Positions 1 to 64,000 of a stretch of 64,000 bases of DNA are shown here, piece after piece (the first letter of the stretch is position 1; every line of letters begins with the position of its first letter). Both the position numbers and the translations under genes were made by a program. The notes under the pieces are model-generated. The model did no database searches and was not told where the DNA came from. It saw only the letters and a program-made list of their open reading frames with translations. The stretch comes from Haloferula luteola (GTDB lineage: Bacteria; Verrucomicrobiota; Verrucomicrobiia; Verrucomicrobiales; Akkermansiaceae): assembly GCF_014201715.1 (NCBI RefSeq), contig NZ_JACHFD010000003.1, positions 186,001 through 250,000 of the forward strand. Reading direction: 5' to 3'.

Positions 1-345
1 ATACTCCGCCATGATCGCCTTAACGTCGTCGACCGTCTGGTCACGGCGCACCGTCATCGGGCTCAAAATCACCGCGTTCTCCGAGCGCTTCACCCGCGAC
101 ACCATCGAAGCCTGGGTATCGATCGGGCAAGCGCGGTGAATCACCCCCATGCCGCCCTCTCGGGCGAGAGCAATCGCCAGCTCCGCCTCCGAAACGGTAT
201 CCATCGCCGCCGAAACGACAGGAATGCGAAGCTGAATGTCTTGAGAAACCGAAGTCGAAAGATCGGTGTTAGCCGGGAGCACCGAGCTCAACCGGGGAGT
301 CAAAAGGACGTCGTCGAATGAGAGACCAAGAGTGATGTCCGCCAT
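1..345 (-). CDS. guaB: IMP dehydrogenase, N-terminal part (runs off window)
   Basis: The 115 visible codons start MADITLGLSFDDVLLTPRLS, the classic opening of bacterial IMP dehydrogenase, which oxidises IMP to XMP in guanine nucleotide synthesis. The TIM-barrel strand 'VVSAAMDTVSEAELAIALAR' and 'GGMGVIHR' follow, and the first CBS-domain residues (SENAVILSPMTV) appear before the window edge. The start is the ATG at 345-343. The remaining three quarters of the protein lie outside the window. The family call is secure; activity cannot be judged because the catalytic Cys loop is not present here. Confidence 0.95.
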   Translation of the reverse strand, partial: MADITLGLSFDDVLLTPRLSSVLPANTDLSTSVSQDIQLRIPVVSAAMDTVSEAELAIALAREGGMGVIHRACPIDTQASMVSRVKRSENAVILSPMTVRRDQTVDDVKAIMAEY

Positions 346-410
346 GGCGGAGTCAATGGAGCCGGCCGGGGCGAATCAAGCCTGAATACACCCCAAGCTC
401 GGAAAAACCT

Positions 411-1037
411 TCACGAAAGCGAGAAATCCAAGGGGGCGGGAATCGCCTGAACCTTCATGCCAGCCTGTTGGGCCGCCATGATGCCCGCTGGCGCATCCTC
501 CACTGCCAGACACTTGGTTGGATCAACCCCGAGCAATTCAGCCGCCTTCAGGAACACATCCGGCGCCGGTTTGCCCACCGCCACATCGTCGGCCGTCACC
601 ACTTCATCGAACAAATCCGAGAGCTCCAATGCCTGCAGCGTCTTTTCGATCACCAGCCGCGTCCCCCCCGTCGCAATCGCCATCGGAATCCGTCCCCGAC
701 AACGGCGCGCAAATTCCACCACCTCCACAATCTCATCCACTTGAGGCAAACGCGCGAGAAAGGCTTCCCGCTTTTTCATCGCCACGGCTTCAGGATTCAA
801 CTTCAGGCCGTAGTCCCCGTTCAACTGAACCACGATGTCCTTCGTGGGCCGTCCGCCCATCGCATAAAAGACATCCTCCTGAAACACATTGGCGGCTCCA
901 TAGAATGCCAGCGCCTCACACCAAGCGGCGAAATGCGCAGGCATCGAGTTCACCAGAGTGCCATCACAATCGAAGACGATTCCTTCGATCCCATCCAATT
1001 CCCATTCGATGCTTCCGACGCTTGCCATCGGGGGCAC
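411..1037 (-). CDS. HAD-superfamily phosphatase, beta-phosphoglucomutase/YqaB-like
   Basis: A 208-residue cytosolic hydrolase of HAD subfamily IA. Motif I is VFDCDGTL (nucleophile Asp23, general acid Asp25), motif II is the Thr in AIATGGT near residue 118, motif III is the Lys of VGKPAP near 150 and motif IV is VEDAPAG near 179. The cap segment (YAMGGRPTKDIV) resembles beta-phosphoglucomutase and the fructose-1-phosphatase YqaB, so a sugar-phosphate substrate is likely but not provable. An alternative start is Met4. It lies downstream of, and in the same direction as, the UDP-sugar pyrophosphorylase gene (60-bp gap), which fits a sugar-phosphate context. Confidence 0.85.
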   Translation of the reverse strand: MPPMASVGSIEWELDGIEGIVFDCDGTLVNSMPAHFAAWCEALAFYGAANVFQEDVFYAMGGRPTKDIVVQLNGDYGLKLNPEAVAMKKREAFLARLPQVDEIVEVVEFARRCRGRIPMAIATGGTRLVIEKTLQALELSDLFDEVVTADDVAVGKPAPDVFLKAAELLGVDPTKCLAVEDAPAGIMAAQQAGMKVQAIPAPLDFSLS

Positions 1038-1097
1038 GGCGTATCAGCCCCCCCGGATATGGCAAGCTAACATCGACTGCGACGACGACACATTTGC

Positions 1098-2474
1098 TCA
1101 ACGCTTCGGATAGACTCCCGCAGGAATTTCTTTAACTCCCTCGCCGGTAGAGAATTCCGCAGAACCCTGGATCACAACCCCGTCAGCAAATCGAATATCG
1201 CCTTCCACCACCAAGCTGTCGCACCCAATCAACGAGGGCACTCCGAGCGCATCCAGCGAATCCACAAACTTGTGCCCGTCGTCCAATTTCACCACCGGTG
1301 GCCGACCTTCGCGGCGAGGATCGAGCAGGACCGTACCTCGGTCGTCCACCTGATAAGCGTCGGAGCGCAGCGCCAACAAATCTCCCGTCGTCTTCACCGG
1401 CGCAAAGCGGCTTCGCGGGACTTCCACCGCCGTCGCACCTTCAAAACATTCGATCGCAGCCCCCATCGCCGTTTCCAGCTGAATCACCGCAGTCGATGCC
1501 TTGTCGCGGGGATCCACTGTCTTGCGATTCCGAATCATCGGCAGCGGCAAGACTCCCCCTCCCTGCTCCAACCGTTCCTTCAATCGATCCAATCGCAGCC
1601 AAATCGAATTCGTATTGAAATAACGATGACGCTCGATGTCCTGAAAGCTGTCCAAATCCTCATCCGGGCATTGCGCCACCTCCCGCAGCAGCAAACGACC
1701 ATCCGACCTGCGGCGTGCGAGGTGCCCCCCCTTGCGGTCCGCCGGGGTGCGCCGCGTCACCTCCATCATGAAAGGAGCTTCCGATTCCGCAAACCAGCGC
1801 AACAAGGCGGGATCTAACACCGCACCCAAATTGTCCGAATTCGACACAAACGCATATTTCACCCCTGCATCCAAAAGCCGATCCAACCACCCTGATCCAA
1901 GCAGCGCCGGATAAAGATCACCGTGACCCGGTGGACACCACTCCAACTCGGGATGGGCCTCACAGGTCGCCGGCATCAGCGTCTCCGCATCGATCTTCGG
2001 CGCTTGATTCTGCATCAACTCCACCTCGCTCCGCTCCGCCAACTCCACCGGAGCATGATCCGCAAGATGCCCCAAAGTATCGTCGCTCGTCGCAAAACTA
2101 TTCATGAACAACAACCGCACCGGGGAACCCGTCGACTCCCGCAAGCTGCGAATCTGCCGAACAATCAAATCCAAAAACGTCACCCCAGGGCGCACCTCCA
2201 ACAAACTCTTCACCTTCTCCAGACCCATGCTAGTGCCCAAGCCACCATTCAACTTGATCACCACCGTTTGCGCCAGCAACTCGGGATCGAACCCTCCTTC
2301 GCCCAACTCCACTTGCGGCAACTCCGTCGCCGGCTCCAGGGACTCTTCGGCAATCAAGCCGCTCTCATCCCGACACAGCGCCTCGTAATTGTGACGGAAG
2401 GCCCCAATCGCAGCCTCCATCACGCCCGCTGCTCTCATTTTTTGCTCGAAGGATTCAAAAGCCGCGCTACTCAT
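1098..2474 (-). CDS. UTP--glucose-1-phosphate uridylyltransferase, eukaryotic UGPase type
   Basis: This enzyme makes UDP-glucose (or a related UDP-sugar) from UTP and the sugar 1-phosphate. The nucleotide-binding signature KLNGGLGTSMG lies near residue 80, followed by the family blocks FMNSFATSDDT, PPGHGDLYPAL, YAFVSNSDNLG and the C-terminal left-handed beta-helix (DGVVIQGSAEFSTGEGV). This is the UGPase/AGX type, not the GalU type. I chose the start MSSAAFESF at 2474; an in-frame GTG lies at 2501, but neither has a clear Shine-Dalgarno. It diverges from rpoN across an upstream region of about 140-165 bp. Confidence 0.88.
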   Translation of the reverse strand: MSSAAFESFEQKMRAAGVMEAAIGAFRHNYEALCRDESGLIAEESLEPATELPQVELGEGGFDPELLAQTVVIKLNGGLGTSMGLEKVKSLLEVRPGVTFLDLIVRQIRSLRESTGSPVRLLFMNSFATSDDTLGHLADHAPVELAERSEVELMQNQAPKIDAETLMPATCEAHPELEWCPPGHGDLYPALLGSGWLDRLLDAGVKYAFVSNSDNLGAVLDPALLRWFAESEAPFMMEVTRRTPADRKGGHLARRRSDGRLLLREVAQCPDEDLDSFQDIERHRYFNTNSIWLRLDRLKERLEQGGGVLPLPMIRNRKTVDPRDKASTAVIQLETAMGAAIECFEGATAVEVPRSRFAPVKTTGDLLALRSDAYQVDDRGTVLLDPRREGRPPVVKLDDGHKFVDSLDALGVPSLIGCDSLVVEGDIRFADGVVIQGSAEFSTGEGVKEIPAGVYPKR

Positions 2475-2563
2475 CTTGAAGAAATTTTTTTGACGGCCCA
2501 CGTCCTAGGGCAAGCCCGCAAAGCGCGGCACGAAAAAATCTCTTGAATACTTAATTTTGCGGA

Positions 2564-2580
2564 TGGCACGTTTTCTGCTT
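2564..2580 (+). promoter_or_regulatory. Sigma-54-type -24/-12 promoter upstream of rpoN
   Basis: TGGCACG (2564-2570), four bases, then CTGCTT. The diagnostic GG-N10-GC spacing is exact (GG 2565-2566, GC 2577-2578). It differs from the consensus TGGCACG-N4-TTGCW only at the first base of the -12 box. It lies about 60 bp before the rpoN start codon, suggesting autoregulation. No enhancer-binding protein is encoded nearby. Confidence 0.55.
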
Positions 2581-2639
2581 GGAGTCTTTCAGGCGGAGAT
2601 TTACAAGAGGACCGCAGCCCGGAATTCGGGCTCACTCGT

Positions 2640-4037
2640 ATGGCCGAATCCTCGCTCCAGCAGTCGTTTTCCCAGCAGCAATCGCTCGCTCCCCAAATGC
2701 GGCGGAGCTTGGAGATTCTGCAGGCCAACTCGATGGAGTTGTCGCAGATGGTGCGGCAAGCCCTCGAAACCAATCCGGTGCTCGAGGACATCACCGAGGC
2801 CCCCTCTCTTGATGAAATGGGGCCCGATCCCGAGGAGGCCGATTCTCTCGATTATCTCAACGAAACGGATGACGACATCCGCGAGTTGATGATCATGGAA
2901 CGGCGCAACCAAAGCTACTCTCAGGACGACGAAGAGCGCCGCGATCACCTCTACAACTCCATCGTCGCTCCTGAAACCCTGCAGCAGCATCTTGCCGCCC
3001 AGCTGCAGGTCGCCCTCCTCGACCCCGGCGTCCGCGTCGCCGCCGAAGCCCTGCTCGGCAACATGGACCCGCGCGGCTTTTTCGACCTCCCACCCACCGA
3101 GCTGGGAGTCCGCCTCGGCCTTCCCGCCGACGATGTCGAGTCCGCCACCGCCGTGATTCGTGGCTTCGACCCTCCCGGTATCGGCGCGATCGACCTTCGC
3201 GATTCCCTTCTTCTCCAACTCGAACGTCGCGGCCAAGGCTCCAGCATCGAACATCGCATTGTCTCCGATCACCTCGAAGACCTCGCCCGAAAGCGCTACC
3301 CACAAATCGCCCGGGCTCTCGGAACCAGCATCGACCGAATCTCCGAAGCCGCCGAAGCCATCGGCCGGCTCACCCCCAACCCCGGTGGCGAGTACGACCC
3401 CACTGGCAACCCGATGATCCGCGCCGACGTGATCATCGAAAAAGAAGACGAAGGCTGGATCGCCCGCCTCACCAACGAATACCTGCCCAAGCTTCGCGTC
3501 AGCGATTTCTACAAGGACCTGTTAGGCCGCACCACCAACGACACCAAGGCCCGCCAGTTTCTCCGCGACAACCTACGCGAGGGCCGCACCCTGATCCGTT
3601 CCCTGTCCCTGCGACAAGAAACGATCCTCAGCATTGCAGAAAAGCTCATCGAGCATCAGCCCGACTTCCTCGCTCGCGGTCCGCGTCACTTGCGACCACT
3701 GACGATGAACCAGATTGCCGACGAACTCGGCCTCCACGCCACCACCGTTTCGCGCGCCGTGGCTGGCAAATACGTGCTCACGCCCCACGGACTCATGGAA
3801 ATGCGCTCATTCTTTGCAGCGGGCTACCAAACGGAGGACGGCAAGGAAGTCTCCAATGCTGGAGTTCGCGAGGCGATTCAGGGTCTGATTTCCCGCGAGT
3901 CCCCCTCCAAACCTCTCTCCGACGAAGCCATCGCCAAGGCCCTCAAAGGCCAAGGCATTCCAGTGGCACGGCGCACCGTTGCCAAATACCGCGACCAACT
4001 CGGCATTCTGCCCTCCCACCTCCGTCGCACCTTCTAA
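2640..4037 (+). CDS. rpoN: RNA polymerase sigma-54 factor
   Basis: A 465-residue sigma-54. The N-terminal glutamine-rich activator-interaction region (SLQQSFSQQQSLAPQMRRSL) is followed by an acidic region, the core-binding domain, the HTH (MNQIADELGLHATTVSRAV) and the RpoN box ARRTVAKYR at residues 443-451, which reads the -24 element. Length and domain order are complete. Transcription by this factor needs an AAA+ enhancer-binding protein, not found in this window. The ATG at 2640 starts the conserved region I directly. An Mrp-type gene follows 77 bp downstream. Confidence 0.95.
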   Translation: MAESSLQQSFSQQQSLAPQMRRSLEILQANSMELSQMVRQALETNPVLEDITEAPSLDEMGPDPEEADSLDYLNETDDDIRELMIMERRNQSYSQDDEERRDHLYNSIVAPETLQQHLAAQLQVALLDPGVRVAAEALLGNMDPRGFFDLPPTELGVRLGLPADDVESATAVIRGFDPPGIGAIDLRDSLLLQLERRGQGSSIEHRIVSDHLEDLARKRYPQIARALGTSIDRISEAAEAIGRLTPNPGGEYDPTGNPMIRADVIIEKEDEGWIARLTNEYLPKLRVSDFYKDLLGRTTNDTKARQFLRDNLREGRTLIRSLSLRQETILSIAEKLIEHQPDFLARGPRHLRPLTMNQIADELGLHATTVSRAVAGKYVLTPHGLMEMRSFFAAGYQTEDGKEVSNAGVREAIQGLISRESPSKPLSDEAIAKALKGQGIPVARRTVAKYRDQLGILPSHLRRTF

Positions 4038-4114
4038 AGCTCCGAAAATCCGGGCAAATCCTCATCCGGGTTTGATCATCCGCCTCACCCCGGTTCTGTT
4101 GGGCCCGGCAGCTC

Positions 4115-5158
4115 ATGAACATCGATCTCGTCAAACAAGCACTTCGCACCGTCAAGTATCCCGGCTTTTCCCGCGACATCGTCTCCTTCGGCCTTATCAA
4201 GGAAGTGACCGTCGAAGAGGGCGTGCTCCACGTCCGGATGGAGATTCAAACTCGCGACCCCGAGATCCCTCAACAGATCTTCAAGGCCAGCCACGAAGCC
4301 CTCGCGGAACTCCCCGATATCGGCACCCCGAAAATCGAGATCAACATCAAGGACGCCCCAGCCGGCACCGCCGAACAGGCGAACACCGGCAAATCCTCGA
4401 TCCCCGGAGTGAAGAAAATCCTCGCCGTTGCCTCCGGCAAAGGCGGCGTCGGCAAATCCACCGTCGCGTCGAACCTCGCCATCGCCCTCGCCGCCACCGG
4501 CGCCAAGGTCGGCCTCTGCGATTGCGACCTCTATGGCCCCTCTGTGGCCATGATGTTCGGCAGCCATGATCGCCCCATGGCCAATGAACACGATGAAATC
4601 ATCCCGATCGAAGCTCACGGCGTGAAGCTCATGTCCATGGGCTTCCTCCTCGAAGAACGCTCACCGGTCATCGTGCGGGGCCCCATGGCTACCCGCTACA
4701 CCCAACAATTCCTCCGTCAGGTCGACTGGGGAGAACTCGACTATCTCGTCCTCGACCTCCCCCCCGGCACCGGAGATATCCAACTGACCATCGTGCAGAC
4801 CGTCGCCGTCGATGGCGCCGTGATTGTCACCACACCGCAGGAAATCGCCCTCATCGATGCCCGGAAGGCCGTGTCCATGTTTGCCAAGGTCAACGTGCCG
4901 ATTCTCGGACTGATCGAAAACATGGCCTGGTTTGAGTGCGACCACGGAACCCGCTACCATCTCTTTGGCAATGGCGGAGGCGCCGTGGAGGCCGCCACCA
5001 TTGGCACCCCTTTGCTCGCTCAAATCCCCATCGAAGCCCCCGTCCGCGAGGGCGGGGATGCAGGCCGCCCCATTGCTCTCACCTCCCCCATCGACAGCGC
5101 CGCCTCGGCGGCTTTTCACGACTCCGCGGCCCAACTGGCCGCCCGCCTCAAGCCATGA
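4115..5158 (+). CDS. Mrp/ApbC-family Fe-S cluster carrier ATPase
   Basis: 347 residues: an N-terminal MIP18 (DUF59) domain (residues 1-85) and a P-loop NTPase with the deviant Walker A SGKGGVGKST (about 107-116), then DLPPGTGD and VTTPQEIALIDARKAV typical of Mrp. The family carries Fe-S clusters for transfer to apoproteins. Where many Mrp proteins have CPxC before the conserved FG.GGG, this one reads FECDHGTRYHLFGNGGG, so the second cysteine of the cluster ligand pair is missing, as in some other Mrp homologues. Start ATG at 4115; the next gene, pyk, begins 96 bp downstream. Confidence 0.9.
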   Translation: MNIDLVKQALRTVKYPGFSRDIVSFGLIKEVTVEEGVLHVRMEIQTRDPEIPQQIFKASHEALAELPDIGTPKIEINIKDAPAGTAEQANTGKSSIPGVKKILAVASGKGGVGKSTVASNLAIALAATGAKVGLCDCDLYGPSVAMMFGSHDRPMANEHDEIIPIEAHGVKLMSMGFLLEERSPVIVRGPMATRYTQQFLRQVDWGELDYLVLDLPPGTGDIQLTIVQTVAVDGAVIVTTPQEIALIDARKAVSMFAKVNVPILGLIENMAWFECDHGTRYHLFGNGGGAVEAATIGTPLLAQIPIEAPVREGGDAGRPIALTSPIDSAASAAFHDSAAQLAARLKP

Positions 5159-5254
5159 CCGGCCTCCCTGCCACCCGCCGTGTCGGTTCCGACATTCAGG
5201 CACTTCCCCCTCGACCATCCGGGTGGCCGACGAAATGCTTTCCCTGAATTACGT

Positions 5255-6658
5255 ATGTCGCGCCGCACCAAGATCATCGTCACCCTCGGCCCCGCCACCG
5301 AGGCGGAAGAAACCATCGGCACCCTCATGGACCTCGGGACCAATGTGTTCCGCCTGAACATGAGCCACGCCAAGCATGAGTGGGCGCGTGAAATGTCCCG
5401 CCTCGTCCGCCGACAGGCCAGCCAACGGAGCATCCATGTCGGTGTCCTCTTCGATCTCACCGGACCCTCGATCCGCACCGGCGAGGTCGCCGAGCCCTAC
5501 GAACTCGCCATCGGCAACCTCGTCGAGTTCCGCCGCGAAGGCACCGAACCCTCCATCCCGATTTCCACGACCGTCAACTACCCCGGCATGATGAATGACG
5601 TCGCCGAGGGCAGCACCCTCGTCGTCGACAACGGCACCCTCCTCATGCAGATCCAGTCCCGCCAAGACGACCGGATCATTTGCGAATGCAAAAATGCTGG
5701 TGTGCTCGGCTCTCGCCGCCACATCAACCTTCCCGGCACCCGGCTCAACTTGCCGGCAATGACCGAAAAGGACCGCCTCGACCTCGCCCTGGCAGTCGAG
5801 TGCGACGCCGATTATGTCGCCGGATCCTTCGTCCGCGATGCCGCCCACGTGCATGAAATCCGCAGCGCCATCGAGGCCCTCGAAGGCACCGCTCAGGTCG
5901 TTTCCAAAATCGAAGACCAAGAAGCCGTTCGCAACATCGACTCCATCATTCAAGCCTCCGACGTCATCATGATCGCTCGCGGCGATCTCGGCATCGAAGT
6001 GGCTTTTGAGGAATTGCCCCTCCTCCAGCGCCGCATCGTCAAACGCTGTCACGAACTCAGCCGCCGCGTCATCGTCGCGACCCAGCTGCTCGACTCGATG
6101 ATCCAAAACCCCACGCCCACCCGCGCGGAAGTCACCGACTGTTCGAATGCCGTCTACGAAGAGGCAGATGCCCTCATGCTCTCCGGTGAAACCAGCGTCG
6201 GCAGCCACCCCCTACGCTGCGTCGATGCCCTGACCCGCATCGCTTCACGCATCGAGCGTTCGGGAGGCATGGGCTATGGCCAGGGAGTCCTCCTCCGTGA
6301 AGAACGCCAGAAGACCGCCAAAGCGGCAGTCACCCTGGTCGATTCCATGCCCGACGCCCGACTCGTCGTGCTCACCCGCCGCGGCGTCCTGGCCAACCAC
6401 ACCGCCATGCTCCGGCCCCGCACTCGCGACTTCTACGCCTTCACCCCCAGCGAAATCGTTTGCCGCCAACTTTCCGTAAGCCGCAACGTCACCGCCCTGC
6501 GGCTTCCCTTCGCAGCCAGCATTGATGAAACCATCAAACGCGCTGCTTCCCTCCTCATCGAGCGCGGCCACATCACACCAGGCACCCCGTTGGTGATCGT
6601 CTCAGACATCCTGTCGGATCACATCGCGGCCAACTCGATCATCCTTCACCACGCGTGA
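5255..6658 (+). CDS. pyk: Pyruvate kinase
   Basis: Last step of glycolysis, phosphoenolpyruvate plus ADP to pyruvate plus ATP, in the cytosol. From ATG 5255 the protein opens MSRRTKIIVTLGPATEAEE, the family N-terminus. The catalytic Lys is in VVSKIEDQEAV, the metal site in MIARGDLGIEV, and MLSGETSVGSHP ends the barrel. The C-terminal allosteric domain is present. An upstream in-frame start at 5180 would add 25 residues unlike the family. 467 residues, normal length. Confidence 0.95.
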   Translation: MSRRTKIIVTLGPATEAEETIGTLMDLGTNVFRLNMSHAKHEWAREMSRLVRRQASQRSIHVGVLFDLTGPSIRTGEVAEPYELAIGNLVEFRREGTEPSIPISTTVNYPGMMNDVAEGSTLVVDNGTLLMQIQSRQDDRIICECKNAGVLGSRRHINLPGTRLNLPAMTEKDRLDLALAVECDADYVAGSFVRDAAHVHEIRSAIEALEGTAQVVSKIEDQEAVRNIDSIIQASDVIMIARGDLGIEVAFEELPLLQRRIVKRCHELSRRVIVATQLLDSMIQNPTPTRAEVTDCSNAVYEEADALMLSGETSVGSHPLRCVDALTRIASRIERSGGMGYGQGVLLREERQKTAKAAVTLVDSMPDARLVVLTRRGVLANHTAMLRPRTRDFYAFTPSEIVCRQLSVSRNVTALRLPFAASIDETIKRAASLLIERGHITPGTPLVIVSDILSDHIAANSIILHHA

Positions 6659-6666
6659 TTCTGTCC

Positions 6667-6691
6667 GCTGAGGCGGCATCTTCGCCTCAGC
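6667..6691. terminator. Hairpin between convergent pyk and ispE
   Basis: GCTGAGGCG, a 7-nt loop, then CGCCTCAGC: a perfect 9-bp stem at the convergent ends of pyk and ispE, overlapping the last codons of ispE. There is no long T-run, so it is a weak candidate bidirectional terminator. Confidence 0.4.
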
Positions 6692-7532
6692 CCGCCTGCG
6701 TGCGGCCACTCCAGATCCAGAGCTGAGGATCCAGCTCGGCCCGCGCAGCGGCAGCAAGTGCCTCCGGATCGGCGCCCTCTCCCAAGACGGCAAACATTGT
6801 CGAACCGGAACCGCTCATCAAGGCCCCCTCCACACCTTCCTGCCTGAGCAGCCACAACTTCACCTCCGCGAGAAAAAGGAACTTCCGAAATACCGGTCGC
6901 TCCAAATCATTGACCAACTCGCCCCAGGAGAATCGCTGGGGCGCTTCATCCATTCCCTCCAGCGGCAGCGCCTCCTTCCAGCGCCCATAGGCATCAGGAG
7001 TCGAAACCCCGAAGCCCGGTTTCAAGAGCATCACTCGCAGGGATGGCACCGTCGGACCCGGCCCAAGCTGCTCCCCCCGACCCGTCACCCGCGCCACGGG
7101 CGATCCCAAAAAGAACGGAATGTCCGATCCCAATCGCGCCGCCCATTCCTGCAAAGTCTCTACCGGCACCCTCCCCTCCCACAGCGCATTCAATCCGGCC
7201 AAGACCGCAGCCGCGTCGCTACTCCCCCCGCCCAATCCCGCTCCGTGCGGCACCCTTTTCTCGAGGCGAATCGCCAACGGCTGACGCATTCCCGTTTCCT
7301 CACGGAACAAATCCCGCGCACGCAGAACCAGATTGCTGCCATCCGTCGGTACGCCAGGAGCCTCACAAACAAAGGCATCCTCCTCGCTGGGCTCTAACGA
7401 AATTCGATCCGCCAACCCCTCCAGCCGGACCATGACCGAATCGATCTCATGAAATCCATCGTCCCTCCGCCGGACAACCCGGAGAGATAAATTCAGCTTG
7501 GCAGGCGCTTCAACGATCACGGACGGCATCAT
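6687..7532 (-). CDS. ispE: 4-diphosphocytidyl-2-C-methyl-D-erythritol kinase
   Basis: A GHMP kinase that phosphorylates CDP-methylerythritol in the MEP isoprenoid pathway. The ATP-binding motif VPHGAGLGGGSSDAAAVL is intact, the N-terminus has APAKLNLSLRVVRRRDDGFHEIDS and the C-terminus has SGSGSTMFAVL (third GHMP motif). Two adjacent ATG codons (7532 and 7529) overlap the TGA of the upstream pgeF-like gene, so the two are translationally coupled. A longer frame upstream to 7724 is only the pgeF gene read in another frame. Confidence 0.93.
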   Translation of the reverse strand: MMPSVIVEAPAKLNLSLRVVRRRDDGFHEIDSVMVRLEGLADRISLEPSEEDAFVCEAPGVPTDGSNLVLRARDLFREETGMRQPLAIRLEKRVPHGAGLGGGSSDAAAVLAGLNALWEGRVPVETLQEWAARLGSDIPFFLGSPVARVTGRGEQLGPGPTVPSLRVMLLKPGFGVSTPDAYGRWKEALPLEGMDEAPQRFSWGELVNDLERPVFRKFLFLAEVKLWLLRQEGVEGALMSGSGSTMFAVLGEGADPEALAAAARAELDPQLWIWSGRTQAG

Positions 7533-8242
7533 GCGGAACCACCGCACCGGATCAATGCCAACATCCGTCCCGTCTGCCCCTTCTCCATCCGATAACTGTA
7601 GTAGCGCTCGCGATCTGCCGCCGTGTCGCACCAACAGTCGAAATAGCTCCCGATCCCCGCTGCCACTGCCTGCCGACCAATTTCCGCGGCAATGTCCACC
7701 TCGTAGTGGGGCGGCCGAATGCACGGAGAAAGCACCGCCACCAGATCCTCGGGCTCACATCCAAATGCCTCCTTCATCCTCGCCACCGCCCGAACCAAGA
7801 TTTCGCCCTCAGTCCCCTTCTTTCCCGAATGCAAAAGACCCACCGCTCCCAATCGACGGTCTGCCAGCCAAATCGCACCACAGTCGGCCACATAAATTCC
7901 CAACACCTCGCCAGGTTCCGCGCACAACAAGCCATCCACCCCCGGCACCACCGGCTCACCATCCTCCCCCTCACAGGTCGCCGCACCAGGGACCACCGCC
8001 AGCTCATTTCCGTGAACCTGCTCCGCCCGCCACCAATGGGCCGATCCCACCTGTCGCTCCGCCTCAATCCGATGCACCGGCATCAGGCGCCGCAACACCT
8101 CAGCACGCTCCGTCACCACATCGATCCCAGCCACCCTCTCCACCCAGCCGGCACGCACGCCAGGAATCGAAAGAATCGGTTCTAAAAAAGAAAAAGCCTC
8201 CGCCACGGGGGACACCGTAGCGGAGGCGTGGAAAACCGACAA
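7529..8242 (-). CDS. Multicopper-oxidase/laccase-domain protein, PgeF/YfiH family
   Basis: The family (DUF152) has purine nucleoside phosphorylase/adenosine deaminase-like and peptidoglycan-editing roles. Expected blocks are present: EQVHG, VADCGAIWL (metal-binding His/Cys region), HYEVDIAAEIGRQAV near the C-terminus. The usual H-A-G-W-R-G segment reads HSGKKGT, which is unusual. The 5' end is odd: the TTG at 8242 and the first roughly 20 codons fall inside a strong rho-independent terminator for the upstream marR gene (8180-8227), so the true start may be a GTG within this region. It is coupled to ispE by an ATGA overlap. Confidence 0.75.
   Translation of the reverse strand: MSVFHASATVSPVAEAFSFLEPILSIPGVRAGWVERVAGIDVVTERAEVLRRLMPVHRIEAERQVGSAHWWRAEQVHGNELAVVPGAATCEGEDGEPVVPGVDGLLCAEPGEVLGIYVADCGAIWLADRRLGAVGLLHSGKKGTEGEILVRAVARMKEAFGCEPEDLVAVLSPCIRPPHYEVDIAAEIGRQAVAAGIGSYFDCWCDTAADRERYYSYRMEKGQTGRMLALIRCGGSA
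8180..8227 (-). terminator. Rho-independent terminator of marR
   Basis: On the minus strand, GCCTCCGC (8227-8220) pairs with GCGGAGGC (8203-8196), with an inner GG/CC pairing in the loop. It is followed by a pyrimidine run TTTTTCTTTTTT. It ends marR transcription about 50 bp past its stop. It coincides with the annotated 5' codons of the pgeF-like gene. Confidence 0.8.
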
Positions 8243-8275
8243 ACAGGGGGTATGTCAGCAGGGTCTGTGAAGCCC

Positions 8276-8734
8276 TCAGGCAATCTCGCGGCTCTTCAAG
8301 GCACGCTTGGTATGCTCAACCGCTTCCGCTTGATCCTCGTCCATTTCCGAAAGGACACCCGCCAAATCACTGGCGATTTCCTTGCGCATTTTGGAGACGA
8401 GTTCGACACCCTTCTGCGTAATCCGCACCATGATCTTCCGGCGATCCTCTGCCGCATGGACACGCTCCACATAGGAGAGCTTCTCCAAACGGTCGACAAG
8501 GCCGGTCGCGGCAGCCGTCGAGTGACCCATCTTCTTAGCGATATCCGACATCGTCAGATATTCCTCGCTTGCAAGATAAGCCAACAGGAAAAACTGCGGA
8601 AACGACACGTTGCCTTTGTTGAGGCTGGTCGAAAGGTTCAGGATGCAGCTGCGCTGCGTGAAGAGGACAAAATCAGCGAGACGATTCGCATCGGCATGCA
8701 GAGAAGGGCTTTCGCCCGGGGTGCTCAGTTTCAT
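8276..8734 (-). CDS. MarR-family transcriptional regulator
   Basis: 152 residues, the normal length for a dimeric MarR winged-helix repressor. The recognition helix region is EYLTMSDIAKKMGHSTAAATGLVDRLEKLSYV and the wing is ERVHAAEDRRKIMVRITQKG with the conserved DRR. No ligand can be inferred. The gene ends at a strong terminator. About 250 bp upstream are gene-free and AT-rich around 8822-8843, a likely promoter and operator area, although I saw no clear palindrome. Confidence 0.9.
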   Translation of the reverse strand: MKLSTPGESPSLHADANRLADFVLFTQRSCILNLSTSLNKGNVSFPQFFLLAYLASEEYLTMSDIAKKMGHSTAAATGLVDRLEKLSYVERVHAAEDRRKIMVRITQKGVELVSKMRKEIASDLAGVLSEMDEDQAEAVEHTKRALKSREIA

Positions 8735-8985
8735 GGCTGGTGTTAGGATTCATGGTTCGGGACAAGTAAGGGAGCACAGCCTTTGCGGGATGGAGACTAG
8801 CAATGCCTGCGAACGGTAAGCAAGGTTTAATTATAAAAATTCCGTTCCTGCATGGTCCAGAGCTCAAGTTTTTTGGGGAAATTCGACCCTTCGAGTCCCC
8901 AATCCATCGACCTTCCAATTTTTTAAGGATCCTTGAAAAGAGCGGACTTCTGAAAAGCCGACCCCTCTCTCCAAAGACGCGCGGA

Positions 8986-9408
8986 TCAGTTCATTCCCCC
9001 CGGCATCATCGCCGGAAAATCAGGAATCGCCGGGCCCTCCGCTGCCGGGGCCGGATCCGGAGTGAAATCGGGAGAGGTTTCCAACATGGGTCGACCATAC
9101 ACCGCATCCCCCGGCTCCACCGAACCCGACCGCAAATCAGCCGCCGCGAACCGCCCCAAATGCTCCCCACTCACCGTCAGCGCTGCCGTCCGCCCCCCCT
9201 CCCCGACCGTCGTCAGCAACAACCCCTGCCCCAAGGCCACCTCTCCATAAGTTTCCACGAGAGCAAATCCATCCGCTGCATGAACCGAAGCGATCTTTCC
9301 CACCAGCTTCGGAGCCGTCGCCGAAGGTGTTTCCAACTCCGGGTCCGACGCCCCACACCCGAGCAAACCGAGGGCAAAAATCGACACGAGCGGCAAGGAG
9401 CGGATCAT
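8986..9408 (-). CDS. Small lipoprotein of unknown function
   Basis: From ATG 9408 the product starts MIRSLPLVSIFALGLLGCGA, a type II signal peptide with lipobox LLGC, so Cys18 should be lipidated and the protein anchored in a membrane. The mature part (about 120 residues) is proline- and alanine-rich at the end (PDPAPAAEGPAIPDFPAMMPGG) and has a small beta-rich core (VGKIASVHAADGFALVET). I do not recognise a family. A longer frame to 9444 lacks a sensible signal peptide. Confidence 0.7.
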   Translation of the reverse strand: MIRSLPLVSIFALGLLGCGASDPELETPSATAPKLVGKIASVHAADGFALVETYGEVALGQGLLLTTVGEGGRTAALTVSGEHLGRFAAADLRSGSVEPGDAVYGRPMLETSPDFTPDPAPAAEGPAIPDFPAMMPGGMN

Positions 9409-9468
9409 GCCCCCCACCCCACACGATGGCCTCCGATCCTGCAAGCCATCGGCATGATCGAAAATATA

Positions 9469-11310
9469 TCACTTCTCCCCATTGACGAGACTCTCTGCCT
9501 GTGATTGAACCCGTCCGACCCAAACCCCAACGGATCGGTGGCTGAGTGGTCGAAAGCACTCCTTTGCTAAAGGAACGTACCTCAAAAGGGTACCGAGGGT
9601 TCGAATCCCTCCCGGTCCGCCACTTTTGTCGTTACTACGAACTCCCGGTGCCTCACCGGAGTTTTTCAGCATTTCTCTGATGCTGAGATGGTTGGAAAAC
9701 ATGCGGAGATCCACCCGATACCATGCAGTTCGGATTTGGGTCGCAAAGGCCTCCTTCTCGCACGGCAACTCGTCCTTTTCCGGGTCGAAGCGCGATACTT
9801 GGATGTCCTTCACCAGCAGCCCCATCAGCTCGGACTGTTCCTCGAACGTCAGCTCCTCAAACAAGGCCGAAAACTCCGTGAGTTTCTCGCAGATGATCCC
9901 CTCATCCGTAACGAGATTGCGCCGGTGATCGATCTCCATCCGCAGCTTTTGCCGCTCATCCTGAAGCTCGGACTTCCGCTTTCCGGCTACATTGGCCTCT
10001 TGGATGAAATCGGCTGAGAGATTTTTCAACTCCGGACGTTTCGCCAACCCGATCAGGCGGGAAACTTCCTCCGAAACGGCAGCAAGTTCTTTCTCAATCT
10101 CCCTGAGCTTGCGCTCAAAGGGCTTGGACGCTTGCTCCTGCTCCTTTCGTGCCGATTCCGTTGTGGCCCGGATGATTTCAGGATGTCGACCCAGCTCGCC
10201 CATGAGCTTGAGGATGAAGTCCTCGAACGCGCGGCCAGGCAGGTTTCGCAACTCGCACGCCGCCGTTTTGCCGTGCCTGTTGAGGTCTCCGCAAACGTAG
10301 TAAACGTATGGATTGCCGTCCTTGTCCTTCTTGCCCGCTGGTTTCGGGATCAAATGCTTGCCGCAATGTCCGCAGCGCAGAATCCCCTTGAGAAGCATCT
10401 GGTGGCGATTGCGCTGCCGCATCTTCGTGTCTCCCGCTGGGAGCTTCACTCCAGCGGTGAGAACCTTGTTGGCTGCTTTCCAGAGCTTCTCATCGACGAG
10501 CGCCTCGTGCCGCGCGGGATACTCCGCGCCATCATGAACGATCACTCCGCGATACAGAGCGTTGCGCACCATGCGCGACACATTTTGTCCAACCCACCGC
10601 TTGCCGCCGGTGGCTTTCGCTGAGCCGTCCTTGCGGGTCTCGGTGCGCCGCTTGGTGCGAACACCATCCTTGTTGAGCTGTCGCGCGACCGCCACCAAAG
10701 GCGCTCCCCCAGCAATCTGTTCGAAGATCGAACGAACAATCACCGCTTCTTCTTCGAGCGGATGGAGAAGCTTGTCTTCCACCGAATAGCTGTAGCCGAA
10801 TGGCGGATTGCCTCCGTTCCAATAGCCTCGCTTGCTCCGCTCCGCGATCTTGTCCGAAACCCGTTGTCGGGTGAGCTGGCGTTCCCATTGGGCCAAAGAA
10901 AGCAACAGATTGAGGAAGAGTTCACCGGTCGGGGTATCGGTCGAGAAAGCCTCAGTGGCTGAAACGAACACCACTCCATGGCGCTCGAAGATTTGATGCA
11001 GCTCGTAGAAATCGGCAATGGAACGCGTGAGGCGGTCGAGCCGATAGACAACGACGGCTTGAATATGTCCCGCCTCGATGTCCGCCAGCAGCTCCTTGAG
11101 CGCCGGGCGATCCGTCGATCCCCCCGAATAGCCACCGTCCTCGTAAATCCGCCCCAGTGACCAGCCGTCCGGCTCCTTCATCGCCACGGCGTGTTTGCAG
11201 ATACCCGCCTGGGATTCCAGCGTGCTGAAATCCTTGCCCTGCCATTGCTCGTCGGTGGAACAGCGGCAGTAAATCGCCGCCCGAATTGCCCGTGATCCGT
11301 TCGATTTCAC
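9469..11310 (-). CDS. Large serine recombinase (integrase) reading through the tRNA-Ser
   Basis: 613 residues. The resolvase-type catalytic domain has nucleophile Ser18 in YCRCSTDEQ and YRLDRLTR at 89-96. A recombinase domain is followed by a zinc ribbon (CGHCG 313-317, with Cys340 and Cys352) and a coiled coil at about 385-460, the layout of phage and ICE large serine integrases. Residues 563-593 are the antisense of tRNA-Ser (GGPGGIRTLGTLLRYVP...), so the annotated C-terminus exists only in the integrated state. In the predicted excised circle the frame would instead end after GGPGGI with AFAPLRPFQNVLAPLAG and a stop from the right border, about 586 residues. Confidence 0.9.
   Translation of the reverse strand: MKSNGSRAIRAAIYCRCSTDEQWQGKDFSTLESQAGICKHAVAMKEPDGWSLGRIYEDGGYSGGSTDRPALKELLADIEAGHIQAVVVYRLDRLTRSIADFYELHQIFERHGVVFVSATEAFSTDTPTGELFLNLLLSLAQWERQLTRQRVSDKIAERSKRGYWNGGNPPFGYSYSVEDKLLHPLEEEAVIVRSIFEQIAGGAPLVAVARQLNKDGVRTKRRTETRKDGSAKATGGKRWVGQNVSRMVRNALYRGVIVHDGAEYPARHEALVDEKLWKAANKVLTAGVKLPAGDTKMRQRNRHQMLLKGILRCGHCGKHLIPKPAGKKDKDGNPYVYYVCGDLNRHGKTAACELRNLPGRAFEDFILKLMGELGRHPEIIRATTESARKEQEQASKPFERKLREIEKELAAVSEEVSRLIGLAKRPELKNLSADFIQEANVAGKRKSELQDERQKLRMEIDHRRNLVTDEGIICEKLTEFSALFEELTFEEQSELMGLLVKDIQVSRFDPEKDELPCEKEAFATQIRTAWYRVDLRMFSNHLSIREMLKNSGEAPGVRSNDKSGGPGGIRTLGTLLRYVPLAKECFRPLSHRSVGVWVGRVQSQAESLVNGEK
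9532..9622 (+). tRNA. tRNA-Ser (anticodon GCU), CCA encoded
   Basis: A full cloverleaf can be drawn: acceptor GGATCGG (9532-9538) pairs with CCGGTCC (9612-9618), discriminator G 9619, CCA 9620-9622. The anticodon loop TTGCTAA (9564-9570) gives GCU, reading AGC/AGU serine codons. A long variable arm follows (ACGTACC...GGGTACC) and the T arm is GAGGG-TTCGAAT-CCCTC. One C-A mismatch occurs at the base of the anticodon stem. The 3' end is the integration site of the island to its right. Confidence 0.95.
9604..9622 (+). other. Left attachment site in tRNA-Ser 3' end
   Basis: These last 19 bases of the tRNA (AATCCCTCCCGGTCCGCCA) recur with one substitution at 29681-29699 in the same orientation. 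A serine recombinase gene abuts the tRNA. This fits attL of a roughly 20-kb integrated element; the assignment is inferred. Confidence 0.65.
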
Positions 11311-11390
11311 GAGTTCGTATTAGACTCAAACTGCCAATTTATTCAACCTCGAAACCAACCCTTTACTCTCTCTCAATCGACTATCGCTTT

Positions 11391-11723
11391 TCAGGCCGCT
11401 GTACCAACTGTCACAGATGCCAGCCTGTAGCGGATGCTGCGGGTATTCCCGTGCTTTGTGAGATGGCCCATGGCGACGAGTGCTTCCAGACGCCGATAGG
11501 CCGTTGCTCGGGAGAGCCCAAAGCGTTCGCGGATTTCCTTCGGAGTGGCTTCCCCGACTTGGGCCAGAAACACGACGATGGGATCAGCATTTTCAGGGAG
11601 GGCAGGCTGCTTGCGTTGAGCCGCTTCCACAGTCTCACGCTGCGCCTTCCTGCTAATCGCACGGGCTAAAAGCTCCCCAATTCGCTGGAAGCGCTTTTGC
11701 TCACTTTGATCAATCTCCCCCAT
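11391..11723 (-). CDS. Winged-helix DNA-binding protein
   Basis: 110 residues. A charged N-terminal helix (QSEQKRFQRIGELLARAISR) is followed by a winged HTH: FLAQVGEATPKEIRERFGLSRATAYRRLEALVAMGHLTKHGNTRSIRYRL. It is likely a regulator or directionality factor of the neighbouring recombinase, which is co-oriented 80 bp downstream. A perfect palindrome at 11822-11844, in the divergent upstream region, is a candidate operator. The exact family is not recognised. Confidence 0.72.
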   Translation of the reverse strand: MGEIDQSEQKRFQRIGELLARAISRKAQRETVEAAQRKQPALPENADPIVVFLAQVGEATPKEIRERFGLSRATAYRRLEALVAMGHLTKHGNTRSIRYRLASVTVGTAA

Positions 11724-11821
11724 CGTCGCAATTGAATACGGGAAACGGGGCGAGGGTGGCCGGAGCCGCCGAGGATTTGCTTCCCTGGACCGTCTTGCTT
11801 CAGCAACGCAAGTCAGTTAGA

Positions 11822-11844
11822 TTTGATTCCATATTGGAATCAAA
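11822..11844. promoter_or_regulatory. Palindromic operator candidate
   Basis: TTTGATTCCA, spacer TAT, TGGAATCAAA: a perfect 10-bp dyad. It sits between the divergent winged-helix gene and the membrane-protein gene, ending 15 bp before the latter's TTG start, just upstream of its GGAG. Bound protein would block that gene. Confidence 0.5.
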
Positions 11845-11859
11845 TGTGGGAGATGAGAT

Positions 11860-12330
11860 TTGGGAATTCCAGAGTGGATAGCGGTGATTTCGGTGGTGGT
11901 GGCTTTGCTGTCGCTCGCAGTTCAACAGCACTGGACGCGCCAACAAGCAAAGGCCGATGCCAGAGCAAAGCAATACGACCGCACTCAAGCTCTAATTCTT
12001 AGAACCATGGATGATCCCGAACTGCTGCTAGCGATCAGTGGAGGCTCATCCGAAGATCAAAAGCAACGACGTTTCAGGCAGCTTTGGGTCAATCACGTCG
12101 AAATGTTTTTCCGCCAGCGACACCTTTTTGATCGTCCTCATTGGAAAGGCACGATCTATGATATTCGCGATTTCATGAATATGCCCGTCATGCGCGGGCA
12201 TTGGCTTGCTCACAAGGATTACTACGCGCCGGATTTTCAGCGATTCATGGAGTGTGAGGTATACGCGGGAAAGGCGGAACCTCGGCAGGCCGAGGCTCCG
12301 CCTGAAGAGCCTCAGGCCTCGACAACTTGA
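11860..12330 (+). CDS. Small membrane-anchored protein of unknown function
   Basis: 156 residues. Start TTG at 11860, supported by GGAG at 11849-11852 and by an in-frame stop at 11854-11856. One N-terminal transmembrane helix (WIAVISVVVALLSLAVQQ) is followed by a soluble part with charged and aromatic residues (RRFRQLWVNHVEMFFRQRHLF, HWLAHKDYYAPDFQRFME). This resembles the many bacterial single-helix proteins with a DUF6082-like helical domain, but I cannot name it. Its 3' end overlaps that of the convergent small gene at 12312-12536. Confidence 0.6.
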   Translation: MGIPEWIAVISVVVALLSLAVQQHWTRQQAKADARAKQYDRTQALILRTMDDPELLLAISGGSSEDQKQRRFRQLWVNHVEMFFRQRHLFDRPHWKGTIYDIRDFMNMPVMRGHWLAHKDYYAPDFQRFMECEVYAGKAEPRQAEAPPEEPQASTT

Positions 12331-12536
12331 GCCGCAATTTTCTTCAATACCGAAAGCGGGATGCGAACAAAATCCTCGCCTGGAGGCGCGGACAGCTCGG
12401 CTCGTTCGTGATCCCCCAGCTTGTAGCCTTGCACGAATGCATGCTCCCCTTTGGTGAGGATGGCTGCGGGGCACATTCCGCCATTACACAGCTCAGACAT
12501 CGGGCCGTTTTCTCCCAGGATCTTCTGTATCGTCAT
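12312..12536 (-). CDS. Small hypothetical protein beside an invertible cassette
   Basis: 74 residues from ATG 12536 (MTIQKILGENGPMSELCNGG...). Features are a Cys pair in LCNGGMCPAAILTKGEHAFVQGY and a C-terminal helix (VRIPLSVLKKIAAQV). I do not recognise a family, though the layout recalls short partner proteins of HTH regulators. Its start lies 41 bp from the left inverted site (12577-12604), so inversion of the cassette would bring an outward promoter towards it. A longer frame to 12698 reads into the recombinase gene and is rejected. Confidence 0.55.
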   Translation of the reverse strand: MTIQKILGENGPMSELCNGGMCPAAILTKGEHAFVQGYKLGDHERAELSAPPGEDFVRIPLSVLKKIAAQVVEA

Positions 12537-12576
12537 GATTGTAAGTGATTTGATGATTTTGTGCTTTGTATGCGAT

Positions 12577-12604
12577 AAAGTGAACGGAATAAGGATTCTG
12601 TTCA
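12577..12604 (+). repeat. Left inverted recombination site
   Basis: Begins AAAGTGAACGGAAT and ends ATTCTGTTCA. The arms TGAACgGAAT and ATTCtGTTCA are inverted around AAGG, like a tyrosine-recombinase crossover site. It differs from the right copy only at its 11th base. Confidence 0.7.
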
Positions 12605-12616
12605 GGAGGGATGAAA

Positions 12617-13195
12617 ATGAGGTCGTTATATGACGGCAGAGGTGATCGAAAATATGTCTCGTTTGCCGAGAGGTTGGCCTTTGGTGAGGCGGCCTCAAAA
12701 TTGCCCAATTTGAAGCACCAGCTCTTTTGTTTGGTGCTGCTCAACACGGGTTGCAGGATCTCCGAAGCCCTTTCTCTGCGGCGCGCTCACGTGGATGTTG
12801 GCGGTGGTGCTCTTGTGTTCCTGACGCTCAAGCAGCGGGGAGAGGTCAACTATCGCCCAGTCCCGGTACAAGACTCTCTGATCGAGGCTCTCATGGTGCT
12901 ACCCACCTCAGAGGATGGCCGTCTTTTTGACTTTGGCCGGACAACGGGATGGAAGCTCGTGAAATGGTGTATGGACTCAGCGGGGATAAGCGGCATCAAA
13001 GCAACGCCCAAGGGGTTGCGCCACGGCTACGCAATTGGCTGCGTGTCCATTGGTCTGTTCCAGGGGGACATTCAGGGCCTGCTTGGTCACAAACGACCTG
13101 AAACCACCGCAATCTACACCACCCACATCACCGAGGACATTCGCGGCAAATTCCACAAAATCTGGATCGGAGGTGGCGCTCAAACAAAGTCATGA
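12617..13195 (+). CDS. Short tyrosine recombinase (catalytic domain only)
   Basis: About 192 residues, only the C-terminal catalytic fold; the N-terminal SAM-like core-binding domain of Xer and phage integrases is missing. Counting from the upstream ATG 12611, the active-site set is Arg49 (TGCRISEAL), Lys74, Lys134 in KGLRHG at the usual His position, Arg137, His160 (LLGHKRPETT) and Tyr169. I prefer ATG 12617 because AGGAGG at 12604-12609 is correctly spaced for it. Single-domain recombinases of this type act on short inverted sites, and such sites flank this gene. Confidence 0.85.
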   Translation: MRSLYDGRGDRKYVSFAERLAFGEAASKLPNLKHQLFCLVLLNTGCRISEALSLRRAHVDVGGGALVFLTLKQRGEVNYRPVPVQDSLIEALMVLPTSEDGRLFDFGRTTGWKLVKWCMDSAGISGIKATPKGLRHGYAIGCVSIGLFQGDIQGLLGHKRPETTAIYTTHITEDIRGKFHKIWIGGGAQTKS

Positions 13196-13233
13196 GGAAG
13201 CCGCCTACGATGGTAGGCGTAGAATCATTTTCC

Positions 13234-13263
13234 TTGAGGAAGAGGCCGCGAATCGGGTAAGAT
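13234..13263 (+). promoter_or_regulatory. Outward promoter inside the invertible cassette
   Basis: TTGAGG (13234-13239), 18 bp, TAAGAT (13258-13263). It points right through the 13272-13299 site. If the cassette inverts it would point left to the small gene at 12312-12536. Confidence 0.45.
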
Positions 13264-13271
13264 TGAAGGCG

Positions 13272-13299
13272 TGAACAGAATCCTTATTTCGTTCACTTT
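13272..13299 (-). repeat. Right inverted recombination site
   Basis: Reverse complement of the left site with one substitution (GGAAT to GAAAT in one arm). It lies 77 bp after the recombinase stop codon. Confidence 0.7.
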
Positions 13300-13490
13300 C
13301 AAGAGGAAATCGCCGCCAAGTGATGACGGTGGAAAGGAAAAGAATTAGGCGGGGAAAAGAGTCGGGTATCGATCCCCGGCCCCCTACACACGACCCGCCT
13401 TTTGGGCGTAATGGCGCGAAGGAGATCAGATCGGATGTATCGTCACCTTCGTTGCCGTTGCGTTCCCCGATTTTTTGGAGGAGAACTTCT

Positions 13491-13610
13491 ATGCCCGATC
13501 AATTCATCCCGTCGCCTAGGCTGATGCTCGCTCTGGAGTGGTTGGAGCAGTATCTGGATGAGGTGGTGGAGTCGCTTGATCTCTTGTCGATCGACAGCAC
13601 GCGCCATTGA
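13491..13610 (+). CDS. 39-residue small protein
   Basis: An ATG at 13491 is preceded by GGAGGAG (13477-13483) at ideal spacing. The product (MPDQFIPSPRLMLALEWLEQ...) has one predicted amphipathic helix rich in Leu, Trp and Glu. It is unrecognised. The frame continues upstream to 13320, but that part is arginine-rich and lacks a ribosome-binding site. It could be driven by the outward cassette promoter. Confidence 0.45.
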   Translation: MPDQFIPSPRLMLALEWLEQYLDEVVESLDLLSIDSTRH

Positions 13611-13755
13611 GGCGCGTGGGAGTTTTCTCGAACTGGCTTTATGGGGCCTACTCGAAAACACCCAAGCACGCACTGCTGCCGAGCGGTCGTCCCGTGTCGC
13701 CTTCGTCCCCGCCGCAACGGTGTTCCGTCCCCGCGAAGACGCGGCGGCCCAGAAA

Positions 13756-13913
13756 GCTAAGGAGCTGCACTCCTCGCGCCCGCCACGAAAATAGCCCGGA
13801 CCGTGGCTCGGCTCGTTCCTTGCCTGCGCCCGCACCATCCGGACGATTTTCATGGCCGTTGCTACCCTGCCTTTGGAGAGAGCTTCTATCGGTTCCATGC
13901 GGAGCATGAAACC
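13756..13913. ncRNA. Structured element, copy A
   Basis: Three hairpins in order: GGAG-ctgca-CTCC; then CCAcGAAAAT (13783-13792) and CCGG (13796-13799) pairing with CCGG (13839-13842) and ATTTTCaTGG; then GGTTcCATGC-gga-GCATGaAACC (13891-13913). Copy B at 22315-22463 keeps the same layout, linkers (GCTAAG, CTCGCGCC, GACCGTGGCTCG, GCGCCCGCACCATC, GTTGCTACC) and pairings while the stem bases change. This indicates a conserved structure, either RNA or a folded single-stranded DNA site. Strand and function are unknown. Confidence 0.5.
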
Positions 13914-13993
13914 TGAGGGGCAAGGGAGGTGTCCATTTTGACAACGCCGCATGGATCGGACAAAATGAATAGAGCCCTCGAAAGGAGATTCCC

Positions 13994-14167
13994 ATGACTC
14001 ACCGCAATTACTTTGACCCTCCGCCAACTGAGGCGGCGCGAACTGGTCCACCGGCCCCCGACCTCTATTGTCTGAGCCGAGAGCTTTTTGGCGGCTCAAA
14101 GGGCGTGGATTTGGAGGCTCCAACTCGTCAAACCTCCCGCAACCCTGCTCGGAGCCCAAAACTCTAG
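13994..14167 (+). CDS. 57-residue small protein candidate
   Basis: ATG 13994 is preceded by AAAGGAG (13981-13987) at good spacing; the TAG is in the first 27-bp repeat. The product (MTHRNYFDPPPTEAARTGPP...) is proline- and arginine-rich with no recognisable fold. The ribosome-binding site is the main support. Confidence 0.35.
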   Translation: MTHRNYFDPPPTEAARTGPPAPDLYCLSRELFGGSKGVDLEAPTRQTSRNPARSPKL

Positions 14168-14241
14168 CGGCTCAGTAGAGCCGAGAAACTCTAGCGGCTC
14201 AGTAGAGCCGAGAAACTCTAGCGGCTCAGTAGAGCCGAGAC
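14161..14241 (+). repeat. Three tandem 27-bp repeats, each a hairpin
   Basis: Units start at 14161, 14188 and 14215. Each contains CGGCTC-AGTA-GAGCCG, a 6-bp stem with a tetraloop, joined by GAGAAACTCTAG-type linkers. The units are essentially identical. Such arrays occur at replication, partition or protein-binding loci. Confidence 0.85.
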
Positions 14242-14261
14242 ACAATACCCTAACGCTGCGC

Positions 14262-14345
14262 ATTAGGTTTTCCAAGGTGATGACAAGGTCCGTTCCAAGC
14301 TGGATCCAAGGTTCATGCAAGGGTGCGCAAAGGTGGCGACAAGGT
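14262..14345 (+). repeat. Helically phased CAAGGT array (iteron-like)
   Basis: CAAGGT or a one-base variant starts at 14273, 14284, 14296, 14307, 14318, 14329 and 14340, with a weaker ATTAGGT at 14262. The spacing is 10-12 bp, so all copies face the same side of the helix. It directly follows the tandem hairpins. This looks like a cooperative protein-binding array, for instance an origin or a partition site of the mobile element. Confidence 0.6.
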
Positions 14346-14581
14346 TCTTCCGGGCTAGCAAACCACCGCTTCTTCGAATGGATCCTAGCTTCCCCCCCGT
14401 TTCAAGCCGGAATATCAGCACCCGATCTCACCCCGTTTTAGCTTGGCTTGCATAGCCGGGATATCACGCACAAGGTTCCGATTTCTCCTTGGCATTTCAA
14501 CGGTCTGGGGAAAGATACCGCAAGAAACGCGACCCAAATACGCCGCCCGGATCGTCTGCGAATAAAACTCTTAGCCTAAGA

Positions 14582-14935
14582 ATGAAGAGGATCGGAACAA
14601 CATCAACAGGAAGCGTGATCGTCGAGATGACGACTCAAGAGTTCGAGGCTCTTCAGCAACTTCAGGTAGGCGCCCCGTCCAACGGGAAGAAGGCCACGAC
14701 CACGCAGGAGGCACCGCCCAAGATGACTCATTCCGAGCGTGTAACCTATGTCGCAGAACGGCTCCAGAAGCTCGGTCCGAAGAAGAAGGACGGGGTCATC
14801 CGTTCCATTGAAGCGATGTTTCAGTTTGGCGGAGGCATCGAGTCCGCTGAGATCGATAGACTGCTCACCACGTTGCAGAAGAAGAAGTTTTTCACGATTT
14901 CGACGGACGGCAGGGTAGGATACAATAAAGGCTAG
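14582..14935 (+). CDS. Hypothetical protein downstream of the repeat array
   Basis: 117 residues from ATG 14582 (MKRIGTTSTGSVIVEMTTQE...). There is an N-terminal beta segment, a lysine- and threonine-rich linker (GAPSNGKKATTTQEAPP) and a C-terminal domain (RLQKLGPKKKDGVIRSIEAMFQFGGGIESAEIDRLLTTLQKKKFFTISTDGRVGY) that reads like a winged helix. I do not recognise the family. Its position after the repeats makes a DNA-binding role plausible. Confidence 0.6.
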   Translation: MKRIGTTSTGSVIVEMTTQEFEALQQLQVGAPSNGKKATTTQEAPPKMTHSERVTYVAERLQKLGPKKKDGVIRSIEAMFQFGGGIESAEIDRLLTTLQKKKFFTISTDGRVGYNKG

Positions 14936-15063
14936 TAAGTCGCAGCGCCCAACCGCCTGACCCGCTCCGAGTCAAATTTCCCCCGTGATTCCAACCCTCA
15001 ACCCACAGTCTACGTGCGGCTGCCGTCAGGCAGTTGGCGTGCTATGACGTTCGCTAGAAAACT

Positions 15064-15480
15064 ATGGAACCACTTCCTCCAGCAATCAAAGACGACAACT
15101 TCCCAACCGATATCGACGATAGGGAGTCCAACGCTAATTTCAAAAACTTTGTCGTAGAGATGCCTTTGACTTACGCGTGGGCAAGCGGAACCATCCCCCA
15201 GACGATTACCTCCGCCAAGCAAATCAGGCCTGGCGTGCTCTTGGTCAAAATGAGGGACTTGATGTTCGGTGGCAACGGCTACGGTCTTTTCATCTTTGGT
15301 CGGGATCCTGCTCTTATGGATTGGACCAAGCCCGTATGGATGCAATCGTGGAATGGCCTCGCTTCAGATCTCGATTCCGCGGAGCGCCGTTTGGGAAGCA
15401 ATAATATGGATGTAGCCATTGTTGTGCATCCCGATGCTCCGCCTCCCGAGCGTCTGGCGACACCGGAAGAACTTAAATAA
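15064..15480 (+). CDS. Hypothetical protein, 138 residues
   Basis: Starts MEPLPPAIKDDNFPTDIDDR. It looks like a compact alpha/beta protein (GVLLVKMRDLMFGGNGYGLFIFGRDPALMDW, NNMDVAIVVHPD). There is no signal peptide, membrane helix or known motif. It is free-standing between two repeat regions, with no clear Shine-Dalgarno. Function unknown. Confidence 0.55.
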   Translation: MEPLPPAIKDDNFPTDIDDRESNANFKNFVVEMPLTYAWASGTIPQTITSAKQIRPGVLLVKMRDLMFGGNGYGLFIFGRDPALMDWTKPVWMQSWNGLASDLDSAERRLGSNNMDVAIVVHPDAPPPERLATPEELK

Positions 15481-15490
15481 GAGAAGCGAA

Positions 15491-15590
15491 CAAGGCGTCA
15501 AGAATCCCCCGCAAGGCCCGGCCTCCTCGTTCGGGGGAAATGGGGGGGGGCAAAAGAGACCGGGGCTTGCGGGGGATTCTTGACGCCTTG
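15491..15590. repeat. 31-bp near-perfect inverted repeat
   Basis: Arms 15491-15521 and 15560-15590 match at 30 of 31 positions (CAAGGCGTCAAGAATCCCCC... and its complement), separated by 38 bp that contain a G10 run. It starts 11 bp after a stop codon. It lacks a T-tract, so it is more like element ends or a cruciform than a terminator. Confidence 0.8.
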
Positions 15591-15710
15591 CTGGTGTGGC
15601 AGCAAGACGGTCGCGACTATGGACGACTTCCCTGCGAGCGATATTACGGCTTTACGGCCCCGTATATGCGTTACCTTCTCCCCTTAAAGCTTGCTAAGAT
15701 TAGGAATATA

Positions 15711-15739
15711 TTGACATTGTCGGCTTAAATATGTTAGAA
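15711..15739 (+). promoter_or_regulatory. Sigma-70-like promoter upstream of the ardC operon
   Basis: TTGACA (15711-15716), 17 bp, TTAGAA (15734-15739), in an AT-rich stretch. The terminator at 15890-15920 lies between it and ardC, so it would give a transcript of about 170-180 nt or a terminator-controlled leader. Confidence 0.55.
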
Positions 15740-15889
15740 TGCGCCATTCTCGGGATCATTGCGCGTTGGTGAGGTGTTATGTTGAAACACATTGAAACGA
15801 ATTCCCTGAAACGCTTTTCCGGTTTTTCTGCTATTCTGAACCTAGAATAGGAGAGATCCCCCAGTGCTCTGGATGAGCGCCCTGAATCA

Positions 15890-15920
15890 CCCGGTCATGT
15901 TCCGCATGGCCGGGTTTTTT
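15890..15920 (+). terminator. Rho-independent terminator before ardC
   Basis: CCCGGTCATG, TTCCG loop, CATGGCCGGG, then TTTTTT. A 10-bp stem with one G-T type pair. It faces the same direction as ardC, whose ATG is 69 bp downstream. Confidence 0.8.
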
Positions 15921-15988
15921 GTGGCCTGATTCCGGGCCAGGGCCCACGCAATCCCGTATTTCCCAATCAACAACCCATGGAGGCATGA

Positions 15989-16876
15989 ATGGCTCAAAGC
16001 CAATGGAGGAAGGGCGACCTCAGATCCGTCCATCAACGCGTCACCGAACGCATCATCGAACAGCTTGAACAAGGTGTCGTGCCCTGGCACTCACCCCATA
16101 TCGCAAAGATTGGCTTCCCGCGGAACTACCAGTCCGAAAAAGCCTATCGAGGCATCAATGTGATGCTCCTCGCCATGGCAGGGTATACCTCCCCGTGGTT
16201 TCTGACCTACAAACAGGCCCAAGGTCGCGGGGGGCAGGTTCGCAAAGGAGAAAAAGGCTACCCCATTGTCAAATTTGGCTCCTACAGCAAGGAGCTGGAT
16301 GACGGTGAGGAGGAGAAGCGGCATTTCCTGCGTCTCTACACCGTCTTCAATGCCTGTCAGATCGACGGCATCGAGTTTCCTCAAGCTGATCTTCCCCCCT
16401 TTACCGCTTCGACCAAGACTTACGTGGCGAAAGCCATCGTCACCCAGATGCCCCATCCTCCCGCAATCCATGAAGGCCGGTCGGTCCGCACTTGCTACGA
16501 TCCTGTGGCAGACGCCATCGACATCCCTCATCGTTCCTATTTCGAAAGTGGTGAGCGGTTCTATAAAAGCCTGTTCCATGAAATGGTCCATTCCACTGGA
16601 GCGGCCAAACGGCTGGCGAGGAAGTCCCTGATGGATAACCGGGGGATTTCCATGTCCGACAAGACGATCTACGGGAAGGAGGAACTGGTGGCGGAGATCG
16701 GTGCAGCGTTCCTCTGTGCCCATGCGGGGATCGTCATGGACAACCATGAGAATTCGGCTTCCTACATCAGCTCCTGGCTCACAGTTCTCAAGCAGGGGAG
16801 CAACCAACGCTGGATCGTTGAGGCTGCCGGGCAGGCACAGCAGGCCGTCGATTACATCCTCAAGGTGGAGCTATAG
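15989..16876 (+). CDS. ardC: ArdC-type antirestriction protein / zincin-like metallopeptidase
   Basis: 295 residues. The N-terminal ArdC ssDNA-binding domain (residues 10-130: RIIEQLEQGVVPWHSP, GFPRNYQSEKAYRGINVMLL, WFLTYKQAQGRGGQVRKGEKG) is followed by a zincin domain with HEMVH at 197-201 and the third ligand in GKEELVAEIGAAFL. The family protects incoming plasmid DNA from host restriction. It starts an operon with the xis-like gene (3-bp gap) and int. GGAGG lies 9 bp upstream of the ATG. The role in transfer is inferred from the family. Confidence 0.88.
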   Translation: MAQSQWRKGDLRSVHQRVTERIIEQLEQGVVPWHSPHIAKIGFPRNYQSEKAYRGINVMLLAMAGYTSPWFLTYKQAQGRGGQVRKGEKGYPIVKFGSYSKELDDGEEEKRHFLRLYTVFNACQIDGIEFPQADLPPFTASTKTYVAKAIVTQMPHPPAIHEGRSVRTCYDPVADAIDIPHRSYFESGERFYKSLFHEMVHSTGAAKRLARKSLMDNRGISMSDKTIYGKEELVAEIGAAFLCAHAGIVMDNHENSASYISSWLTVLKQGSNQRWIVEAAGQAQQAVDYILKVEL

Positions 16877-16879
16877 CCG

Positions 16880-17182
16880 ATGGAACTTCAAACGCCTCCA
16901 AGCGACGCTCAGCGCCCGTATTCTTGCACTACTTTAGCGGACCGCTGGGGTGTGTGTCGACAAACCATCCACAACATGATTCGGCAAAATCGAATCGAAA
17001 ACACCTTCACGGTGGGAAACATGATTAGAATCCCTGCATGGGAAGTAAGGAGAATTGAAAAATGTGGAATGACCACCCCGTCCTCTATCGAGGAAAATAC
17101 TACGCCGTCAGTGGCAGCGGAAACAACAAACGAAGAAGATCGCTTTCAACGACTAAGTTGGACATGGCGCGGAGTCGACTAG
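16880..17182 (+). CDS. Excisionase-like helix-turn-helix protein
   Basis: 100 residues with a MerR/Xis-type HTH: CTTLADRWGVCRQTIHNMIRQNRIENTFTVGNMIRIPAWEVRRIE. Such proteins direct integrases towards excision. Its last 121 bp overlap the start of int in another frame, typical of xis-int pairs. The C-terminal tail is acidic, with no recognisable domain. Confidence 0.7.
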   Translation: MELQTPPSDAQRPYSCTTLADRWGVCRQTIHNMIRQNRIENTFTVGNMIRIPAWEVRRIEKCGMTTPSSIEENTTPSVAAETTNEEDRFQRLSWTWRGVD

Positions 17183-18192
17183 CCGACCTCATCGCTGGGA
17201 GCCGTAAGGCCCCAAGTCTGATCAACGAGATCTTCGAACTCTATCGGGAGCACAAAGAAGACAGCCGCGACCGGCTAAGATACAAATGGAAGGTGCTTGA
17301 ACCTTATTTCGGCCATCTTCGACCAGATCAGGTCTCCCGAAAGGTCTGTCTTGCCTATCGCGAAGCCAGGCAAGTTGGCAACGGGACAATCATCAGGGAA
17401 CTGGGAGTTCTTCGGGCTGCCCTTCGTTGGCACGATCCCAATACCCCCGCAGTGTTCGAGTTCCCGGCGTCTCCTCCGCCTCGTCATCGCCATTTGAGCC
17501 GTGAAGAGGTTACGAAACTGATCGATGCCTGTGAGCAGCCCCACGTTCGGCTTTACATCGTGCTGGCACTCTGCACGGGAGCGAGGAAAGGGGCTTTGCT
17601 CGACCTTACTTGGGATCGAGTCGATTTTGACAATGAGCTGATCGACTTGGGCGTCGGTGAAGGTAACAAGGGCCGTGCCACTGTTCCTATCAATCGGACT
17701 GCACTGGAGACCCTCAAAGAAGCCAGAAAGGGAACTCTGAGCAATCATGTGATCGAGTACCAAGGCAAGGCTCTGAAGGACATCAAGCGCGGCTTCCAGA
17801 CGGCGGTTAAAGCGGCTGGTCTGAAAGATGTCTACCCACACGCACTCCGACATACCGCTGCCGTTTGGATGGCCGAGGATGGCGTCCCGATGTCAGAAAT
17901 TGCCCAGTTTCTTGGGCACAGCTCTACAAGGGTGACCGAGAAGGTTTACGCACGCTACACCCCGAACTATTTACGGAAGGCAGCTACTTCGTTGGAGTTG
18001 GGTGCAATTGCACCCTTTTTTCGAGGTGACACCGGGGAGCGCAATCTTCGCAAACCTAAGGTGAGTATGGCGCGAGTGACGGGACTTGAACCCGCGGCCT
18101 CCGCCGTGACAGGAACACGGGAGCGCGTCCATATGAGAAAATCCGTGTCAATCGAGTTCAACCGGCATCCATTTCGGACCATCTTGAAGTAG
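17062..18192 (+). CDS. Tyrosine-recombinase integrase of the mobilizable element
   Basis: 376 residues. A core-binding domain covers roughly residues 50-130. The catalytic domain has Arg in CTGARKGALLDLTW, HALRH, LGHSSTRVTEKVYARY (nucleophile Tyr). The last codons (MARVTGLEPAASAVTG) are the antisense of a tRNA-Asp 3' end, so here too the frame overlaps an attachment site. A terminator-like hairpin (18000-18021) lies inside the frame before that site. It probably catalyses integration at a tRNA-Asp gene; no intact tRNA-Asp is in the window. Confidence 0.9.
   Translation: MWNDHPVLYRGKYYAVSGSGNNKRRRSLSTTKLDMARSRLADLIAGSRKAPSLINEIFELYREHKEDSRDRLRYKWKVLEPYFGHLRPDQVSRKVCLAYREARQVGNGTIIRELGVLRAALRWHDPNTPAVFEFPASPPPRHRHLSREEVTKLIDACEQPHVRLYIVLALCTGARKGALLDLTWDRVDFDNELIDLGVGEGNKGRATVPINRTALETLKEARKGTLSNHVIEYQGKALKDIKRGFQTAVKAAGLKDVYPHALRHTAAVWMAEDGVPMSEIAQFLGHSSTRVTEKVYARYTPNYLRKAATSLELGAIAPFFRGDTGERNLRKPKVSMARVTGLEPAASAVTGTRERVHMRKSVSIEFNRHPFRTILK
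18000..18021 (+). terminator. Terminator-like palindrome inside int
   Basis: GGGTGC-AATT-GCACCC followed by TTTTTT. The same palindrome recurs at 18208-18225 as GGGGTGCAATTGCACCCC, the two copies flanking the tRNA-Asp fragment. Confidence 0.5.
18068..18113 (-). other. tRNA-Asp 3' fragment (integrase attachment site)
   Basis: Read on the minus strand, the 46 bases run from CCTGTCACGG (anticodon loop, GUC) through the T arm GCGGG-TTCAAGT-CCCGT to the acceptor end CACTCGC, G and CCA. The 5' half of a tRNA is absent: no GCGAGTG acceptor strand lies upstream. This is an att core of the adjacent integrase, not a functional tRNA. Confidence 0.75.
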
Positions 18193-18301
18193 AACATCCA
18201 GTGAACAGGGGTGCAATTGCACCCCCGACCGCCGCCCGTCGCGACCGCTTTCGATCCAGGCGGCAATTCAAGGGTGCATCACGATTACCTTTGCCTATCC
18301 C

Positions 18302-18326
18302 AAGCCCCTCCTCGGAGGGGCTTTTT
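18302..18326 (+). terminator. Terminator of the ardC-xis-int operon
   Basis: AAGCCCCTCC-TCG-GGAGGGGCTTTTT, a strong short hairpin with a T-run, 110 bp after the int stop codon. Confidence 0.8.
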
Positions 18327-18403
18327 CATTTATACCCACCTCAACAGAAAGGATCACCCCCATGATCACACGACCATTTCATGGCCCCATCGGCCTGTCT
18401 CAC

Positions 18404-18488
18404 GACCCTATAGGGTCATGCTGCTCGAACAGCTCGATTCACAGGATAGCAAGATGTGGTTTTCCGTGCCGGAAAACCCTCCATCTTG
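18404..18488 (+). other. Candidate origin of transfer (oriT)
   Basis: The mobCA leader contains a perfect palindrome, GACCCTATAGGGTC (18404-18417), and a long hairpin with arms CAAGATGtGGTTTTCC (18450-18465) and GGAAAACC...CATCTTG (18471-18488). A hairpin next to mobC and a relaxase gene is the usual oriT layout. The nic position is not identified. Confidence 0.55.
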
Positions 18489-18609
18489 GCAAGGGGCGGA
18501 CTGACCGTCCCCCCGTTGCATCCCCCCTGTATCCACGGCGCTTGGTTGCACCGATTTCGACCTTCCTCCGGTTGCGGCAGGCTCGCCGCGCGTATCGGGA
18601 GGTGTAGTC

Positions 18610-18951
18610 ATGGCCCGTCCCACCCTATCCTCCGACCGCCACCGTCTGCATCGCATCGTGTTTCGCCTGACTGACGGCGAGCATCGCGATCTCGCACGCC
18701 GCGCGAAGCAGTTGGACCGCCGCGCCAATGAGCTTGCCCGCATGCTCCTTCTCTCCGCTTTGGAGACGCCCGGTCAGGAGACCTCCTACTACGATCCAGC
18801 GGTTGTCAGCGAATTGAATGCCATCGGAAACAACCTCAACCAGATCACCAAGGGCATGCACATAACCGGGAGGTTGTCTCCCACCGTCACCGCGTTGTGC
18901 CAACGCATCGAAGACCTCATCGACGAGGCCATCGGGAAGGAGAATGAATAA
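18610..18951 (+). CDS. mobC: MobC-type relaxosome accessory protein
   Basis: 113 residues. A basic N-terminal ribbon-helix-helix-like part (HRLHRIVFRLTDGEHRDLARRAKQ) precedes the MobC signature NAIGNNLNQITKGMHITGRL. MobC proteins help the relaxase bind and open oriT. GGGAGG lies just upstream of the ATG. Its TAA overlaps the relaxase ATG (TAATG), so the two are translationally coupled. Confidence 0.85.
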   Translation: MARPTLSSDRHRLHRIVFRLTDGEHRDLARRAKQLDRRANELARMLLLSALETPGQETSYYDPAVVSELNAIGNNLNQITKGMHITGRLSPTVTALCQRIEDLIDEAIGKENE

Positions 18952-20291
18952 TGGTTCCCAGACTCGCAGCCCAAGGATGCTCCTTCAGCGGTGCTTTCCA
19001 ATACTATTTCCACGACAAGAACGCCCGCACCCAGAACCGCGTCGCTTGGACGGAGACACTGAACATGGTGACGGAAAAGGTGGAGAAGGCGTGGAAGGTC
19101 ATGGCCTACACCGCCAAGCATCAAGAGCGCTTGAAGGAAGCTTCCCATCAAAAACGATCCGGCGCGAAACTCAAAAATCCCGTGCTGGCCTTTTCTTTGA
19201 GCTGGCATCCCGAGCAAAAACCGGATCGGAACGCGATGATGGAGGCGGCCCGCACTTCACTGGCCAAGCTCGGCCTCACCGATCACGAAACCATGATCGC
19301 TTGTCACAGCGACGAGCCTCAGCCCCACATCCATCTCATAGTGAACAAAGTCCATCCCCGGACGGGACTGGTGGCCTGCCTGAAGCACGCCAAGCGCAAG
19401 CTCCAGGATTGGGCGCGCGACTATCAGAAAAAGGAGAGAACCATGTACTGTCCCCAGCGTGAAGAAAACTACCGTAAGCGTGAAGAAGGTCGCAAAACCC
19501 GCTATGCAAATCCGGCCATCGTCAAGGCATGGCAGAACAGCCATGATGCAAAATCCTTTGTTCAGCAGCTTGCAGCCAAAGGCTATGAACTGGCGCAGGG
19601 GCGCAAGCGTCTCGTGGTCGTCGATCCTTACGGCAAATCGTCCAACCCGACCCGCGACCTGAAAGCCGCACTTGGCGACAAATTCAAGGAGCAGGAATTT
19701 CGGGATCGATTGGCTGGGATTGAACCGTCGTCGCTACCGACACCGGAGGCAATCAAGGAGCGGCGCACCGCCGAAGAGAACAGGCGAAATGAAAGGTTGC
19801 GGGCTTTTGAAGAGAAAGCCGCCGAATTGATCGGTAAGCAGGCTGGGAAGCATCACGAAGAACGCTTGTCGCTCGCGAATCGTCATCATCAGCGCATTGA
19901 GCACAAGCGAACCGAGTTGGAAACTTTCTACTGCATCGGCGAACAGAATGTGCAGATTAACAGGTTGCAGGATCAACTCCGCAATCCGGGGTTCGTCCAA
20001 CGGATCAGCTTCAAACTCTTCAAAACGGATCGAAAGCTTGAGCGCGCTCTTCGTGAGATCGAGATGCAGCAGACCGATGCCAAGAGGCGCATGAACGAAG
20101 CCATCGGCACGCTGAAAAAAGAGCGTGATCGTGATTTCGGGCAGTTAGAGCGTATGCATGCTCAGGAGATTGAAGAGCTAAAGAGGCGTTTGGACGCATG
20201 GCGTCCGTCCGACCGTAGCCGTCGTGTTCATGAGAGGGAGCATACTTGTGACCTCGCCCTTGGTCGTGACGGTCCGGGCTTGAGCCGATGA
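18951..20291 (+). CDS. mobA: Relaxase/mobilization nuclease, MobP type
   Basis: 446 residues. The N-terminal relaxase domain shows YYFHDKNARTQNRVAWTETLN, NPVLAFSLSWHPEQKP and the metal-binding three-His motif in CHSDEPQPHIHLIVNKVHP. After residue 170 it becomes a long charged helical region (coiled coil about 255-420) that probably contacts the coupling protein. No type IV secretion genes are in the window, so the element would be mobilizable rather than self-transmissible. The active tyrosine is probably in the YYFHD segment. Confidence 0.88.
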   Translation: MVPRLAAQGCSFSGAFQYYFHDKNARTQNRVAWTETLNMVTEKVEKAWKVMAYTAKHQERLKEASHQKRSGAKLKNPVLAFSLSWHPEQKPDRNAMMEAARTSLAKLGLTDHETMIACHSDEPQPHIHLIVNKVHPRTGLVACLKHAKRKLQDWARDYQKKERTMYCPQREENYRKREEGRKTRYANPAIVKAWQNSHDAKSFVQQLAAKGYELAQGRKRLVVVDPYGKSSNPTRDLKAALGDKFKEQEFRDRLAGIEPSSLPTPEAIKERRTAEENRRNERLRAFEEKAAELIGKQAGKHHEERLSLANRHHQRIEHKRTELETFYCIGEQNVQINRLQDQLRNPGFVQRISFKLFKTDRKLERALREIEMQQTDAKRRMNEAIGTLKKERDRDFGQLERMHAQEIEELKRRLDAWRPSDRSRRVHEREHTCDLALGRDGPGLSR

Positions 20292-20727
20292 TTTGGCGGG
20301 GAAAGTCTTCCCCTCGCGGCTATTACATGCGCCACTACCCCTTCTGCGGGGACACCCCGCAATATTGCCGGTCTGGAGTTATTCATCAGGGTGAGGAAGC
20401 GGGCTTTCATAGCCCGTCCGCCTCCCCGAGCCCTGTGAGTAACTCCACCGGCCCCAGCCGGAAGGAGGTGGATTGTGACCTGGATTTTTGGCTTCATGAT
20501 CTCCCATCTTTTGGTGGGACGCACCGGCGCGGCACGAATCACATACCCCGTGGACGGAGGTCTCTTCGGCACTCACGTCTGAGGCGTTGCAACTCGGCCG
20601 CGTCGGTCGGCCTTCTCCAAAATGAACACTCAGATGCTGGCCCCACAGGCCCATTCAATATTGCCTTCAATGGAGAGGACAGGCGTCCGGAAGGTGGGGT
20701 CACTACAACCATGAACCATCAACAACC
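20292..20727 (+). other. Non-coding region before the IS110 transposase, bridge-RNA candidate
   Basis: 436 bp without a convincing gene. It holds several hairpins: GCGGGGAA-agtc-TTCCCC, GCGGGG-aca-CCCCGC and a nested structure at about 20370-20455 with outer arms GGAGTTA/TAACTCC and inner GCGGGCT/AGCCCGT. IS110-family elements encode their bridge RNA in a non-coding end next to the transposase, and this side fits the IS110 group. Element ends are not defined. Confidence 0.35.
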
Positions 20728-21981
20728 ATGTCCAACAACGACAGAAACGAAGCATATGCAGCCATTGTCGGCATCGACTGGGCCGACGAGGTCCATGCTG
20801 TTTGCCTCTGGGATGCGACCACTGAATCGATCACGCACTCGGACCTTTCGAGCAAGCCGGAGGCAGTCGATGCCTGGCTGGACGAGTTGGCAAAGAAGTA
20901 TCCGCTCAAGTCGGTTGCCATCGCCATGGAGCAATCGAAAGGCGCACTGATCAACCAGATGGCCGATAGGGCGGACCTTGTAATCTTCGCGCTTAATCCT
21001 GCCACTGTCGCCAGATTTCGGCAGGCGTTCTCTCCGAGCATGCGGAAGGACGATCCGTCCGACGCCCTGATTCTAATGGAACTTGTCCGCACTCACGGAC
21101 AAAAGCTGCGACGCAGGAAGGCATTGGATCCGGCAAGCCGACGGCTTAACATCCTCGTCGAGAACAGGCGCGGGATGGTCGATCTGCGCGTCAGCCTCAG
21201 CAATCGCCTCAGGCAGGCGCTCAAGGACACCTTCCCACAAGCTCTGGAGCTCATCGGACAGGAGATCTACACTCCGCTGGCGACCGACTTTCTGAAGCGC
21301 TGGTCTTCGCTCGCAGATCTCCAGCGCGCTCGTTTGGCTACGGTCCGCAAGTTTTACTATGCCCATCAAGTGCGACGGAAAGACGTGGTCGAACGCCGCA
21401 TACGAAAGATTGGGGAGATGGTTCCCCCCACGACAGATGACGCGGTGCTGGATCCAGCCAGGCTGCTGATCGTGGCGCTTTGCCGCCAACTCGCGGCTGT
21501 GCAGGACAGCATCAAGTCATTCGACAAGGAGATAGTAGAGGCGTTCGCTAAGCATCCCGATGCGCCGATCTTCCGATCATTACCAGGCGCGGGCGAGGGC
21601 CTTGCTCCTCGACTGGCAGCCGCATTTGGCAGCGACAGGTCCAGGTTTGAGAGCGCCAGTGCAATTCAGAGAGCAAGTGGGATCGCGCCAGTCAAGATCA
21701 CCAGTGGCAAGATGTCACGAACCTGCAGGCGGATCTCGCGTAGCCTTTTCCTACACCAGACCTTCTTTGAGTTCGCGTCCAAGAGCATCCAATTCTGTGG
21801 GTGGGCGAGGTCCTACTACGATGCCCATAGGTCTGCGGGGAAATGCTATGGCTCGGCGATTCGTGCTTTGGCCTTCAAGTGGCTGCGCATCATCTTCGCC
21901 TGCTGGAAGAACCATGAAGTCTACGATGAGGCGAAATACGTCGCACAGTTGGTAAAGCGGGGCTCACCCCTTGTGGCTTGA
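20728..21981 (+). CDS. IS110-family transposase
   Basis: 417 residues. The N-terminal DEDD RuvC-like domain has IVGIDWADEVHAV and KDDPSDALILMELV. The C-terminal transposase_20 domain has IFRSLPGAGEGLAPRLAAAFG and the conserved serine segment ASGIAPVKITSGK. The frame is intact from ATG 20728. These enzymes insert without terminal inverted repeats, guided by an element-encoded bridge RNA. It sits between mobA and the hamA leader. Confidence 0.93.
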   Translation: MSNNDRNEAYAAIVGIDWADEVHAVCLWDATTESITHSDLSSKPEAVDAWLDELAKKYPLKSVAIAMEQSKGALINQMADRADLVIFALNPATVARFRQAFSPSMRKDDPSDALILMELVRTHGQKLRRRKALDPASRRLNILVENRRGMVDLRVSLSNRLRQALKDTFPQALELIGQEIYTPLATDFLKRWSSLADLQRARLATVRKFYYAHQVRRKDVVERRIRKIGEMVPPTTDDAVLDPARLLIVALCRQLAAVQDSIKSFDKEIVEAFAKHPDAPIFRSLPGAGEGLAPRLAAAFGSDRSRFESASAIQRASGIAPVKITSGKMSRTCRRISRSLFLHQTFFEFASKSIQFCGWARSYYDAHRSAGKCYGSAIRALAFKWLRIIFACWKNHEVYDEAKYVAQLVKRGSPLVA

Positions 21982-22196
21982 GTGGAGTTAACAGGCTTAT
22001 CGGGCCGGATGATGCCATGGCGTCATTCTGAAGAAAAACTCACCGTAAGAACTCTCGGACCTTCACAGCCAGAGTCGCTGGAGCTTGCTGTGTACACCGG
22101 AGAGGAATCCTCGATGTGAATAGTCCGGGCAGATTCTCTTGACGGACCAGCTCAGATGTAACGCCCCGAAGACCGCCGCGCCGCCTACACGAGCTG

Positions 22197-22252
22197 ACTG
22201 TCCGGCAGGAAACGAGGAACGAGCGGACGGACAGTCAGCTCGTGTTGCCACC
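22197..22252. repeat. 18-bp perfect hairpin related to the structured elements
   Basis: ACACGAGCTGACTGTCCG (22197-22214) and its exact complement (22228-22245) enclose a 13-base loop. GTTGCCACC follows at once, as GTTGCTACC does in copies A and B. It lies 63 bp before copy B. The rest of 21982-22314 shows no gene. Confidence 0.7.
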
Positions 22253-22314
22253 ACCCAACCCTATACACCGAAACCCGCTTATCCCGGGATTCGGAGGGAC
22301 GAAAGGACCTTCGG

Positions 22315-22463
22315 GCTAAGAGGCTCCCGCCTCTCGCGCCTGCTAGCGGAATAGTCGTGACCGTGGCTCGCTGCGCTGCGCCCGCACCATCCCGACGATT
22401 CCGCTAGCAGTTGCTACCTCCGGTTTGTGTTCGCCGTTAGGGTTTCGTGCGTGGCGCGAAACA
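22315..22463. ncRNA. Structured element, copy B
   Basis: Hairpins: AGGC-tccc-GCCT; GCTAGCGGAAT (22342-22352) plus GTCG pairing with CGAC plus ATTCCGCTAGC (22398-22408); and GTTTCGTGC-gtg-GCGCGAAAC (22442-22462). The order, linkers and single-stranded blocks match copy A at 13756-13913 with compensatory stem changes. About 260 bp of AT-richer DNA without a gene then separates it from hamA. Confidence 0.5.
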
Positions 22464-22724
22464 TTTGGCTCCACTCCAAGGTGGTAATCTATCAACCTGT
22501 TCCTCGATTGGCGATAATTTTCTCCCTCCTTCTTCGCGTGTCGGCAGCGGGCATACGGCTTAAAACAGGGGCTTGATTCCCCAGTGCAGCTTCCTATACA
22601 CTCCTAGAAATCACCAGAAAGATCGTGATCAAACTGAATAAACTGAAATGCTTTCTTTGTCGTGGCATTAGCTAATGATGAAATTCCTAGGCCGTGATCT
22701 TGAATAATATGAGACATATCAATT

Positions 22725-23684
22725 ATGGTTGACAATATTTCTGATATTACCGCCGACGACTTGGCTTCTGCTCTGACAGGTGATCCGGGCACGCTTGATG
22801 TGCACTTAGCACTTATAGAGAGGGATGTTCTCATCGACGGCCATTTGGTCAAAATTCACTGCCACTGTCTGACTGTGGACGGCAACGGAAAAGTCCAGCC
22901 ACGTCGACTTGCCGAGTTCATGCGCAACGCTGTAGCTGATTATGCGATTCCACGAACGAAGTTAGCGAAGGCAAAAGAACGCGATAGAAAATACAACAGT
23001 ACCGAGGCCGTTGTAGGCTTACTGGAGGAAGCTCGTCGCTCGTTCACCGATCTGGCGAAGACTGGTGAAGGCGGTGAGATGCTACTCTTCCTTCTGGCAG
23101 AACGGTTTCTCGGACTGCCGCAGATCCTTTGCAAAATGGATCTGAAGACAGACGCGCGACTCCACTACCACGGTGCTGATGGCGTTTATGCAGGCATTAC
23201 GGATGACGGATTTCTGAAGCTCTATTGGGGCGAGTCAAAAATTTACAAAACGGCAAGCGAGGCCATCAAAGAATGCCTCGCTTCCCTTTCACCGTTTCTT
23301 ATAGAGCCTGATCATGAAGAGGCCGAACGCGAGCGGGATCTCATTCTGCTGAGCGACAAAGCAGATTTGAACGATCCTAAATTGACGGACGCGCTCAAGC
23401 GCTACTTCGACAAAAATTCCGTCATGTCTAACCGGAAGCGGTATTGCGGCGTGGCCTTGGTCGGATTTGATGCCGCGTTCTATCCCGGCGAAGGTGCCAA
23501 AGGAGTCGCAGACGACATAGCCGTGGCCGCGCGAACTGAACTAGAAAAATGGAAGGAAAGAGTCAGCTCACGCCTGACTGAAGAAAAGCTCGAGCAAATT
23601 GAGATTGAACTGTTTTGCCTTCCGCTGCCATCGGCGGATGGATTCAGAGATGCCTTTCTCAGTGCAATGGGACTGAAATTATGA
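22725..23684 (+). CDS. hamA: Hachiman defence nuclease HamA (DUF1837)
   Basis: 319 residues matching DUF1837: EMLLFLLAERFLGLPQILCKMDLKT, then GADGVYAGITDDGFLKLYWGESKIY, in which Asp152, Glu170 and Lys172 form the PD-(D/E)xK-like nuclease core. Hachiman is a two-component anti-phage system in which HamA is a DNA nuclease held inactive by the helicase HamB. The stop overlaps hamB by ATGA. Base composition is lower in GC than the backbone, in line with acquisition. The assignment rests on domain and partner; I could not search. Confidence 0.85.
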   Translation: MVDNISDITADDLASALTGDPGTLDVHLALIERDVLIDGHLVKIHCHCLTVDGNGKVQPRRLAEFMRNAVADYAIPRTKLAKAKERDRKYNSTEAVVGLLEEARRSFTDLAKTGEGGEMLLFLLAERFLGLPQILCKMDLKTDARLHYHGADGVYAGITDDGFLKLYWGESKIYKTASEAIKECLASLSPFLIEPDHEEAERERDLILLSDKADLNDPKLTDALKRYFDKNSVMSNRKRYCGVALVGFDAAFYPGEGAKGVADDIAVAARTELEKWKERVSSRLTEEKLEQIEIELFCLPLPSADGFRDAFLSAMGLKL

Positions 23685-26284
23685 GCTTAGACGATCTCAA
23701 CTCTTGGCTCATGAGCGAGGGCATTCGTGAAGAAGTCGATGCTTTGACGCGCTGCACGGTTAGAACAGAGCTTGACAATCTCACCCCTGAAATTGGCGAG
23801 GATTCCCCGCAATTCGATTGGCCTCGCCTTCTCCTTGCTGGAAGCATACTGGCACGTTCAGAGTTACGAAGCCATCAAGAGACTGCACTTCGGATCGCAA
23901 CCGGCGCAGTTACCTTGGATAACAGCCAACCGATCAAGGATGCCGGTGCAGTTTTACTCGACAAGCTTTCCAACTTCCGAGCTGTCAGCCTAGCTAATAA
24001 CCGTGAGTTGTTGGTCACGGACATAGGTTCGAGACTTGGAATGGCACTGCGGATGGAAATGCAACGCCGTCAGATGGACCATTCAGTTTTGGTTGAATCA
24101 AGCGGTCGATGGTTGGCGGTGAATGATTTTCAGCAGCGATTCTGGAACAATGCCAGCAGTAACACATGGTTGTCAGCGTCAGCTCCCACCGCTTCCGGGA
24201 AGACGTTTTTGGTGCTCCAATGGTTGATTGATCATATGCAATCAACTCAATCACGCGTCGCTGTGTATTTAGCTCCGACACGAGCATTGGTTTCGGAAAT
24301 AGAAAATGAGCTTTTGTCAGTACTCGGCAAAGACGCCCCAATCGATGTTTCGTCGCTCCCGTTGCGAGAAAAATACGATACGGCGACGGCAGGCGGTACA
24401 AAGCTCATTCATGTGTTTACACAGGAGCGACTACACCTCCTAGCTAACGCATTGGGAGACGAAGCAAACATCGACTTGCTCATAGTTGACGAAGCGCACA
24501 AGATTGGGGACAACCAACGTGGTGTTATCCTTCAGGATGCTATTGAGCGCTTGGAACGTGCAAATGCTTCGCTCAAAGTTGTATTCATCAGTCCCGCGGC
24601 TCAAAACCCCGAGGAGTTGTTGGCCGATGCACCCGATGACGCTCGAACCTCTGCTGTCGACAGCGATCTTCCCACTGTACTCCAAAATATTATTATAGCC
24701 GAACAGGCTCCCCGTAAGCCAAAACTTTGGAATCTTTCGGTAAGTCACGGCGGTGGTTCGTTGCCAATCGGAGTTCTACAATTGGGTAGCTTGCCCGGCT
24801 CTGTAAAAAAGAAACTTGCTTTCATCGCCGCGGCAGTGGGCGAACGGGGAGGAACCCTTGTGTATGCCAACGGAGCTGGGGAAGCTGAAGAAATCGCCGA
24901 CCTGATTAGTCAATTAGTTCCGTCTCTCGAGCATCCTGATAGAGAGCTTAGCGAGCTTGCCGAGTTGGCGCGTAAGGGCGTTCACCCCAACTTCGCGCTT
25001 GCTTCACTTGTTGAGCTAGGTGTTGCATTTCACTATGGTAACATGCCATCTTTGATCCGTCTTGAAGTTGAGCGCTTGTTCCGCAGTGGCAAAATTCGCT
25101 TTCTTGTGTGCACATCGACTTTAATCGAAGGAGTCAATTTATCCTGCCGCACTATAGTGGTTCGCGGACCTCGCAAAGGCAGGGGACATCCAATGGAACC
25201 TCATGATTTCTGGAATCTGGCTGGTCGAGCTGGTCGCTGGGGCAATGAGTTTCAGGGAAATATCGTCTGTATTGATCCTAAAGACCCCATCGCATGGCCA
25301 ACAGGAGTTCCTGCCCGATCGCGTTATCCTATAAAGCGCGAAAGCGACGCGGTGCTTGAGCAAGGTGATGATATGGTGGCTTATCTTAAGAGGCGAATTA
25401 CAACGCCTTTGTCCGAGCTGAAAGATGTGGAGAAGTTCGAACAGGTGGGTGCCTACCTTTTAGCCACATACCTTCGTCTTGGATCGATAGCACAAGCTAA
25501 ACTTGCCAAAAGGCATGGCGATTCTATGGTCGCGAAGCTCGAGGAGAATTTGGCTATTATTGCTGCTCAGGTTGAGATTGGTCATGAGATAGCCGATCGT
25601 CATCCTGGTGTTAACGCCCTAGGCCTTCAGCGCCTACTTGATGCTTTTCGTGCTTATGAGGGTGACGTCGAAAATTTGCTCCCTGCTCCGGTTGAGAGCG
25701 CAGACAGTTTCGACCGCTTCGTAACGATCATGCACCGTATCAACGATAACCTATATCCAGCCTTCGTGCCAAGTGAGCTGGTAAGACTATATGCGTTGGT
25801 TGTAGTGCAATGGCTTAAAGGATATTCGCTGGCGCAGATGATCCGAGGAAATATAGATTGGCATAAGGACAACGGGAGATCTTTTAAGCTGCCTATGCTT
25901 ATCAGAAGAACGATGGAGTTGGTTGAGCAGATCGCTCGATTTAGGGCTCCTAAATATTTGTCTGCCTACATGGATATTTTACACACACACCTGAACGAAA
26001 TAGGTCGAGAAGATTTGATCGACAGCGATCTCGACATCGGCACACAGTTGGAATTCGGCGTTTCTACGCGCACGCTGCTTGCCCTTATGGAGCTTGGGCT
26101 GTCCCGAATGAGCGCTGTTACTCTATATGAAAAGATTGCGCGTGATGATCTAACTAAGGAAGAATGCCTCACATGGGTTGCGGACCGTGAGGCCAAGTTT
26201 GAATCCATGGACATACCCGCGATTATTCTTCGGGAGATCCGCGAGAAATTACTACAAAGCGAAGACGATGCACCCAGTGCCTAG
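23681..26284 (+). CDS. hamB: Hachiman defence helicase HamB
   Basis: 867 residues from ATG 23681. A superfamily 2 helicase: Walker A APTASGKT (168-175), motif Ia LAPTRALV, DEAH 270-273, the C-terminal RecA domain with FLVCTSTLIEGVNLSCRTIVV and motif VI NLAGRAGRWG. A helical C-terminal part of some 300 residues follows, as in Ski2/HamB-type enzymes. In Hachiman the helicase monitors DNA integrity and releases HamA. The coupled start and adjacent DUF1837 gene make the system assignment firm. Confidence 0.87.
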   Translation: MSLDDLNSWLMSEGIREEVDALTRCTVRTELDNLTPEIGEDSPQFDWPRLLLAGSILARSELRSHQETALRIATGAVTLDNSQPIKDAGAVLLDKLSNFRAVSLANNRELLVTDIGSRLGMALRMEMQRRQMDHSVLVESSGRWLAVNDFQQRFWNNASSNTWLSASAPTASGKTFLVLQWLIDHMQSTQSRVAVYLAPTRALVSEIENELLSVLGKDAPIDVSSLPLREKYDTATAGGTKLIHVFTQERLHLLANALGDEANIDLLIVDEAHKIGDNQRGVILQDAIERLERANASLKVVFISPAAQNPEELLADAPDDARTSAVDSDLPTVLQNIIIAEQAPRKPKLWNLSVSHGGGSLPIGVLQLGSLPGSVKKKLAFIAAAVGERGGTLVYANGAGEAEEIADLISQLVPSLEHPDRELSELAELARKGVHPNFALASLVELGVAFHYGNMPSLIRLEVERLFRSGKIRFLVCTSTLIEGVNLSCRTIVVRGPRKGRGHPMEPHDFWNLAGRAGRWGNEFQGNIVCIDPKDPIAWPTGVPARSRYPIKRESDAVLEQGDDMVAYLKRRITTPLSELKDVEKFEQVGAYLLATYLRLGSIAQAKLAKRHGDSMVAKLEENLAIIAAQVEIGHEIADRHPGVNALGLQRLLDAFRAYEGDVENLLPAPVESADSFDRFVTIMHRINDNLYPAFVPSELVRLYALVVVQWLKGYSLAQMIRGNIDWHKDNGRSFKLPMLIRRTMELVEQIARFRAPKYLSAYMDILHTHLNEIGREDLIDSDLDIGTQLEFGVSTRTLLALMELGLSRMSAVTLYEKIARDDLTKEECLTWVADREAKFESMDIPAIILREIREKLLQSEDDAPSA

Positions 26285-26309
26285 CTTTTCAATAACCAAA
26301 AACATTGAT

Positions 26310-26603
26310 ATGCCTGCAAAACCAATCAGTTTCGGAAATTTTCACTTTGACAAAAAAGGCGATGCATTTGCCTTTCTTCAAGGCATTCTTCATAAATACA
26401 ATGTAGGTGACAGAGTGAGTTCTGATGATGCGGAAGTCTTGCTTGCTGCACTCGCCCACCATCCTGAGGCAGAGGAAAAGATCGGGTGCGGCATTACCTA
26501 TTTCAGTGTTCGTAGCGCCGACTTCGGCACAAAGTGTTTCTGGGTGAACCGAACCGATAAGACAACAGAGAAATTTTCATTTAAATCGTGCATTTATGGG
26601 TAA
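26310..26603 (+). CDS. DUF3223 (DCL-like) protein
   Basis: 97 residues from ATG 26310; ATG 26268, overlapping the end of hamB, is an alternative. The sequence follows the DUF3223/DCL pattern: FGNFHFDKKGDAFAFLQGIL, SSDDAEVLLAALAHHPEAEEKIGCGITYFSV and a final RTDKTTEKFSFKSCI. Plant DCL proteins act in rRNA processing; the bacterial role is unknown. It directly follows hamB and ends at a terminator, so it may belong to the same transcript. Confidence 0.7.
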   Translation: MPAKPISFGNFHFDKKGDAFAFLQGILHKYNVGDRVSSDDAEVLLAALAHHPEAEEKIGCGITYFSVRSADFGTKCFWVNRTDKTTEKFSFKSCIYG

Positions 26604-26635
26604 TTGCTATTTAAGCAATTTATCTCTGGGTCAGA

Positions 26636-26669
26636 CCGCTCGAAATTAGGCCATACGAGCGGCCTTTTT
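26636..26669 (+). terminator. Terminator after the hamAB-DUF3223 transcript
   Basis: CCGCTCG (26636-26642), a 13-nt loop, CGAGCGG (26656-26662), CC and a run of seven T. It is 33 bp past the DUF3223 stop codon. Confidence 0.75.
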
Positions 26670-26915
26670 TTCCAAGATCAGCGTGACCGTGCAGCCGAGC
26701 TTGTGCGGTTGATAGCAGCAAGGTAACAGTCGGCGAAATCGGCATTGCCGCCGCGTTTGTGCGTGAGAGCCTCCCAAGCTTCATCTTGACACTTGATTTC
26801 AAATTCCTTGATCTGGAAAAGGGCTTCACCGCATGCGCGGTATCCTCCCTGTCATATCCATAGGTGCTACCGAAAACCCACACGGTTTCGACCAGAGCGA
26901 TGCTGTTATCCCAAA
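26647..26915 (-). pseudogene. PIN-domain toxin (VapC-like) remnant, two frameshifts
   Basis: On the minus strand, pieces in three frames line up with the C-terminal two thirds of a VapC toxin: IALVETVWVFGSTYGYDREDTAHAV, then LFQIKEFEIKCQDEAWEALTHKR with GGNADFADCYLAAINR (the conserved DFAD acidic site), then KLGCTVTLILEKKAARMA and a stop at 26647. Frame breaks lie near 26825 and 26705. The N-terminal strand with the first Asp is missing and no antitoxin gene is adjacent, so this is a decayed toxin gene. Confidence 0.65.
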
Positions 26916-26972
26916 GATTTTACCACTTACAATTCTGACAGTTATTCCGATTTCTCGGAATGAGGAGTTGAA

Positions 26973-28010
26973 TTATTGACAATGCAGAGCGTCATTCAGT
27001 CTTTTAGTGAAAGATTTGATTTGAGAATGGTCTCCACCGTAAATCAGGTAGGCAGCTTTATAGTAGTGCGGGAAAAATCCCCCGTCTTTTTCGACCATCA
27101 TTACACTATGTCCGTAGGCAATTATGCAGGGGATCAGACCTGAGTCTGCAAACAAAGGACTGAGAAGTTTGTGGCCATCTCCCTCCCCTAACAATTTGAC
27201 CATGACTTCTGCGATGTTTTGTTGGAGCACTTCCCCTCCAGAACCGTCATTCCAGGAATATATTCCTTCAGGCATGTACAGGTAATCGTGATTCAGCAGG
27301 GGTGACACATCCAAGAACACCACGCCTTTCCTAGGATCAACATTCTCATCTTCAATCGATTCTTTAATTTGTTCAATAGCTTCACGAATTCGCTGTTTGA
27401 AATTATTCGGGTTTTGAGAACTTATCGATTTACAAGCAATTCCAAATCTAATGCCTTCATCCACGATAATAATATCAGGATTCTTGGGGTCTTTGTTGGA
27501 ATTGTTCGGATTTTCAAGTATCACCTCGTCAAATTTACTCATTGCCGCCAAGGCAATCATTAGTTCTAAAGACTTTCGCGCTGAATCTCTAGCGACCTCA
27601 AAGCTTGGAGCATTACCAATGTGCGCCCGAAGGCGTTCGTAGATTACACTGTTGTGGTATTGCTGCTTCTGATAAGTTGCGGAAATCCCAAATCCTCCGG
27701 AGCCGATAAGTTCGAGGTGATGTCGAGCTTTTTTCAGTTTTCTTTTATCATCAATTGTTTTGATGTAGCGTGACAGATCCATCGCGGCGGCTACATAATA
27801 GCAACACTCTCTAATTTTCGGATTAGAGTAGTCCACCGGCAAAGGACTTTCGGTAATACCCTGATAGACGGCACATGCCATCTTCAGAGCCTCGATTTCG
27901 ATACGGGAGGAATCGTCATAATTCTCCGATTCAATGAAACGGATGATCCGATCAATATCCGTTCTAATTTCATTGATATGTTTCTTTTGTTTTTTGGGGT
28001 CTGGGCGCAT
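26973..28010 (-). CDS. PD-(D/E)xK-like protein of unknown function
   Basis: 345 residues, soluble. The N-terminal half is helical and charged. Around residue 178 the sequence NPDIIIVDEGIRFGIACKSIS fits the nuclease fold pattern PD...(E)xK, but the usual Glu before the Lys is Ala (IACK). A helix ending in a QI pair (RIREAIEQIKESI) follows, as in many restriction-like nucleases. The C-terminal part has YLYMPEGIYSWNDGSGG. It is second in a two-gene unit with the PIN-like gene 80 bp upstream. I know no named system with this pair. Confidence 0.6.
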   Translation of the reverse strand: MRPDPKKQKKHINEIRTDIDRIIRFIESENYDDSSRIEIEALKMACAVYQGITESPLPVDYSNPKIRECCYYVAAAMDLSRYIKTIDDKRKLKKARHHLELIGSGGFGISATYQKQQYHNSVIYERLRAHIGNAPSFEVARDSARKSLELMIALAAMSKFDEVILENPNNSNKDPKNPDIIIVDEGIRFGIACKSISSQNPNNFKQRIREAIEQIKESIEDENVDPRKGVVFLDVSPLLNHDYLYMPEGIYSWNDGSGGEVLQQNIAEVMVKLLGEGDGHKLLSPLFADSGLIPCIIAYGHSVMMVEKDGGFFPHYYKAAYLIYGGDHSQIKSFTKRLNDALHCQ

Positions 28011-28090
28011 TACTGAGTTGAATTCTTGTTGGATTTAAAATCATATAGACAGATATTTTTAATGCATTTCCTGTGATTGATAAAAGCAAA

Positions 28091-28951
28091 TCATGTGCTC
28101 CAATCTGGCTCAGCCAGATTGCCAGCGATCCATACACTGGCAAGTTCTTGAGGAAAGAAGATCCAGCCAGCTTGATAAGACTTGAGACCTCGGATGAAAT
28201 TTCTGAGATTTTGGTCTGTCGTAACCAAAAGTGCTGGCCACATAAAGGTAAAATTGAGGAGGAAATCGATTCCATCATTCTTACGCTTGCCACTCGATGC
28301 GTTATATCCGTTAGCGAGGCGTCGCTCCCATTCGGCTCTCGCATGTGCAAGAATATCACCTTTCAAACTCATCGGAAGACCATCGGTTTTAGCCCAAGAA
28401 TCAAAATTACGTTTTGAATTAATGACACTTTTTTCGTAATCAAAATTGGTTATCGGCTCTTGCGTCATTTCTTCAATCCACTTTGAGCGTTCTCTTGTCA
28501 GTTCTATGGATGCCTGCTCCGGCCTGAATGGAGCTGAAAATGTTTTCCCCTCAGCACGAAAGAAAATTCTAATTTCTACGTTCGGTTCAGGTAACGGGGT
28601 TTTCATTACCTCCCACATTGCGATTGAATACGCGGCTAGAAATTCCTCGGAAAGAAATTCCTTATTTGGGTCTTCTTCGTCGATAAGCCCGCAAAGATGA
28701 AAAAGATCTCGTTTTCCCGGAAGAGTCGGAAAGATTTTTCCCAAAATTACCTCAAGGCGCATGATTCCCTCTTTCCATTGCTCTTCGCTAATCGAACCAC
28801 GATAAAGAGCTGCTATCAATTCTGAGACCGCGATTTCGGTAAGGTGAAACGACCAGCCGTGCCCAGCCATTTCAACGAATGCTGAGAACCAAGGCGGCTC
28901 TGAATAGCACAATTGCCGAGCAACTCCCGTATCGAGCTCAATTCGTTTCAT
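28091..28951 (-). CDS. PIN-like domain protein of unknown function
   Basis: 286 residues. The start MKRIELDTGVARQLC has the first PIN-type Asp; HLTEIAVSELIAALYRG supplies an acidic residue; GKRKNDGIDFLLNFTFMWPALLVTTDQNLRNFIRG gives the later Asp positions (NDGID, TTDQN) typical of RNA-cleaving PIN folds. A helical insertion fills the middle. ATG at 28951; the 117 bp upstream are AT-rich with a TATACT-like -10. Together with the downstream PD-(D/E)xK-like gene in a defence-rich region, it is a candidate new two-gene system. The PIN call is from motif spacing only. Confidence 0.55.
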   Translation of the reverse strand: MKRIELDTGVARQLCYSEPPWFSAFVEMAGHGWSFHLTEIAVSELIAALYRGSISEEQWKEGIMRLEVILGKIFPTLPGKRDLFHLCGLIDEEDPNKEFLSEEFLAAYSIAMWEVMKTPLPEPNVEIRIFFRAEGKTFSAPFRPEQASIELTRERSKWIEEMTQEPITNFDYEKSVINSKRNFDSWAKTDGLPMSLKGDILAHARAEWERRLANGYNASSGKRKNDGIDFLLNFTFMWPALLVTTDQNLRNFIRGLKSYQAGWIFFPQELASVWIAGNLAEPDWST

Positions 28952-29068
28952 GTTTGTATGAAAATTATGAACGATCTGTACCTAGAGCAACTCTAAAGAA
29001 TGAGTATAATAGTTGCCTTCAGTTTTTCACGAAGCAGCTAGTCGAATGAATCGGCGGTGTGAGTTCAA

Positions 29069-29497
29069 TCAGCGGATTTGAAATTCCTTCTCGAAGCGCT
29101 GGACTTGCATGTCCGGGGGCAGGCCGACAAGGGAGCGTATCCGGCTTTCAGAAAAGCCCCGAAGCGCCTTTTGCCCGTTCAGGCCGGAGAGGAATTCCGT
29201 AATTTCCTGAGCAAGGCCCGAAAGCCGGACGATCTGCCGCACGCGGCCCGAAGTCACGCCGCACTTTTCGGCAATCTCCGTGGACGAGGCCACAAGGCCG
29301 GATTGCAGGGCTTGAGACCAGTTCTGGCTCAAATGAATCAAATGCTTCCCCGGTGGGCAGGCCAGAAGCAGCTCCATCGCTGGCGGATCGTCCCGCCATT
29401 TGCGCCGGATCGGGTGCGCCAGCTCCATTCCGTCCTTCCAAGTGTCGCGAATGATGCCCACGAGGCACGAAATCGGCGCAAAAGTTCGTAATTTCAT
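29069..29497 (-). CDS. Recombinase-associated HTH protein
   Basis: 142 residues. The N-terminal part is beta-like (VGIIRDTWKDGMELAHPIRRKWRDDPPAMELLL). Then an HTH, ASSTEIAEKCGVTSGRVRQIVRLSGLAQEITEFLSGL, and a C-terminal stretch ending PPDMQVQRFEKEF. Genes of this shape commonly follow serine-recombinase genes in bacterial islands; here no recombinase gene is upstream, so it may be an orphan from a lost or rearranged element. It lies 180 bp inside the right att copy. Confidence 0.65.
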   Translation of the reverse strand: MKLRTFAPISCLVGIIRDTWKDGMELAHPIRRKWRDDPPAMELLLACPPGKHLIHLSQNWSQALQSGLVASSTEIAEKCGVTSGRVRQIVRLSGLAQEITEFLSGLNGQKALRGFSESRIRSLVGLPPDMQVQRFEKEFQIR

Positions 29498-29511
29498 CCC
29501 ACCCCCTCCGC

Positions 29512-29552
29512 CATGACCCCATCCCTGTCCGCAGGGATGGGGTCATGGCGTT
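29512..29552. terminator. Strong hairpin upstream of the HTH gene
   Basis: CATGACCCCATCCCTG-TCCG-CAGGGATGGGGTCATG, a perfect 16-bp stem with a tetraloop, then GCGTTTTT on the plus strand. It can stop plus-strand transcription; it may also be a site that forms a cruciform. Confidence 0.7.
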
Positions 29553-29680
29553 TTTAGGAGGGTCGAGAACCCTGACGAGCGCCAGCGAGTCGGGTTTGAA
29601 TTCAGCGGGAGCTTCGCGACCAAATCCTACCCTGCGAGTGGCGCGAGCACATTCTGGAATGGCCGGAGCGGAGCGAAGGC

Positions 29681-29699
29681 AATCCCTCCCGGCCCGCCA
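29681..29699 (+). other. Right attachment site, copy of the tRNA-Ser 3' end
   Basis: AATCCCTCCCGGCCCGCCA matches 18 of 19 terminal bases of tRNA-Ser (9604-9622), including CCA, in the same orientation. The rest of a tRNA is absent. It would be attR of the serine-recombinase element, or the border between two tandem insertions. Confidence 0.6.
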
Positions 29700-30442
29700 T
29701 TCGTAAGCGTCGTAGATCCATCCCCTGTGCTGACGCCGGACGGGATGATCGGCTTGCGATCAGGCGGCTTCGCTGCTCCCGGCCGCGGCGCGGAAGCGTC
29801 CCATGCGGACGACCTCCCTCGTTTGGCATCCGAGCTATCGCTCTGCGCTCCGCGCTCCGTCCTCGGTCGCGGCAGACGCCGCGCCCTCGTCCTGAGCTCC
29901 GAGCGAAAGCGCGGGGCAGGAGCAGCCTTGTCAGGAAGCCACCAAGCGATGAATCTCAACCCGACCCGCTGCCACCGATTCTAACGATCTGAGGGACATC
30001 CCCGCCGCTTCGCGCTCTCCGCCTTGCAGGAACGCCTTCTTCAGTTTTTCGTGGTTCACGGTGGTTGGTTGGTTTTGGTTTAGCAACGCCACGCTGACGC
30101 GTGGCACCAACCAGCCACCACCTCATTCTAACGATTCATGGGACGCTTCCGGGATGGCGCTCTCGTCGGCGAGCAGTAGCGAAAAACCCTCGCGGAACTC
30201 GATCACCAGCCGAGGCTGGGAGACGCGCGGAAACTCGACTTCGGCGAAGTGGAAGCCGGTGGATTGCAGTGGCCGCGCGGGTCGGCGGGTGGATCTGGAC
30301 ATCCCGGCGATGTTGGCAGGTCAAGCGGCCGCACGGAAGGGGGCGATTTTACGACACTTACGCTGCTCCAACGACTCCAACTAAAGGTGTCCTGTAGTTC
30401 AAAGAGGGCTGCTACTTAACTACGTACCATTCGGGATCGACC
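29700..30442. other. Gene-free, GC-skewed stretch with hairpins
   Basis: No convincing gene: open frames here are arginine- and serine-rich low-complexity sequence. At 30058-30117 is a hairpin with arms of the type GGTGGTTGGTTGGT and ACCAACCAGCCACC, enclosing CCACGC-tga-GCGTGG. The motif ATTCTAACGAT occurs twice (about 29980 and 30125). It may be the junction of a second tandem insertion. Confidence 0.4.
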
Positions 30443-30934
30443 TCATTTTTCACTGACGCCATTCACATCGATCCCAAACTTAATCAACTGTTCTTCAGAA
30501 ACAAACTCTTGCACAACAAAAAAAGAAAAAGAGCCGTAAGATTTTTCAACAACAATGAGATCCATTGGCGCACCTTCAGCTTTTTTAAGCCATGAGGGCC
30601 TAACATGCAATTTTTCATGACTCCCAGAATCGACATATGCATCCGAACTCCCGAAGCTCATCAACGAATTTGGATTTTTCGCAGATTTTGGCTTTCTATT
30701 TCTCAGAACAAATGCATCATTTTTAGCTACAACCCGAAATCCTTCATTAAAATCCACCCCTAAATATCTTTGAATTACTTTAAATGAATTCCCGTTCCCA
30801 ACACGAAAGACAAGCGCATCTCCTTTGGTTCGAACTAAGGATGCCCTCACCAACGCCGCGGCCTCGCAGGGGACATCCTTCCCATTTACGCAAGTCAACA
30901 TCAAACACATTAAAGCCAACCAAGAAGCGTGCAT
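30443..30934 (-). CDS. Exported protein after an RHS toxin tip, possible immunity protein
   Basis: 163 residues starting MHASWLALMCLMLTCVNG, a short signal peptide. The mature part is beta-rich (ALVFRVGNGNSFKVIQRYL, AFVLRNRKP, LIVVEKSYGSFSFFVVQEFV) with no known motif. Located 14 bp downstream of the RHS C-terminal fragment on the same strand, the usual place of an immunity gene. GC content is markedly lower than the backbone. Confidence 0.55.
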   Translation of the reverse strand: MHASWLALMCLMLTCVNGKDVPCEAAALVRASLVRTKGDALVFRVGNGNSFKVIQRYLGVDFNEGFRVVAKNDAFVLRNRKPKSAKNPNSLMSFGSSDAYVDSGSHEKLHVRPSWLKKAEGAPMDLIVVEKSYGSFSFFVVQEFVSEEQLIKFGIDVNGVSEK

Positions 30935-30948
30935 ACCAATTCGTATTA

Positions 30949-31723
30949 TTATAGTGGAACTCGATCTTCTCTCACGACTTCAACTTCATTGTTTCCATCA
31001 TCGAATGGAGCGCAATCTTCATGCTGTTTTGAGCAGGCACTCTCCCATTGCTCTACAATATGATTATTAGCCGTAACATACGCCAGTTGATAAGTTGCTA
31101 CAACACCCACTCCATTGCCCAAACTAACCGGGTCGCATTCGCAGTCCGAAGAACCTTGGTTCCAGCAACTAAAATTAGAAACAGGCTTCAGTTCAATGCG
31201 CCATGAGTATCCTTCCGGAGGAACAGGTTTGGGATCAGGGTAGTTATCAGGATCGGACACACTCCAATCATTATAGTCCGACTTTGCATTGTCAATAGTT
31301 TCATTCGGATATTTATCTGGGTCAGGCAATCTAAATGCCAAATTCCCATGAATATCCACCCAATTCACCCCGTCATTTCTGACAAATCCATACAGATTCA
31401 CCCCCCCCCCGTTCCTCGATCGGATCCCTTGCTGGCCACCTTCCTGTCACCGGATCGTAGTAGCGGTATCCGTAGTAAAGCAATCCACTCTCGTAATCCT
31501 GATGCTTGGTGCTGAAGTGATAAGGTAGCAGGACCGCAAGGTCACCCAGAGCCTCAGAGTACTTCACCACGTTGCCGAAGGCGTCATACTCGTAGTGGGC
31601 AGCGACCGTTCCGTTGCCATCGAGGTATTCACTCACGTTGCCGTTCCCATCGTAGGTCGGATAATAGGTCTGTCCTCCCAGGGTCACCGAAAGAAGCCCT
31701 CCGACCCCACCAGCAGCTTGCAT
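30949..31723 (-). pseudogene. RHS-repeat core and C-terminal tip, frameshifted at G10
   Basis: The first frame (31723-31373) has YD repeats and the RHS core [39 protein letters not shown]. The second frame (to 30949) continues [18 protein letters not shown] and a variable tip of about 125 residues with six cysteines (CWNQGSSDCECDPV...). They are split by ten G (C at 31401-31410 on the plus strand); nine or twelve G would restore one frame. No RHS sequence precedes 31723, so this is an orphan tip or silent cassette. Phase variation, decay or sequencing error are all possible. Confidence 0.75.
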
Positions 31724-31948
31724 GCTTCCGCTCAGGTCCAGTCCCGAATGGTACTATATTGTGGTATACAATATTGGGCTTCACGGCATTGGGCGCGATG
31801 GACCTGTTGATCTGTCTCTTAGCTAACATCGGAATGCAATTCTAAAAAACAGTCGAAACCTATCCGAAATTTCTCACGCATGAACAGAACTTAAAATTCC
31901 CATCATGTCAACCATGACTATATATTAAGGCAGGGGAGTTTTGATCGA

Positions 31949-34279
31949 TTATGCAAGATAAGAGGTATCTTTTGATGAAATTAAAGAGGAAGGGTTGATA
32001 AAACGACCAAGGGTTTCGGCTGCCGCTTGGGCCGCATCTTCAACTGACAGTGTCCTTTGCGAGTTGGAAAGATCCAACAAATCCTCGGGAAGCAGGTCGT
32101 CATATTTTTCCTTGTGCCGGGATTTCATGATCGCTGCGAGGGCAAATGGCTCGAATCTTCGAGCGGCGACCCGGGCGAAGTGCTGGCGCAAGCTTTCTTC
32201 GTCCGTTCGGTATTGGATGCTGAGATTTCCGGCGTCGAATGCGATGCCGTCGAGTTCGGCGCAAAGTTTCAGAGCTTCCATTCCTTTAGTTCCGGTCCAA
32301 GGGAATACTAGGCATCTACCAGCCGTGCTGAGCCAAGGTTTTTCGAATAGGCCGGCTTTCGCTGCATAGATTCTAGCAGCGTCAAGGAGCTTCGCCGCGT
32401 CTTGGTGCAGGTAAGCCGGGACGTCGGAACCTGCCAGGACTCCACGCATCTGCTCGACGATTTTGCGGTGAATCGTCCCTCCCGTACCCAGGAACACGGG
32501 CTTCTTCCTCCCCTTCGCCGGAGCAACTTCCACGATCATGGAGCGACTATCGATGATCACGACCATCCATCTCCTTCCGTTGAGCAGGAGGTGCTCTCCC
32601 TCCGAAGGAACGGATTCCACCGGCAGCTTGCCCAATATGACTTGGCCATGCCGGATCGAATAATCCGCGCTGCCGGCGAAAGCTGCGTAGAAGTCTTTCC
32701 CGTGAGTAAGATCTTCGCCGTTGGGAGCAAGGATCAATTCGCCGGTTGGCATCTGTTCGATCAGCCGGTTGGTGGCGAGGGTGCGCAGGATTGCCCCAAG
32801 CTGCCGGGGGGTGACCGAGTGAAAAGCTCCGTTGGCGATCAGGGTTTCATGGATTTTCTCGGCCGTGGTGCCGCCGGTTTGGCGGAGGAGACTGAGAATC
32901 TGGTGCACCAGCGTGCTGAAATGAAACGGGTCGTTATCGAACGGCTCCAGCCACCGCTCCAGCATGAGTTCCACGAGAGCGATGGACCGCAAGAGCTGGG
33001 GACAGAAGAGTTCCTCCATCTTGGAATCCGGCCCCGGCGGAGGGTCGAGAGAGTAGAGACGCAGGATCGAGGATTCACCTTCGCGTCGGCCGGATCGGCC
33101 TAGGCGCTGGACGAGGGATGCGACGCTCCAAGGCGGGGCGAGCTGTCCGACGGAATGCACGCTTCCAATGTCGATCCCCATCTCCAGCGTGCTGGTGCAA
33201 AAAACCGACAGGGCTTCCTTGCTCTTAAGCCGGTGCTCGACGTCCTCTCGGACTTCCTTCGAAAGTGACCCATGGTGGAGGAGAAACGGATTCCGATGCC
33301 AGCGCTGTTCGTCGGCTATGTGATTGAGTTCGTCGGCCAGCATTTCCCCGAGACCGCGGCTATTGGTGAAAATAAGATTGGCATGGCTTCGGAAGACCGA
33401 AGCAAGGTCCAGTGCCAAGTTCCTCAGGGCCGTCTCATCGTTGATAGGTTCTCCGATTGGCTCCCATCGTTGAGTTCCCTCGGCGATTGCAACCAGATCC
33501 TGGCAGGCTTCCAGAGCGGTGGTGGCAAGCCGGGGGACTTGCTTAAGTTCTTCGTCGTCTTTCGTTGGGGCCGGTCTCGGACGAGGAAAGGCCCTCACAC
33601 CGATCCGGATGGATCGCGATCCTTCGTCGTCGTCGATGATTTTCACTCGTTCCGGGTGATGGTGATCGAGAAATGCCCGAGCGGAATCGAAGTCGGCAAG
33701 AGTTGCGGAAAGGCCGAGCATTCTTGGTTGATGCCCAATTACTTGTGAAATCCGAGCAATGAGACTCTTGAGGTGCACGCCGCGGACGTCGGCGACGAAT
33801 GAATGGAGTTCGTCGATGACCACGTGTTGCAATCCACCGAAGATTCTCGGCACTTGGGTCCCGTAATTGATGAAGGCTGATTCGAGGGATTCGGGAGTGA
33901 TGAGGAGAACGCCGCCCGGTGATTGGCGGAACCGCTGTTTCGCAGCGGCGGTCACGTCACCATGCCAGCGGTGGACGGGGATGTCGGCGTGTCGGCATAA
34001 ATCCTCCAAGCGCAGAAACTGGTCGTTGATGAGGGCCTTCAACGGGCCGACATACATAGCCCGGACCGAGCCTTCCGGGAGACCGGCGACGGCAGAGAGG
34101 ACAGGGAGAAACGCCGCCTCCGTCTTACCCGATGCCGTGGAGGCGGAGAGGATCAGAGGTTCGACCGAGGTGAAAAACTCATGGATGGCCCGGACCTGAA
34201 GAGGGCGGAGTTCCTTCCAGCGCATGTCCCACAGCGCTTGCTGGATTCCGGGGTGCAACCGTTCGAAGGCACTGCTCAT
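31949..34279 (-). CDS. sngC: Lhr-like DEAD/DEAH helicase of a Shango-type defence system
   Basis: 776 residues. Superfamily 2 helicase with Walker A STASGKT (47-53), motif Ia GPLKALIND, motif II DELH 156-159, motif III GLSATLADF, and the second RecA domain with FCTSTLEMGIDIGSVHSVGQLAPP and QRLGRSGRR, the Lhr signature. A winged-helix and beta-barrel region follow (residues about 430-600). It is the third gene of an operon with the DUF2791 ATPase and the TerB protein, the composition of Shango. Gene letters follow operon order and are less certain than the system. Confidence 0.8.
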   Translation of the reverse strand: MSSAFERLHPGIQQALWDMRWKELRPLQVRAIHEFFTSVEPLILSASTASGKTEAAFLPVLSAVAGLPEGSVRAMYVGPLKALINDQFLRLEDLCRHADIPVHRWHGDVTAAAKQRFRQSPGGVLLITPESLESAFINYGTQVPRIFGGLQHVVIDELHSFVADVRGVHLKSLIARISQVIGHQPRMLGLSATLADFDSARAFLDHHHPERVKIIDDDEGSRSIRIGVRAFPRPRPAPTKDDEELKQVPRLATTALEACQDLVAIAEGTQRWEPIGEPINDETALRNLALDLASVFRSHANLIFTNSRGLGEMLADELNHIADEQRWHRNPFLLHHGSLSKEVREDVEHRLKSKEALSVFCTSTLEMGIDIGSVHSVGQLAPPWSVASLVQRLGRSGRREGESSILRLYSLDPPPGPDSKMEELFCPQLLRSIALVELMLERWLEPFDNDPFHFSTLVHQILSLLRQTGGTTAEKIHETLIANGAFHSVTPRQLGAILRTLATNRLIEQMPTGELILAPNGEDLTHGKDFYAAFAGSADYSIRHGQVILGKLPVESVPSEGEHLLLNGRRWMVVIIDSRSMIVEVAPAKGRKKPVFLGTGGTIHRKIVEQMRGVLAGSDVPAYLHQDAAKLLDAARIYAAKAGLFEKPWLSTAGRCLVFPWTGTKGMEALKLCAELDGIAFDAGNLSIQYRTDEESLRQHFARVAARRFEPFALAAIMKSRHKEKYDDLLPEDLLDLSNSQRTLSVEDAAQAAAETLGRFINPSSLISSKDTSYLA

Positions 34280-34294
34280 GTGGCCTTGGCGGAA

Positions 34295-35629
34295 CTAGAG
34301 CTTGAAGCTCGCGAGGTCGTCGTTTTCCTCGCTGGTATTCTCCGGATTGAGGGCAATCTCCTCCTCGGCGGACATTGGGGCGGAGGGTTTACTCAGGATT
34401 CCATCTAGACCCAGAATGTCGCTCCAGGACTTGCCGGGGTTCTGCTCGATCAGGTTCAGGAGCCCGACGAACGACCGGATGACATCTCGGGGTGTACGGA
34501 AGAAATCGGCTCCGAGGGTATCGTTCGCTTTGTGCAGCAAGGCTGCGATGCCTTCGTCCGGGACAAGTCGGGCGGAGTGGTCGCCACTGGCATGGACAAC
34601 CGAAATATTCCGCAGGAGAACGAACAGGTCTTCCGGCGAAAGTGCTTGGAGGCGGACGACCGGCCCGGAGAGGTCCACAAGCCCGGCAGTAGCCAGTTGG
34701 TTCTCAGTAAGGCGGGAGCGAAGGGCTTCGTAGGAGAAGAGCCCGCGGCGTCGATCTTCCAAACTCTCGTCGGTTCCCGCGAATACGAAGCCGACACCTT
34801 GGGCGCTGCCCTGCACGGCATCGTTGAGAATCGTGAGGATCGCTTCAAAGTTGGCAATCCGTGACCGGGAACTGGGGAGGCGATGGCTGAGCACCACCAG
34901 TTCGTCGAATAGTACAAGCATACCGTCGAACCCCGCCTTGCGGCAAAATCCGCCCATCAGTTTGAGGCTGTCGTAAAAACTGTCGTCGTCAATGATCCGT
35001 CTCACCCCGAGATCCTGTCTCGCCTCGGTCCTGGTCTGATACTCGCCCCTCAACCAGCGGAGTGCCGCTGCCTTTTCCGCTTCATTTCCGTTCACGGTAC
35101 CGCGGTAGTAGGCGCGCAGGACTTCGGCGAACTCGAAGCCGCCAACATAGTCCTGCAGGTCACGGAGATCCTCGGTGATTCTGGCTTCCACATCCGTAGT
35201 GTCGCCACCGGCTCCGACGATCTCCTGTTGGAGCCCGCTGATCCATTTCGTGCACACCGATGCGAGTGCCGCTCCTTCCGGTTTCGCCCTCGTGGTCATG
35301 TTGCGCATCAGTTCCGAATAAAGGGCGCGGGACTCTCCTCCCGTCGCCTGCAGCCTGCGCTCCATCGTGAAGTCCGCCTGAACGATCACGAGGTTCTGCT
35401 GGAGAGCTACGTGGCGAACGAGGTTGAGGAAAAAACTTTTCCCGCTTCCGAATCTTCCGACCACCAGCCGGAACGATGATCCGCCGTCACGAATGCGGGA
35501 AATATCCTGAAGAAGAGCTTCCGTCTCGGCTCTCCGGCCAACCTGAATTAGATGAAGTCCTTGTCGGGGCACCAGACCGGCCTGAAGGGATTGGAGAACG
35601 GAGTCCCGTTCACGTCGCTTGATCTGCAT
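34295..35629 (-). CDS. sngB: DUF2791 (BrxD-like) ATPase of a Shango-type defence system
   Basis: 444 residues. P-loop ATPase with Walker A GRFGSGKS (58-65), Walker B region MLVLFDELVVLSHRL (about 236-250) and a sensor segment FVFAGTDESLED, as in DUF2791/BrxD proteins of BREX types 2, 5 and 6. An acidic tail ends the protein. It overlaps neither neighbour, with 6-bp and 15-bp gaps, a tight operon. Likely works with the helicase on DNA; mechanism is not known to me. Confidence 0.8.
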   Translation of the reverse strand: MQIKRRERDSVLQSLQAGLVPRQGLHLIQVGRRAETEALLQDISRIRDGGSSFRLVVGRFGSGKSFFLNLVRHVALQQNLVIVQADFTMERRLQATGGESRALYSELMRNMTTRAKPEGAALASVCTKWISGLQQEIVGAGGDTTDVEARITEDLRDLQDYVGGFEFAEVLRAYYRGTVNGNEAEKAAALRWLRGEYQTRTEARQDLGVRRIIDDDSFYDSLKLMGGFCRKAGFDGMLVLFDELVVLSHRLPSSRSRIANFEAILTILNDAVQGSAQGVGFVFAGTDESLEDRRRGLFSYEALRSRLTENQLATAGLVDLSGPVVRLQALSPEDLFVLLRNISVVHASGDHSARLVPDEGIAALLHKANDTLGADFFRTPRDVIRSFVGLLNLIEQNPGKSWSDILGLDGILSKPSAPMSAEEEIALNPENTSEENDDLASFKL

Positions 35630-35635
35630 GGTGGT

Positions 35636-38600
35636 TCAGTGGGTGGGAAGGAGTTCGCTCTGAAAGTTGGTTTGACCGTCGTCGGTGATTTCAATCAGGA
35701 AATCACCAAGGGCTTCGTCTGACCAGGCATTGATTCCGTCAACGAGGTCATCGGCCATCAAGTAATGCCGTCCAGCAATGGCTGCGATGTCGATTGTCTG
35801 ACGATCGGAAATCGCGATGATTTCCAGAAGCGCGGGGTGATATCTAGATTCCAGCGATTCCATCCATTCGGGAATCATCGCATGTTGCAATTCCGGGGCT
35901 TCGACAGCGACGGGAACTGAATCTTCGTGCGATTCTTCCGCGAGAGCCTTCGACAGAATCGAAACAACCTCGGCGGTCTCGGCGGTAAGCGCCGCAATCC
36001 GGTTCATATCGAGCGAGAAGGAAGGAGCGATTGACTCCGTGGACTGGGGGATCGCTTCGCCCCCGGTGCGGGTTTTGCCGCGTGAGACGGTGACTGTCTG
36101 AAACGTCGAGTCTTCGGTCAGCACGTTGTCGAGGGCGTCGTCTCCAATTTGGAACGCTTTTGAGATCCTCCGGAGCAGGCGGTTCTCGTCGCTTGAAAGC
36201 ACCCCGTCGGAGCAGGCGATTTGAACGAGGAGTTTGAACACGATCATCCGCTCTCCTTGATGAACAGACTTCGCAATCCGTTGGAGCTGCTTGCTGGCTA
36301 CGTTGGTATCGCGGGTGAGCGCAGCCTCGGTTGCCCGAATCTGGATGCGCCCATATTCATCGCTGATCCCGGAGGCCCGGTGAAACACCTCCAGTTCGGT
36401 TTCATCCACCACGCCGTCCGCCGATGCGACCAATACCGCGAGGTAGAGCAATCGCAAAAGCCCCCCCAGTTCTTTGGAAGTAGTGGGAGTCTCGGCGCAC
36501 GCAGCGAGCGCCACTTCCTGATTCCAGGCGAGCGGCAGGTTCAAGATCACAGGGTGGGGTGCGATCGTATAGCCAAAGCTTTCGACAAGTGCGGCCAGAT
36601 CTTCGCTTTGCCTCTGAGTCAGGGTAGCTCGCTCGCCAATACCCAGAAGGCCGGCAAGAAGACCCACGGGTATGAAATGTATTCCGTCAAACTCCGGACA
36701 GGTTTGAAGAGTCTCGGCGAACGGATCAGTCAAGGGATGCGGGTGGTCTTTTCTGATTTCGACAGGGAGAGCCAAATGGGCTTTCAGGCGGTCCTGGTTC
36801 GAGACCGAGGCAGCGGAGGAAAGCCTGGCGACGGCTCGCGAGTAGCCGGATAGTTCCTCGATGCACTGGTTCCAGATGGAGGAAAGGGCCTTGAACTGGC
36901 TTTTGATCCCCATCACACCGGGCACCTTGAGAAGGACCGCGGCATCTGATCCACCTCCGCCTGCAGCAAAGTTACTGCAACACGGATTGAGTGAATTGTT
37001 CCCGGTCTGATAGCGAACAATTTGCTCTCTTTTCGATGTCTTGAGCACCATCCCCTCGGGGTAACGATCCTCGAACCGCTTGCGAAACATGCCCTTGAAC
37101 GCATCTCCTGTCCGTTCCGTTACGACACTACGTCGCGAGTCATCGAGATTCATCGCCACCAGATGGGCGATGGCCCAGTCGATGGGTTTGTTGGCCCTGT
37201 AATGGTTTGCGAGGGCAAGCGTAAGAGCAGTTTCGCTGGTCCGCCTTCCCTGAAGATCCAAAAGACCCTGGCAGACGTTTGCGTAGCCGGCTGGCCCCTG
37301 CGAGTAGGAGGTGAAATGGAGAAAATCCCCGAAATAGGAAGCCACGGAACGGCTTCTCCTCGTGAGTCCATAGATTCGCAGAAGCTCGTAGACCTCGAAC
37401 CACATGGCTGGATCGAAATCGCCATCGACGAGCATTCGCCGTTCGATTCCGTAGAAGAACAGGAACAGGTAGCCCGTAGGGAGGTGTTCAGGCACGGCAT
37501 CCCTACGGCCCCTGGCAAGCCAATCCAAATAGAACGCTCGCTGAGAAGGTGAGAGCGTCGAGTAGCTCGGATAATAGGGAAGGTCTTCCCTGTCCGAAGG
37601 TCGCTGGTCGACATCAGCGGTTTTGTAGATCGCGGAAGGTTCGTCGGCCCACCCGAGGCCGGTATCGCACACATATATCATACCTTGTGTTGTGCGACCT
37701 GCGATTTGGGCAGAGGTGCCGGGGAGAATCCATTGAAGGCGGCTGCCCTTGGGGGGACGGACTGACGAGGACACATCAGGAACTCCCGGTGATCTTTCGG
37801 GTGGAGCAGTAGACGGGACGGGAACCTGTCGGGGTGCTGGAGTTGCAGGACTTGGTGGTGGCTCTGGCGTGAAGGATCTACGAATAGGCTCGGGAACAGG
37901 GCTGGCCGAGATCGGCGGGGGCGAGGGAGATGGTGCGGGAGAAGCAGGAGAAATGGCCTTTTCAACGGTGGCTCCTCCGTTCTGGGCATGCGGTCGTGCG
38001 AGTTTTCCGAAGGAACGGATCGCTTCGACCAGGGAGACTCCCACACCATACTTTGAGACCTGAATGACTTCGTTCAGGCCCGAAGGGCTCTTGAAATGGA
38101 TCTCGTCGTAGAGGCAAATTGGCAACCGTGCATTGTTGGAGAAGCGCTTGTCCGGGCTGCCGTTCTTGTTCACATAACGCCAAGTGTGATCGACCACATA
38201 AGCGTCTCGGGGAGGGTTGCCGTCCTCGATGAATCGCTTCTGTTGAACCTGAACGTTGATATCGTCATAGCCGACCGCGCCAATACGTCCCCCATCGTAT
38301 ACCAGCAATCTGTCCGGGAAGAAGTAAAGGGTCTGTTTTCCAACATCAATGGCGATGGTTTCGATGTTGGTCTTCAGGAAATCCGGCGACTTTGCTCTGA
38401 TCGTCGTGTCCTTGCGGCTAACGAGGCTGGAGGCTCCAGCATGATAACGACTGTCGTGAACGCGACCTGCTGCGGAAATGTGCCAGCGCGCCGAACATTT
38501 CGCGAGGATCGAAGCGGCGCGGTGGAGGTTGCCATATGCCTGCTCCATTGCAGAATCGAAATCGTAGAGGAGAACGACCGTTTTCCGGAGAACATCGCGC

Positions 38601-39103
38601 CGGTAGGCCCAGATCACAGCGGCGATCGACAGCAGGAAGCCAGGAAAAAGCAAGATGGAGGGAAGAAATCCCATCAATATCATGAAGAGGACGATGACGC
38701 AGGCGATGATGACTCCCGGCCACCACCATATGAGCGCCTTCTTTGCATTCAGTTCCTGAAGAAGCTCAGAGGACGAGCTGTGAACCATTCGGGAAACGTC
38801 CGCCGACTCGATTTCAGTCATCCGGACAGGAGGGATCTCCGGAAGAGGGGACCCTCCACCCCCCGGCATCGGTGGTGGCGTAGAGCCCCCCACACCGGAC
38901 AGCTGATTGGCACCCTTGTGATTGCCTCCGATCGGAAGGGTCTTGCGGTAGTGGATTCCGCCAGTCCCCATGTGGACATAATTGCCGCGGGGACCAGTCC
39001 CGAGCCGAAATCCCTTGAATCCCGTTGAGACGCCGATACCGGACTTTGAAAGCTTGAATCGGAAAGGGCCAACTTTGACGCTTTTTCTGAGGTAGAAGCT
39101 CAT
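35636..39103 (-). CDS. sngA: TerB-domain protein with DUF4236 head, Shango-type defence system
   Basis: About 1155 residues from ATG 39103 (MSFYLRKSVKVGPFRFKLSK); a TTG at 39130 is an alternative. Order: DUF4236 (1-60), proline/glycine linker, two membrane helices near 125-165 (WWWPGVIIACVIVLFMILMGFLP), a beta region, a proline-rich linker (about 390-450), TerB_N (SRLQWILPGTSAQIAG... to about 700), TerB (LYLAVLVASADGVVDETELE), and a TerB_C-like end. Membrane helices suggest the complex sits at the envelope. An IS30 remnant starts about 60 bp upstream. Confidence 0.8.
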   Translation of the reverse strand: MSFYLRKSVKVGPFRFKLSKSGIGVSTGFKGFRLGTGPRGNYVHMGTGGIHYRKTLPIGGNHKGANQLSGVGGSTPPPMPGGGGSPLPEIPPVRMTEIESADVSRMVHSSSSELLQELNAKKALIWWWPGVIIACVIVLFMILMGFLPSILLFPGFLLSIAAVIWAYRRDVLRKTVVLLYDFDSAMEQAYGNLHRAASILAKCSARWHISAAGRVHDSRYHAGASSLVSRKDTTIRAKSPDFLKTNIETIAIDVGKQTLYFFPDRLLVYDGGRIGAVGYDDINVQVQQKRFIEDGNPPRDAYVVDHTWRYVNKNGSPDKRFSNNARLPICLYDEIHFKSPSGLNEVIQVSKYGVGVSLVEAIRSFGKLARPHAQNGGATVEKAISPASPAPSPSPPPISASPVPEPIRRSFTPEPPPSPATPAPRQVPVPSTAPPERSPGVPDVSSSVRPPKGSRLQWILPGTSAQIAGRTTQGMIYVCDTGLGWADEPSAIYKTADVDQRPSDREDLPYYPSYSTLSPSQRAFYLDWLARGRRDAVPEHLPTGYLFLFFYGIERRMLVDGDFDPAMWFEVYELLRIYGLTRRSRSVASYFGDFLHFTSYSQGPAGYANVCQGLLDLQGRRTSETALTLALANHYRANKPIDWAIAHLVAMNLDDSRRSVVTERTGDAFKGMFRKRFEDRYPEGMVLKTSKREQIVRYQTGNNSLNPCCSNFAAGGGGSDAAVLLKVPGVMGIKSQFKALSSIWNQCIEELSGYSRAVARLSSAASVSNQDRLKAHLALPVEIRKDHPHPLTDPFAETLQTCPEFDGIHFIPVGLLAGLLGIGERATLTQRQSEDLAALVESFGYTIAPHPVILNLPLAWNQEVALAACAETPTTSKELGGLLRLLYLAVLVASADGVVDETELEVFHRASGISDEYGRIQIRATEAALTRDTNVASKQLQRIAKSVHQGERMIVFKLLVQIACSDGVLSSDENRLLRRISKAFQIGDDALDNVLTEDSTFQTVTVSRGKTRTGGEAIPQSTESIAPSFSLDMNRIAALTAETAEVVSILSKALAEESHEDSVPVAVEAPELQHAMIPEWMESLESRYHPALLEIIAISDRQTIDIAAIAGRHYLMADDLVDGINAWSDEALGDFLIEITDDGQTNFQSELLPTH

Positions 39104-39164
39104 GCTGGAGAAGAGGCTCCTATTCTGCAAAGTGAGATGTTCTCCCGCAATCTTAAGTTACGCG

Positions 39165-39515
39165 ATCCCGTGCATCCTGACGCTGGTGGAGCGCAAGACT
39201 GGGTATCTTCAAATTGCCAAGGTAAGGGCGCGCACCAAAGAAGAGGTCTTTAAGGCAATGATGCTGCTGACCCACCGCCATCGCCGATGCTACTTGACGA
39301 TCACTGCGGACAACGGGTGCGAATTTCATGGCAATCGAGAAATCGAAGAGTAGCTCTCGATGCACTTCTACTTTGCGACCCCGCATCATTCATGGGAACG
39401 CGGGACTAACGAAAACACAAACGGCCTCATTCGCCAATGGTGTGAGCGACGATGTAAAGGAACTCGAAGATGAAGTGGTCCCACCAACAGAGCCAAAGAG
39501 TTTGGTAGGACCGTA
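39165..39515 (+). pseudogene. IS30-family transposase remnant
   Basis: The frame reads LTLVERKTGYLQIAKVRART...LTITADNGCEFHGNREIEE, then an in-frame TAG (39351-39353), then [27 protein letters not shown], the integrase-core end of IS30 transposases; a last part (VKELEDEV) lies in another frame. The N-terminal half is missing. It abuts the sngA promoter region. The following 39516-39761 shows nothing I can name; it probably contains the island's right edge. Confidence 0.8.
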
Positions 39516-39761
39516 TCACCCACAACTGGCTCCGCCACGATGTCCCCTTCTCCCGCGCGGCTCGCTTTCCGCGCATGCGTCCGCCACGACAACGACCGCA
39601 GGCACGATCAGGCCCTAAGATACAATTACCCAAGCCATCCTCCCAAATACAATTACGCTGTACCACCCAAATACGCTGGACCACCGCCGCCCGAATCAGC
39701 ACCACGGCTGTCCCCTTCACCAAGGTTCCTTGCGGTTGCAGGAAGATAACCTAACGAACTC

Positions 39762-41078
39762 CTAGAATCCACGCCTTACTCCCACTCCCACGAGATGTGC
39801 GGAGATGTCGATTTTGCTAAAATCATACTCGCCTGCCCGATAGCGGCTTTTCCCGACTTTGGAGGCATCGCCGAATTGATACTCGTAGCTGACGTCCCAG
39901 TTCCATTCACCTTTTTTCCAGCCGAGCCCGAGAGCCAGAGCATGCTCTTGGAGAGAGGCATTGAGAGGTGTGGCCCAGGCATCTTCCACCACTGGTTCTC
40001 CATATCTCCAGCCTGCCCGAAGGGACAGGTTTTCCTGCAGCTTCCATTCGGTCCCCACGGCCACCACCCAGGCATTCTTCCAACGGATCGGCACCCGGTC
40101 TCTCACGGTGGCACCGATGGCGCCATTGACGACCGCATTGCTTCCATTTGCCAAGGTGACTTCAAGGTCGTCGAAAGCACGCTTCCATCCCATCCAGTCC
40201 GCCCAAGCCCCGACTTTCCACCGATCCCCGATTTCCCAAGAGAAGCCACCGCCAGCGACCTGAGGGAGCGCGTGGGAGGTGCGAACATCATAGGTCGCAT
40301 AGCTAGGGGCGCCGCCCAGTCCCAGAGGGGGCAACTGAGCGCTGAAGTCGACCTCTCCCCGCCCGCTCAGATTCAGATTCATCTGAGGCCGATAGCGAAT
40401 CCCGAGGGTAAGATCGTCCACGGGTTTCCAGGAGACACCCAATTCGGTCATGGCTTCCCAGCCTTCGGTATCGAAATCCAGATCGACCTTCGCCCCTGCG
40501 AGGGCGGGATTGGACTGGAAGATGAATGGGGCATCGAAGTCCACCCGGCTGTAGACCGCGCCCAGACTGGCTCCGATGGAGAAGTTCTCGATCGGCTGCC
40601 ATGCCAGACCGGCATTGACCCGCCAAGAAGAGAAGCCGCTGTCGTGGGCCATGGAGGAGCCATAGGAAATGCCTCCGATGCCTCCGGCAGCATCGGGGTA
40701 GTCCCAATCCATCACACCAATCGCCAAGGGTGCGGCGGACAGTCCCAAGGTCAAGGGGCCTTGCTGGGGTTTCCAGGCCACTGCCCACTCAGGAAATCCT
40801 CCGATGACTTCCATGGTGGAGCGGGTCCCACCTTTTCCATACACTCCACGTCCCCAGCCGCCTCGAAGGGAAAGCTCCCATTGATTTTCCGGGATCCATG
40901 CCAGAGAGGCTGGGTTGGTCTGCAAAGCCGGAAGGGCATCCTCGGAGGTTCCACCAAAAGCTCCGGCTGAGCCGGCATCTCGAGCACCAAAGCCCGATCG
41001 CAATACCCCCTGCGCTTGAAGGACGGAACACGCCCCGATCGCCATCAGTCCAACGATGATTCCCTTGATCCTGTGCAC
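39762..41078 (-). CDS. FadL/OmpP1-type outer-membrane porin
   Basis: 438 residues. Signal peptide MHRIKGIIVGLMAIGACSVLQAQ, then the FadL start pattern RSGFGARDAGSAGAFGGTSEDALPALQTNPASLAW (N-terminal plug with conserved NPA) and alternating beta-strands to a C-terminal VGVGVRRGF ending in Phe, the outer-membrane insertion signal. The family takes up hydrophobic compounds. The substrate is unknown. It marks the return to backbone sequence after the island. Confidence 0.85.
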   Translation of the reverse strand: MHRIKGIIVGLMAIGACSVLQAQGVLRSGFGARDAGSAGAFGGTSEDALPALQTNPASLAWIPENQWELSLRGGWGRGVYGKGGTRSTMEVIGGFPEWAVAWKPQQGPLTLGLSAAPLAIGVMDWDYPDAAGGIGGISYGSSMAHDSGFSSWRVNAGLAWQPIENFSIGASLGAVYSRVDFDAPFIFQSNPALAGAKVDLDFDTEGWEAMTELGVSWKPVDDLTLGIRYRPQMNLNLSGRGEVDFSAQLPPLGLGGAPSYATYDVRTSHALPQVAGGGFSWEIGDRWKVGAWADWMGWKRAFDDLEVTLANGSNAVVNGAIGATVRDRVPIRWKNAWVVAVGTEWKLQENLSLRAGWRYGEPVVEDAWATPLNASLQEHALALGLGWKKGEWNWDVSYEYQFGDASKVGKSRYRAGEYDFSKIDISAHLVGVGVRRGF

Positions 41079-41425
41079 GAACTTCCCTTCGCATCTCGCA
41101 GCGCGATTTGTCGAGCCACGGCTGCCCCGATGACCGTCGGGCGGAAGGATTGGGGGAAAACCCTTCCACCTCGACGGTGCATCGGTTCTTGGGTTGCCAA
41201 GGGATGCTGGGAATGCCGATTCCGGTGCTCAACTCCCTGAAGATCGCATTTTCCTACCATCTGCAGGGAGCAGCCAGGGAAGATAGCAGCCGGTCCAACC
41301 AGAGGGTGAAAACTGGCTGAAATCCGCGTTCCCACCTCAACCAACGCTCCTGTCTCTCGACCGGATGCAGAAAATGTTTGGCCTCGTCCGCAATCCGGGT
41401 GAGAGATTTTCCGTCGCCTGATTTC
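41079..41425. other. Long divergent leader with hairpins, no gene
   Basis: 347 bp between the divergent porin and ECF sigma genes. A hairpin with GCATC...CTTGG-gttg-CCAAG...GATGC lies at about 41179-41208. I compared it by eye with TPP, SAM and cobalamin riboswitch cores and found no match. Promoters for both genes must lie here. Confidence 0.35.
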
Positions 41426-41992
41426 ATGACCGATCCCAGCCCGGAGGAACTTCTTGATCGCATTTCGAAGGGCTGTACGGATTCGCTTTCCCAGCTCTAC
41501 GATGGGTTTAGCGCGGCCCTCTACGGTATCGCCTTGGGAATTCTGAAGAACGAAGCGGAAGCCCAGGAGGTTTTGCAGGAAGCATTCATCGCGCTGTGGG
41601 AGAAGGCCGATCGTTACGATCCGGGGCTGGGAAAAGCGTCGTCTTGGATCATCCACCTCACTCGCAATCTGGCAATCGATCGCTTGCGCAAGCGCCAGCG
41701 CCAGCATGTCGGTCAGGAGCGGTTTTTGGAGCAGCGCTCCCCTGAACCCGAGGTTGCTGAACCGAGTTCTGCCCTCATTTCCCAAGAGCGCGCTGCCCGG
41801 GTGCAAGCAGCCCTGCGCGCATTGAGTCCGGAATACCGGTCGGTTCTCGAACTCGCCTTTTTCCACGGACTCACCCAATCTGAAATCGCTGAACGTCTCC
41901 AACTCCCTCTAGGAACGGCAAAATCACGCATCCGCCGGGCCATGGAGCGCGTTCGTTTGCTGATGACCGACTCTTCGACGGACTTTCCATGA
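41426..41992 (+). CDS. ECF sigma factor (SigK/ChrR-partner type)
   Basis: 188 residues from ATG 41426. Region 2 includes LYGIALGILKNEAEAQEVLQEAFIALWEKADRYDP and SSWIIHLTRNLAIDRLRKRQRQ; region 4 is RALSPEYRSVLELAFFHGLTQSEIAERLQLPLGTAKSRIRRAMERVR. It overlaps the next gene (ATGA), a ChrR-like protein, the usual sigma/anti-sigma arrangement for stress or redox response. Probably autoregulated; a promoter motif was not identified. Confidence 0.9.
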   Translation: MTDPSPEELLDRISKGCTDSLSQLYDGFSAALYGIALGILKNEAEAQEVLQEAFIALWEKADRYDPGLGKASSWIIHLTRNLAIDRLRKRQRQHVGQERFLEQRSPEPEVAEPSSALISQERAARVQAALRALSPEYRSVLELAFFHGLTQSEIAERLQLPLGTAKSRIRRAMERVRLLMTDSSTDFP

Positions 41993-42645
41993 ACCCCACA
42001 CGCCCACCCTCGTCTTCACGCGATCTTGCCCAGGAGTTTGCCTGCTTGGTCGGCCTCGACGCGCTCGATGGCGCCGAGGCCTCGGCGATGGAGCACTGTC
42101 ACGAATGCCCGCTGGGCCTCGCCGCACGAGCGGCCATGGGATACGACGAAACTTTGGCGGAAATGACCGCGGCCAGTTACCCGCCGATCGCTCCGCCCGC
42201 GGCACTCAAGGACGCGATTTTCTCGAAGATCTCCCCGAAGGAGACCTCCGCACCGTCCAAGCAGGGTTATTTTTTCCTCGGCGATCAAGAGGGCACCTGG
42301 ACGGATCTTCCCGGAGGGAAGGTGCGCGTGAAAATCCTCTCTGATCTCGAGGACAGCCCCCATACTCTGGTGCTGCTCGAGGCCGACCCCGGGGGCGTGT
42401 TCTTTCCCCATGCTCACAAGGGCATGGAGGAGGTGTTCATGATCAGCGGCGACCTCGAAACCGAGGGGCATCACATGCATGCGGGCGATTATCTGCGCGC
42501 TGCCCCGGGAACCCGTCACCATCGGGCCATTTCCCATGGAGGCTGCCGGGCAATCATGGTGACGGCTCGGGAAAACCATCCGCGACGGGCAATCGGTCTG
42601 TATGCCGGTTTGGTGCGGTCGTTGCGCTCATTGCGGCGCCGCTGA
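41989..42645 (+). CDS. ChrR-like cupin anti-sigma factor
   Basis: 218 residues. A short N-terminal anti-sigma domain with DGAEASAMEHCHECP (His/Cys zinc-type site) is followed by a cupin (residues about 95-200: PGGVFFPHAHKGMEEVFMISGDLETEGHHMHAGDYLRAAPGTRHH), with His ligands for a second metal. In ChrR the zinc anti-sigma domain holds the ECF factor and the cupin senses the signal. Start coupled to the sigma gene. The signal is not evident. Confidence 0.85.
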   Translation: MNPTRPPSSSRDLAQEFACLVGLDALDGAEASAMEHCHECPLGLAARAAMGYDETLAEMTAASYPPIAPPAALKDAIFSKISPKETSAPSKQGYFFLGDQEGTWTDLPGGKVRVKILSDLEDSPHTLVLLEADPGGVFFPHAHKGMEEVFMISGDLETEGHHMHAGDYLRAAPGTRHHRAISHGGCRAIMVTARENHPRRAIGLYAGLVRSLRSLRRR

Positions 42646-42720
42646 ATGTCGGGCGAGTTCGCCCGTGTCGGGGGCTCTTCTTGCCAGGCGGAGCGATTCG
42701 CGCACTGTGGGTTCCGGCCC

Positions 42721-43491
42721 ATGCACTGCCTCCCTGCCCTTCAGTTCGATTGGATTCACGACCTCAGCCTTGGCACTGCGGCGCTGTTGGTGTTTGCCAC
42801 GCTTGCGGTGTTTGCCTTGCTCCGTGGCTTGCTGAAGATGCTTTGGAATACCCTAGGGCTCTGCCTTGCCGGTTTCGTCGCGTTTTGGATTTGGCAGCAC
42901 GATCTTCCCCCTCACTCCCTTCCGTGGATTGCGCCCGTGGCAGGCTTTGTCGTCACCTTGCTACTTCTTCGGTTCGCGGTGCGAGGCCTTCTCCCTGCAC
43001 CTAGCGATTCCGAAAGCTCCGGAACAGGAGGGAAATCGGGGCTCTCGCGGCTCTTCACTCTGCTGTTCAGTCTCATTCCGACCTCCGCTGTTTGCTTCCT
43101 CGGCGCGTTGCTGCTTCGGCATGCCGGTTCGCTCGCCGAGATCCAATCATTTGCCCAACCGGACCGTACTTCCGATTCCGCGGCCTTTTTCAGCCAGCTC
43201 AAGCAACGCATCGATGAACTCCTCCCTGCCGACTGGTTCCATTCCGTCGATCCTCTCACGACGCAACTTCGGCTCGATCTTGCCAAGCTCATTGTGACCG
43301 CTGACGACCCTCCGCCGAAGGCCATTCCCGTTCTCGAAACGGGCGACATTCGGGAGCTGATTCTCGCCGACCCGGAACTCCGCCAGCTCGCCCGTGAGGG
43401 ACGTTACGCCGAGATTCTCCGTGATCCGCGCCTCGATCGGCTTCTTGAAAACGACAATCTCCGCGAAGTTCTTCGCAACACCGATCTCTAG
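42721..43491 (+). CDS. Integral membrane protein, CvpA-like
   Basis: 256 residues from ATG 42721. Four hydrophobic helices (TAALLVFATLAVFALLRGLL, TLGLCLAGFVAFWIW, VAGFVVTLLLLRFAV, LFTLLFSLIPTSAVCFLGALLL) precede a soluble C-terminal region with acidic helices ending ENDNLREVLRNTDL. The layout resembles CvpA family proteins, but sequence identity is not obvious. The frame extends to 42646 upstream, but that part overlaps nothing conserved. It lies just after the anti-sigma gene and before gatB. Confidence 0.6.
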   Translation: MHCLPALQFDWIHDLSLGTAALLVFATLAVFALLRGLLKMLWNTLGLCLAGFVAFWIWQHDLPPHSLPWIAPVAGFVVTLLLLRFAVRGLLPAPSDSESSGTGGKSGLSRLFTLLFSLIPTSAVCFLGALLLRHAGSLAEIQSFAQPDRTSDSAAFFSQLKQRIDELLPADWFHSVDPLTTQLRLDLAKLIVTADDPPPKAIPVLETGDIRELILADPELRQLAREGRYAEILRDPRLDRLLENDNLREVLRNTDL

Positions 43492-43581
43492 TCGATCGAC
43501 CCATCAAAAACCTTGGCGTTTCGCTCCCCATCCCGCTTCACTTCCCCCGCCCCACGGCAATCTTCAATTTTCCCATCGGAC

Positions 43582-45036
43582 ATGTCTTTTCTCGTCACCA
43601 TCGGCCTCGAAGTCCACTGCCAGGTCAAAACGAACACCAAGATGTTCTGTGCCTGTGAAACCTCTTTTGCCGACGAGCCCAATACCCATACTTGCCCCGT
43701 TTGCCTGGGCCTTCCCGGCGCCCTTCCCGTGCTGAACCGCCACGCTATTGAGAAGACGCTGCTCGCGGGTCTCCTCCTTGATTGCGGCTCTCCTGAAATT
43801 TCCAAGTGGGACCGGAAGAACTACTTCTATCCGGACATGCCCAAGAATTATCAGACCACCCAGATGGATCTGCCCTTGTGCATTGGCGGCGAGGTTCCGG
43901 TCTACGATTTCAATTACCCCACCGATGTCAAAAAGGACATCCCCCGTCCCGGGCTGAAGATCCGTCTCAATCGGATTCACCTTGAGGAGGACGTCGCCAA
44001 ATCCACCCACCTCGGCACCTCGTCGATCATTGATTTCAACCGCGCCGGCACTCCTCTGATGGAGATCGTCACCGAGCCAGACCTTCAATCTTCCGCCGAG
44101 GCCTTCGCCTTCCTGCGCTCGCTTCAAATGATCCTCCAGCAGGGGGGCATCTCCGATGCGGACATGGAGAAAGGACAGCTGCGTTGCGACGTCAATATCT
44201 CCATCCGCCGGAGGGAAACCGATCCCTACGGCAATCGCATTGAGCTCAAAAACCTCAACTCGATTTCCGCGGTCCGCCGCGCGATCGACTATGAGGTCGA
44301 ACGCCAGTGGGAAGAACTCCAAGCGGGAATCGAACAGGTCCAGTCGACCCGACGTTGGGACGATGATCGCGGGGAGTCCCAGCTCTTGAGGACCAAGGAA
44401 GACGCCCACGATTACCGTTACTTCCCCTGCCCGGATCTGCTGCCGATTCACACCGCACCTCTTCTGGAGAAAGTTCGTCCCCTCCTCAGTGAGCGTCCTC
44501 ACGAACGGGCCACGCGCTACGAAAACGACTACGAAATCACCGCATACGACGCCTCTGTCCTCGCGGCCGACCTTCCGCTGGCCACGTATTTCGAGGCGGT
44601 GGCCGCCAATGGCAAGGTTCCTGGGAAGAAGGCCGCCAACTTCCTCCTGAACGTCCTTCTCGGCCTTCTCAACGAGCGCTCGATTGCCATCTCCGACGCT
44701 CCGGTTTCCGGCCCCAAGGTGGGGCAACTTCTGACCTTGGTCGAAGGCGGACAACTCGCCTTGAACCAAGCCAAAGAGGTGCTCCTGGTGCTCCTCGAAA
44801 ACCCAGACAAGGACCCGGGAGAAGTGGCCCAATCGATGGGCTTCGAACCCGCCGACGCGAGCGAACTCGAAGGCTTCTGCGATCAAGCCATCTCCGCCAA
44901 TCCTAAGCAGGTGGCGGAAATCCAGGCAGGAAACGAAAAGCTCGTGAACTTCCTCACCGGCCAGGTGATGAAGCTTTCCAAGGGCAAGGCCAATCCCAAG
45001 CAGGTGACGGAAATTCTGCAAAAGAAGCTACTCTGA
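43582..45036 (+). CDS. gatB: Aspartyl/glutamyl-tRNA amidotransferase subunit B
   Basis: 484 residues from ATG 43582 (MSFLVTIGLEVHCQVKTNTK). Signature blocks: the zinc Cys set CACE and CPVCLGLPGALPVLN, RKNYFYPDMPKNYQ, RIHLEEDVAKS, DFNRAGTPLMEIVTEPD, and the C-terminal YqeY-like tail (VMKLSKGKANPKQVTEIL). It converts Glu-tRNA(Gln) or Asp-tRNA(Asn) with GatA and GatC, which are not in this window. Length is normal. Confidence 0.96.
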   Translation: MSFLVTIGLEVHCQVKTNTKMFCACETSFADEPNTHTCPVCLGLPGALPVLNRHAIEKTLLAGLLLDCGSPEISKWDRKNYFYPDMPKNYQTTQMDLPLCIGGEVPVYDFNYPTDVKKDIPRPGLKIRLNRIHLEEDVAKSTHLGTSSIIDFNRAGTPLMEIVTEPDLQSSAEAFAFLRSLQMILQQGGISDADMEKGQLRCDVNISIRRRETDPYGNRIELKNLNSISAVRRAIDYEVERQWEELQAGIEQVQSTRRWDDDRGESQLLRTKEDAHDYRYFPCPDLLPIHTAPLLEKVRPLLSERPHERATRYENDYEITAYDASVLAADLPLATYFEAVAANGKVPGKKAANFLLNVLLGLLNERSIAISDAPVSGPKVGQLLTLVEGGQLALNQAKEVLLVLLENPDKDPGEVAQSMGFEPADASELEGFCDQAISANPKQVAEIQAGNEKLVNFLTGQVMKLSKGKANPKQVTEILQKKLL

Positions 45037-45210
45037 AACCAGCGCCAGGAAGCGCGCCTGACCGCGTTCTCATGAAGGGCGAGCTCAAGCGCTGGAACCT
45101 CTCCCCTTTCTCCAACGCCACTTTCTGCCCCTCGTTCAACCGTCAGCATAAGCGATTCACAGTGAATCCTTATTGACTCATCAGGAAATCCCTTCCTGAA
45201 TGGGATTCCC

Positions 45211-45657
45211 ATGGCCGTTGGCGCACGCCCCCCTCAGCAAGGCTTCAAGACTCTCCATGCGAACGTGCATATCGCGGAGGCTCGGGAGATCCACCGAAAC
45301 GTCGTACGCGGCAACTACACCATTTCAGGAATCGCGGTCCTGATTGGAATGGCCGCCGTCGTCCTCGACCGAGGTGCCGATTCCACTTTCGATGCCTTTG
45401 GCGTCTCTCTCCAGTCCGCCCACATTGGCGTCGCGGTGACAGGACTTGGGTTGGTGATGGCCTTTTGGACGATGAACTCACTTCTCCGAAATATCCGAGA
45501 TCTGGGTGCCCTTCCAGGCACAGAGAGCGAGTCCCGAAAATCGCGCATGAGCCGCGCCCAAGCGGCCTCGATCGAAAACGAAATTCGCGCGCTCCGGCAA
45601 TTGATTCAAGATCGGCTCCCCTCCAAAGCCAACCCTCCCACCAGCGAAAAACCCTAG
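45211..45657 (+). CDS. Small two-helix membrane protein
   Basis: 148 residues from ATG 45211. Two predicted membrane helices (YTISGIAVLIGMAAVVL and HIGVAVTGLGLVMAFWTMNSLL) lie between a basic N-terminus and a cytoplasmic coiled tail (AQAASIENEIRALRQLIQDRL). I do not recognise a family. A palindrome GATTCACaGTGAATC lies about 50 bp upstream (45152-45166) and could be an operator. Confidence 0.55.
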   Translation: MAVGARPPQQGFKTLHANVHIAEAREIHRNVVRGNYTISGIAVLIGMAAVVLDRGADSTFDAFGVSLQSAHIGVAVTGLGLVMAFWTMNSLLRNIRDLGALPGTESESRKSRMSRAQAASIENEIRALRQLIQDRLPSKANPPTSEKP

Positions 45658-45737
45658 GGAATCCGCATTCCAGCGGCACTCCACCGAAGCTCGCCCACTC
45701 CATCATCCACTTAACATCCTCCTCCCCTCCTCCTCCC

Positions 45738-46217
45738 ATGAAATCTTCCTTTCTGCTGTCACTGATCGCTTCTGCGGCCCTCACTCTGGGTGGCCATGCC
45801 GAGCTTGAAGACGTCTCTTCACAGTTTTTCGCTGCCGTCCAAAGTGGTGATCCGGAACAACTCACCAAGGTGTTCATGGAGAGTCCGACCCGTGATCAAT
45901 CCATCGCCGATTTCATCTCCGCCCTTCCGCTAATCGAATCGGGCTCCATTCAGTTGGCCCCCACCCACAAAGAGCTGGTGATCGGAGAGCTCGGTGCCTC
46001 TCTGGTCCGCTTCCACTATGGGAAATCTCGCCGCGCCGAATACGAACTCCTGATTTGCGTGAAAACGGCCAACGGATGGCAGGTATTTCCGTGGGGTTCT
46101 GATTCTGATCTCGAAGTTCTCTCCAAGCAGCGTTCGCCCGACGAACAAATCCACCTCAAGCTTTTTAAGGAATGGAAAGTTCTGATGACGCAGCAGTTGG
46201 AAGAGGACGCGAATTGA
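45738..46217 (+). CDS. Exported protein of unknown function
   Basis: 159 residues from ATG 45738. Signal peptide MKSSFLLSLIASAALTLGGHA; the mature part (LEDVSSQFFAAVQSGDPEQLTKVF, then VRFHYGKSRRAEYELLICVKTANGWQVFPWG) has the pattern of NTF2-like DUF4878/DUF3828 proteins, which have a helix pair followed by a beta-sheet. A longer frame from 45465 overlaps the previous gene and is rejected. Confidence 0.65.
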   Translation: MKSSFLLSLIASAALTLGGHAELEDVSSQFFAAVQSGDPEQLTKVFMESPTRDQSIADFISALPLIESGSIQLAPTHKELVIGELGASLVRFHYGKSRRAEYELLICVKTANGWQVFPWGSDSDLEVLSKQRSPDEQIHLKLFKEWKVLMTQQLEEDAN

Positions 46218-46449
46218 GCCTCCTGCACATCACTCTGCCCTGACTCTCACTGGGGCTCAAGGCCCCCCAACGAATCATGGTTGGCTGAAAGCTCCCTTCT
46301 GTCGTCCAAGTCTTTTCCGCCCAAGAAAGGAGGCCACCGCCCCTCCTGAACCTCAGACTTGCCGCGGTGGGCCTCCATCGAGAAAACACCAGAGTCGGCA
46401 TTTCCCTGCCAACTTCTCTCACGGTTTTCCACCTTCTGCGCGCATCCTC

Positions 46450-47250
46450 TTGAAGCCCACCCTTCTCCACGGCGACTGCCTAAAAGTTCTCCCCTCTCTC
46501 GAGGCGGAGTCTCAGGACCTGGTCGTCACCTCGCCGCCCTACAATCTCGGCATCGCCTATCGCTCCTTTGACGACACTGCCAAGCGTGAAGATTTCCTCG
46601 ACTGGTGCCGGCAGTGGGCCGCCGAACTGAAGAGAGTTCTCCACCCCCAGGGTTCCTTTTTCCTCAATGTCGGAGCCGCCCCTTCCAATCCTCTTTTCCC
46701 CCATCAAGTCCTCCTCGCTCTCACGGAGGAGCTGTTCGTCCTTCAGAATACCTTCCACTGGATCAAGTCGATCACTGTCCAAACCCGGTCGGGAGAGTCG
46801 ATCAGCGCCGGCCATTTCAAGCCGATCAATTCCAAGCGCTACGTCAACGACTGCCACGAGTACGTCTTCCACCTGACGAAGAACGGGAACGTCCCACTCG
46901 ACCGCCGGGGCGCTGGGGTTCCCTATCAGGACAAGTCGAACATTTCTCGCTGGGGCCACACCGGAGGCCAAGATCTGCGCTGCCGTGGCAATGCTTGGTT
47001 CATCCCTTACGAGACCATTCAGTCCCGCGACAAAGAGCGCCCCCATCCCGCGACCTTTCCTGTCGCCTTGGTCGAGCAGTGCATCCGCATCCATGGACAG
47101 GGCGAAGACACTCGCCTTCTGGATCCGTTTCTCGGCATCGGCACCTCGGCGGTCGCAGCCCACAGGATGAACCTGAATGCCTTTACCGGCATTGAGCTCG
47201 ACGAGCACTACCTCGCTGTCGCCCGGGAACGACTCGAAACTCTGATCTGA
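46450..47250 (+). CDS. Orphan DNA methyltransferase (N6-A/N4-C, beta class)
   Basis: 266 residues, TTG start at 46450. The catalytic motif TSPPYN is at 27-32 and the AdoMet motif DPFLGIGTSAVAAHRM near 223, in beta-class order, with the target-recognition region between (SGESISAGHFKPINSKRYVNDCHEYVFHL). It methylates adenine N6 or cytosine N4. No restriction gene is nearby, so it is a solitary enzyme, more likely epigenetic than defensive. It lies in the backbone, not the island. The site specificity cannot be read. Confidence 0.88.
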   Translation: MKPTLLHGDCLKVLPSLEAESQDLVVTSPPYNLGIAYRSFDDTAKREDFLDWCRQWAAELKRVLHPQGSFFLNVGAAPSNPLFPHQVLLALTEELFVLQNTFHWIKSITVQTRSGESISAGHFKPINSKRYVNDCHEYVFHLTKNGNVPLDRRGAGVPYQDKSNISRWGHTGGQDLRCRGNAWFIPYETIQSRDKERPHPATFPVALVEQCIRIHGQGEDTRLLDPFLGIGTSAVAAHRMNLNAFTGIELDEHYLAVARERLETLI

Positions 47251-47305
47251 GTGCCCCAAACACTCGGCGCTTGGCACTTCGCCGTCCGGGGCGTAGCCCG
47301 GGGCC

Positions 47306-48076
47306 GTGTCTGAGCCCGTCCCCGTAGAAGAATTCACCCGCATCGAGTCGATCTTCGTGCGCCACCGCAACGTCCTCGCAGTGCGCGGGCAGATGACCCC
47401 CATTTACACGGACTACTATCTGCACCTGATGCAGCATGGTCTGCGGCATCCCGAAGAGCTGGACACGATGCTCAAGGATCTCCTGGCAGGCTTAACGCTC
47501 CATCTGGTAGCGCGTCCTTGGGCCGAGACCATCGCCTGGACCGCCAATCTGCGTGCGCCAAGGGTCAATTTTTTCGTCACAGGTGGCTCCATTGGAGAAA
47601 ACATCACCGGCCGACTTTTCACGGAAGAAATTCGCGAGCCCGATCGGGATCTCTTTTATTCCCAAACGACGACTCAAGGAGGCGGGGAACCCCGCACCTC
47701 GACGCTCCAAGTCGATGGTCGGGATCCGCTCCACTGGATCGAACAGTACTACACCCAGTCCGAGCAACGCCCAGCGCGCCTGTTTCGCCTCCCTGACGAA
47801 ACGTTCGTTCTGGTGGCGGCCCAACCTGACTTCGATGAAGAATGGTTCGAAGCTCTCACACCGGAGATCATCGCAGCTCTGGAATCCACAGAAGAAACCA
47901 AGTTGCTTGAGACCCGGCGCTTTCGGTTCCATTGCGGCTGCGACCTGCAAAAAATCCTCCCGATTCTGGGCTCCTGGCGGGATCGGCCCGATGAGCTTTT
48001 CGAGGGGGCCGAAGCCATCAGAGTGCAATGCCCCCGTTGCGCTGCCCGCTATACGGTGACGCGCGACATGATGTGA
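47306..48076 (+). CDS. hslO: Hsp33-type redox chaperone
   Basis: 256 residues, GTG start at 47306. The C-terminal redox switch reads FHCGCDL ... VQCPRCAARY, i.e. CxC-Xn-CxxC, the zinc site that opens on oxidation and activates holdase activity. The N-terminal domain has VTGGSIGENITGRLFTEE, a weaker match to E. coli Hsp33, typical of divergent family members. Convergent with mnmA. Confidence 0.85.
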   Translation: MSEPVPVEEFTRIESIFVRHRNVLAVRGQMTPIYTDYYLHLMQHGLRHPEELDTMLKDLLAGLTLHLVARPWAETIAWTANLRAPRVNFFVTGGSIGENITGRLFTEEIREPDRDLFYSQTTTQGGGEPRTSTLQVDGRDPLHWIEQYYTQSEQRPARLFRLPDETFVLVAAQPDFDEEWFEALTPEIIAALESTEETKLLETRRFRFHCGCDLQKILPILGSWRDRPDELFEGAEAIRVQCPRCAARYTVTRDMM

Positions 48077-48101
48077 GCGACTTCGCCGAGATGCTTCCGG
48101 T

Positions 48102-49181
48102 TCAACCGATTTCCTGGAAGACGCCTCCTCCGAGCAATCGCCCCCCTTCATAAAAGGCCGCGATCTGGCCCAGCGCCAACGCTCGTTGGGGCTTGTCGAA
48201 GTGCAGTTCCACCCGATCACCGTCAATGGGGACCAGCCGACACGGCTCTGGCTTGGCGCGATAGCGTGGCAACACCTCGATCCGCCGAGCAAGGTCGAAC
48301 GGCTCGTTGAGGGTGGAGAGCGTCCCGATCACACTACGATTCGAGTAAAGACCCGGCGTTGACGCCTCGTCCCACCCGAGAATCAGTCGGTTATTTTCGA
48401 GGTCCTTGGCCACGACCACATAGGCCATCCCATCGCGCGGCGAAGCCACTCCATGTCCCTTTCGCTGTCCCAATGTGTAGAGATGGAGTCCGTCGTGCCG
48501 ACCCAGCTTTTTTCCGGATGCATCCACGATGTCTCCCGGGGAGTCGGGAATGTAGTGACGGATGAAATCCCGCATCTTGATCTCCCCAATGAAACAAATT
48601 CCCTGGCTGTCCTTTTTCCCAGCCGTTGGCAAATCGTGACGTCGCGCCACTTCCCTCACCGCAGGCTTCAACAATTCCCCCACGGGAAACCATGCATGCG
48701 ACGCCTGCCGCTGAGTCATGAGCGAAAGAAAATAACTTTGATCCTTGTTGGGATCCGCCCCCTTTAAGATCGCCGCCTGCCCCGTCGCTAAATCTCGACG
48801 GCGGGCGTAGTGACCAGTCGCCACCCGCTCGAATCCTTGCTCCAGGGCATAGTCGAGAAACACCCCGAACTTCATCTCCCGGTTGCACCACACGTCCGGA
48901 TTGGGGGTCACACCACTGCGGTACCCCTCCACGAGGTAGTCGACGATCCGTGCCTTGTATTGGTCGATGAGATCAATGACTCGAAATTCGATTCCCAGCT
49001 TTCGAGCCACGGCCAGGGCGTCGTCCAGATCTCGCTCCCACGGGCAGTCCCCAGGCAAACCCTCGGCATTGATCCAGTTCTTCATGAAGGCTCCGGTCAC
49101 CTCATGCCCCTGCTCGATCAACAGGGCTGCGGCCGCCGAGCTATCGACGCCGCCAGAGAGTCCCACCAAAACCTTCGCCAT
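48102..49181 (-). CDS. mnmA: tRNA-specific 2-thiouridylase MnmA
   Basis: 359 residues from ATG 49181. PP-loop GLSGGVDSS near the N-terminus, catalytic Cys in NPDVWCNREMKFG and the second in SQGICFIGE, and the tRNA-binding C-terminal beta-barrel (LYTLGQRKGHGV). It thiolates U34 of tRNA for Lys, Glu and Gln. Upstream codons to 49262 are not conserved and are excluded. Confidence 0.96.
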   Translation of the reverse strand: MAKVLVGLSGGVDSSAAAALLIEQGHEVTGAFMKNWINAEGLPGDCPWERDLDDALAVARKLGIEFRVIDLIDQYKARIVDYLVEGYRSGVTPNPDVWCNREMKFGVFLDYALEQGFERVATGHYARRRDLATGQAAILKGADPNKDQSYFLSLMTQRQASHAWFPVGELLKPAVREVARRHDLPTAGKKDSQGICFIGEIKMRDFIRHYIPDSPGDIVDASGKKLGRHDGLHLYTLGQRKGHGVASPRDGMAYVVVAKDLENNRLILGWDEASTPGLYSNRSVIGTLSTLNEPFDLARRIEVLPRYRAKPEPCRLVPIDGDRVELHFDKPQRALALGQIAAFYEGGRLLGGGVFQEIG

Positions 49182-49297
49182 GCGCGGGATTTGGAACCGG
49201 GCGAGGGAAACTTCAACCCTCAAAAAACCACCTCCGCGACCTCTCCCCCCTGAACTTCGCACTTGGAAGTTGGCACTTGCGAGCTTAGCCCGCCTCC

Positions 49298-50158
49298 GTG
49301 TCCGCCTCCGCCCGCTCTCCGCTGTCTGGCTGCGCGATTCTGATCGCCGCCGTCTGCATGCTCCTTTTTCTCATTGGCTTCTCCATCTGGGTGCCCTTCC
49401 GGCAAGCTGCTGCCATGGAGAAATTCACCGCCACCCAAGCGGTGGAATTGCCTGTCGCCGAAGTGACCGACGCCCGCGCCAAGGCCCTCGATGACCGACT
49501 CACCGCATTTCAGGAGCAACTCTCCCACTCGGATGCATCGGCGGAACTGGCCTTGGACGCCGAGGATCTCAACCTCGCCGTGGCCCACTATCCGCAACTC
49601 GAAGAGTTGCGGGGAACCTTCCACGTCAAAGAAGTGCGGGACACTGACCTTCTGATCGACATTTGCTACCCGCTGAACGGTCGCCCCCGCTTCTCGAAGG
49701 ATGGCGAAGAGGGCCTGATGACCTCTGATCGGCGCTACCTCATCGGCACCATGCGGGTGACCCCTCTGCTCTCCAAACGCGAACTCTCCCTGCGCGTGGA
49801 AGACCTCGAAGTTCCCGGTGCCGAGGTCGACCCGGGCTTTATGGGCCACTTCTCGACACTCCGCATCTTGGAGCGCTACCTCGAACACCCTCAGCTCGGC
49901 CCCGCGATGGCGAAACTCACTTCAGCCAAGGTCTCCGCCGGAAAGCTGATCCTCACCCGGACCCCCGGCGCTCCCATTCCTGACGTCGTCAGCGATCAAC
50001 AGTTCCAGAAAACGGGCTCACGATTCATCGCATTTCTCGCCGGCGCCCTGCTGCTTTTCCTTCTACTGGCAGGAACCGTGCTTTTCATCGGCTACCGGAA
50101 ACAACTGAGGAAAATCGAAGAACAAGAACGAACGAATGGCGCCTCCAGCGACGTTTGA
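49298..50158 (+). CDS. Membrane protein with two terminal helices
   Basis: 286 residues, GTG start at 49298. One helix at residues 12-33 (CAILIAAVCMLLFLIGFSIWV), a periplasmic domain of some 200 residues rich in charged segments (LDAEDLNLAVAHYPQLEELRGTFHV), and a second helix near 243-268 (FIAFLAGALLLFLLLAGTVLFIGY) with a charged cytoplasmic end. No family recognised. It lies directly before, and may be co-transcribed with, the exported ClpP-like gene. Confidence 0.65.
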   Translation: MSASARSPLSGCAILIAAVCMLLFLIGFSIWVPFRQAAAMEKFTATQAVELPVAEVTDARAKALDDRLTAFQEQLSHSDASAELALDAEDLNLAVAHYPQLEELRGTFHVKEVRDTDLLIDICYPLNGRPRFSKDGEEGLMTSDRRYLIGTMRVTPLLSKRELSLRVEDLEVPGAEVDPGFMGHFSTLRILERYLEHPQLGPAMAKLTSAKVSAGKLILTRTPGAPIPDVVSDQQFQKTGSRFIAFLAGALLLFLLLAGTVLFIGYRKQLRKIEEQERTNGASSDV

Positions 50159-50217
50159 TGGAAGAATCCGGCTGTTCTGACCGAAGAATCCTCCTGAACC
50201 ACCGTTTCGGCAACCCT

Positions 50218-51489
50218 ATGAAGACCCGTCTCACCCGCGCCGCCCTCCTTTCCCTGGCCATGGCCGCTCCGCTGCATGCCGCAGACGCGACCGCCTCACC
50301 GGGAACCACCCCCACCATCGCCACCGCCACTGAGCCTGCTCCGACCCCAGACTCGGCAGCGCAGGAAACTGCCAAGGCGGAACAAGAGCGACTGGCTCTC
50401 GAAAACGCACTCGTCGACGAGCGCGTGAAGAAGGAAACCTCGGAAATGCGCGCGGAACTCTCCCGCCTACGCACCGAAAAGGAACTCATCGCCGAGCGGC
50501 TGAACCTCGCCGAACTCAAGCGTCAATCCGAATCCCAGGCCGAAATCACCGAGTCCAAGATCCAGGAAGAGCGCCTTTCCCGAGAAGCCTCCATCGCCAA
50601 AGCCCGCGCCGAAGCCCTGACCAACGAACTCAAGGCCAGCCAGGCAGAACACAGTTTGGAGCTCGAAAAGCTTCAGAGCGAGATCGCACGCTACCGCGCC
50701 AAGGAGGAACGCAGCTCCTACGCGGACGCCCCACCTGAGTACCTCGACCAGCCGCTGCGCGACGATGGTGTCCTTGTCATTTCTGACCGGCGGATTCCGC
50801 TCAACGGTGCCATCACCACCGATACGGCCGACTTCGTGACCGACCGCATTCACTATTACAACAACCAGAATTCCACCAAGCCGATCTTCATCGTGATCGA
50901 TGAAAGCCCCGGTGGATCGGTGATGGCCGGTTATCGCATTCTCAAGGCCATGGAAGCCAGCGATGCCCCAGTTCACGTGGTCGTCAAATCTTTCGCTGCC
51001 TCGATGGCCGCCGCCATCACCACCCTGGCCAAGGAATCCTACGCCTACCCGAACTCGGTGATTCTTCACCACCAGATCAGTTCCACCTTGTTTGGCCGCC
51101 TCAACCTCACGGAACAGGCCGAACTGCTCAAGGACAGCCAACGCTGGTGGGATCGCTTCGGCACCCCCATCGCCGCCAAAATGGGCATCAGCAAAGAAGA
51201 ATTCATCAAACGGATGTACCAAGCTTCTTCCAGCGGTGACTGGTCCGAATTCGGCACCGACGCGGCCAACCTGAAGTGGGTGGATCACATCGTCAGTGGC
51301 ATCGAAGAAACCTCATTCACCCGCTCTCCCGACGCCGCCGATGCGGATTCCAAGAGCAAGAAGACCGCAGGCCTGGGTCTCACCGAAAGTGTCGACGAGG
51401 AAGGCCATCCGGTCATGTATCTGCCTCGAATCAACGCCAAAGACGTCTACTTCCTTTACAATCCGGACGGCTACTACCGGATGCGCTGA
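50218..51489 (+). CDS. Exported ClpP-like serine protease with coiled coil
   Basis: 423 residues from ATG 50218. Signal peptide MKTRLTRAALLSLAMAAPLHA, an Ala/Pro linker, a coiled coil (about residues 45-160, KAEQERLALENALVDERVKKE onwards) and a ClpP/crotonase-fold domain with IDESPGGSVMAGYRIL, the likely nucleophile in KSFAASMAAAI and VILHHQIS in the place of the catalytic His. The domain is normally cytosolic; a signal peptide on it is unusual. It lies upstream of mreB, separated by a terminator. Confidence 0.8.
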   Translation: MKTRLTRAALLSLAMAAPLHAADATASPGTTPTIATATEPAPTPDSAAQETAKAEQERLALENALVDERVKKETSEMRAELSRLRTEKELIAERLNLAELKRQSESQAEITESKIQEERLSREASIAKARAEALTNELKASQAEHSLELEKLQSEIARYRAKEERSSYADAPPEYLDQPLRDDGVLVISDRRIPLNGAITTDTADFVTDRIHYYNNQNSTKPIFIVIDESPGGSVMAGYRILKAMEASDAPVHVVVKSFAASMAAAITTLAKESYAYPNSVILHHQISSTLFGRLNLTEQAELLKDSQRWWDRFGTPIAAKMGISKEEFIKRMYQASSSGDWSEFGTDAANLKWVDHIVSGIEETSFTRSPDAADADSKSKKTAGLGLTESVDEEGHPVMYLPRINAKDVYFLYNPDGYYRMR

Positions 51490-51586
51490 GAGAAAGGCTG
51501 GAAAACCTTCCCAAGTCTCTTGACATCACCGGAATGCCACCCGAATCCCACTTGACCGGGAACGGTCGGCATCCCCATATTCCCTG

Positions 51587-51624
51587 CCCTCCCGCCGGGT
51601 CGAGCCGCGGGGGGGATTTTTTTT
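51587..51624 (+). terminator. Terminator between the ClpP-like gene and mreB
   Basis: A GC-rich hairpin (CCCGC...GCGGG) followed by an eight-T run (51616-51624). It separates the ClpP-like transcript from the mre cluster. A TTGACC-N18-CATATT promoter-like pair (51552-51581) lies just before it. Confidence 0.65.
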
Positions 51625-51703
51625 GTCATTCACTCTCGGGAAACCCACCAAACCTGGTGAGCGCCCCACCTCACTCTCTGTTTCCAGCACTCTCACTTTC
51701 AAC

Positions 51704-52732
51704 ATGCTAGCCAAGCTTTTCGCTAATTGGTTTTCGAACGACATCGGCATCGACCTCGGGACGGCGAACACTCTCGTTAACGTCAAAGATCAAGGCATTG
51801 TCCTCCGCGAACCTTCCGTCGTCGCGGTCAAAGCAGGCACCAATGAGGTGCTGGCGGTCGGCGACGACGCCAAACGCATGCTCGGGCGCACTCCCGGCAA
51901 CATCGTGGCGATCCGCCCACTCAAAGATGGTGTCATCGCCGACTTCCAGGTCACCGAAGCCATGCTTCGCCATTTCATCCGCAAGGTGAATCAACGTCAC
52001 CGCGGCAATACTCGCGTGGTCATCGCGGTCCCCTCCGGCATCACCGAAGTCGAACGCCGTGCCGTGTCGGAATCGGCTGAGCAGGCCGGTGCCAAATGGG
52101 TCCACATCGTCGAAGAGCCGATGGCCGCAGCGATCGGCGTCGGACTGCCCGTCATGGAAGCCTCTGGAAACATGATCGTCGATATCGGCGGCGGCACGAC
52201 CGAAGTCGCTCTCATCTCACTCGGCGGCATTGTTTACGCCCGCTCCGTCAGAACGGCTGGCGACGAACTCGACGAAGCCATCGTTTCCTACATGAAGCGG
52301 AACTACAACCTGATGATCGGTGAGCGCACCGCCGAGGACATCAAGATCCGCCTCGGCTCTGCCGCCCCCCTCGCCAAGGAACTCACCATGGACGTCAAAG
52401 GCCGCGACCTCGTGGCCGGCTTGCCGAAGACCATCACCATCACCTCTCAGGAAATCCGCGAAGCGATGGCCGATCCACTTGCCACCATCGTCGATGCCGT
52501 CCGCACCACCCTGGAACGCTGCCCTCCCGAACTCGCCGCCGACCTCGTCGATCGCGGGATCGTTCTCGCAGGCGGAGGGGCTTTGCTTCGCGGTCTCGAC
52601 AAGTTATTACGCGAGGAGACCGGCTTGCCCGTTCACATCGCGGAGGATCCCTTGAGCGCCGTGGCCGAAGGCACCGGGAAGATGCTCCAGGAACTCGAAG
52701 TCCTGAAGCGCGTCACCCATCCGTCGAACTGA
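51704..52732 (+). CDS. mreB: Rod-shape actin MreB
   Basis: 342 residues from ATG 51704. Actin-fold nucleotide-binding blocks: [46 protein letters not shown] and [12 protein letters not shown]. MreB filaments guide lateral wall synthesis. First gene of mreB-mreC-mreD-mrdA-rng, which lie in one direction with gaps of 34 bp or less. Upstream codons to 51623 are non-conserved. Confidence 0.96.
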
Positions 52733-52766
52733 CACCCCTCGCGGGTGTCACCTCCCACCTTCCGGC

Positions 52767-53636
52767 ATGCGGCCGCTCAACCTGCTCGCACTGCTTCTGT
52801 TCCTCGCCGGGGCAACCTGGGCCCTGACGAGGAGCCCGGGCACCGTGCGTTCGATGCAGGCCACCTACTACCGAGCCATTTCCCCTTTCCTCACCGTAGG
52901 CTCGGAGATGGAAGTGAAGGCTCGCGCCTTCCTCGATGAAGTCGACCACTCTGCCAAACTCCAGGCAGAGGTCGACGCCATGCGCGAAGACTTCGGTCGG
53001 CTCAAGCTGATCGAATCCCGCTTCCGCACCGTGGAGGCAGAAAATGCCAGCCTCCGCAGGGCGCTTGATTTCAAACAGCGCAACCCTTTCGACGTCGTCG
53101 CCGCACGCATCACCCGTCGGCAACCCACCACTTGGTGGCAAACCATGGAGATCGACCGTGGCGACAAATCCGGCATCGCCACCGCTTACACCGTCGTGAC
53201 GGATGGCGGACTCGTCGGCAAAATCGATCGACTCGGCGAGGACCGATCGACGGTCATTCTCCTCACCGACGAAGCCTGCCAAGTTTCCGCCAAGGTCGAG
53301 GGCAGTCCCGAGGTCGGGATCGTCCAGGGCCAACGCGAACAATTCGGCACCACTCCACTCCTTCGCCTTCGCTTCCTTTCCCCCAATGCCCGCCTGCGTG
53401 AAGGCATGCGGGTCTTTTCCACCGGCAAAGGCGGGGTCTTCCCGCCAGATGTGCTGCTGGGCGAAATTGTCCGGGTCGAACCCGGTCCGCTTTCCTCCGA
53501 GGCCCTCGTGCGGCCATCGGTCGACTTCCAAAACCTTTCCACTGTATTCGTCCTCACCCCCCAAAAGGACCCCTCAGTGGAAGAGGAGAGCGCGCCTGCT
53601 GAGGCTCACTCTCCGCGAAAGGACGGTTCGAGATGA
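52767..53636 (+). CDS. mreC: Rod-shape-determining protein MreC
   Basis: 289 residues. N-terminal membrane helix (LLALLLFLAGATWALTRS), a coiled coil (about 50-100, FRTVEAENASLRRALDF) and the double beta-barrel MreC domain (VVAARITRRQPTTWWQTMEIDRGDKSGI, GLVGKIDRLGEDRSTVILLTD, PDVLLGEIVRVEPG). It connects MreB to the synthesis enzymes in the periplasm. Its stop overlaps mreD by ATGA. Confidence 0.9.
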   Translation: MRPLNLLALLLFLAGATWALTRSPGTVRSMQATYYRAISPFLTVGSEMEVKARAFLDEVDHSAKLQAEVDAMREDFGRLKLIESRFRTVEAENASLRRALDFKQRNPFDVVAARITRRQPTTWWQTMEIDRGDKSGIATAYTVVTDGGLVGKIDRLGEDRSTVILLTDEACQVSAKVEGSPEVGIVQGQREQFGTTPLLRLRFLSPNARLREGMRVFSTGKGGVFPPDVLLGEIVRVEPGPLSSEALVRPSVDFQNLSTVFVLTPQKDPSVEEESAPAEAHSPRKDGSR

Positions 53637-54214
53637 TCCGCTACCTTTTTTCGATTCTGATCATGGTGTTGTTGGCCGTGATCGCCCAACAATTCCTTCC
53701 GGCCCTCACCGCCCTTTCCGGCTGCCGCATCCTACCGGTCGCCCTCGTTTTCCTGTGCGCAGCCGTGACCTTGCCGCCCCCGGCCATGCTGCTCGTCGCC
53801 TTTGTCTGTGGTTTCCTGACCGACCTGGAAAACTGGATGGGCCCCCACGGAGGTGATCGCGCCGTGTATGAGGTCCCGGTGGAAACACTGCGCTTCGGTT
53901 ACTCCATCATCCTCTACGGCATCATGGGCATGTTGATGCAGGGCATCCGTCCCCTGTTCCGACGCGGCAACTGGCAATTCTCTGCACTGCTCGGCGGGAT
54001 CGCCGTCTTCCTCTACCTCACCACCGAGTACCTGCTCATCAACTTCATTCGCGGCGGCTTCAGCTTCGGGCAAGGCACCCTCATGAAGATCACTTTCAGC
54101 TCCGCCCTGACCACCCTTTTCGCTCCGCTCGTCTTTTGGATCCTTTTCGCTCTCGCCGAGCGATTCAACTACACAATCCGGCTCGACACGTCCCGCCGTC
54201 GTCCCGGAGAGTGA
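53633..54214 (+). CDS. mreD: Rod-shape-determining protein MreD
   Basis: 193 residues with about five membrane helices (FSILIMVLLAVIAQQFLPAL, VALVFLCAAVTLPPPAMLLV, IILYGIMGMLMQGI, ALLGGIAVFLYLTTEYLL, TLFAPLVFWILFALAERF). MreD is poorly conserved in sequence; size, topology and position between mreC and the PBP2 gene give the name. Coupled to mreC by an overlapping start. Confidence 0.85.
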   Translation: MIRYLFSILIMVLLAVIAQQFLPALTALSGCRILPVALVFLCAAVTLPPPAMLLVAFVCGFLTDLENWMGPHGGDRAVYEVPVETLRFGYSIILYGIMGMLMQGIRPLFRRGNWQFSALLGGIAVFLYLTTEYLLINFIRGGFSFGQGTLMKITFSSALTTLFAPLVFWILFALAERFNYTIRLDTSRRRPGE

Positions 54215-54224
54215 CGAACCTGAA

Positions 54225-56378
54225 ATGAACTTCCTCAATCAAGGCATTCGCGTGCTCCTCCTCACCGTGATGGTGCTGGCTGGCTTCGGTGCGCTTGTCA
54301 AACGCCTCTACTATTTTCAGATCACCAAGCAGGAGCACTACCAATCTCTGGTGCCGAGTGACCGTGAAGTCACCGTTCGAGAACCCGGCATCCGCGGGGT
54401 GATCCGCGATCGGAATGGGATCGACCTCGCTCGCAACAAACGGAATTTCGTCGTCTTCTTCGACCTTGAAGAAATCCGCCGCTCCTACCTTCAGCAACAC
54501 GAGCAGGATCCCAAACAACAAAAGCTGACGACCGAGGACGGCATGCCACGGAAGACCGTGGAAACCAACATCGTTCAGATCGTCAACACCTGGATCATTC
54601 CAAAACTCAACGAACTCGGACTCGCCAAAAACTACTCAGGTGAAAACCTCCAGAAGCATTACAATACCTACCGCGGACTGGTGCCTTACACCTACAATGC
54701 GGGGCTGACCTACGAGCAATTTGCCAAGCTTGCCGAACACAGCCTCGAAGTTCCCGGTGTCTACCTCGACGTCCGCCCTGAACGCGAGTATCCCTACCAT
54801 GCTCTCGCCTCTCACTTGCTGGGCTATGTTCAGCCTTGGCGAAATGGCGAGGTCCCAGAGTCCGAAAAGCGAAAATTCAACCACTACATCGGCGATGAAA
54901 AAGGCTTCGCCGGAGTCGAAGCCACTCTCGACGACATGCTCCGCGGCCCCGCAGGCAGCAAAACTCTGGTGAAGAACGAAAGGGGCAAATTCACCGCCCT
55001 CTCCGACTACCGTGCTCCCAAAGAAGGCGCGGCCGTTACCTTGAGCATCGATGCCCGCGCTCAGTTTCTCGTCACCAATACCCTGCGTCGCGCCGGCCGC
55101 GCAGCAGGCGTCGTCATGGATGTTCAAACCGGCGAGATTCTCGCCATGGCATCCGTGCCCGACTACGACCCGAATGACTTCATCCCCAGCATCGATACCG
55201 ACACCTGGAAAGCCTACAACGAGAACCCTTGCCGATCGCTGGTCGATCGCAGCATTTCCGCTTTCGCACCCGGCTCCACGTTCAAGCTCGCCACCTCCCT
55301 CACCGGTGCCCTCAACGGCTTGGCTACCCGTTCCTTCTCATGTGATGGCTACGTCACCTATGGTAATTACAAGCCAGCTTGCTGGCTATGGAATCAATCT
55401 CATGGCAGCCATGGCCTCCTGACTCTGCCGCAGGCGATCCAGAAATCCTGCAATCCTTACTTCTACAAGCTGGGCAACACCCTCGGCGAAGAACGCATGG
55501 TCGCGGGTTTCACCATGCTCGGGTTCGGGCGTCCGACTGGAGTCCGGCTTCCCAACGAAAGCCCTGGCAACCTTCCCGGTTCCAAAGCATGGAAGCGTTT
55601 CACCCACAAAAATGGCCTGACTCCCGGCGATATCGCCCAGCTCGCCATCGGTCAGGGAGACTCACTGGCCACCCCCTTGCAACTTTGCACCATGGTCTCC
55701 GCTATCGCCAATGGTGGCCGCTACTATCGCCCGCGCTTGGTCAAGAAAGTCGTCGCCATTGATGGCCAGGTCCTGATCGATGACCAGCCCGAGCTACGCT
55801 TCGACCTCATTCAGGAAGGCGTCGATCCTTCTCAGCTCGAACTCATCCGCAAGGGCATGTGGATGGCCGTGAACGAAGCCGGTGGCACGGCCGGACGCGC
55901 CAAAATTCCCGGCGTGGAAATCGCCGGAAAAACTGGCACGGCCCAGACAGCTGACGACGGCCGCCGTTCCCACAACTCGTGGACTGTCGCATTCGGTCCC
56001 TTCGAGAATCCAAAATACGCCGTCGCCGTCGTCGTCCAAAATGGCAAGTCCGGTGGCAAAGTTTGCGGACCTCTCGTCCACCTTATTTTCCGCGGCCTTC
56101 TCGCTCGTGATGAAGGCATGCAACTCCCTCTCGCCGCCCTCGATCCCGTCGAAGGCAATCGTGATCCCATCGAGGAAATTCCACTCCCCGAGGATGTCAT
56201 GGCTGCCATCGATGTGTCCGATGTCGGAGAAACTGCCGATGACGTCGATGAACCCATCGAAGTCCGGCCCACCGTGACTCTGCCCAACCAAGCCGTCATT
56301 CCGGATCCCATCATCACCCCGGAGGTGGACGAAGAAGGATCCGTCGTTCCTGAAAACCCCCAATCGAACGACCCGTGA
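54225..56378 (+). CDS. mrdA: Penicillin-binding protein 2 (elongasome transpeptidase)
   Basis: 717 residues. One N-terminal membrane helix, the PBP dimerisation domain (GIRGVIRDRNGIDLARN, VRPEREYPYHALASHLLGYVQP) and the transpeptidase with SxxK (Ser351 in GSTFK), SxN (SCN, near 409), and KTG (GKTGTAQ, near 569). A C-terminal acidic tail of some 80 residues (after RDEGMQLPLAALD) is longer than usual. Crosslinks the lateral wall with MreBCD. No RodA gene adjoins it here; rng follows instead. Confidence 0.95.
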   Translation: MNFLNQGIRVLLLTVMVLAGFGALVKRLYYFQITKQEHYQSLVPSDREVTVREPGIRGVIRDRNGIDLARNKRNFVVFFDLEEIRRSYLQQHEQDPKQQKLTTEDGMPRKTVETNIVQIVNTWIIPKLNELGLAKNYSGENLQKHYNTYRGLVPYTYNAGLTYEQFAKLAEHSLEVPGVYLDVRPEREYPYHALASHLLGYVQPWRNGEVPESEKRKFNHYIGDEKGFAGVEATLDDMLRGPAGSKTLVKNERGKFTALSDYRAPKEGAAVTLSIDARAQFLVTNTLRRAGRAAGVVMDVQTGEILAMASVPDYDPNDFIPSIDTDTWKAYNENPCRSLVDRSISAFAPGSTFKLATSLTGALNGLATRSFSCDGYVTYGNYKPACWLWNQSHGSHGLLTLPQAIQKSCNPYFYKLGNTLGEERMVAGFTMLGFGRPTGVRLPNESPGNLPGSKAWKRFTHKNGLTPGDIAQLAIGQGDSLATPLQLCTMVSAIANGGRYYRPRLVKKVVAIDGQVLIDDQPELRFDLIQEGVDPSQLELIRKGMWMAVNEAGGTAGRAKIPGVEIAGKTGTAQTADDGRRSHNSWTVAFGPFENPKYAVAVVVQNGKSGGKVCGPLVHLIFRGLLARDEGMQLPLAALDPVEGNRDPIEEIPLPEDVMAAIDVSDVGETADDVDEPIEVRPTVTLPNQAVIPDPIITPEVDEEGSVVPENPQSNDP

Positions 56379-56403
56379 CCGGCTTGCATTTTACCCAGCA
56401 TCC

Positions 56404-57990
56404 ATGATCCAACGTATCAAACGCATTTTCGGAATCGGAAAACCTAGCCCGAAAGAAGGAAATACCCTCATCATCAACGTCGAACGTCTCGAGCGCCGTG
56501 TCGCCCTCCTGGAAAACGGCCTGCTTGAGGAATACACCGTCGAACGGGAAGGAGACCAAAATATCGTCGGCGGCATCTTCAAAGGCCGCGTCCGAAATAT
56601 CGAACCCGGCCTCAAGGCCATGTTCGTAGACATTGGCCTCGAGAAGAACGCCTTCCTTCACTTCTGGGACGCCATCCCTGCGGCCCTCGACTCCGGTCTG
56701 GAGGAAATCGAACGCGGTGACCGCCCGAAAAAGAAAAAGCAAAAGGTCACCTCCAAAGACATCCCCACCATCTATCCGGTGGGTTCGGAGATCATGATCC
56801 AGGTCTCCAAGGGCCCTATCGGCACCAAAGGCCCCCGCGTCACCACCAACATCTCACTGGCCGGGCGCTATCTCGTGCTCATGCCCTACACCGAGCAATT
56901 CGGCATCTCCCGTAAGATCGATGATCCCAAAGAGCGCACTCGCCTCCGCAAGATCATGCAACGCCTTTCGGTTCCCGATGGCATGGGTATCATCATGCGC
57001 ACCGTGGCCCAAGGCACCCGTGCCCGTCACTTTGTGCGCGACCTCGCCATGCTCCTCGAACAATGGCAAGAGGTGGAACTCAAACGCGATTCATCACCCG
57101 CTCCGGTCTGTGTCTTCCAAGAACCCGGCCTGATCGAGAAGACTGCCCGCGATTTCCTCACCGATGAAATCGATCAGGTGATCTGCGACTCCCCGGAAAC
57201 CACCGAGCTGGTTCGTGAAGTCGCCGGCAAAATCTCCCGTCGTGCCAAACGCCGGATCCACCATTTGCAGACCCAGGGTCCGATCTTCGAAAGCCTCAAC
57301 CTGCAAAAGCAGATCGATGAAGCTTTCTCCCGCCAAGTATGGCTCAAATGTGGCGGCTACATCGTCATCGACGAAACGGAGGCCCTCATCTCCATCGACG
57401 TCAACACCGGGCGCAATCGCGGCGCCAAGGACGTCGAAAAAATGATCCTGCAAACGAACATCGAAGCCGCCGAAGAGGTCGCGCGCCAACTCCGCCTTCG
57501 AAACATCGGCGGCCTGGTGGTGGTCGACTTCATCGACATGCGCCACCGCAAGGACCAACAAGCGGTCTACAAGGCGATGAAGGACCGACTTCGGAAGGAC
57601 AAGGCAAAGACCCAAGTCCTGCAGATTTCCTCGATCGGCCTCATGGAAATGACCCGGCAGCGCCTCAATGAATCGCTGCGCGACACCATGTTCGAACCTT
57701 GCCCCTACTGTCAGGGCCGCGGTCGGGTGAAAACTCCGATGACCATGAGCGTCGAAATTCAGCGCCGCTTGGTCTCCGTGATCAACAAGCGCCGGGAACA
57801 GGGCGGAGACATCGTGGTCGTCGTCAACTCGGACGTCCTCAACCGCTTCAAGAAAGAAGACAGCAAACTGCTCGTCGACCTGGAACGCCAGCACTCCGGT
57901 CGCCTCATCTTCCGCTCCGATCCATCATTGCACCGCGAGCGATTTGCCATCATCGACGCCAAAACCGAAAAGACGATCGAGTCCGTCTAA
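56404..57990 (+). CDS. rng: Ribonuclease G/E family endoribonuclease
   Basis: 528 residues, the RNase G size, without the RNase E scaffold tail. S1 domain at about 45-130 (IFKGRVRNIEPGLKAMFVDIGLEKNAFLH), DNase I-like domain with catalytic Asp in ISIDVNTGRNRG and VVDFIDMRHRKDQ, and the zinc-link CPYCQGRG. Processes rRNA and mRNA at the 5' monophosphate. Clustering with mre genes is common. A bidirectional-looking terminator follows at 58016. Confidence 0.94.
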   Translation: MIQRIKRIFGIGKPSPKEGNTLIINVERLERRVALLENGLLEEYTVEREGDQNIVGGIFKGRVRNIEPGLKAMFVDIGLEKNAFLHFWDAIPAALDSGLEEIERGDRPKKKKQKVTSKDIPTIYPVGSEIMIQVSKGPIGTKGPRVTTNISLAGRYLVLMPYTEQFGISRKIDDPKERTRLRKIMQRLSVPDGMGIIMRTVAQGTRARHFVRDLAMLLEQWQEVELKRDSSPAPVCVFQEPGLIEKTARDFLTDEIDQVICDSPETTELVREVAGKISRRAKRRIHHLQTQGPIFESLNLQKQIDEAFSRQVWLKCGGYIVIDETEALISIDVNTGRNRGAKDVEKMILQTNIEAAEEVARQLRLRNIGGLVVVDFIDMRHRKDQQAVYKAMKDRLRKDKAKTQVLQISSIGLMEMTRQRLNESLRDTMFEPCPYCQGRGRVKTPMTMSVEIQRRLVSVINKRREQGGDIVVVVNSDVLNRFKKEDSKLLVDLERQHSGRLIFRSDPSLHRERFAIIDAKTEKTIESV

Positions 57991-58015
57991 CGAGATCATC
58001 TCGCTTCCCTATTTT

Positions 58016-58062
58016 AGGCCCCGCCCGGAGTTCCCTAAGAGCATCGGTTCGGGGCCTCTTTC
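58016..58062 (+). terminator. Terminator of the mre-rng operon
   Basis: AGGCCCCG (58016-58023) and CGGGGCCT (58050-58057) form an 8-bp stem with a long loop, followed by CTTT. The next 370 bp to the arabinofuranosidase start hold no gene I can support. Confidence 0.6.
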
Positions 58063-58434
58063 GTTCGAGAAATTCTCGCCCATTCTCGTCACCCGAAGAC
58101 TCACTGAAACCGGTGACGGAACTCTATCTGAGATTCCCATTGGGCTTTCTCAAGCCTCCCTCTCCTCCTCCATCGAGCGGGAAAAGGGCGGCTCAACTGA
58201 GACGCTTTCCGCAACCACCAGAGTACCCTTATCGCTTCCCTAAACCTCAAAGTTTGGACAGATCGAACTCAAGACCTGTGCCTGCCTCCGAAGCATCGAC
58301 GCGGCACTGCATTTCTGACGCCCGAACCTAAAGTCTCTTGGACATCCCCCTGATGTCGGAAGCTTTTCGCTTCTCGAGAGTCTTTCCGCGCATTGCTGAC
58401 TGATCTACCGTCAGCCCCTTTCCGGTCCCGCATC

Positions 58435-60400
58435 GTGAAACGATTCCTTCCGTCTCTTTGCTTGCTGGTGACGCTCGGAGCTCCAAGCAAAGCCGAGCTT
58501 CTTACGGTCGATCTGGCGCATGAGACAGCCATCAGTCCGATGTTGATGGGCGCTTTCTTCGAAGACCTCAGCTACTCAGCCGACGGCGGCCTCTATGCCG
58601 AACTGATCGAAAATCGCTCCTTCGATCTTTCACCTGCGGATTATCCGGGCTGGGGGCCGCTTTCGTTCTGGCAACTTGAAACCCGTGGAGGAGGAGAGGG
58701 TCAGCTGATCAGCGAGAGTGCCGATCCGATCCACCCAAACAATCCCCACTATTTGGTCCTTGGGGTAAAAAACGCCGGCGACGGAGTGGGGGTCGTCAAC
58801 CATGGTTTCGGCGGCATTCCGATCCAGCAGGGAGAAACCTATGACTTCTCCGTGTTCGCCCGACAGGTGGCCTACCCGGGAGTCGAATTGAGCGCTCGAT
58901 TGGAAAGCCGAGATGGGACCGAAGAACTCGCCAGTGCACGCCTCTCGACCATCGACTCGGCCTGGGAGAAGTATGCGATGCCATTGCCCCCCAAAAAATC
59001 GGTCGACGATGCGAGACTGGTCCTTCTCGCCCACGGAAAAGGACGCATCGCCCTCGACATGGTCTCTCTATTTCCTCGGAAGACCTTCCAAGGACGAACG
59101 AATGGACTGCGGGCAGATCTTGCTGAAACCATCGCAGCCATCCAGCCCCGCTTTGTTCGATTTCCTGGAGGTTGCTTGGTCCACGGAGATGGGATCGACA
59201 ATTTCTATCACTGGAAAAACAGCATCGGCCCAGTGGAACATCGCAAGGGCCAGCGCAACATTTGGGGCTATCACCAAAGCCTCGGGCTCGGGTACTTCGA
59301 GTATTTTCAATTCTGCGAGGACATCGGTGCTGAACCCCTACCGGTGGTTCCAGCCGGGGTCAGTTGCCAGAATGCAGGAGCGAGCGTGACCGGCCGTTAC
59401 GGCGAAGGTCAGCAAGGAGTTGCCCTTCGCGAAATGCCTGCATTCATCCAAGATATCCTCGATCTTGTCGAATGGGCGAATGGCCCTGCCGATATCCAAG
59501 CGCGCCGCCGCAGGGCATCCAGCCCCATTTGGACTCAAGTATTTGGGAGTGGGGAACGAGGACGCCATCACCGACGCCTTCGAGGAGCGTTTTGAAATGA
59601 TCGTTCAGGCGCTGCAGGTGAAACATCCCGAAATCACCCTCGTCGGAACCGCCGGCCCCCTTCCCGCAGGAGAAGATTACCAGAAGGGCTGGAACATCGT
59701 GAATCGATTGAAAGTCCCCATGATCGACGAGCATTGCTACATGCCACCGGACTGGTTCTGGGAGAATCTCGGCCGTTGGGATCACGACGACCGCAACGGG
59801 GCAAAAGTGTACCTGGGTGAGTGGGCGGCCCACGATCAAGGACGACGTTCCACGTTGCGTGCAGCTCTCTCCGAAGCCGCTTACTTCACCAGCATGGAGC
59901 GAAACGGAGATGTGGTGGTGATGGCTTCCTACGCCCCACTTCTGGCGCGAACGCAAAACACCCACTGGTCGCCCGACCTTGTCTACTTCAACAACACCCA
60001 AGTGCTCCCGACCCTCAGCTACCAAGTCCAAAAGCTTCTCGGAAATGCGAGCGGAGATCGATACTTGGCAACGAACTGGCCCAGAACCCTTGGCCGTTTC
60101 TCGGCTTCGACCGTAAAAAACAGTCGATCAGGCGAGATCTTCGTCAAGCTGGTCCATGGCGACCAGCGCCCAATAACCATCGACATCGACATCCAAGGGA
60201 TTCCAGCCGGGACAACCATCACCCAAGTCGACAAAACGGAACTCAGCGGACCCGATCTTGACCACGTGAATACCGGCGTCGCTGGAACTCCTGATGAAAT
60301 CTTGCCCGTCGTTGAAACTCTTCAGATGACCCCACCGTTCCAACTGGAACTTGCCCCCTACTCCTTTACGGTGCTTCGGCTATTGACGGCGCAAAACTGA
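58435..60400 (+). pseudogene. GH51 alpha-L-arabinofuranosidase, frameshifted
   Basis: GTG start at 58435 with a signal peptide (MKRFLPSLCLLVTLGAPSKA). The N-terminal part (GAFFEDLSYSADGGLYAELIENRSFD, CBM-like region, FVRFPGGCLVHGDGI) is in one frame up to LVEWANGPAD near 59492. The rest, SKRAAAGHPAPFGLKYLGVGNED (acid/base Glu) to VYLGEW (nucleophile) and the C-terminal beta-sandwich, is in another. One base near 59494 (GATATCC) breaks the frame; without it the enzyme would have about 654 residues and all catalytic parts. Recent mutation or sequencing error. Confidence 0.85.
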
Positions 60401-60484
60401 AATCCCCCAACGATGCGCCGTCGTGGGATTCAAAAATCCAGGGCGATGACCCCAGATGGATGCTCTCAGATCAGCATTGGCCGC

Positions 60485-62032
60485 CTAGTCCTCCAGCTCT
60501 CCATTTGCCATCAGGTTCATAACCTGCGCCTGCGTCAGCGCACTTCCGAAGACAAAAAGTTCGTCGATCGACCCACGAAACCCGCGATCCGGCTCAGGTG
60601 AGGGTGAGGAACCGATCAGCAATGGCAATCCATCAGAAGAGGTCATTGGAGTATCGAACAGACCCAAGCGATAGAGCGACCGCTCGGGATCGATGGGATC
60701 GAGCTGACCATCCACATACAGCTCCACGGGAGGGTGATCTTCGGAGATCCGCCCCCCGTGATAGACGGCCGCCACGTGATGCCACTGCCCTTCTGTGAGA
60801 GGCAGGGAACCGGTGAGCAGCAGTCCATCAAAGGAAAGCCGAAGCTGAGGAGCTTCCTCGGGAGTTTTGCGAAAAACGAGAAGCTCACATTTCCCGACCC
60901 CCACATCTGCGTCCTCGCCTCCTCGAAATCGCCCCCAGCCGACAATCGGTTGAAAACGACGAAACTCCGGAGCTTCATCCAGTCGAATCCAGGCGCAGAG
61001 AGTTCGCGGTAGATCTCCCGAGATTCCCCTCCAGTTTGAAGTGATCGCTTCACCCTCTCCGTCAAAATGAACTGCAGTTCCGATTTTTCCTCGATCCAGT
61101 TCGGCTCCCATCGACGGCCATCTCGCTTCGAGCGATTCGCTTTCCGGAAGGCATCCCTCCACTTCAAGTCGCTCGCCTTCGATCCTGTCGAAACTCAGGC
61201 GAAAATGAGGAAGCTCCGTCGGTAAAGATTGGAAAAACCGCCCATCATCAGCCTCACCCAGTGTCCATGAACCCACCGTAGAAAGGGTTGCCGATTGTCC
61301 TTTCTCGAGCACCATCCCGTCGCGTCGCCCCTCCAAGGCACGAACTTGAACCTTTCCACGAAAAACGTGTACTTCGGGGGACATGCCATCCTGGACCTCC
61401 ATCCCGAATTCGGTTCCGAGGTCAACCAAGCGAATGCGTTTGGATTCGATGGTGAATCCTCTGGCCGCTGCCGGCACCTGACAAAAAACCGATCCTTTTT
61501 CGAGCGAGAGGCATCCGGCATCGACGAATTCGGCTTCTGCCGGACCTTTCAGAAGAACCATCACCCCATTCTTCAAGTCGAGTCGCATGGCCCCCGCATC
61601 GATCACGATTCGGTCGCGTGGCTGCAGGCTCTCGCTTTGATTTGGAGACACTGCGTGTGTCCGCGCCAGATGATAGATGGTTCCCGGAGAGACGGCGATC
61701 CGGTTTTCCGGAGCAGTCGTGAGAACATGCCGAAGCAACACCGCCGATAGGAGGAGGATCGCGGCTGCGCTGATGAACGCTGCCTTGACCGCCTTACGCC
61801 GCTGACGCGCCAACATTTCCGCTCCAGGCAGCCGACTCCGACCTACCGAATACGCACTCACGGAGGCTTCCGCGTGCAGCCGGATCAAATCGTGGGTGCG
61901 GAAGCTATGGCGGAAAATCCGACGAAACTCCGCGGATTCCAACAAGGCCTCCTCCAAGGCTCGCCATTCCCCCTCGTCGAGATCGCCGTCGATCGCACGC
62001 TGGACCCACTTTTCAAACTCACCGAGTTTCAT
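60485..62032 (-). CDS. FecR-type membrane protein with LamG-like domain
   Basis: 515 residues. The N-terminal region resembles anti-sigma factors (EFEKWVQRAIDGDLDEGEWRALEEALLES), one membrane helix lies at about 83-103 (AAFISAAAILLLSAVLLRHV), then a FecR domain (PGTIYHLARTHAV... RLVDLGTEFGMEVQ... VHVFRGKVQVRAL) and a C-terminal concanavalin/LamG domain (RTLCAWIRLDEAPEFRRFQPIVGWG... WHHVAAVYHGG). Paired by ATGA overlap with the ECF gene, so it probably controls that factor; fusions of this type are frequent in Planctomycetes and Verrucomicrobia. Confidence 0.85.
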   Translation of the reverse strand: MKLGEFEKWVQRAIDGDLDEGEWRALEEALLESAEFRRIFRHSFRTHDLIRLHAEASVSAYSVGRSRLPGAEMLARQRRKAVKAAFISAAAILLLSAVLLRHVLTTAPENRIAVSPGTIYHLARTHAVSPNQSESLQPRDRIVIDAGAMRLDLKNGVMVLLKGPAEAEFVDAGCLSLEKGSVFCQVPAAARGFTIESKRIRLVDLGTEFGMEVQDGMSPEVHVFRGKVQVRALEGRRDGMVLEKGQSATLSTVGSWTLGEADDGRFFQSLPTELPHFRLSFDRIEGERLEVEGCLPESESLEARWPSMGAELDRGKIGTAVHFDGEGEAITSNWRGISGDLPRTLCAWIRLDEAPEFRRFQPIVGWGRFRGGEDADVGVGKCELLVFRKTPEEAPQLRLSFDGLLLTGSLPLTEGQWHHVAAVYHGGRISEDHPPVELYVDGQLDPIDPERSLYRLGLFDTPMTSSDGLPLLIGSSPSPEPDRGFRGSIDELFVFGSALTQAQVMNLMANGELED

Positions 62033-62592
62033 GCAGGGGAGGCAGGGTTGAGTTTTTGCTCAATGCAGCGTCTCAGGGCGATTCGCAAACGATGGATCCG
62101 CGCCCGAAGTCCCGACGCCGTCAGAGCCGAGGCATCCGCCGCCTCGGCGATCGCCCCGTACTTCCGATAGCGACTGAGAAGCAACTCACGATGGTCGTCA
62201 TCGAGATTCTTCAAACACTGGCTCAATGCCCCCATCCGTTGTTGACGGTCATCGGGTTCGTTTTCGTGCTCCTCTGCCAGAGTTTCGACCAACTCAAGAC
62301 TGAACACGAACTGCCTCTCCCGCTTGAGCTTCCGAAGGTGATTCATCATCACATTGCGGGCGAAACGGAATGCCCATGCCTTGAAATGCGTTCCGGGAGT
62401 GAACTTGGAACGCTTCTCCAACAGCAGCATGTTCACCTCCTGCAGAACATCCTCCGTCCCCGCATAATAGGGCGCCAAATGGTGAATAAACACCCGCAGC
62501 TCCGACTGCAGCGCGATCAATTGCATCGTGTAGGAGTTCATGGAGTCAGCGTCGGACATTTCGCGAGACTCAGGATCAGGAACCATGGGCAT
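62029..62592 (-). CDS. ECF sigma factor (Planctomycete/Verrucomicrobial FecI-like)
   Basis: 187 residues. Region 2: YYAGTEDVLQEVNMLLLEKRSKFTPGTHFKAWAFRFARNVMMNHLRKLKRER; region 4: QCLKNLDDDHRELLLSRYRKYGAIAEAADASALTASGLRARIHRLR. Region 4 is close to the group called Rhodopirellula/Verrucomicrobium sigma-70. Its stop overlaps the FecR/LamG gene start. Upstream, towards the divergent PEP-CTERM gene, is an intergenic region of about 210 bp with no motif I can name. Confidence 0.88.
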   Translation of the reverse strand: MPMVPDPESREMSDADSMNSYTMQLIALQSELRVFIHHLAPYYAGTEDVLQEVNMLLLEKRSKFTPGTHFKAWAFRFARNVMMNHLRKLKRERQFVFSLELVETLAEEHENEPDDRQQRMGALSQCLKNLDDDHRELLLSRYRKYGAIAEAADASALTASGLRARIHRLRIALRRCIEQKLNPASPA

Positions 62593-62803
62593 ACCAAGCT
62601 ATTTGGCAGGAGGCCAGACGTTGCCGAAAAAATCCCTCCACGCCTCAAAAATCGATCACGGAGCAGAAATCAGAAATTTTTTCTGCAACGTCTTCCGGCC
62701 ACCCAAATCCCTGAATGGGAGACCGGATCGCCAGCCCTTGCGATTTCGATTCCCTGTGCCTTCGAAAAACCCATTGAACCCAAGTCCCAAACTCAGAAAA
62801 CCC

Positions 62804-63610
62804 ATGAAGATCGCTTCCTTCCACCACCTCATTCCCACTCTATCAGCCCTCGTATTTCCAGCGAGTGCCGCCCTCACGGTCTCCCAGGGCGATTTCGAAT
62901 CGGGCGGTTTGAATTTTGCCATTTCCGGCGCACCCGACTTCATCACCTCGGACCTCGTGGCAAGCTCAGGCCAAGGTTGGTACACTTCCGCCAATGTCGA
63001 CAAAACTTTCCAGATCACTTCGGGAGGGTCAGGCGGCTCGGGCAACTATGCGGCGGTGACCTCGGGGGGCACCGGCACCATCGGGAATCACCGCGGCATC
63101 GTCTACGTCTTGGAAGACGGCCAAAGCACAACGGGAGAAGTCACCGCCACCATCGATCTTCTGATGCTTCCCCAAGGCGGCAATGAAAACTTCCTGATCA
63201 AAGTATTCGGCGTGACCGACTCAGACGCCGGCACCCCCGGAGTGCAGTGGGATGGGTTGATCGATCTCACCGGTCCGCTCGGAAACTTCGATGCCCTCAA
63301 CCTCCGCAACCTCGACGGCAGCTCCACCATCACACCAGGATATACCGGTTCCTCATTGACCACCCTGGCCAGCTACGATGCCGCCAGTCTCGGGGCCGTG
63401 GCCGGAACAAGCTGGAACTCGGGGCTGAGCTTTTCCTTCGACCTTGGCGCATCAGGCTACGATCAAGTGATCATCGGCTTTGCCATCCACGACTCCCCTA
63501 TCGCAGGCACCCTGAGCGGCATCGACAACCTCACCATCGTTCCCGAGCCATCAGCGACCTTCCTGATGCTCACCTCCGCCACCGGGCTTCTCGTCCGCCG
63601 TCGCCGCTGA
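62804..63610 (+). CDS. PEP-CTERM exported protein
   Basis: 268 residues from ATG 62804. Signal peptide MKIASFHHLIPTLSALVFPASA, a beta-sandwich-like body rich in Gly, Ser and Thr, and the C-terminal sorting signal VPEPSATFLMLTSATGLLVRRRR: PEP motif, hydrophobic helix, basic end. Exosortase cleaves and transfers such proteins through the outer envelope in Gram-negative biofilm-forming taxa. Diverges from the ECF sigma gene. The exosortase itself is not in this window. Confidence 0.85.
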   Translation: MKIASFHHLIPTLSALVFPASAALTVSQGDFESGGLNFAISGAPDFITSDLVASSGQGWYTSANVDKTFQITSGGSGGSGNYAAVTSGGTGTIGNHRGIVYVLEDGQSTTGEVTATIDLLMLPQGGNENFLIKVFGVTDSDAGTPGVQWDGLIDLTGPLGNFDALNLRNLDGSSTITPGYTGSSLTTLASYDAASLGAVAGTSWNSGLSFSFDLGASGYDQVIIGFAIHDSPIAGTLSGIDNLTIVPEPSATFLMLTSATGLLVRRRR

Positions 63611-63705
63611 AGCCACTGGCTTCGACGGCTCTACCCACCACGGACCCCTGCGAACTTCGCAGGTAGGATCCGTTGGGCCGACGACACCCATTTCCCCAAT
63701 CATTC

Positions 63706-64000
63706 ATGATCTCCGTTTTTCGATACCTCGGTCTTCTCGGGGTGATCTCCTCCACCGCTTGGGCGGACATGGCTCTCACCAATGGCGACTTCGAGGGACC
63801 TGAGTTCTTTACCAATTCTCAAACTGGCACAACCTCCCGGGACGGTCTCTTTTACGAAGCCTATGCTACCCACGGTGATGGTTGGTACAATTCCAACAAC
63901 CCCACCCATTGGAATCTCCTCCCAGGCGGGCCGTCAGGATCGGTCACCTATGGCGCGAAAGATTCCTCAACGAATCTCAGGTCACTTCTCCATGTCATCA
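63706..64000 (+). CDS. Exported protein, 5' part (runs off window)
   Basis: ATG 63706 opens a frame to the window end with signal peptide MISVFRYLGLLGVISSTAWA. The mature start MALTNGDFEGPEF has the same NGDFE motif as QGDFES in the preceding PEP-CTERM protein, and both continue with GDGWYNS/GQGWYTS. It is therefore a likely second PEP-CTERM paralogue; the sorting signal lies beyond the window. Confidence 0.75.
   Translation, partial: MISVFRYLGLLGVISSTAWADMALTNGDFEGPEFFTNSQTGTTSRDGLFYEAYATHGDGWYNSNNPTHWNLLPGGPSGSVTYGAKDSSTNLRSLLHVI

What the first reader, a model, noticed from the sequence alone, without database searches (positions are those of the whole stretch)
12577..13299. Self-invertible promoter cassette with a minimal tyrosine recombinase
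A catalytic-domain-only tyrosine recombinase lies between 28-bp inverted sites (27/28 identical), each a dyad TGAACgGAAT-AAGG-ATTCtGTTCA like a crossover site. A TTGAGG-N18-TAAGAT promoter points out through the right site; inversion would aim it at the small gene starting 41 bp outside the left site. The repeats and gene are seen; the switch is inferred. It could also be a mobile mini-element.
Basis: partly seen in the sequence, partly recalled or inferred. Interest (0 to 1): 0.78.

Follow-up and report, generated by a model that had tools for sequence, protein, structure and literature searches.

The report
Self-flipping DNA cassette with defence cargo
A small bacterial DNA-recombining enzyme sits between two mirror-image copies of its own target site and probably flips the stretch that holds its gene, aiming a promoter at one neighbour or the other; in some relatives the same kind of stretch also carries whole anti-virus defence systems.

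Summary
A 194-aa, catalytic-domain-only tyrosine recombinase (12611-13195) lies between 28-bp inverted sites (27/28). Comparison supports the switch and goes beyond it. Of 33 Verrucomicrobiota loci with relatives, 32 have an inverted site pair (27 strong, 5 weak). Site centres agree within a locus, not between loci. A promoter-like motif lies at the right inner end in 28 of 32 loci, at the left in 0 of 32, background 35 of 480. One locus (L078) is inverted against conserved flanks compared with its sister L074, and its outer half-sites stay with the flanks, as a crossover in the site centre predicts. In five loci the partner site is 1.4-9 kb away and the segment also holds cargo: complete Lamassu; Gabija plus other defence genes; a Ppl-like protein; a PDC-S01 ATPase; a PIN-domain protein. 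The window holds an empty version, one of two such copies in its genome, on integrative elements. Not shown: inversion of this copy, promoter activity, any control of defence. 24 of 25 comparable loci stand in one orientation, so inversion is rare or disfavoured. New variant of the DNA-invertase switch; interesting for the defence cargo.

The parts
12577..12604 (+). Left inverted site (outer half AAAGTGAACGGAAT, inner half to the recombinase)
12611..13195 (+). Tyrosine recombinase, catalytic domain only, 194 aa (start more likely at 12617)
13234..13263 (+). Promoter-like TTGAGG-N18-TAAGAT pointing out through the right site
   Evidence: activity inferred
13272..13299 (-). Right inverted site
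12312..12536 (-). Divergent 74-aa ORF (MTIQKILGENGP...), the gene that inversion would place behind the promoter; no Pfam, PHROG or PADLOC match
   Evidence: relatives beside the left site in L006, L007, L058, L060, L061, L180
11860..12330 (+). DUF6082 gene of the conserved left flank
   Evidence: PF19560, E 1.5e-9
13340..13472 (+). Highly conserved, possibly structured stretch downstream of the promoter in the present orientation
13491..13610 (+). Short ORF (39 aa) downstream in the right flank

Best explanation
It is a self-inverting DNA switch. The tyrosine recombinase recognises the two inverted sites that flank its own gene, and strand exchange in their shared centre flips the segment between them (12577-13299) together with the recombinase gene. 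A promoter just inside the distal end fires outward. In the orientation seen it reads through the right site into the right flank (conserved stretch and short ORF); after inversion it would read through the left site into the divergent 74-aa gene. Such cassettes ride on integrative elements of Verrucomicrobiota. In some relatives the segment between the sites also holds anti-phage genes, so inversion would turn these around as well. Shown by sequence: site pairs, matching centres, the motif, one natural inversion in a relative, the cargo. Inferred: that this copy flips, that the motif is a working promoter, which gene is the target, and any effect on defence.
For: Inverted site pair in 32 of 33 loci (23 scored, two weak ones by eye, four far apart, three). 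Central 8 bp agree 7.96 of 8 within a locus, 3.27 of 8 between loci (23 loci). L078 is inverted against both flanks of its relatives; TGAACC marks the secreted-protein side and TGAAAC the other side in five of the six relatives in the common orientation, and in L078 they go with the flanks. L074 and L078 are sisters on the tree (99/83). Motif at the right inner end 28 of 32, left 0 of 32, background 35 of 480; an independent score against shuffles gave combined p 1.6e-6 right, 0.95 left (23 loci). Catalytic residues kept (R49, K74, R137, H160, Y169 invariant in 22 sequences, K134 nearly). Seven of 12 viral relatives scanned also have an inverted site pair, around a segment of about 110 bp upstream of the gene.
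Against: The four closest loci and 24 of 25 loci with comparable flanks stand in one orientation. No inverted form of the window's own cassette was seen and no reads could be examined. L070 has no second site in its genome. L076 has TGAACC on both sides. The window's promoter match alone has p 0.095 and L083's best match 0.40; L058, L059, L069b and L081 lack the motif. In the contig-18 copy the ATG of the 74-aa ORF reads ATT. By eye a TTCACT-N17-CAAAAT starting in the outer half of the left site could drive the 74-aa gene in either orientation (not scored). Loci are related, so the p-values overstate.
Confidence: 0.75

Rival explanations
1. Cassette-exchange or cargo-capture slot. The paired sites serve mainly to swap the enclosed segment between elements by recombination at both sites; inversion is a by-product.
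For: Cargo differs between loci while the left flank is conserved; the loaded state needs four changes on the tree, at least two of them forced by well-supported branches. A review passage on P2-like phages describes a fun gene flanked by inverted repeats that allow exchange by site-specific recombination (PMC8987985, passage).
Against: The motif is kept beside the right site in empty and in all five loaded segments, which exchange does not need. Site centres differ between loci, which limits exchange between elements. The high identity of the two copies in this genome does not start or stop at the sites.
Confidence: 0.15
2. Mobile mini-element: the inverted sites are the ends of a small transposon-like unit.
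For: Recombinase between inverted ends, two copies in the genome, cargo between the ends in five relatives.
Against: Both copies here, and loci in other species, share flanking genes in the same order; no target duplication; one relative shows plain inversion.
Confidence: 0.04
3. Multimer resolution or other maintenance function of the excised element; inversion has no regulatory role.
For: Relatives on plasmids; the Sedimenticola plasmid has a single palindromic site in 33 kb.
Against: A pair in inverted orientation cannot resolve within one molecule and is kept in 32 of 33 loci; motif next to the right site.
Confidence: 0.06

Closest known systems
Hin-type invertible segment (Salmonella; recalled, plus a passage of PMC5903667 seen: recombinases lie occasionally within the segment, e.g. 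Hin)
   Same: Recombinase gene inside the segment it inverts, inverted sites, outward promoter
   Different: Serine recombinase in Hin, tyrosine recombinase here; here on integrative elements and with optional defence cargo
FimB/FimE and other fim-like tyrosine invertases
   Same: About 200-aa catalytic-domain-only tyrosine recombinases that invert a promoter segment
   Different: In fim the recombinase genes lie outside the segment (recalled); the window protein scores 17.2 bits against the NCBIfam cut-off of 221
Phage phiCh1 Int1 inversion region (recalled, no call)
   Same: Tyrosine-type recombinase gene inside the invertible region
   Different: Exchanges ends of tail-fibre genes; no promoter switch or defence cargo that I know of
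PinQ of the E. coli Qin prophage (PMC12529663; start of abstract and passages seen)
   Same: DNA inversion that affects phage resistance
   Different: Serine recombinase; inverts cryptic prophage DNA and changes phage adsorption
Akkermansia invertons (PMC11892184; passages seen)
   Same: Invertible DNA in a Verrucomicrobiota species
   Different: Reported with their own repeat motif, one near autotransporter genes; I did not compare the sites
Plasmid and viral relatives of this recombinase
   Same: Same small KGLRHG-type recombinases; some with similar dyads (TGAAACA...TGTTTCA)
   Different: No strong inverted pair around the gene in 16 viral and 8 plasmid loci (L089 has one GC-rich score-14 match 1.2-1.5 kb off)

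Membership tests
Tyrosine recombinase superfamily (PF00589) | Catalytic domain with R, K, H/K-x-x-R, H and Y | tested here: met
   PF00589 E 6.9e-12; R49, K74, R137, H160, Y169 invariant, K134 nearly, in 22 sequences
Fim-type invertase (NCBIfam PRK09870) | Passes the curated model | tested here: not met
   17.2 bits against cut-off 221
Fim-type invertase (NCBIfam PRK09870) | Recombinase gene outside the invertible segment | tested here: not met
   gene lies between the sites
Hin-type inversion system | Serine recombinase | tested here: not met
Hin-type inversion system | Recombinase gene within the segment between inverted sites | tested here: met
Hin-type inversion system | Outward promoter at one end of the segment | tested here: inconclusive
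   motif in 28 of 32 loci; activity not testable here
Phase-variable DNA inversion switch (general kind) | Both orientations occur | tested here: met
   1 of 25 comparable loci inverted (L078); between species, not within one strain, and not for the window copy
Phase-variable DNA inversion switch (general kind) | Inversion changes expression of a flanking gene | not testable with these tools
   needs RNA or reporter data
Insertion sequence or transposon | Unrelated flanks and target duplication | tested here: not met
Plasmid multimer resolution system | Single site per replicon, acting between direct copies | tested here: not met
   inverted pair here; single site in the Sedimenticola plasmid

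The most novel reading that the evidence does not exclude
A family of integrative elements in Verrucomicrobiota uses a tyrosine recombinase to flip a loadable slot that can hold complete anti-phage systems (Lamassu, Gabija and others), so that immunity is orientation-controlled and switched at random, while a built-in outward promoter toggles an uncharacterised flanking gene. The window holds the unloaded ground form of this slot.
Probability: 0.35. Interest if true: 0.85.

Novelty: new variant of a known kind. Interest (0 to 1): 0.7.

Why it matters
Known inversion switches mostly control surface structures or restriction specificity (recalled). Here the invertible unit is a slot that travels on genomic islands and can enclose entire defence operons. 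If inversion changes their expression, bacteria would have a portable way to bet-hedge costly immunity, and recombinase genes found in defence islands would gain a concrete role. With one enzyme, two sites and one promoter motif it can be tested directly in a laboratory host.

Tried and rejected
Rejected: transposon or mini-element (flanks conserved; no target duplication). Chance repeat (score 25 against at most 13 in shuffles). A peculiarity of this genome alone.

Led nowhere: no family for the 74-aa gene or for the secreted left protein of the second group (Pfam, PHROGs, PADLOC; no plasmid match at E 0.01). A promoter reading from the left flank into the recombinase looks plausible in several loci of the window's group but is not above shuffles over 32 loci (combined p 0.56). 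The right-flank stretch has no Rfam match at gathering score and no compensatory changes in four sequences; a first fold with wrong coordinates for two sequences was discarded. A repeat search for a second copy of the tRNA ends found none of 14 nt or more in the two stretches given, so the islands' outer ends are not settled. The viral scan with the window protein alone confirmed no relative; with the alignment it gave 46 loci, of which I examined 16 and 12. Phage records gave 3 weak matches, not followed. Seven further plasmid hits and thousands of weaker ones were not examined beyond the 8 loci fetched.

Results against my reading: orientation bias 24 of 25. L070 without a second site. Five weak pairs: L059, L063 and L064 score 12-13, no better than the largest shuffle; L069a and L081 were recognised by eye because their centres match. 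The centre test used pairs chosen for matching and is partly circular; arms agree 84% within and 49% between loci. One search's motif (TTG box, 15-19 nt, then TAnnnn or nAnnnT, ending within about 10 nt of the site) was defined after seeing several loci, and the site edges of nine loci were set by hand.

Full report
Observation. The window holds a 194-aa tyrosine recombinase ORF (12611-13195; PF00589 at residues 33-172, E 6.9e-12) between two 28-bp inverted sites, 12577-12604 and 13272-13299, 27/28 alike and 667 nt apart. Each site is itself a dyad. TTGAGG-N18-TAAGAT is at 13234-13263 and the divergent 74-aa ORF starts at 12536.

A second copy in the same genome. The site occurs in this genome only as two pairs. 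The pair on contig 18 encloses a recombinase 97% identical in protein. DNA identity is 97% over the recombinase gene, 67% over the neighbouring 74-aa and DUF6082 genes and 95% over the first 200 bp of the right flank, all in the same order and orientation. The window copy lies next to a large serine recombinase gene that overlaps a tRNA-Ser gene, the other copy near a tyrosine integrase gene that overlaps tRNA-Pro and tRNA-Arg genes. I read the module as cargo of two different integrative elements; their outer ends were not found.

Relatives. Luteolibacter pohnpeiensis (Verrucomicrobiota) has two more, 76 and 80% identical, with site pairs 666 and 667 nt apart, the same left genes and the same orientation. 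Whole-genome searches (own 1, genus 18, order 386, phylum 387, families 260 and 68, class 384 genomes; overlapping sets) gave 33 distinct loci at E up to 1e-25 (30, protein query) or 1e-30 (3 more, alignment query).

Paired sites are the rule. A scored search near the gene found pairs in 23 of 30 loci: 20 score 15 or more, three (L059, L063, L064) score 12-13. Two more weak pairs were recognised by matching centres (L069a, L081). In L060, L062, L065 and L075 the partner is 1.8-9 kb away and matches 24/24, 24/24, 28/28 and 27/28. Of 2000 random 24-mers in the five stretches, 5 had an inverted copy with up to 3 mismatches within 10 kb. The three loci added all have pairs. L070 has none in its genome. 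Total 32 of 33: 27 strong, 5 weak. By contrast none of 16 viral relatives had a pair of score 12 or more around the gene, and of 8 plasmid relatives only one had any match of 13 or more, GC-rich and 1.2-1.5 kb off; the Sedimenticola plasmid has one palindromic site in 33 kb. Seven of 12 viral loci, several of them near-copies, have an inverted pair around a segment of about 110 bp upstream of the gene; in five of these it holds a TTGACA. This suggests that inversion is an ability of the wider subfamily.

Site centres. In 23 pairs the central 8 bp agree at 7.96 of 8 positions within a locus and at 3.27 of 8 between loci; the arms agree at 84% and 49%. Equal centres within a pair are what strand exchange by tyrosine recombinases needs (recalled). 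The test is partly circular, because pairs were chosen for matching.

A natural inversion. In a second group of loci the left gene encodes a protein beginning MKLVHKSLT with a signal-peptide-like start (my reading) and the right gene a protein with a helix-turn-helix match just below the Pfam cut-off. In L078 the left flank is where the others have the right one and the reverse, on both sides, in DNA and protein comparison. In five of six relatives in the common orientation the outer half-site is TGAACC on the left and TGAAAC on the right; in L078 this is swapped with the flanks, as a crossover in the centre predicts; L076 has TGAACC on both sides. On the protein tree L078 pairs with L074 (99/83), which is in the common orientation. 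In L078 the motif TTGAGA-N17-TACAAT now points into the secreted-protein gene, whose start lies in the site. Both assemblies are drafts (370 and 60 contigs), and this compares species, not strains.

The promoter motif. A TTG box followed after 15-19 nt by TAnnnn or nAnnnT, ending within about 10 nt of the site, is present at the right inner end in 28 of 32 loci, including all five loaded ones, and at the left inner end in 0 of 32; the rate further inside the same strands is 35 of 480. Scoring against shuffles on 23 loci gave combined p 1.6e-6 right and 0.95 left; the window alone has p 0.095 and the median is 0.185. Loci are related and the motif was defined after seeing several, so these figures overstate. 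The motif stays beside the right site even when kilobases of cargo separate it from the recombinase gene.

Cargo. Five segments are loaded. L060/L154 (4.5 kb) encloses LmuA, LmuB and LmuC (PADLOC E 2.3e-46, 4.1e-126, 2.3e-10), a complete Lamassu set. L062/L155 (9.0 kb) encloses GajA and GajB (1.6e-223, 3.4e-203) and genes like QatC (1e-56), RmrA (8.5e-21) and, weakly, PDC-S70 (6.6e-5). L065/L157 (3.7 kb) holds an 889-aa protein like Ppl (1.5e-41) with a PHP and AAA match. L075/L158 (1.8 kb) holds a PDC-S01 protein (1.1e-79; AAA_14, DUF4143). L180 (1.4 kb) holds a PIN-domain protein (PF01850, 3.6e-15). Loaded and empty need four changes on the tree, of which well-supported branches force two. 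In some empty loci defence genes lie just outside the right site: HsdR-like (L007, L068) and a CHAT protein with a BovA match (L058).

Mechanism. Best supported is inversion of the segment by the enclosed recombinase, carrying an outward promoter from the right flank to the left gene and back. In the window the left gene would be the 74-aa protein; ORFs like it sit beside the left site in L006, L007, L058, L060, L061 and L180. In the contig-18 copy its ATG reads ATT, so expression there is doubtful. Shown by sequence: pairs, centres, motif, one inversion, cargo. Inferred: activity of the enzyme on these sites, promoter activity, target genes, any control of defence. The orientation bias (24 of 25) says that the inverted state is rare, short-lived or disfavoured; I cannot tell which.

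Comparison with what is known. It works like the Hin segment but with a tyrosine recombinase; in domain make-up it resembles FimB/FimE but fails that curated model (17.2 against 221 bits) and has its gene inside the segment. A 2018 survey says that recombinases lie occasionally within the segment (PMC5903667, passage); a 2025 study reports Akkermansia invertons, one near autotransporter genes (PMC11892184, passages). Nine searches of an open full-text library listed no paper whose title or shown abstract start describes self-inverting tyrosine recombinase cassettes with defence cargo; most subscription papers and preprints are outside that library. I rate it a new variant of a known kind.

Noticed in passing
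window 13340-13472; L005 7608-7743; L083 722-865; L084 7525-7672: Very conserved stretch right of the cassette with 39 predicted pairs and no compensatory changes in 4 sequences; maybe a regulatory RNA or leader of the short ORF at 13491. Matches in 2 of 386 genomes plus one short match in a third.
   Followed up: partly
window 11757-13666 against L005 9335-7418: Mosaic similarity of the two copies: nearly identical blocks (start of the DUF6082 gene, cassette, right flank) alternate with blocks of about 67% (rest of the DUF6082 gene, 74-aa gene).
   Followed up: partly
window 9469-11310 and 9532-9622: Large serine recombinase ORF that runs through a tRNA-Ser gene on the other strand: probable integrase and attachment site of the island.
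   Followed up: partly
window 15491-15590: 35-nt inverted repeat, 94% complementary, 30 nt between the arms.
   Followed up: no
window 14159-14243: Three tandem copies of a 27-bp unit.
   Followed up: no
window 18000-18224: Palindrome GGGTGCAATTGCACCC twice, 209 bp apart, at the end of the tyrosine integrase gene 17062-18192; ArdC, MobC and relaxase genes nearby point to a mobilizable element.
   Followed up: no
L105, L107, L108, L110, L111 (IMG/VR contigs): Relatives of the recombinase with an invertible-looking segment of about 110 bp upstream; in L105 and L111, whose ORFs I listed, an acyltransferase-like membrane protein (named from memory) lies on its other side: perhaps surface-antigen phase variation.
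   Followed up: partly
L088 4833-8107 (Methylobacterium radiotolerans plasmid): A relative of the recombinase sits two genes from a flagellin gene, with CBASS genes just beyond.
   Followed up: no
L079, L082 left flanks: Left neighbours of the cassette end in PEP-CTERM-like tails (read by eye); left genes of several loci look secreted.
   Followed up: no
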